A stretch of DNA of 21,248 nt, taken from the IMG/VR virus record IMGVR_UViG_3300029787_000360, positions 1-21,248 of that record; one strand, given 5' to 3'. The notes beneath the pieces were generated by a model. That model did no database searches and was not told where the DNA came from. It was given only the letters and a program-made list of their open reading frames with translations. Source of the stretch: a virus. How positions within the stretch are numbered: position 1 is the first letter of the stretch; each line of letters opens with the position of its first letter. Shown in pieces: positions 1-21,248 of the stretch. The translations under genes were made by a program, and so were the position numbers.

Positions 1-63
1 TTGTTGTTTGGGTTGATAGTCATCTGGTACTGGATATCGTGGTAACTCTTTACGCTTTGCCAT
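1..63 (-). CDS. Hypothetical protein, N-terminal fragment cut by window edge
   Basis: Only the first 21 codons are visible, reading MAKRKELPRYPVPDDYQPKQ and on; the gene continues beyond base 1. The ATG at 63-61 follows an AGGAG ribosome binding site with a 7-base spacer. That site lies inside the end of the upstream gene, which overlaps by 14 bases, so the two are probably translationally coupled. The visible part is basic then proline-rich and not recognisable. It is the last visible member of the leftward gene cluster. Confidence 0.55.
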   Translation of the reverse strand, partial: MAKRKELPRYPVPDDYQPKQQ

Positions 64-226
64 GTTGTTTCTCCTGCGCTTTCATCAAGGCTTTTTCAGT
101 TTGTTCATGTAATTTTATTTCAGTCTCACCTTCATAATCATGAATATCACTAATATAATTATTCATTGCGTGCCAAACATGGGAGTATTGATCTTCAGTA
201 AGTTTAACTGTGTAGTATTTAGTCAT
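50..226 (-). CDS. Small hypothetical protein (58 aa)
   Basis: A 58-residue protein beginning MTKYYTVKLTEDQYSHVWHA and ending EKQHGKA. The ATG at 226-224 sits behind the strong cassette AAGGAGAACACAC, whose spacing fits a good ribosome binding site. It overlaps the upstream gene by 8 bases and the downstream fragment by 14, as expected of a compact phage operon. The N-terminus looks like a beta strand (YYTVKLT) followed by an acidic, probably helical middle and a basic helical end. No family recognised. Real because of its start signal, its position in the series and its good fit between neighbours; function unknown. Confidence 0.6.
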   Translation of the reverse strand: MTKYYTVKLTEDQYSHVWHAMNNYISDIHDYEGETEIKLHEQTEKALMKAQEKQHGKA

Positions 227-497
227 GTGTGTTCTCCTTCTTTTTTTTAATCTTATTTTTTTTGCGTGAACATTGTTGGTTAAACCATTCGTTATACCCT
301 AGTTCTCTTCTTTCAAGTTCCTGTTTACTGCGTTCCAGAGGATATTGGCTTGGTTTATATAGGTGGTTCAACCATTCATCAGCGTTAACTTCTAAAATTG
401 ATGTCCCACCAATGAATCCTAGAAATTCTTTTTGATTAAGTTTTTTATGAACTGCTCTTTTAATAGGTTTTAAATTAAATTCATCTTCATCAAACAT
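219..497 (-). CDS. Hypothetical protein with Lys-rich C-terminus (92 aa)
   Basis: Encodes MFDEDEFNLKPIKRAVHKKL and on. The start is acidic, the middle carries aromatic residues (WLNHLYKPSQYP, YNEWFNQQC), and the last 15 or so residues are strongly basic (RKKNKIKKKK) before KENTHD. The ATG lies directly after the stop of the upstream nuclease gene; only a weak GAAAG is seen in front, so reinitiation is likely. The final codons KENTH are simply the next gene's ribosome binding cassette read in frame. A basic tail suggests nucleic-acid contact, but that is inference. No family recognised. Confidence 0.6.
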   Translation of the reverse strand: MFDEDEFNLKPIKRAVHKKLNQKEFLGFIGGTSILEVNADEWLNHLYKPSQYPLERSKQELERRELGYNEWFNQQCSRKKNKIKKKKENTHD

Positions 498-498
498 T

Positions 499-825
499 TT
501 ATTTACTTTCTAAAAATTTTTCAAAAGATTCTTGTGTAAATATTACAAGTACCTGTGATTCGTTATCGACTTTGTGCCTACGTTTAAACAGCACTATGTC
601 TTTGTTTTTAAACAAGGAAAAAGGGCTAGGGAATGTAGACTTATCTCTATACTTTACCTCGCAAATAAATCGTTGATTATTATGTTCGATTAAAAGATCA
701 CCGATATATTCACCACCTAAAGCACCAGACATAGGCTGACGTTTAACTTTTACTCCTATTTTTTTGAGCCATTTTTCAAACCACTTCTCGTGGTAGATTC
801 CCTTGTTGCGATTTTTATTTGCCAT
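499..825 (-). CDS. Putative PD-(D/E)XK nuclease, Holliday-junction-resolvase-like (108 aa)
   Basis: The protein (MANKNRNKGIYHEKWFEKWL...) has the layout of small phage PD-(D/E)XK nucleases: an N-terminal helix with a conserved Glu (HEKWFEKWLKKIG), then GGEYIGDLLIE giving the Asp of the first acidic motif, then RFICEVKYR giving the E-x-K motif. Such enzymes cleave branched or damaged DNA, or recycle host DNA. I chose ATG 825 over an upstream in-frame TTG at 840, because the GGGAG in front of ATG 825 is a proper ribosome binding site at 8 bases. The gene overlaps the upstream zinc-ribbon gene by about 70 bases. The fold is a motif-level assignment; the exact substrate is unknown. Confidence 0.65.
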   Translation of the reverse strand: MANKNRNKGIYHEKWFEKWLKKIGVKVKRQPMSGALGGEYIGDLLIEHNNQRFICEVKYRDKSTFPSPFSLFKNKDIVLFKRRHKVDNESQVLVIFTQESFEKFLESK

Positions 826-974
826 GTATCTTTCTCCCAACAGTCAAGGCAGATAGTTTGATACACAGGTGGCTTCATATCCACCTGCATATCAAGCCAA
901 TAGATTGTGCGTGATCCACACGCATAACATTCTTTGACCTTAATACTTACTGTCAAATCATCTTTGTTAACCAT
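756..974 (-). CDS. Small zinc-ribbon-like protein (72 aa)
   Basis: Begins MVNKDDLTVSIKVKECYACG. Two cysteine pairs, CYAC and CLDC about 27 residues apart, form a likely four-Cys zinc site on a beta-rich core. A longer reading from 1055 would add a hydrophobic stretch but would bury the upstream gene's coding region, so ATG 974 is preferred; it overlaps the upstream stop by only 8 bases. The C-terminus (IATRESTTRSGLKNGSKK) is basic and overlaps the nuclease start by 70 bases in another frame. Small Zn ribbons in phage early operons often bind nucleic acid or host proteins; no specific role can be assigned. Confidence 0.55.
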   Translation of the reverse strand: MVNKDDLTVSIKVKECYACGSRTIYWLDMQVDMKPPVYQTICLDCWEKDTWQIKIATRESTTRSGLKNGSKK

Positions 975-1203
975 GTAAATTTCCCATAAAATATTCTTTA
1001 ATACGCTTGCCATTATCAAGAGTAATCCAAATACTATCAACAGGAAAACCTTCATCTTTTAACTCTGATAATCTTCCAGATAATCGAAAGCAACCAAACT
1101 CATTAAGTGCAGATAAAGCAGTTAATCTTTTACCTGCTTCAAAATGTGCTTTAATTAATTTATTTTGAGATAAAGTTTTTTTCTCATTAGGATTGAAGTT
1201 CAT
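967..1203 (-). CDS. Helix-turn-helix protein, HTH_39-like (78 aa)
   Basis: After a short basic lead (MNFNPNEKKTLSQNKLIKAH) the sequence LTALSALNEFGCFRLSGRLSELKDEGFPVDSIWI matches the pattern I know from the small HTH_39 family of phage and bacterial DNA-binding domains: a helix with ALNEFGC, a recognition helix RLSGRLSEL and a wing-like strand ending in W. It probably binds DNA as a regulator or as a replication/excision accessory. Start ATG 1203 has the cassette AAGGAGAACACACATG, identical over 16 bases to that before the gene at 226. It overlaps the preceding gene by 17 bases, which suggests coupling. Confidence 0.65.
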   Translation of the reverse strand: MNFNPNEKKTLSQNKLIKAHFEAGKRLTALSALNEFGCFRLSGRLSELKDEGFPVDSIWITLDNGKRIKEYFMGNLHG

Positions 1204-1621
1204 GTGTGTTCTCCTTGTTGTTTGCTAATGCGTACATAGTTACATCATATCTTACTTTAGAATTAGGAGGTGGCATTAGCTTAATAAGTTCACCTCGTTT
1301 TACAGCATGATATAATTTTGAAGTAACAGCTTTTGATGGCTCACTTAAATGCTCACCGATCTGCCTAGCTGTTAAGGCATTAAACTTTTTTAGCAAAGAA
1401 AGAATTCGATAATCTTTTTTACCATATGTTGTTTCATTTCTTTGCACATCACATGGCAAAGGATATTTACGATTACCTTTCATAAATCTTTCACGTTCTA
1501 TGTTTGATTGCCATTCACTAAATTTTTCTGCCATTTCATCTGCAAATTTTTTAGGAAGTTTTCTTATAATGTCCTGTGTTTTATCATTATAATAAGATTG
1601 AAAGTACTGCTCGAGTTTCAT
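1187..1621 (-). CDS. Hypothetical protein with C-terminal winged-helix-like domain (144 aa)
   Basis: The N-terminal half (MKLEQYFQSYYNDKTQDIIR...) looks helical and charged. From about residue 68 the pattern DYRILSLLKKFNALTARQIGEHLSEPSKAVTSKLYHAVKRGELIKL resembles a winged helix-turn-helix of MarR type: a first helix, LTARQIGEHL, a recognition helix KAVTSKLYHAVKRG, then a wing. The product may be a DNA-binding regulator. The start ATG follows GGGAGATACACACCC, a variant of the cluster's standard ribosome binding cassette, and overlaps the upstream stop as ATGA. No named family can be claimed. Confidence 0.6.
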   Translation of the reverse strand: MKLEQYFQSYYNDKTQDIIRKLPKKFADEMAEKFSEWQSNIERERFMKGNRKYPLPCDVQRNETTYGKKDYRILSLLKKFNALTARQIGEHLSEPSKAVTSKLYHAVKRGELIKLMPPPNSKVRYDVTMYALANNKENTHELQS

Positions 1622-1908
1622 GGGTGTGTATCTCCCTTGTTAAATTTATATTTTAATTCCATCTCATCTATGTGAGCTGAATAAAAACTTTCCCATTTGT
1701 TGATAGCAAGTGCAACAATTTTTTCTTTAGGAAATGAATCAGGAAACGCATGATCTGGTATGTTAGAAACAAAAGCTTCGATAGCTTGAGGTGAATCAAG
1801 ATTAGCAAGTGCAGTCTGCAATACAGCTACGTTTATATCTACAGTTGGAACTTGAGAAGCTACTCGTTCAATCTGTGCTAAAAGTTTGTCATTCATTGGT
1901 AATGGCAT
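1618..1908 (-). CDS. Hypothetical protein (96 aa)
   Basis: Encodes MPLPMNDKLLAQIERVASQV..., predicted mostly helical with Ala/Leu-rich heptad-like stretches (VAVLQTALANLDSPQAIEAF) and a Phe/Pro segment (IPDHAFPDSFPKEKI). No motif or family recognised. The ATG at 1908 follows AAAGGAGAACACT, the same cassette as elsewhere in this cluster. Its stop overlaps the start of the next gene by four bases (ATGA), so the two should be co-translated. An 81-base gap with a strong inverted repeat separates it from the DUF932 gene upstream. Confidence 0.6.
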   Translation of the reverse strand: MPLPMNDKLLAQIERVASQVPTVDINVAVLQTALANLDSPQAIEAFVSNIPDHAFPDSFPKEKIVALAINKWESFYSAHIDEMELKYKFNKGDTHP

Positions 1909-1934
1909 AGTGTTCTCCTTTGCTATGCAGTTGT

Positions 1935-1968
1935 CATGGGTGATTAATAGTGTATTTAATCACCCATG
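1935..1968. repeat. 13-bp perfect inverted repeat with 8-base loop
   Basis: CATGGGTGATTAA at 1935-1947 is the exact reverse complement of 1956-1968, with an 8-base loop. It occupies most of the gap between the DUF932 gene and the next gene of the leftward operon. Neither strand has a T-run after the stem, so it is not a standard rho-independent terminator. An RNA processing or stabilising hairpin, or a dyad operator, would fit. Confidence 0.7.
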
Positions 1969-1989
1969 TCGTGAGTTAATTAATTGAGG

Positions 1990-2943
1990 TTATGAACCTA
2001 CAAGTTCTAAGTTGTTGGTTTTTCGTAGTAAAGCAGCGACTTGTACATCTCTACGATCAGAAGCATTGATAAGTTTAGCTCCATCATTAAGAGTTGATTG
2101 TCTTGCATCGCCAGTTTTATCTGGGTGTGATGACCAGAAGGTAAGAGCATTGTACAAAGCCCATTTGTTTTCTCCTAGTTCTTGTGTCTGGTCACGATAG
2201 ATACGCATAAGAGTTTCTAACTTACTCTTATTGGTATCATCTTTGTACTTGCGAGTGTAGGTATGTTTGTCTTTGCATAATTTATTCAAGACAATCTCTG
2301 CATCATCAAATGATATGCGTTCATTGCACCAGTTGTTGTACATATCTCTGTTAGCTAAGAATGTATCTGCTCCCATCTGCATAGTGTTGATACCAATACC
2401 TGCATTGATATTACCTTTATGCTTTTGGGTTGTACCTGCAATTTTATCAACAGCAACCATTCCATTCATACATAGAATACGTTTTTGATGTACGTTTGTT
2501 TGCAGTGACCACATACTATCGTATGCGTTGCGATACAAAGCAAACATACCTATATCATCACCAATTTTGAGTGACATAACATTGTATGTTTGATTGGGTA
2601 GCCATGCAGTCAGTTGTATTTTAGATGAATCATCTACATGATTAATACGAAACTTTGCATCTTTATCTGTACGTTCAACAGCTTCCATCCATCTTGGTAT
2701 TGCTTCTCCATGAGTAGCGTCACCAATCCTATGTGTAGCTGTAGTATTACAGATTCTTTTACCTGTTTCTTTATTGTAATAAGCCCATGAATCTGTGTTA
2801 GCTTCTTTAGTAATAGGATCAAGAAGTTCCCACTTTACTACGTTAGCATCTATTGCTTCTTTGATTCTTGGATCATCAACGACATCATTTAAAGAAACAA
2901 AATCTTTAAACTGTCGATCAAAATTTCTAGGCATATGGTTCAT
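1990..2943 (-). CDS. DUF932 family phage/plasmid protein (317 aa)
   Basis: A 317-residue protein whose middle (LKIGDDIGMFALYRNAYDSMWSLQTNVHQKRILCMNGMVA) matches the features I know from DUF932 (phage/plasmid-like TIGR03299-type) proteins: a beta-rich core, a conserved region with N, C and NGM residues, then a helical C-terminal half with Lys/Asp-rich helices. The family is common on plasmids, phages and near defence islands; its biochemical role is unsettled. Start ATG 2943 has AAAGGAGAACAGT at proper distance; a second in-frame ATG three codons later is less well placed. The largest gene of the leftward cluster, followed by a gap holding a strong hairpin. Confidence 0.75.
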   Translation of the reverse strand: MNHMPRNFDRQFKDFVSLNDVVDDPRIKEAIDANVVKWELLDPITKEANTDSWAYYNKETGKRICNTTATHRIGDATHGEAIPRWMEAVERTDKDAKFRINHVDDSSKIQLTAWLPNQTYNVMSLKIGDDIGMFALYRNAYDSMWSLQTNVHQKRILCMNGMVAVDKIAGTTQKHKGNINAGIGINTMQMGADTFLANRDMYNNWCNERISFDDAEIVLNKLCKDKHTYTRKYKDDTNKSKLETLMRIYRDQTQELGENKWALYNALTFWSSHPDKTGDARQSTLNDGAKLINASDRRDVQVAALLRKTNNLELVGS

Positions 2944-3008
2944 ACTGTTCTCCTTTGGTATGAATGTTGATATAAAACTAGCGTACTATTTAAATAAAAA
3001 AAAATCAA
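2940..3008 (-). CDS. Possible 22-residue leader peptide before DUF932 gene
   Basis: A TTG at 3008 follows the very strong AGAAAGGAGGTGAT ribosome binding sequence and opens a 22-codon frame (MIFFYLNSTLVLYQHSYQRR and on). Its TGA overlaps the ATG of the DUF932 gene as ATGA. The early codons cross a run of nine T residues. The strong ribosome site and the exact stop-start overlap suggest translational coupling, but so short a frame could be chance, and the ribosome site may serve another purpose. Confidence 0.25.
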   Translation of the reverse strand: MIFFYLNSTLVLYQHSYQRRTV

Positions 3009-3015
3009 ATTAATT

Positions 3016-3030
3016 ATCACCTCCTTTCTA
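3016..3030 (-). promoter_or_regulatory. Maximal Shine-Dalgarno sequence
   Basis: On the minus strand the sequence TAGAAAGGAGGTGAT overlaps the stop codon of the 35-residue membrane peptide gene. It is complementary to essentially the whole 3' tail of 16S rRNA of the type ending ATCACCTCCTTTCT. This is far beyond the usual 4-6 base match. It lies 7 bases (from its 3' end) before the TTG of a 22-codon frame and about 72 bases before the DUF932 start. Confidence 0.6.
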
Positions 3031-3135
3031 AAAATTAATTTCGTTTAAAATCATAAACCATGGTAGAATATAGATCGCTATCATAATCAAGATGATGCCT
3101 ATGACATCAGTTACCAAGTCTCTTAACCTCTTCAT
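3028..3135 (-). CDS. Small single-span membrane peptide (35 aa)
   Basis: Reads MKRLRDLVTDVIGIILIMIA followed by IYILPWFMILNEINF. A basic start (K2, R3, R5), one hydrophobic segment at about residues 8-30 and a short polar end make a likely N-in single-span inner-membrane peptide. AAAGGAT about 8 bases before the ATG is an acceptable ribosome site. Its length and layout are like tiny phage membrane proteins, including holin- or superinfection-exclusion-type peptides, but no family is recognised and there is no lysis cassette in view. It stands alone between the terminator at 3192-3223 and the DUF932 gene. Confidence 0.5.
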   Translation of the reverse strand: MKRLRDLVTDVIGIILIMIAIYILPWFMILNEINF

Positions 3136-3191
3136 GCTTTCTATCCTTTCAAGTTGTCCCTTTTCTTACACTCACCACACATGATGAGTAT

Positions 3192-3223
3192 AAAAAAAAG
3201 GACAGACTGTGAAGCCTGTCCTT
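3192..3223 (-). terminator. Rho-independent terminator
   Basis: On the minus strand AAGGACAG (3223-3216) and CTGTCCTT (3205-3198) form an 8-bp stem with a 10-base loop, and the stem runs into a stretch of eight T residues. It starts 12 bases after the stop codon of the gene at 3235-3657 and therefore ends that leftward transcript. The genes further left would then need their own promoter or read-through. Confidence 0.85.
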
Positions 3224-3234
3224 CTCTATCTATC

Positions 3235-3657
3235 TTAGCTAGCCTTTCGCTTGCTTGGTGTAAGTCCACTATCTACACCTGTCTTAAATGGTGAAGGTAG
3301 TCTTGTTGGTCCTGTCTTAGCACCCCACTCATGGTCATGCACTTGCTTATAGAAGTCTTTAGCTGCTCTAAACACTTCCAAAGCATGATCGTAATTCTCT
3401 AAAGCTTGGTTATATTTAGTTACCATGAAGTTCCATTGTGTATCTGAAACCTCGCTAGCATTTGCTTCCTCTGCATCTTTACAATCTTTCTCACAGATAT
3501 GATATCGCTCTTCCATACCTGTCCAGTTATCTTTCTTTTTAGTCTTATAAATATCTCCTTCTAATCTGAAGCAGAAGTTCTTAATCTGGTTCTTAGTCTC
3601 ATAAGTATTAAAGCCAGAAAATAAAAGTTCGAATGTTGTTGCGTTAATTGTAGACAT
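3235..3657 (-). CDS. Hypothetical protein, first gene of leftward arm (140 aa)
   Basis: Encodes MSTINATTFELLFSGFNTYE... It is rich in charged and aromatic residues. A long helical segment (TQWNFMVTKYNQALENYDHALEVFRAAKDFYKQVHDHEWG) could form a coiled coil or helical hairpin. Two cysteines fall in a short run (ICEKDCKD). The C-terminal 30 residues are Pro/Gly/Lys-rich and probably unstructured. Start ATG 3657 follows GGAGAACACTT. Being first after the divergent regulatory region and having a private terminator, it may be strongly and separately expressed. No family recognised; function unknown. Confidence 0.65.
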   Translation of the reverse strand: MSTINATTFELLFSGFNTYETKNQIKNFCFRLEGDIYKTKKKDNWTGMEERYHICEKDCKDAEEANASEVSDTQWNFMVTKYNQALENYDHALEVFRAAKDFYKQVHDHEWGAKTGPTRLPSPFKTGVDSGLTPSKRKAS

Positions 3658-3676
3658 AAGTGTTCTCCATTAATTT

Positions 3677-4402
3677 AAGGTTGTGAAATCAGGATTATCC
3701 TGACATGGCAGGTGAACGGTGATAAACCTTTTCATGACAAGGTCGGATCGTACTTACGATCCGTTGCGTCTATCAGCATTGCCTTTTCATGGAAAGTTCG
3801 CCTTGTATAATCAGGCTGATTTTATCGTTGTGATAAAATAAGACGGATTCTACAAACGCTTGGCGCTTGTATTAACGTACACATGACAGGGCAGGTTAAT
3901 ACGGATTTCATGTTCTTCAATTCATGGTGAACACGCAAGGGCTACAATTATTCTGAGCAACGACATTCTCTTAGAACTTTTATTTTCTGGATTTAATACG
4001 CTCTCACTTAGTTATCAATTAGTCCTTCTGATGAAGAAACTGCGGAGTAATACATCAATTCAATCGTGTGTTTCACACGATTATCATAAATCGTGGAGCA
4101 TAAAGTTCGTGACTGCATGGTGATACAATGAATAGAGATGAGGCGTAAAATAGGCAGGTCGGCTCGACTACAGAGAACACAGCAACATATATGTTACCAC
4201 AGATATGTTGATGCGTGAACAAGTCGAGCGTGCATAGTTTGTATTAGTGCAATGTGACCTGCCGATACTCGATCATGCAGACCGTTACTCCGCAGTCGCA
4301 CGAACCTTTCTGCGACCCTGCTATTGATGTATTACTTCGCACCTTATCGTCTTGGGATAGGTAGTTTGAAGGACAGCCCAATGTCCTTCATTCGCACGAA
4401 GT
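3677..4402 (+). ncRNA. Candidate large structured noncoding RNA (about 730 nt)
   Basis: No credible gene occupies 3658-4512; the segment is dense in complementary pairs. Local hairpins: 3744-3751/3756-3763, 3819-3826/3832-3839, 3869-3876/3895-3902, 4062-4070/4074-4082, 4295-4300/4311-4316, 4367-4375/4382-4390. Long-range helices nest one inside another: 4041-4059/4323-4341 (19 bp, one G-U), 4113-4121/4272-4280 (9 bp, one G-U), 4153-4160/4256-4263, 4162-4169/4222-4229 and 4183-4190/4203-4210. A 5' domain closes with 3937-3943/4021-4027 (one G-U). These wobbles become A-C mismatches on the other strand, which favours a plus-strand RNA, although one hairpin near 3850-3871 pairs better on the minus strand. 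Hand counts give 28/60 (4141-4200) and 35/60 (4261-4320) G+C, well above nearby genes. Size and phage setting recall GOLLD and ROOL RNAs, but no conserved motif of these was verified. A pac/cos or origin region is the alternative. Confidence 0.6.
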
Positions 4403-4414
4403 GCTGAGAAGAGA

Positions 4415-4507
4415 AGAACCCCCTGTGATATGTTTATAACATTGTTGCAACATTACGTCTTGACACGCTATTTGAGAGTAGTCCATAAGGGGGGTAAGGG
4501 GGGTTCT
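4415..4507 (+). promoter_or_regulatory. Possible masked ribosome binding site of small terminase gene
   Basis: AGAACCCCC at 4415-4423 is the exact reverse complement of GGGGGTTCT at 4499-4507. The right arm includes the G-tract (4498-4503) that is the only plausible ribosome binding site for the gene starting at 4513. A second G-tract at 4489-4494 could compete for the same C-run. If both arms are in one RNA, pairing would hide the ribosome site. It could equally be a DNA feature linked to packaging. Confidence 0.4.
4460..4489 (+). promoter_or_regulatory. Weak sigma70-like promoter candidate
   Basis: TTGACA at 4460-4465 is a perfect -35 hexamer. The best -10 is CATAAG at 4484-4489 with an 18-base spacer, matching four of six consensus positions. 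Transcription would begin near 4496, just before the start at 4513, giving a short leader that lacks the upstream C-run. The weak -10 keeps confidence low. Confidence 0.3.
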
Positions 4508-4512
4508 ACAGT

Positions 4513-4884
4513 ATGAATCAGTTAGTTAAATTAACACCTAAACAAATCAAGTTAGTTGATACACTCGTAGCACAAGGGTGTAGTATTACTCAAGCATCTC
4601 AAATAGCAGGTTATGCTACTGGTGATTCTGGTAGAGTGACTGCTAGTAAGGCTTTGAAGCTACCTCATGTACAAGATTATATGATGAGATGCATTAATGA
4701 ATCTATTGGTATGAATGCTACGATAGCTAGCAGTAAGCTTGTTAAACTAGCTAAAGGTGCTAAGAGTGAGTATGTACAGCTTGAGGCTAGTAAGGATATA
4801 CTAGATCGCGCAGGATTCAAAGCACCAGATAAACATCTGCATCTGCATCAAGGTGATATCAAAGTATCTATTGATCTAGGATAG
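4513..4884 (+). CDS. terS: Terminase small subunit, DNA-packaging recognition protein
   Basis: The N-terminal part LTPKQIKLVDTLVAQGCSITQASQIAGYATG followed by ASKALKLPHVQDYM matches the pattern of small terminases of Terminase_2 type: an LTPKQ opening, a helix-turn-helix, then a helix ending in VQxYM. The second half (KLVKLAKGAKSEYVQLEASKDILDRAGFKAP) is the oligomerisation-type helical region, and GDIKVSIDLG forms a short C-terminal strand. The protein recognises phage DNA and recruits the large subunit. At 123 residues it is short but within range. The large-subunit gene lies about 1.4 kb downstream with six small genes between them. The ribosome site is an unusual run of six G residues, 9 bases before the ATG, and could be masked by upstream pairing. 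Confidence 0.7.
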   Translation: MNQLVKLTPKQIKLVDTLVAQGCSITQASQIAGYATGDSGRVTASKALKLPHVQDYMMRCINESIGMNATIASSKLVKLAKGAKSEYVQLEASKDILDRAGFKAPDKHLHLHQGDIKVSIDLG

Positions 4885-4991
4885 TAAGTGTTATTACATA
4901 GACATTTATGTTTATCTCTGCTTTGTATCTGCTAGGGGTGGGTTAAAAACTGCAACTATATTACTAGTATGAGGTCTACCCCTCACATTAT

Positions 4992-5020
4992 TTGTTAAAA
5001 AAGCTTTTCAAAAATATATT
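4992..5020 (+). promoter_or_regulatory. Sigma70-type promoter for structural gene operon
   Basis: TTGTTA at 4992-4997 (four of six) and TATATT at 5015-5020 (five of six) are separated by exactly 17 bases. The start of transcription is expected near 5027, followed by AAAGG at 5029-5033 and the ATG at 5041. Two AT palindromes, AAAAGCTTTT (4999-5008) and AAAAATATATTTTT (5010-5023), lie over the spacer and -10 element. The 156-base gap 4885-5040 also holds a 6-bp inverted repeat AGGGGT/ACCCCT. Confidence 0.55.
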
Positions 5021-5040
5021 TTTACTGTAAAGGTAAAAAC

Positions 5041-5334
5041 ATGAAAACACCTGCATGGACTAGATCAGAAGGAAAGAATCCCAAAGGTGGTTTAAACGCC
5101 AAGGGTCGTGCTTCTTATAAGAAGGGTACATTAAAGCCACCAGTTAAACGTGGTGATAATCCTCGTCGTGCTTCTTTCTTAGCTCGCATGGGTGGTATGA
5201 GAGGACCAGAAAAGGATAGTAAGGGTAAGCCTACTAGACTTCTTCTCAGCCTAAGAGCGTGGGGTGCAAGTAGTAAAGCTGATGCTCGAGCAAAGGCAAG
5301 AGCGATTAGTAAACGCAATAAAGCAAAAGCATAA
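5041..5334 (+). CDS. Small basic protein, DUF6321-like (97 aa)
   Basis: MKTPAWTRSEGKNPKGGLNA opens a strongly Lys/Arg/Gly-rich protein. The WTRSEGKNPKGGLNAKGR segment, then a Pro-rich linker, then RRASFLARMGGMRG and a serine/lysine end LLLSLRAWGASSK, match the layout I associate with DUF6321, small proteins common in environmental phage genomes near packaging genes. The composition suggests nucleic-acid binding or disorder. The start is supported by AAAGG and a promoter immediately upstream. It is the first of five tiny, mostly basic proteins preceding the terminase large subunit. Family name from memory; function unknown. Confidence 0.65.
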   Translation: MKTPAWTRSEGKNPKGGLNAKGRASYKKGTLKPPVKRGDNPRRASFLARMGGMRGPEKDSKGKPTRLLLSLRAWGASSKADARAKARAISKRNKAKA

Positions 5335-5345
5335 GGAGTATTGAT

Positions 5346-5480
5346 ATGCCGATGGGTAAAGGGACTTATGGAAGTAAGAAGGGTAGACCACCTGCTAAGA
5401 ATGGTGCTAAAAAACTAACGCCAAGTCAAAGAAAGTTACCTCCTTCTTTGCAAAAAGCTATTATGAAAAAGAAGAAGTAA
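5346..5480 (+). CDS. Tiny Lys-rich protein (44 aa)
   Basis: Reads MPMGKGTYGSKKGRPPAKNG and ends in KKKK. AAGGAG lies about 8 bases upstream of the ATG, and the stop overlaps the next ATG as TAATG. GTYGSKKGRPP is a pattern I have seen in other small phage proteins next to terminase genes. Probably disordered, nucleic-acid or virion associated; role unknown. Confidence 0.6.
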   Translation: MPMGKGTYGSKKGRPPAKNGAKKLTPSQRKLPPSLQKAIMKKKK

Positions 5481-5731
5481 TGGCTATTAATAAAAAAGCT
5501 GCTGCATCTGTAAATAGAAAATCATTATTTAAAAATCCTCAACAAAAAAAAGCAGTAAAAGAAGAGGTAATGAAAACAGCTGATATAAATCAAATAATGA
5601 ATTTTATTGTTGATTATGGCGCTCCTGCTGTAGCTCTTGGAGAGTTAGGCTTACTTGGTTATGTTGGTAAAAGATTTTTTGAAAGTGATGAAAAAAAAAT
5701 GCAAAGATATTTTAAAAGTAAGAAGAAGTAA
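5480..5731 (+). CDS. Small basic protein with one hydrophobic segment (83 aa)
   Basis: The N-terminal 35 residues are Lys-rich (MAINKKAAASVNRKSLFKNP). Then DINQIMNFIVDYGAPAVALGELGLLGYVGKRFF, about residues 36-68, is hydrophobic enough for one membrane-associated helix, followed by a charged end (ESDEKKMQRYFKSKKK). The gene starts on the A of the upstream stop and its stop overlaps the next start as TAATG, so it is coupled on both sides. Its base composition is more AT-rich than its two neighbours. No family recognised; a small virion or membrane-associated protein is possible. Confidence 0.6.
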   Translation: MAINKKAAASVNRKSLFKNPQQKKAVKEEVMKTADINQIMNFIVDYGAPAVALGELGLLGYVGKRFFESDEKKMQRYFKSKKK

Positions 5732-5907
5732 TGGCTGTAAACGAAGCAGGTAATTATACCAAGCCAGAAATGCGTAAGAGAATGTTTGCTGCTATTAAGC
5801 GTGGTACAAAGGGTGGTCGAGCAGGTCAATGGTCTGCTCGTAAAGCACAGTTACTGGCGTTGCGTTATAAAAAAGCGGGTGGTGGTTATACCACTAAGAA
5901 GGCATGA
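5731..5907 (+). CDS. Tiny conserved phage protein with WSARKAQ motif (58 aa)
   Basis: Reads MAVNEAGNYTKPEMRKRMFA, then a Gly/Lys segment (GTKGGRAGQ) and WSARKAQLLALRYKKAGGGY. The closing WSARKAQLLAxxYKKxGGGY pattern is one I recognise from small proteins of many environmental tailed phages and some giant viruses. It may belong to a DUF5872-like group, which I cannot confirm. The gene overlaps both neighbours (TAATG upstream, ATGA downstream). It is basic and probably binds DNA or virion components; role unknown. Confidence 0.65.
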   Translation: MAVNEAGNYTKPEMRKRMFAAIKRGTKGGRAGQWSARKAQLLALRYKKAGGGYTTKKA

Positions 5908-6146
5908 AGAAGTCTCAAAGAAGTTTAAAGGCATGGACTGACCAGAAGTGGAAAACCAAATCTGGTAAACCTTCTTTGAAAACTGGTGAAAGATACTTAC
6001 CAGAGAAAGCTATAAAGGCTTTAAGTGATGAAGAGTATCGCAGAACAACAAGAGCAAAGAGGGCTGCAATGAGAAAAGGCAAGCAGGTTTCCAAACAACC
6101 TAAGTCTATTTCTAAGAAAACAGCTAGTTACAGAAAGTTTAGTTAA
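5904..6146 (+). CDS. Small basic conserved phage protein (80 aa)
   Basis: MKKSQRSLKAWTDQKWKTKS, then GKPSLKTGERYLPEKAIKALSDEEYRRTTRAKRAAMRKGKQVSKQPKSISKKT. The motifs SLKxWTxQKW, TGERYLPEKAIKALS and GKQxxxQPKxI recur in small proteins of marine and other environmental phages (established from memory; family number not certain). Very rich in Lys/Arg, so likely nucleic-acid binding, perhaps in the virion. It is coupled by ATGA to the preceding gene and by TAATG to the next. Confidence 0.65.
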   Translation: MKKSQRSLKAWTDQKWKTKSGKPSLKTGERYLPEKAIKALSDEEYRRTTRAKRAAMRKGKQVSKQPKSISKKTASYRKFS

Positions 6147-6340
6147 TGGCTTGGCTTCACAAACTATCGCAGGAAGATAGAAACATTCTAAGGACTGTTG
6201 TAAAACAGGTACACATGAAACACTTTCCAAAAGATTTCTGTACTGATTATGAAGCTGATAAATTAATCTCTTCCCTAGCTCCTTCTACTTTAGAAAAGCT
6301 AGAGAAAATAGGTAAGGACTATAAGGTTGATAGAATTTAA
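6146..6340 (+). CDS. Small protein preceding large terminase (64 aa)
   Basis: MAWLHKLSQEDRNILRTVVK, then QVHMKHFPKDFCTDYEADKLISSLAPSTLEKLEKIGKDYKVDRI. Mostly helical, about neutral, unlike its basic neighbours. It starts on the upstream stop (TAATG) and its last 14 bases overlap the large terminase gene, so translation is coupled. Similar short proteins precede the large terminase in other environmental podoviruses, but no function is established. It could be an accessory packaging protein. Confidence 0.6.
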   Translation: MAWLHKLSQEDRNILRTVVKQVHMKHFPKDFCTDYEADKLISSLAPSTLEKLEKIGKDYKVDRI

Positions 6341-7844
6341 GTACAAGCCTGATGGTCAGGTACTTAAAGACTTTATGCGTGATGATACTTTCTTTCGTGG
6401 AATACGAGGACCAGTAGGTAGTGGCAAGTCTGTTAGTTGCTGTGTTGAAGTCTTTCGCAGATCATTAATGCAAAAACCAAATAAAGATGGAGTGCGTAGA
6501 AGTCGATGGGCGATTATACGAAACACCAATCCTCAGTTGCGAACGACCACAATAAAGACTTGGCTTGATTGGTTTCCAGAAGATGAATGGGGAAAGTTTA
6601 TGTGGTCTGTGCCATTTACACACCACATTAAAAAAGCTGATTTGGATATGGAGATTTTGTTCTTAGCCCTTGATAGACCAGAAGATGTAAAGAAACTTCT
6701 ATCGTTAGAGTTAACTGGTATATGGATTAACGAAGCAAGGGAAATACCCAAGAGTATTATTGATGCGTGTACTATGAGAGTTGGTCGTTATCCTTCTATG
6801 CGAGAAGGTGGACCAAGTTGGTCAGGAGTTATTGCAGATACCAATGCACCAGAAGAAGATCATTGGTGGGCGATTATGTCAGGGGAAGTACCTATACCAG
6901 ATCATATTCCAATAGATCAAACTCGTATGTTAGTTAAACCTGATAACTGGAACTTCTATTCTCAGCCTCCTGCTATGGAAGAAAAGCTAACAGACGAAGG
7001 TACAGTTGATAGTTATGAAGAAAGTTCTAAAGCAGAGAACAGAAGGAATATGCTTAAAACATATTATCCTAACTTAGTAAGAGGTAAAACGAAAAGTTGG
7101 ATTGATGTTTATGTTATGAATCGACTTGGAACTATACAGGAAGGTAAACCTGTGTATCCACATTTTGTAAGCGAAACACATATAGCTACAGAAGAAATAC
7201 CTATTGCTGTTGGTGTTCCTTTGTATATTGGAGTTGATTTTGGTTTAACTCCTGCTGCTGTATTTGGTCAGAAGGTAAGAGGTCGATGGCTTATACAGTC
7301 AGAGATTGTAGCTATTGATATGGGGATAGTTCGTTTCTCAGAACTTCTTAGACAGGAAATAGCAACACGCTTTGGTAATCTTGAAGTATATATTTATGGC
7401 GATCCTGCAGGAGACTTTAGAGCGCAGACAGATGAAAGCACACCATTTCAAATATTAAGAGGTGCAGGACTACGAGCAACACCTGCTCCAAGCAATAGTG
7501 TAGACCTAAGATTAGAAGCTGTTTCTTCTCAGCTTAATAAAATGGCAGATGGTAAATCTGCTTTTTTAGTTGACCGACGATGCCCAAGTCTGATAAAGGG
7601 TTTTGAAGGTGGTTACGCCTACAAAAGAATACAAGCCTCTGGAGAACGATACGATGATAGACCAGAAAAGAATATGTATTCACACATACATGATGCCTTA
7701 CAGTATTTACTTATTGGTGCAGGGGAAGGTAGAAGCCTTATGAATAATCAAAAGATGGCAATGCCTTTTCAAGCTCGTACAGGATTTGATGTATTTAAAC
7801 GTAAGCCCACTGCTCAACGTAAATCATTTTGGTCGAGGATGTAA
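6327..7844 (+). CDS. terL: Terminase large subunit (packaging ATPase and nuclease, 505 aa)
   Basis: The N-terminal ATPase shows a P-loop GPVGSGKS at residues 28-35 and a Walker B-like LTGIWINEARE around 129-139, where E136 is the likely catalytic glutamate. The C-terminal RNase H-like nuclease shows three spaced acids: GVDFG (D304), YGDPAGD (D359) and HIHDAL (D456). The enzyme docks on the portal, pumps DNA into the procapsid and cuts concatemers. It starts with TTG inside the preceding gene; AAGGA ends about 8 bases before this TTG, and the first in-frame ATG (codon 17) would leave little room before the P-loop. Length is normal. Confidence 0.93.
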   Translation: MIEFKYKPDGQVLKDFMRDDTFFRGIRGPVGSGKSVSCCVEVFRRSLMQKPNKDGVRRSRWAIIRNTNPQLRTTTIKTWLDWFPEDEWGKFMWSVPFTHHIKKADLDMEILFLALDRPEDVKKLLSLELTGIWINEAREIPKSIIDACTMRVGRYPSMREGGPSWSGVIADTNAPEEDHWWAIMSGEVPIPDHIPIDQTRMLVKPDNWNFYSQPPAMEEKLTDEGTVDSYEESSKAENRRNMLKTYYPNLVRGKTKSWIDVYVMNRLGTIQEGKPVYPHFVSETHIATEEIPIAVGVPLYIGVDFGLTPAAVFGQKVRGRWLIQSEIVAIDMGIVRFSELLRQEIATRFGNLEVYIYGDPAGDFRAQTDESTPFQILRGAGLRATPAPSNSVDLRLEAVSSQLNKMADGKSAFLVDRRCPSLIKGFEGGYAYKRIQASGERYDDRPEKNMYSHIHDALQYLLIGAGEGRSLMNNQKMAMPFQARTGFDVFKRKPTAQRKSFWSRM

Positions 7845-7846
7845 TT

Positions 7847-8263
7847 ATGTGTAGACGTAGAAGAAAAAAACAACAAGATACAACGCCATTTAATCAAGCT
7901 GATATAGATGCAGCTCTTGAAGCTGAAAGAGCAAAAGCAGCAGCAGATGCAAGTCAAGCTGTTTTAGATCAAGATGCAAATGCAGCTGCATTAGGAGCTA
8001 TTCAAGATAAAGAAACAGATGCACAAAATAATCAATCTCTTGATGAAGCAATGCAAACAATGGGTGGAGCGCAACAATCAATTACAAATATTCAAAACCA
8101 AACTTTTCAAGAAGTAAAAGGTGCATCTGAAAAAGAACGTCAGGAAATACGCAAAAGAAAAGAACAGCAGTTGCAAAGAGCCATTCGTCAAAGAAGAAAG
8201 TCAGGTTTTCAAGGTAGACGATCTTTAATTACAGGACAATCTGGTGGTAGAGGATATGCTTAA
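7847..8263 (+). CDS. Gln/Ala-rich coiled-coil protein between terminase and portal (138 aa)
   Basis: Starts MCRRRRKKQQDTTPFNQADI, with a cluster of six basic residues directly after the Met-Cys. Then come an Ala/Asp/Gln-rich helical stretch (ALEAERAKAAADASQAVLDQDANAAAL), a polar linker and a second charged helix (SEKERQEIRKRKEQQLQRAIRQRRKSGFQGRR) with a Gly-rich end. I chose ATG 7847 over an upstream TTG because GAGGAT lies 6 bases before it. It overlaps the portal start by one base (TAATG). Proteins at this place are common in podoviruses and are probably virion or assembly proteins; no family is recognised. Confidence 0.65.
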   Translation: MCRRRRKKQQDTTPFNQADIDAALEAERAKAAADASQAVLDQDANAAALGAIQDKETDAQNNQSLDEAMQTMGGAQQSITNIQNQTFQEVKGASEKERQEIRKRKEQQLQRAIRQRRKSGFQGRRSLITGQSGGRGYA

Positions 8264-9846
8264 TGGAAATGTTAAATGGTGATTTTGTAAACGATAAAAA
8301 TGTTAAATCATTATTAACTCGTTATGAAAAAGCAACAGCAATTAAAGATCAATTTAAAGATTTGTTTGAAGAGTGTTATGAAGTAGCATTTCCTCAAAGA
8401 AAAGGATTCTATACAGAAACAATAGGTGAGCGTAGAGATGAAAAGATTTTTGATGAAACTAGTGTCGTGGGTGTTCAGGAGTTCGCCTCAAGACTCCAAC
8501 AAGGACTTGTCCCCAACTTCGCAAGGTGGGCAGACTTCCAAGCAGGTTCGGAAACGCCCAACGAAGAAAAAGAAGCGATCAACAACGAACTCGACGAAAT
8601 AACAGAATATGTTTTTGAGGTATTACAAAACTCAAATTTTGCACAGGAAATACATGAATCTTTTATGGACTTAGCTGTAGGTACTGGTGTTCTTGGTGTA
8701 GAAGAAGGTGATGCTTTAAATCCTATTAACTTCTCAGCTATTCCTTTAACAGATGTAGTTCTTGATACAGGACCAGATGATAGAATAGATCATGTGTTTC
8801 GTGAAAGAGAAATAAGATTTCGTAATATTCCAAATCAATATCCTAATTCAAAATTAAATACTGAATTGCTAAATTCTATTGCATCGCATCCAGATACAAA
8901 AACCAAAGTATTAGAAATAGTTTGCAGAGATTATTCTAAAAAAAATGAAGATGCTTTTACACAAACAACAATACATGAAAAATCAAAAAGTGTTATAGAT
9001 CATAAAGAGTTTAAAGGTGTAGGTTCTAATCCTTTTATTTGTTACAGATGGTCTAAAGTTGCAGGTGAAATCTATGGAAGAGGACCATTAATGAATGCTC
9101 TCTCTGCTATTAAAACTTGTAATTTAACAGTACAATTAATACTTGAAAATGCACAAATGTCTATTTCTGGTATTTATCAAATGGATGATGATGGTGTTGT
9201 TAATCCAGATACAATATCATTAATGCCAGGAACTATTATACCTAAAGCACCTAATAGTGCAGGACTGCAACCTATAAGGGCAGCAGGTTCTTTTGATGTT
9301 GCACAGCTTATTCTCTCAGATATGCGTTTGAATATTAAGAGAGCTTTGTATAATGATATGCTTGGTAATCCAGATCGTACACCTGCATCAGCTACAGAAG
9401 TTGCAGAACGTATGGCTGATTTATCCAGACGTATTGGTTCTGCCTTTGGACGATTGCAAGCTGAGTTGGTACAGCCTGTATTGCAAAGAGTTGTGTATAT
9501 ATTAAAGAAACAAGGACGTATAGAATTACCTACTATTAATGGTAGAGAAATAAAAGTAAGGTCTGTTTCTCCATTAGCACAAGCACAGAATCAGGCAGAC
9601 ATTACTTCTATAGCTCGTTGGATGGAAATGATACAATCTAATTTTGGTCCACAATTAGTTAATTTACTTATTGATACAGAACAAACATCAGCACATTTAG
9701 CAAAGAAGTTTGGTGTTCCTGATACACTGATTCGTGATACACAAGAAAGAAAACGTCTTGCTGAACTTGCTTCTGCATTAGCACAACAAGCAAATCCAGA
9801 TATGGGTATTGAAGATGTATTAGGAGATGTAGCAAGTGGTGGATAA
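8263..9846 (+). CDS. Portal (head-to-tail connector) protein, T7 gp8 type
   Basis: At 527 residues with the order MLNGDFVNDKNVKSLLTRYE, FEECYEVAFPQRKGFY, VVGVQEFASRLQQGLVPNFARW and later YGRGPLMNALSAIKTCN and PASATEVAERMADL, this matches the T7-type head-to-tail connector family. The portal forms the 12-fold ring at one vertex, nucleates assembly with the scaffold, docks terminase and later the tail. T7 gp8 is 536 residues, so length is typical. The start overlaps the preceding stop, with AGAGGA about 8 bases upstream. Bases 8461-8598 (about residues 67-112) have abnormally GC-rich codons, unlike the rest of the gene. Confidence 0.92.
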   Translation: MEMLNGDFVNDKNVKSLLTRYEKATAIKDQFKDLFEECYEVAFPQRKGFYTETIGERRDEKIFDETSVVGVQEFASRLQQGLVPNFARWADFQAGSETPNEEKEAINNELDEITEYVFEVLQNSNFAQEIHESFMDLAVGTGVLGVEEGDALNPINFSAIPLTDVVLDTGPDDRIDHVFREREIRFRNIPNQYPNSKLNTELLNSIASHPDTKTKVLEIVCRDYSKKNEDAFTQTTIHEKSKSVIDHKEFKGVGSNPFICYRWSKVAGEIYGRGPLMNALSAIKTCNLTVQLILENAQMSISGIYQMDDDGVVNPDTISLMPGTIIPKAPNSAGLQPIRAAGSFDVAQLILSDMRLNIKRALYNDMLGNPDRTPASATEVAERMADLSRRIGSAFGRLQAELVQPVLQRVVYILKKQGRIELPTINGREIKVRSVSPLAQAQNQADITSIARWMEMIQSNFGPQLVNLLIDTEQTSAHLAKKFGVPDTLIRDTQERKRLAELASALAQQANPDMGIEDVLGDVASGG

Positions 9847-10105
9847 AAATTTTATTAGTTTAGATGGTTTTCAAAGAAATAGAATAAATGATGCTCGTAT
9901 ATCAACAGATGTTGCTGCATTATTTAGTACAGACTTAGGACAACAAGTATTTAAATATTTAAAAAGTATTACTATAGATGCTGTTAATGGTCCTAATGTT
10001 ACAGACGCAGAGTTGCGTCACCTCGAAGGTCAGCGTTATATAGTTGGCTTAATAGATCGAAGAATCCAACACGCACATAGGGTGAAAAATGAACGAGCAA
10101 GTTGA
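9836..10105 (+). CDS. Small conserved protein between portal and scaffold (89 aa)
   Basis: Begins with GTG inside the end of the portal gene; TAGGAG lies about 9 bases upstream. The protein reads MVDKNFISLDGFQRNRINDA and later TDLGQQVFKYLKSITIDAVNGPNVTDAELRHLEGQRYIVGLIDRRI. The YLKSITIDAVxGPxxxDAxLRHLEGQRYxVGLI pattern is one I recognise from proteins at this same position in many podovirus-like genomes, without known function. Predicted mostly helical, basic at its end. Overlap with portal and scaffold genes suggests a fixed stoichiometry and a role in capsid assembly. Confidence 0.65.
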   Translation: MVDKNFISLDGFQRNRINDARISTDVAALFSTDLGQQVFKYLKSITIDAVNGPNVTDAELRHLEGQRYIVGLIDRRIQHAHRVKNERAS

Positions 10106-10868
10106 ACAGAATACAGTTGCAGATGTAATGGAAAAGAATGAATCAACAGAAAATGTTTCACGTGAAACATCTGTTGATGCAGCAATGGATACTATTGCAC
10201 CAGTTGAAAGACCAGAATGGTTGCCAGAAAAGTTTACCAAGCCAGAAGATTTAGCAAAGTCTTATGGTGAATTAGAAACTATGGTTGGTAAAAAAGAAGA
10301 AGAGTATCGTGATAAGTTTCAAAAAGAATTAGAAGAAGAAGCATTTAAAGATAGACCAGAATCAAAAGGTCAATATGTAATAAGTGAAGAAGCACAAAAG
10401 CTTTTGGATATGGGTGCTGTAACAGATAATAAATTATTAGAATGGTGGTCACAAACTTCATTTGAAAATGGATATAATCAAGAAGAATTTAATCAAGGTA
10501 TTATGATGTATCTTGAACAAATAAGTGAAACACTTCCTAATCCAGAAGAAGAAATGGTTAAGTTAGGTGATAATGCAAATGTAAGAGTTGAAGCTGTATC
10601 TTTATTTGCTAATCAATACTTTCCTAAAAACTTAATTCCAACAGTTGAATTACTTGCATCAACAGCAGAAGGTGTGCAAGTTTTAGAACATATACAAGAA
10701 CAGACAAAAGGAATAAATATTAGTTCTCCTTCTCAGCCTATTAATCAAATTAATGAAGCACAGCTCCGTGATTTAATGGCATCAGATGAATATCATAATC
10801 CAACAAAAAGAAATCCAGAAGTAGTAAGGCAAGTTGAAAGTGGATTCAAACAATTATATAAATCGTGA
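10089..10868 (+). CDS. Capsid assembly scaffold protein, T7 gp9-like (259 aa)
   Basis: An acidic, Glu/Gln-rich and predicted helical protein beginning MNEQVEQNTVADVMEKNEST. It contains EWLPEKFTKPEDLAKSYGELETMVGKKEEEY, the usual marker of podovirus scaffolds (about residues 38-70), and ends with a short basic tail (ESGFKQLYKS) that fits the capsid-binding helix of scaffolds. It guides coat protein into procapsids and then leaves. It lies just upstream of the coat gene as expected. Residues 22-28 (NVSRETS) are encoded by a perfect bacterial parS sequence, in a probably disordered N-terminus that could tolerate it. Confidence 0.82.
   Translation: MNEQVEQNTVADVMEKNESTENVSRETSVDAAMDTIAPVERPEWLPEKFTKPEDLAKSYGELETMVGKKEEEYRDKFQKELEEEAFKDRPESKGQYVISEEAQKLLDMGAVTDNKLLEWWSQTSFENGYNQEEFNQGIMMYLEQISETLPNPEEEMVKLGDNANVRVEAVSLFANQYFPKNLIPTVELLASTAEGVQVLEHIQEQTKGINISSPSQPINQINEAQLRDLMASDEYHNPTKRNPEVVRQVESGFKQLYKS
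10142..10178. promoter_or_regulatory. Consensus parS (ParB-binding) site within scaffold gene
   Basis: TGTTTCACGTGAAACA at 10154-10169 is identical to the 16-bp consensus chromosomal parS palindrome bound by ParB/Spo0J. The perfect dyad extends to 18 bp (10153-10170). It is flanked by ATCAACAG (10142-10149) and its exact reverse complement (10171-10178), offset by three A residues on the left. It is read in frame as NVSRETS of the scaffold. An exact 16-bp match is very unlikely by chance in 21 kb. Confidence 0.8.
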
Positions 10869-11388
10869 TATTGTAGCTTCACTGAGAAATATATCTTTAG
10901 CAAAAGCTAAGATAGCCGATGTAATGCCTGTTTCTCAAAATATGAGACTGCCAGATATAAGAGAGTGTGCTATATTTGGCACACAACCTTTTGATTGTTT
11001 AATGGATGCTGTTATTAATTTTCCAGATGAAACCTATACTATTTTAATTAATAAGCAACCTGTAGCTATGTGTGGTACTTCTCAGTATCCAGATTCAAAA
11101 GATAACGCTTCTGTATGGATGCTTGGTACAAATGATATTGATAAACACTACTTTATATTTCTTAGAGGTGCAAAGGAATGTATTAATATACTGCAAGCAG
11201 AGTATAAAAATATAGATAATATAGTTCCTGTGGACCATACAAAGACAATACAATGGCTACAATGGTGTGGTTTTAAATTTGAAGAACATATAGAAAATCA
11301 TTATGGATATGACTTTTTACGATTTAATCGTTGCAATTTATTTCAATCTAGTATTTATAATGACACATCAAGGCCTGTAATACACTAA
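10834..11388 (+). CDS. Internal virion protein, T7 gp13-like with GNAT-type fold (184 aa)
   Basis: After an N-terminal stretch (MKVDSNNYINRDIVASLRNI), the layout LPDIRECAIFGTQPFDCLMDAV, then TILINKQPVAMCGTS, VWMLGTNDIDKHYFIFLRGAKE, then VPVDHTKTIQWLQWCGFKFEEH follows the GNAT-like DUF2833 domain of T7 gp13. That protein is needed for virion assembly and is not known to be an active acetyltransferase. T7 gp13 has 138 residues; the extra length here is mainly N-terminal. The start is uncertain: a TTG at 10834, inside the scaffold gene and preceded by AAGG, gives the longest frame, while GTG 10840 and ATG 10923 are alternatives. Confidence 0.7.
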   Translation: MKVDSNNYINRDIVASLRNISLAKAKIADVMPVSQNMRLPDIRECAIFGTQPFDCLMDAVINFPDETYTILINKQPVAMCGTSQYPDSKDNASVWMLGTNDIDKHYFIFLRGAKECINILQAEYKNIDNIVPVDHTKTIQWLQWCGFKFEEHIENHYGYDFLRFNRCNLFQSSIYNDTSRPVIH

Positions 11389-11469
11389 GCGACCCTATTG
11401 GACAATCGTGTTAAGGTGAGGATCAGATAACCAGAGATACCATGAAACTTAATATAAGGAGGTTTGCTA

Positions 11470-12282
11470 ATGGCAAACACAATAGACACAGCCTTTATTA
11501 AGCAGTTTGAATCTGAGGTGCATCTTGCTTATCAGAGAATGGGATCGAAACTACGAAACACCGTTCGTACAGTAAGTAATGTTGCAGGAAACATAGTACG
11601 TTTTCAAAAAATCGGTTCTGGTTCTGCTTCAACAAAGTCTAGAAACGGTATGATTACTCCAATGGAGTTAGCGCATACCACAGTAGAAGCTACAATGTCA
11701 GACTTCTATGCTGCTGAGTACATTGATAAGTTAGATGAACTCAAGACAAACATAGATGAAAGACAAGCTGTAGCTAAATCGGCAGCTGCTGCTCTTGGTC
11801 GTAAGACAGATGAAATTCTTATTACAGCTATGGATGCAGGTGCTAATTCAACTCAATTACATGATACCAGTTCAGCTGTTGAAAAAGCAGATTTACTTTC
11901 TGCCTTTGAAACAATGGGTGCTGCAAACATACCTGAGGATGGACAGCGATATATTGCTATGCACCCTAAAGGTTTTGCAGATTTATTTCTCATTACTGAA
12001 TTTGCATCAAGTGATTTTGTCGGAGATCAAAACCTACCCTACGCAGGTGGAATGACAATGAAACAATTCTTAGGTTTCAATATCTTTTCTACGTCTGCTG
12101 TAGCAGCAGGTAAGAGTATGGTGTATCATAGCTCTGCTGTTGGTCTTGGCATTAATGCAGATGTTTCTACAGAACTTAATTATGTTGCTGAGAAAGTATC
12201 TCACCTTGCAACTTCTTCGATGTCTATGGGTGCTGCTGTCATTGATGACAATGGTATCTATGAACTCTTAGATAATAATTAA
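11470..12282 (+). CDS. Major capsid protein (270 aa)
   Basis: MANTIDTAFIKQFESEVHLA, then LRNTVRTVSNVAGNIVRFQKIGSG and VEATMSDFYAAEYIDKLDELKTNIDERQAVAKSAAAALGRKTDEIL match the N-arm and long spine helix of a widespread HK97-fold coat family of podoviruses. The later MHPKGFADL and MKQFLGFNIFSTS fit its A-domain. It assembles the icosahedral shell. I chose ATG 11470 rather than an upstream TTG, because AAGGAGG at 11456-11462 is the strongest ribosome site in this arm, 7 bases away, as expected for the most abundant virion protein. Codon use is less AT-biased than in the tail genes, as in highly expressed genes. Confidence 0.85.
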   Translation: MANTIDTAFIKQFESEVHLAYQRMGSKLRNTVRTVSNVAGNIVRFQKIGSGSASTKSRNGMITPMELAHTTVEATMSDFYAAEYIDKLDELKTNIDERQAVAKSAAAALGRKTDEILITAMDAGANSTQLHDTSSAVEKADLLSAFETMGAANIPEDGQRYIAMHPKGFADLFLITEFASSDFVGDQNLPYAGGMTMKQFLGFNIFSTSAVAAGKSMVYHSSAVGLGINADVSTELNYVAEKVSHLATSSMSMGAAVIDDNGIYELLDNN

Positions 12283-12296
12283 TAGGAGGGTTTTAC

Positions 12297-12560
12297 ATGG
12301 CTTATGCAGCAAGTGGTCTTTGTAGATTAAATGGAGATTCAAATGGGAATCTTTGGACTTACAATACAACCGATGCTATTGCAGCTGTAAATAGTGCAAA
12401 CTATTTTAATGATGCAGCAAATATGTTAAAGGTTCGTGATGTAATTATTGTCAAAGACACTAATACACCAACCACTAATTTTGTTACTGTTCTTTCAAAT
12501 AATGGTTCAGCTGTCGATGTTTCAGACGGAACTGCTATTGCAGAAACAGATGGTGACTAG
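12297..12560 (+). CDS. Small post-capsid protein, possible capsid decoration protein (87 aa)
   Basis: Reads MAYAASGLCRLNGDSNGNLW, then TYNTTDAIAAVNSANYFNDAANMLKVRDVIIVKDTNTPTTNFVTVLSNNGSAVDVSDGTAIAETDGD. The pattern LxxxxGxxNGxLWxYxTxDAxAxVNxxxYF followed by a beta-rich end is one I know from small proteins directly after coat genes in many phages. An AGGAGGG site 6 bases before the ATG suggests high expression, and the terminator follows 3 bases after the stop. Together these fit a head decoration or fibre-base protein, but that is inference. Confidence 0.6.
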   Translation: MAYAASGLCRLNGDSNGNLWTYNTTDAIAAVNSANYFNDAANMLKVRDVIIVKDTNTPTTNFVTVLSNNGSAVDVSDGTAIAETDGD

Positions 12561-12562
12561 GG

Positions 12563-12596
12563 AGAATGGGGGGATAACACCCCCCATTTTATTATT
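12563..12596 (+). terminator. Rho-independent terminator after capsid genes
   Basis: AATGGGGGG (12565-12573) pairs with CCCCCCATT (12580-12588) around a 6-base loop; two more pairs (G-U, A-U) extend the stem outward. The tail TTTTATTATT is T-rich but interrupted, so termination may be partial. It separates the head genes from the tail genes and ends at the ATG of tail tubular protein A, which has no ribosome site of its own. Confidence 0.75.
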
Positions 12597-13187
12597 ATGG
12601 TAACAAGCACACCTGCAAATAGTGCAGTCGATATTGCAAGTAGAGCATTAATTTTAATTGGTGCTGAACCTATTACATCCTTTGGTGATGGTACAACGGA
12701 ATCACTTATAACTTCTAACCTTTATGAAGATATAGCACGAACAGCATTAGTTAATGCTCGTTGGAGATTTGCTACAAATCAAGCTGTATTAAATTTATTA
12801 AGTGATGCACCAACAGGTCGTTATGATAAAGCTTACCAATTACCAGAAAATACATTAATGGTTCATGCTGTAACAGTTAATGATGCTTTAATTGATTATC
12901 AAATCTATGGTAATATGATTTACGCAGATACAAATGAAGCTGATTCTGTTGTTGTAGATTTTACATTTAGAGCAAGTGAAGTTGATTGGGCTTCTTATTT
13001 TTCTCTTGCTGTAGAATATGCACTGGCAGTTCCTTTATCTTTTTCTTTAGCTAGAGATGCAAGTCTAGGTAATTTAATGCAACAGCAAGCAACAGCACTT
13101 ATGGCTAAAGCAAGAAGTATAGATTCACAACAGCAAACAACACGCAAACTTGTAACATCGAGATTCATTACGAATAGGAGGAGTTAA
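12597..13187 (+). CDS. Tail tubular protein A, T7 gp11-like (196 aa)
   Basis: AVDIASRALILIGAEPITSF followed by LYEDIARTALVNARWRFATNQAVLN, AYQLPENTLMVHAVTV, IDYQIYGNMIYAD and FTFRASEVDWASYFSLAVEYALAVPLSFSLARDASL is the classic pattern of tail tubular protein A (gatekeeper/adaptor). This protein forms the ring between portal and nozzle. T7 gp11 has 196 residues, the same length. The ATG lies directly behind the terminator hairpin with no visible Shine-Dalgarno; no better in-frame start is seen. Its stop overlaps the next gene as TAATG. Confidence 0.9.
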   Translation: MVTSTPANSAVDIASRALILIGAEPITSFGDGTTESLITSNLYEDIARTALVNARWRFATNQAVLNLLSDAPTGRYDKAYQLPENTLMVHAVTVNDALIDYQIYGNMIYADTNEADSVVVDFTFRASEVDWASYFSLAVEYALAVPLSFSLARDASLGNLMQQQATALMAKARSIDSQQQTTRKLVTSRFITNRRS

Positions 13188-15760
13188 TGCAAAAAGCAAA
13201 AATTCCTATTCAAAATTTTCAATATGGTGAAGTAAGTCCTGCACTTGTTTCCAGAACAGATACAGAGATTTATAGAAATTCTGCTCAACGATTGCAGAAT
13301 TTTTTTCTACGAGCAGAAGGTGGTGTTGTAAAACGATCAGGTACAAAACATATTTATACCTATGACATTACGCAAAACAATACAGCCTGTACAATTACAG
13401 TAACAGATTATGCTAATATAGCTGTAGGTGCATTTATAACATTAACAACATCAGCAGGAGTAGAAGTTGTTTTTACAGCAGAAACAGCAGGTGCTTCATC
13501 ACCTTCTGATTCTCAAGGCTTTAGACCAAATACAAATAATGATACTACAGCAGATAATATTCAAGCAGCGATTAATACTCATGCAAGTTTTACAGTAGCT
13601 AATCCTGCTTCAAATGTTATTACAGTTACAGAAACGTCACCTAATCCAACAGGTTTTTTAACAGCAACAAGTTCAGATGGAACACGATTAGCTGTTACAA
13701 GTCAGGCTAGAAATAGAACACAACAAGCAAGACTTGTTCCTTTTATTTTCTCAGATGACGAGCGATATATAATATCTTTAGAAAATGCAAAGATACGATG
13801 CTTTCAAGTAAGTACAGCAGATGTTGTATCATTGGTTGCAACGATTACGCAGGATACAGATAGTGCTGCTGTACCATTCTCAGATGAAAAAATACATGAA
13901 ATATCTTATGCTCAATCTGGTGATACAATGTTTCTTGCACATCAATCATTTCCAATTAAAAAACTTGTAAGAACAGGATTAACATCTTTTGAATTACAAA
14001 CATTTGATTTTGATACAAATGCAGATAGCACTCTTATTCATCAACCTTATAGTAAATTTCATACTACAGGATTAACAATAGACCCAAGTGCTTCAACAGG
14101 AAGTGGTGTTACAGTAACAGCAAGTGCAAGTTACTTTGAATCAAATCATGTAGGTGTAACATTACGTTATCATAATAGTGAAATACTTATTACTGGATTT
14201 ACAAGTGCTACTGTTGTTACAGGAACAGTACAAGGTAATTTAAAACAACAATTAGATATAAATGCTTTAAGAACAATAGATGGTTCTGCATCTATAGAAA
14301 TTACTCATGTTGCTCATGGATTAAGTACAAACGATTCAATAGCTATAACAGAAGCTGCAACTGTTGCAGGATTAACAGCAGGTAATATTAATGGTACACG
14401 CACAGTTACATCTGTTGTCGATGAAAATAGATATAGAATTACTGCTGCAAGTGGTACAGCAAACGCATCTGTAGATGGTGGAGGTGCGCCTGTTATAACA
14501 ACTCATGCACCAACAACAGATTTTAGTGAGCAGTCTTATTCTTTAGTTCGTGGTTATCCTGCTGCTGTTGCTTTCCATGAAGGACGATTATGGTTTGGTG
14601 GATCAACATCACAGCCAGATACATTATGGGGTAGTAAGTCAAATGAGTTTTTTAACTTTGATTTAGGTACTGCTGCTGATAATGATTCTATAGAATTGCT
14701 TGCAAGTATAGGTGAGATTAATACAATACGACATATTGTTTCTAATCGTGATCTACAAGTGTTTACATCTACGTCAGAGTTTTATGTACCTGCTTTTCAA
14801 AACTCACCTATTACTCCTACGAATGCACAGATAAAAAGACAGACACCATTTGGTGCTTCGTTTGCTAAACCTTTTGTGTTTGATGGTTCAACATTATATG
14901 CTCAAGCATCAGGTTCAGCAGTAGCAGAATATTTATATAATGATTCTCAAAATGCTTATGCTTCCCAAAGTATATCAACAGTATCATCTCATTTAATTAA
15001 ATCACCACATCAAATGGCTGTTCTTCAAGGATCAACAACACGACCAGAAGCATATCTCTTTGCTATTAATAATGATGGAACAATAGCAGTATTTAATGCA
15101 AACAGAGCAGAGGGTAAAGCAGGGTGGACTGAGTTTACAACAAATGGTGTGTTTGAATCTATTTGTGTTATTGATACAAATGTATATGTAACAGCTTGGT
15201 TTGATACTGGTGCAGGTACAAAGAAGTTATATATAATGCAATTTGATTCAACAAAGAATTTAGATTTAAGTCGTGATTATGTAACAAGTGCAACCAGTAC
15301 AATAGCAGGTGTATCATCAGATTGGGTTAATGGTGCAGTCTTAGATGTAATAACAGAAACAGATTATGTTGGTCAGTTTACTATGGCAAGCAGTAAGATA
15401 GATACAAGTTCAAGGGAAGCTGTACCTATTAATAGAAAAGTAGAAATAGGATATACATTTCCTGTTAGTTTAAAACTTAATCCTCTTGATATAGCTTTAC
15501 AACAAGGACCACTTACAGGTGAGCCACGATCTGTTAATAAAGTTATTGTTGATATGAGTGATACTGGTGCAATATCAGTTAATAATAATAGTTTAATTAT
15601 ACGACAAACAACAGACGATTTTAGTATTGGTCGTTCCAATTTTACAGGTAAAAAAGAGTTTCGATTGCTTGGTTATTCTAAAGACCCACAGGTAACAGTT
15701 AGTCAATCTGCACCTCTTTCTTTACAAATAAATGGTTTAGTAGCGGAGGTAACTTTCTAA
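13187..15760 (+). CDS. Tail tubular protein B (nozzle), T7 gp12-like (857 aa)
   Basis: IQNFQYGEVSPALVSRTDTE, LQNFFLRAEGGVVKRSGTKH and, later, RGYPAAVAFHEGRLWFGGSTSQPDTLWGSKSNEFFNFD and FTSTSEFYVPA are hallmarks of tail tubular protein B. This beta-propeller nozzle prolongs the tail tube. The protein is somewhat longer than T7 gp12 (794). Two segments look inserted: about residues 60-178, between the conserved GGVVKRSGT and RLVPFIFSD parts, and about 350-450, a beta domain with ITHVAHGLSTNDSIAI before the RGYPAAVAF part. The start at TAATG has GGAGGAG upstream. Its stop overlaps the next start as TAATG. Confidence 0.9.
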   Translation: MQKAKIPIQNFQYGEVSPALVSRTDTEIYRNSAQRLQNFFLRAEGGVVKRSGTKHIYTYDITQNNTACTITVTDYANIAVGAFITLTTSAGVEVVFTAETAGASSPSDSQGFRPNTNNDTTADNIQAAINTHASFTVANPASNVITVTETSPNPTGFLTATSSDGTRLAVTSQARNRTQQARLVPFIFSDDERYIISLENAKIRCFQVSTADVVSLVATITQDTDSAAVPFSDEKIHEISYAQSGDTMFLAHQSFPIKKLVRTGLTSFELQTFDFDTNADSTLIHQPYSKFHTTGLTIDPSASTGSGVTVTASASYFESNHVGVTLRYHNSEILITGFTSATVVTGTVQGNLKQQLDINALRTIDGSASIEITHVAHGLSTNDSIAITEAATVAGLTAGNINGTRTVTSVVDENRYRITAASGTANASVDGGGAPVITTHAPTTDFSEQSYSLVRGYPAAVAFHEGRLWFGGSTSQPDTLWGSKSNEFFNFDLGTAADNDSIELLASIGEINTIRHIVSNRDLQVFTSTSEFYVPAFQNSPITPTNAQIKRQTPFGASFAKPFVFDGSTLYAQASGSAVAEYLYNDSQNAYASQSISTVSSHLIKSPHQMAVLQGSTTRPEAYLFAINNDGTIAVFNANRAEGKAGWTEFTTNGVFESICVIDTNVYVTAWFDTGAGTKKLYIMQFDSTKNLDLSRDYVTSATSTIAGVSSDWVNGAVLDVITETDYVGQFTMASSKIDTSSREAVPINRKVEIGYTFPVSLKLNPLDIALQQGPLTGEPRSVNKVIVDMSDTGAISVNNNSLIIRQTTDDFSIGRSNFTGKKEFRLLGYSKDPQVTVSQSAPLSLQINGLVAEVTF

Positions 15761-16218
15761 TGTGTAATCCAACAGCAGCAGTTATAGGAACGATTGTAGG
15801 AACAGGAGCACAAATTAAAGCTGCTAAAGATCAAGGTAAAGCAGCACAACAAGCTGCTCAAATGAATGCAAAGCAAGCTATTATTGAAAATGAAAACAAT
15901 AAATTACAAGCAAGACAATTTGTAAATGCTCGCCTTGAACAACTTGATAAAGCAATGGAAGTAAATAATGCTATGTTTGCTTATGCTAATCGTGCCGATC
16001 AATCTATAGACGCATTTAGAAAAGCAGAAGCTGATATAGCTTATAGAGATATAGATAGAGGAACAACTCAAGCTATGATTACTGGCGCTCAATCTTTAAT
16101 GAGAGGACAACAGGAAATACAAAGAGGTCGTATTGCTCAACAAACAGCAAGAATACAAACAGCTTCTATGCTTGGTTCTGGCATTTATCAATTATCACAA
16201 ATAAAATATACTTCATGA
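15760..16218 (+). CDS. Internal virion protein, T7 gp14-like (152 aa)
   Basis: MCNPTAAVIGTIVGTGAQIK, with a hydrophobic N-terminal segment (residues 5-18), is followed by a long Ala/Gln-rich helical body (AAKDQGKAAQQAAQMNAKQAIIENENNKLQARQF...) and a Gln/Arg-rich end. Position after tail tubular protein B and the MCxPT start followed by a short membrane-like helix fit the gp14-type internal core protein. That protein is ejected first and forms a pore in the outer membrane. T7 gp14 has 196 residues; this one is shorter. GGAGG lies about 10 bases before the start. Confidence 0.7.
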   Translation: MCNPTAAVIGTIVGTGAQIKAAKDQGKAAQQAAQMNAKQAIIENENNKLQARQFVNARLEQLDKAMEVNNAMFAYANRADQSIDAFRKAEADIAYRDIDRGTTQAMITGAQSLMRGQQEIQRGRIAQQTARIQTASMLGSGIYQLSQIKYTS

Positions 16219-16226
16219 GAAATTAG

Positions 16227-17288
16227 ATGGCTCGTATTATTAAACAACAAACACAGTTTAGAAATCAAAATATTGGTTTAGTAAGATTTGAAAACTTACA
16301 GACACCAAAAACACAAGCTATTCTTAATGCTGTTGATAAAGGCAATCAAATACTTCTGCGTGAAGTAGAAAAAGATATGAAAAAACAAACCGACAAAATG
16401 GTTGGTGAATATACAATATCGCAACTTACAGCAATAGATGATGAAACAGGTGCGCCTGAGTTATTAAGTTTAAAAAATTTAGCAGGTATGGGTGCAAATC
16501 AAAGAGAACGATATACTGCACTTGTTAAACAAAATCATGCAAATGCTATTGAACAAGATATTAAATATCGTGTGGGTATATTAAAACGTAAATATAAAAC
16601 AATACCTAACGGTGCAGATGAATTTGTAAAAGCAACACAGAATTTTGCAGAAACTTATATTAATGATCTGGGTAATGCTCAAGGAGAGTATCGTTCTTTT
16701 ATAGAAAATGCAGCAACAAGATCAATACAAGACAATGAGCTTATTCTTAGAGAACAAAGAGCAATAACTGAGTTTAATAATCAATCAGAAAGAAATCAAA
16801 ATGAAGTTCGTAAAATACATAATGATGCAATTATACAAGCATCATTTACAAAAAATGGAGAAATTGCTCCATTAGAACAAATACTTAATTTATTTACACT
16901 TGCAGACAATCAAGCAAAACTTAATCCAGATGATTTAACTTCTCAAGCACTTATTCAAGAGGGAAAAGTTGCTCTTGCAACAGCTTTAAATAGTCGATTA
17001 AGTTTAGAAGGTACGTTAAATTCACAACAAAAAATTGCTTATAAAGGATTTTTAACAGGTAGAAAAAGCGCACAAGAGTTTATAAAAGTAGCTCCTGAAT
17101 TTGAACAAGAAATTGAATTAATATTAGACGGTTTTGTAGCAAGTAATAATAGTGCAAGCTTAAAAAATAATTTTGAAGTATCTTTTGGTAAAGCAAATTC
17201 TACAACTGCTAAAGGAATAGAATATCAACGGGCTAAAGATGCTGCTGCTACAAATAAAAATTCAGTAGAAGCTCAAGAAGTTATTTGA
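16227..17288 (+). CDS. Internal virion protein, N-terminal half of a gp15-like protein (353 aa)
   Basis: MARIIKQQTQFRNQNIGLVR, then FENLQTPKTQAILNAVDKGN and a long helical Gln/Asn/Lys-rich body. The opening (short basic start, then a segment like QxxNIGLVRF) and the place between gp14-like and gp16-like genes fit the gp15-type core protein. T7 gp15 has 747 residues; this frame and the next total 773. The frame ends at TGA 17286-17288, and a new frame begins with TTG overlapping by four bases. One extra base in ATTTGAC (17283-17289) would join both. Ribosome signal is weak. Confidence 0.6.
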   Translation: MARIIKQQTQFRNQNIGLVRFENLQTPKTQAILNAVDKGNQILLREVEKDMKKQTDKMVGEYTISQLTAIDDETGAPELLSLKNLAGMGANQRERYTALVKQNHANAIEQDIKYRVGILKRKYKTIPNGADEFVKATQNFAETYINDLGNAQGEYRSFIENAATRSIQDNELILREQRAITEFNNQSERNQNEVRKIHNDAIIQASFTKNGEIAPLEQILNLFTLADNQAKLNPDDLTSQALIQEGKVALATALNSRLSLEGTLNSQQKIAYKGFLTGRKSAQEFIKVAPEFEQEIELILDGFVASNNSASLKNNFEVSFGKANSTTAKGIEYQRAKDAAATNKNSVEAQEVI

Positions 17289-18547
17289 CTAAATTTAATA
17301 CTTTTAACGCTCAAGCTAGAAGTGAAATAAATAATTTACTTAATGGTTCTTTATCAGATGATGCTGCTAGAAATGTTGTAAATTCATTATTAGAACTTTC
17401 ATCATCACCAAAAATAATAGATGGAAAAGCTGCTCAAATTGATAATTTATTTGGTGTAAATTCTAATGTTGTTTTAATTGATGGTAAAGAAGCAAACCAA
17501 GAATTAAAAGATAAACTTCAAGCAACTTTATTTATAATACAAGAAAAAGGTGCTGCTGGTAATGAAGAACAAATTCGCTCAATTATACAAAATTTAAATA
17601 GAACAGATTTTGATATAGAAAATGCTTTTAATAATAGATTTAGATTAAATGATAAAGACGCCACTATTAATAATTTTTTAAGAAATGATGTATTTAAAGG
17701 AATACCAATATCACAAGCAGAAATAAATCGTTATATTCCTATGGTTAATTATTTAACAAAATTTGAAGAAGATGATAAAGGTGTAAATATTTCTAAACCA
17801 CAATTAAAAAAAGCAGTTTTAGGAATGTATAATCGACATTACCATAATCCTCATGAATTTGAAATTGGAGTTGGAGGAAAATTTAGAAAAGGTGAAAAAA
17901 TAAATGGTTCTCTTTCAACATTACCAAATAATTTATTACTTGAAGCAGAAGAAATAATGGAAAGAGAATTAAATCAAGCATTAGATAGCGTTAATGGTAA
18001 AAAATATACATTTAAAACACCAGAAAATGAAACAGAAGAACAAGCATTTTTATTTGTTTATGCTCCTATTGGTTTAACACCTCAATATATTGCTGTTGAT
18101 GCTGACTTAAATCCTATTTATTGGAATCCAAATCAAGGAGCAATAGATGCAGGAAGAGATATACAAGATATTACACCTTCATCTCAAGTATTTGAACCTT
18201 TAGCTTGGTCAAGAGATGAATTTAAAGTAAGTGTTTTTGAAAAAGTTGATGATAAACCACCAATACCTAGAAAAACATTATCGCAAGCACAAGCAGATGC
18301 TCCAGAAACAAGTAAAGCATTTGTTTCAGATTCATTAAGCACTTCTACTAGAATAGAAAATATAAATAAATTATCTCCATCTCCTATTTCACAAGAAGTT
18401 ATACCATTATCAAAACAACAAAAAATACAACAACAACAAATTTTTGAAAGAACTAAAAAAATGAAAGGTTCTGAGCAAAATATAAGGACAAAAGAATATC
18501 ATTCTAATCCTTTTCAAGCATTAAGAGATAAATTATCAGGTAAGTAA
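17285..18547 (+). CDS. Internal virion protein, C-terminal half of a gp15-like protein (420 aa)
   Basis: The reading frame opens at a TTG overlapping the upstream stop (TTGA). There is no in-frame ATG for roughly the first 180 codons, and only a poor GAAG-type ribosome site. The product (MTKFNTFNAQARSEINNLLN...) continues the helical Asn/Gln/Lys-rich character of the previous one. The C-terminal 100 residues are polar and repetitive (SKQQKIQQQQIFERTKKMKG). It is either a separate coupled gene or, more likely in my view, the second half of one gp15-type gene interrupted by a single-base loss or sequencing error. No enzymatic motif is recognised. Confidence 0.55.
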   Translation: MTKFNTFNAQARSEINNLLNGSLSDDAARNVVNSLLELSSSPKIIDGKAAQIDNLFGVNSNVVLIDGKEANQELKDKLQATLFIIQEKGAAGNEEQIRSIIQNLNRTDFDIENAFNNRFRLNDKDATINNFLRNDVFKGIPISQAEINRYIPMVNYLTKFEEDDKGVNISKPQLKKAVLGMYNRHYHNPHEFEIGVGGKFRKGEKINGSLSTLPNNLLLEAEEIMERELNQALDSVNGKKYTFKTPENETEEQAFLFVYAPIGLTPQYIAVDADLNPIYWNPNQGAIDAGRDIQDITPSSQVFEPLAWSRDEFKVSVFEKVDDKPPIPRKTLSQAQADAPETSKAFVSDSLSTSTRIENINKLSPSPISQEVIPLSKQQKIQQQQIFERTKKMKGSEQNIRTKEYHSNPFQALRDKLSGK

Positions 18548-18548
18548 T

Positions 18549-21248
18549 ATGGCTACAAGTATATTTGCACAAACAAACTATCTTCCTGTTCCAGATAATT
18601 TAATACCTCCTGATGACCCAACATTATTTGAAACATTTAATGCTCAAATAAAACATCAATATGCACCATTAGCTTATACTCTTCATAATTATTTAGAATA
18701 TAATCAAGGTGGTACAATTTATCGTGATGAAGATTACAATCCTTTTGATGAAGATTTTACAGGTTATGAAGAACATAAAAGATTTCTTATTGAAAACTCT
18801 GCTAATCCAGAACATTTTGCTAAATTAAAAAATCAAATAGATACATCTAATGAAGCTCGTGAAATACTTGGTCGTGCATCTATAACTAAACAAATTGTAG
18901 CAGGTATATTTGATCCAATTAATTTAGTTGCTTTACCCTTTGGTGGACCTAGTATTGGTTTTCTACGCTCTGCTACACGAGTAGGATTAGGTGTTGGTGC
19001 AATTACAGCAGGTCAAGAAGCTATGAGAGCGCCCTTTGATCCTACAAATCAAAAGTATGAAGTTCCTGCGAATATTGGATTAGGTTTAGCTTCTGGTTTT
19101 GTTCTTGGTGGTGCTGCTTCTTTTTTAAAGTACACACCTAAAGAACGTGTAAAAATAGAAACAGCTAAAAAACAATTAGAACGAGATGCTAAAAACTTTG
19201 CTATAGAAAAAACAACATTAACAAGAGAAGAATTTAATCAACGTGTTCCTAGAACTCAAAGACAGTTTGGTAAGTTATCAACAGAAAACTTAACAAAACA
19301 ATTAAATAGAATTGATAAACAAAGAACACAAAAACAAAATATACTTGAAACAAAAAATGTAGAAGTAGAAAAAATAAGAAACTTTGTAGAAAGTCCTGCA
19401 TTAAAAGACCCAAAGTTAAAAAAATTACATAAAGAACTTGATGGTTTAAATATTACAGAACGTAAATTATTAAAACAATTTCAAGATATTGTTGTTAAGT
19501 ATAGAGCATTTGGTGTTCGATTATCAAATTGGAAAGATAACAATGGTGTATTTCAAATTGCAAAAATTCAAAAAGATTTAGCTAATACTGATTTTGATTT
19601 TAAAGGTTCTACTTTAAAACAAGATGTAAAAACTTATAAAACAATTAAAACAAAATTAGATAAAAAAAATCAAGAAGCATTTAAATTATTTTCTAAACAA
19701 GAACAAGATGTATTAAATACAAAACAAAAAGCAGAACAAGATTTATCTTTAACTGACAATCAATATTTTGAATTAAAATTAGAAAATGATTTGCGTTATA
19801 TGGAAGATATAGATGGTGGTCTTGTTCCTATAAAACAAGATGAAAATGTTTGGACAAAATCACCATTTAATCGTCTTGTGTTTACTCCTCTTAAAACATT
19901 AGTAAATAGTAATGCTCCAAATAAAGTAAAGATGTTTGGTTTAGATTTAGCTCAAGATGGTGGATTTATAACTAATTTAAATAAAGAAGGTGTAAGTTTA
20001 GGTCAGTCTGTTTATATGAGACAGTTTCCATATAAAGGAGAAGTAGCTGATGTTTATATGAAGTTACAAGACTTATGGGCTAAAGATGGTGAAAAGAATC
20101 TTACTCGTTTTCTTACTTATAATGTTACTGATGGCATGAATAAAATGACACGCATGGGTAAGCAAACAAAAGCTAAAGATGTTAGTTTTTCTGATTGGGC
20201 TAAAAATATAAATGAAAAAAGAATGAATAGAGTAAAATCTGATAGTGATTTTCAAAATCAAGCTATGCAACTCTTAGATAATTTTTACGATAAATGGGAA
20301 AAAAGATTACGAGAATCAGGTTTAATTGGAGATGATGTATTTTATAAAGGTAGAAAAATAGATTTAGAATCTCGACTAGATCAATATAAAACTACAAGAG
20401 ATAGTTTACTCAAAGAACAAAAATCAAAAGGATTAACTGATAAACAACTGCAATATTTAAATGATTTAAATGATGATATTATACCTGATTTACAAACACG
20501 AATAAAAAATATTGATGATTCACTAGCACAACCTAAAGTTATGCCTCCAAATGAAGAAGTTTTTCAACCTCGATTTTGGAATAAAAATTATATTATGAAA
20601 AATAGAGCGCAATTTGAGCGTATTTTAACAGAATGGTATAGTAGCAAAACTGGAAGAAATATTGTTGAAGCTAATAAAGATGGTTCATATACAACTAAAA
20701 GACTTCAAGATTCTGAAATACAAACAAAAGTAAAAGCAATAACAGATACAATTATTGGTCAAGATGATATAATTGCACCTGAGAATGCTTTTTATGGAAT
20801 GGGTAAATCAAAACATTTTCGTCATAGAACTGTTGAAATACCTAATAATTTTCAATCTTCATCAGGTAAATTATTTGATTTTATCGAAACAAATCCATTA
20901 GCAACAATGGCTGCTTATGTTGCTCGTACTGGTCCTGCTTATGAATTTAATTTAAAGTTTGGTGGTAAAACTTATAAAGATATTGTTGCTGAAATTAAAG
21001 ATGCTTCTGTCAATGCAAAAGTATCAAGAGAAGAAATGAATAGTTATGTAAAAGACTTTACCCATCTCTACGATAGAGTAGTTGGTTCAGTTTTAAAAAA
21101 TCCAGATCGTTTAAATCAAAGGATTGCAAGAGTATTACGAACGGCTGCTCAATTAAATTATTTAGGAAGTGCAGGTATAGCTGCAATATCTGAACCTGCT
21201 AAAATTATATTTGAAAATGGATATAAAAATACATTTAAAGGTTTAATG
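18549..21248 (+). CDS. Large internal virion protein, T7 gp16-like position, partial
   Basis: Open from ATG 18549 to the end of the window (900 codons) with no stop, so the C-terminus is missing. MATSIFAQTNYLPVPDNLIP opens it. Residues about 117-158 and 174-193 are hydrophobic and Gly/Ala-rich (IVAGIFDPINLVALPFGG, LGLASGFVLGGAASFL), possibly membrane-inserting. Then comes a long Lys/Gln-rich coiled-coil region, and near the end NYLGSAGIAAISEPAK, a pattern seen in very large internal virion or ejection proteins of podoviruses. It is likely ejected to help DNA cross the envelope. No lytic transglycosylase motif is evident in the visible part, unlike the N-terminus of T7 gp16. Confidence 0.75.
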   Translation, partial: MATSIFAQTNYLPVPDNLIPPDDPTLFETFNAQIKHQYAPLAYTLHNYLEYNQGGTIYRDEDYNPFDEDFTGYEEHKRFLIENSANPEHFAKLKNQIDTSNEAREILGRASITKQIVAGIFDPINLVALPFGGPSIGFLRSATRVGLGVGAITAGQEAMRAPFDPTNQKYEVPANIGLGLASGFVLGGAASFLKYTPKERVKIETAKKQLERDAKNFAIEKTTLTREEFNQRVPRTQRQFGKLSTENLTKQLNRIDKQRTQKQNILETKNVEVEKIRNFVESPALKDPKLKKLHKELDGLNITERKLLKQFQDIVVKYRAFGVRLSNWKDNNGVFQIAKIQKDLANTDFDFKGSTLKQDVKTYKTIKTKLDKKNQEAFKLFSKQEQDVLNTKQKAEQDLSLTDNQYFELKLENDLRYMEDIDGGLVPIKQDENVWTKSPFNRLVFTPLKTLVNSNAPNKVKMFGLDLAQDGGFITNLNKEGVSLGQSVYMRQFPYKGEVADVYMKLQDLWAKDGEKNLTRFLTYNVTDGMNKMTRMGKQTKAKDVSFSDWAKNINEKRMNRVKSDSDFQNQAMQLLDNFYDKWEKRLRESGLIGDDVFYKGRKIDLESRLDQYKTTRDSLLKEQKSKGLTDKQLQYLNDLNDDIIPDLQTRIKNIDDSLAQPKVMPPNEEVFQPRFWNKNYIMKNRAQFERILTEWYSSKTGRNIVEANKDGSYTTKRLQDSEIQTKVKAITDTIIGQDDIIAPENAFYGMGKSKHFRHRTVEIPNNFQSSSGKLFDFIETNPLATMAAYVARTGPAYEFNLKFGGKTYKDIVAEIKDASVNAKVSREEMNSYVKDFTHLYDRVVGSVLKNPDRLNQRIARVLRTAAQLNYLGSAGIAAISEPAKIIFENGYKNTFKGLM

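Follow-up and report, generated by a model that had tools for sequence, protein, structure and literature searches.

A lineage-wide, co-evolving mirror-gene palindrome beside the terminase genes of marine phages most likely encodes a large hairpin RNA

Introduction

GOLLD and ROOL RNAs are very large folded non-coding regions of phage genomes whose function is unknown (PMC12286853). A structured RNA of another kind, the cabRNA of staphylococcal phages, comes from the terminase region; it originates within the terS/terL coding sequence and triggers defence, and cabRNAs of different phages share no sequence while all of them form hairpins (PMC10686824). The cabRNA example shows that an RNA fold derived from a phage terminase region can play a part in defence and that sequence conservation is no requirement for it (PMC10686824). 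The locus that we describe here, in the IMG/VR virus record IMGVR_UViG_3300029787_000360 and its relatives, resembles GOLLD and ROOL in being a very large folded non-coding phage region, and cabRNA in combining a structure in the terminase region with hairpins that lack sequence conservation. It differs from GOLLD and ROOL, which have a conserved core of sequence and structure and often lie near tRNA islands, in having neither, and also in carrying a mirrored gene copy, in matching no Rfam family and in having no core shared between its own families. ROOL RNA itself is abundant and forms homo-oligomeric cages. From cabRNA the locus is set apart by its position 5' of terS and by a co-evolving palindrome of its own, and the RNA here is putative.

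Cis-encoded antisense RNAs such as P22 sar and lambda OOP, the known ones being short, offer a further comparison: the putative plus-strand RNA of our locus would likewise be antisense to the translation start of a neighbouring gene, but here the antisense arm pairs with a mirror copy in cis. Some eukaryotic hairpin RNAs arise by inverted duplication of their target genes and co-evolve with the founder gene, and the locus resembles them in its inverted gene copy and in a hairpin that co-evolves with its founder, the difference being that here gene and copy share one phage palindrome. To our knowledge, RNA interference is absent from bacteria, and we know of no phage feature in which a gene co-evolves base by base with an inverted non-coding copy. 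The mirror-gene palindrome is lineage-wide and co-evolving, and most likely, as judged from its sequence patterns, it encodes a large hairpin RNA that lies outside Rfam and is unlike GOLLD and ROOL.

The locus and its setting

The window, i.e. the whole stretch of 21,248 nucleotides that was analysed, makes up 21.2 kb of a 22.8-kb virus record. Its rightward structural arm carries the genes for the small terminase subunit (TerS, 4513), the large subunit (TerL, 6327), a head-tail adaptor (8263) and the major head protein (11464), while the leftward arm consists of smaller genes, among them those for a RusA-like resolvase and a DUF932 protein; there are no tRNA genes in the 21 kb. Within the left arm, both strands of 801-1100 fold locally (z about -4.4), in overlapping small genes. 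Annotated phages show no DNA similarity to the window, and the closest cultured relative via TerL (63.5%) is Pelagibacter phage EXVC031P Hodr. The complete genome of Hodr is organised likewise: two arms diverge from a single short intergenic region, the sole divergence point of the genome, and converge elsewhere. In the Hodr record OQ414635, the stretch that corresponds to the structured region is 12036-12373. Cumulative GC skew reverses at the structured region. Among long contigs of relatives, the terminase genes are variously placed, and a 32.9-kb contig (L005/L089) starts within TerL.

Between the two arms, a sequence-only reading had proposed a large structured RNA at 3658-4512. As it had claimed, nothing credible is encoded there, the GC content (38-44%) is above that of the neighbours, and the inverted repeats that it listed are present, including a 19-bp helix (4041-4059/4323-4341) that contains a plus-strand G-U pair. 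The proposed span holds in being non-coding and folded, but its 5' domain does not start at 3658: the longest inverted repeat (29 nt, 93%), in which 3605-3633 pairs with 3971-3999, extends into the upstream gene, and the 5' domain is a quasi-palindrome that reaches 53 nt inside this gene, to about 3605. At the other side, the structured element probably ends before 4460, because the 3' end of the interval is occupied by the small-terminase promoter and a family-conserved G-run motif. The features of the locus are as follows.

3192 to 3223, minus strand: intrinsic-terminator-like hairpin and T-run (AAGGACAGGCTTCACAGTCTGTCCTTTTTTTT), end of the upstream gene's unit and left cassette boundary (from the sequence, and from the near-identity to the relative L166, which ends at 3222)
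3235 to 3657, minus strand: upstream gene, encoding a fast-evolving helical protein of 140 aa, with its 5' end within the left palindrome arm
3605 to 3802, plus strand: left palindrome arm, antisense to the translation start of the upstream gene (ribosome-binding site, start-codon region and initial ~18 codons)
3803 to 3999, plus strand: right palindrome arm, a non-coding copy that mirrors the 5' end of the upstream gene (in the outer part, 73% identical to the left arm when the latter is reverse-complemented)
4039 to 4341, plus strand: second structured domain, closed by the 19-bp helix and ending at the right cassette boundary, 4341/4342 (from folding, repeats and the comparison with L166)
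4367 to 4390, plus strand: perfect hairpin of 8-9 bp (GAAGGACA-GCCCAA-TGTCCTTC) 5' of the late promoter, also kept in L166
4460 to 4488, plus strand: sigma70-like late-arm promoter, with TTGACA (4460-4465), a 17-nt spacer and CCATAA (TTGACA is conserved 5' of TerS in nearly all relatives)
4489 to 4503, plus strand: double G-run GGGGGG-TAA-GGGGGG between promoter and TerS, conserved in most relatives
4513 to 4884, plus strand: terminase small subunit, first gene of the structural arm (PHROG 2538 and 51)

Paired G-runs with a short spacer (GGGGGGGAACACAAGGGGGGG type) are kept 5' of TerS in L012, L052, L128 and others, and are possibly a site of transcription-start slippage or a packaging start. 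For 3658-4512, the predicted RNA folding energy of the plus strand is -273 kcal/mol (z -4.9) and that of the minus strand -253 kcal/mol (z -8.1), each against 20 shuffles. In 300-nt scans of the window by itself the folding is not extraordinary, a consequence of its long-range helices; the strong evidence for structure comes from relatives and not from the window alone.

Relatives and exchange of the cassette

Relatives of TerL and TerS were gathered from viral contigs, and about 70 distinct upstream regions were defined, of which 51 bounded intergenic regions, including those of the window and of Hodr, were analysed. Nearly all relatives have a minus-strand gene of roughly 125-180 aa (about 265 aa in two of them), then a non-coding gap of 227-863 nt and then TerS. 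The fold of every one of the 51 bounded gaps beats dinucleotide shuffles, with a mean z of -7.7 on the plus and -7.1 on the minus strand, and in 50 of them the plus strand is energetically the lower. Gap sequence is hardly alignable between families and no universal sequence motif was found across them; the parts conserved in sequence lie outside the structure, and consist of TTGACA, ~17 nt, a weak -10 and, in most relatives, two G-runs, before TerS.

Identity between the relative L166 and the window is 99% across 2978-3222 and 98% across 4342-4572, whereas between these flanks (3223-4341) both the gene and the structured region are unrelated. By this comparison, gene and structured region are swapped as one cassette between phages whose flanking sequences are ~99% identical; the left boundary of the cassette falls at the terminator of the gene (3192-3223) and the right one at the end of the 19-bp helix (4341). 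Segment swaps are also seen within families, e.g. between L126 and L127.

The window's upstream protein has no relative in viral contigs by pattern search and no credible Pfam or PHROG match, and a structure search with its AlphaFold model, a plain helical fold, gave nothing significant; models of the upstream proteins are helical hairpins without significant structural relatives. Two upstream-protein families are mutually homologous (hhalign E 1.6e-6), and the window's own subfamily could not be connected to these two at the sequence level. In family E (L168-L175), synonymous conservation is unusually high at about codons 61-96 of the upstream gene, which suggests an overlapping element, and the first 12 codons are conserved too in families A, B, C and E.

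A mirror-gene quasi-palindrome

Comparison of each region with its own reverse complement reveals a significant inverted repeat in 45 of the 51 groups, mostly a quasi-palindrome whose centre and the upstream start codon are about 85-165 nt apart. In the 16 groups examined, palindromes score 50-460, whereas shuffles score 10-30 and coding controls 10-18. In most groups, the left arm includes the upstream gene's ribosome-binding site together with its first 9-31 codons; in the window, where the quasi-palindrome is 3605-3999, this arm covers about 18 codons. Seven groups (L022, L052, L080, L092, L100, L117 and L131) have a palindrome that spans the entire gene and its terminator, and in L022, L052, L080, L092, L100 and L131 BLASTX of the gap's plus strand recovers the group's own upstream protein in decayed form. 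The "intergenic" half in the seven relatives is a decayed inverted copy of the upstream gene. The mirror copy was rejected as a coding sequence, since arm-to-arm mismatches are without codon-phase bias. Gene mirroring is common and not universal, because the palindromes of family E (27-269, 441-570) are confined to the gap; in some groups, e.g. L126, L154 and L166, there is no palindrome match.

Co-evolution of the arms

Covariation in homologous intergenic regions, to which the sequence-only reading had pointed as a check, was found: compensatory changes exceed controls in families D and E as well as between palindrome arms. They affect 51 of 168 pairs in family E (shuffle mean 20.8, maximum 30) and 22 of 86 pairs in family D (shuffle mean 10.4, maximum 16), and both counts also far exceed slid controls. 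For the arms, co-changes were counted in four-way alignments of both arms from two genomes. Both arms had changed at 63 sites in L092/L100, where 18.9 were expected, and a Watson-Crick pair was kept in 50 of these; the corresponding counts are 203 against 143.8 in L052/L131, with pairing kept at 117, and 172 against 113.1 in L092/L117, with pairing kept at 116. The excess exists only at the mirror position (offset zero), with 63 co-changes against 17-33 at other offsets in L092/L100, 162 against ~114 in L080/L131 and 203 against ~149 in L052/L131. In whole-gene palindromes a genome's own arms match at 71-78%, and arms taken across genomes at 43-52% in three divergent pairs. Arm-to-arm copying could account for some of the compensation.

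Strand preference

Among 1x1 mismatches in strand-neutral folds there are 61 G.T against 20-25 A.C, and at isolated mismatches in the palindrome arms G.T outnumbers A.C by 153 to 19 (22 groups against one; p 1.7e-16 against local composition). In a quasi-independence model that absorbs base composition, the G.T effect shrinks to 1.4-1.9-fold in three of the four tables and vanishes in the remaining one, and it is significant in none. The skew of G.G over C.C and of T.T over A.A follows the order expected from plus-strand helix stability; the mismatch skew is absent from terminal loops and weaker in the non-palindromic rest of the gap. To us this is good but not conclusive evidence that the plus strand folds back on itself, and the G.T excess points to plus-strand folding, for which RNA is the simplest form; single-stranded DNA would give similar mismatch preferences. 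GAA triloops number eight on the plus strand and one on the minus strand. Of the proposal of a large plus-strand structured RNA, the structure and the strand are thus upheld by the compensatory changes and the G.T excess, and the RNA itself is what these patterns suggest. No sigma70 promoter was recognised on the plus-strand 5' side of the structure, with no consistent site there, and none is consistent for the minus-strand upstream gene; the late promoter (4460) sits 3' of the structured element.

Rfam families, loops and motifs

Membership of GOLLD or ROOL, which had been considered, did not bear out: Rfam covariance models run on the window and 20 relatives gave no gathering-threshold match, to these or any other family, and all Rfam families were rejected accordingly. 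For GOLLD and ROOL there was nothing at E up to 10 across 3500-4700, and for Rfam as a whole that relaxed threshold gave no more than chance-level matches around the region. The loops are unlike those of compactly folded RNAs: none of 24 stem-capped tetraloops (stems of at least 7 bp) is GNRA or UNCG and, among unpaired bases in strand-neutral folds, A is not in excess over T.

An internal motif, CAUSGUUC/GGUUSUG, with a covarying S-S pair, occurs in 3' terminal hairpins that are otherwise dissimilar (e.g. L110, L128), and is restricted to families D and E. In family E (e.g. L168:1600-1700), a symmetric purine internal loop, AAGGAA/AAGGAA, is constant and its flanking helices covary (L175).

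Discussion

On balance, we lean towards the reading that the region encodes a plus-strand RNA with one or more very long imperfect hairpins, the core of which would be an inverted non-coding copy of the 5' part, or the whole unit, of the adjacent gene, kept complementary to the gene through compensatory changes at single bases. The palindrome, its conservation at the locus, the co-evolution of its arms, the plus-strand mismatch bias and the exchange of the cassette are read directly from aligned genomes, and from these we infer transcription of the region. Selection appears to act on the long double-stranded structure and not on the sequence of loops or motifs.

A distinctly less probable account, which nevertheless deserves weight, is that the gene unit was duplicated in inverted orientation and that the arms are kept alike by template switching or gene conversion at replication (quasi-palindrome correction), so that compensatory changes would be copied, not selected, and an RNA would be unnecessary. 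The greater likeness of arms within a genome than of orthologous arms across genomes agrees with such copying, as do the common A-T to T-A exchanges (17 of the 50 compensated sites in L092/L100) and the excess of long perfect runs in five of the eight tested. However, 24 of the same 50 sites are isolated, families D and E have compensatory pairs in helices without gene involvement, and mutational origin alone leaves the plus-strand excess of G.T (and of G.G and T.T) at isolated mismatches unexplained.

We consider it rather unlikely that the locus is a DNA element whose plus strand folds when single-stranded during replication or packaging, be it a single-strand origin, a primosome site or a packaging signal. 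Such an element would suit the terminase-adjacent position, which in Hodr is also the only point where the genome's two arms diverge, as well as the turn of the cumulative GC skew at the region, the terminal loops, which are not RNA-like, and the strand bias of the GAA triloops. Against it, no conserved protein-binding repeat is seen within the structure, the conserved DNA elements (TTGACA and the G-runs) lie outside it, and among single-strand origins hairpins so large and variable (227-863 nt) are unusual. Far less probable still is that the locus belongs to GOLLD, ROOL or another described class of large phage RNA: comparable size, location in phages and elaborate folding would fit (PMC12286853), but Rfam gives no gathering-threshold match, the window contains no tRNA and the families have no core in common.

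Returning to the long hairpin RNA, we speculate that it would be made during infection and act through its double-stranded character. A function that needs double-strandedness itself is the simplest, because length, sequence, loops and gene overlap vary while the plus-strand duplex persists. Our best guess is that the RNA may be a decoy for host nucleases or sensors that bind double-stranded RNA, or that it may control the upstream gene as an antisense/RNase III element. The antisense option would make use of the left arm, which in most members contains the upstream gene's ribosome-binding site and initial codons; family E palindromes lie inside the gap and some groups have no palindrome, and antisense to the gene is therefore not universal.

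The composite picture, in which a marine phage lineage carries an undescribed kind of locus made of a gene and its co-evolving mirrored non-coding copy, giving a giant hairpin RNA and exchanged as a cassette, is one that we hold a little more tentatively, just short of an even chance. The cultured member Hodr, with its host Pelagibacter HTCC1062, makes the locus testable. If the RNA exists, it would be a large RNA found throughout the lineage, conserved in structure and hardly in sequence, and so missed by sequence-based scans and by Rfam. It would also inform our view of phage counter-measures against RNA-sensing defence (cf. cabRNA, PMC10686824) and of the birth of large structured RNAs through inverted duplication of a neighbouring gene.
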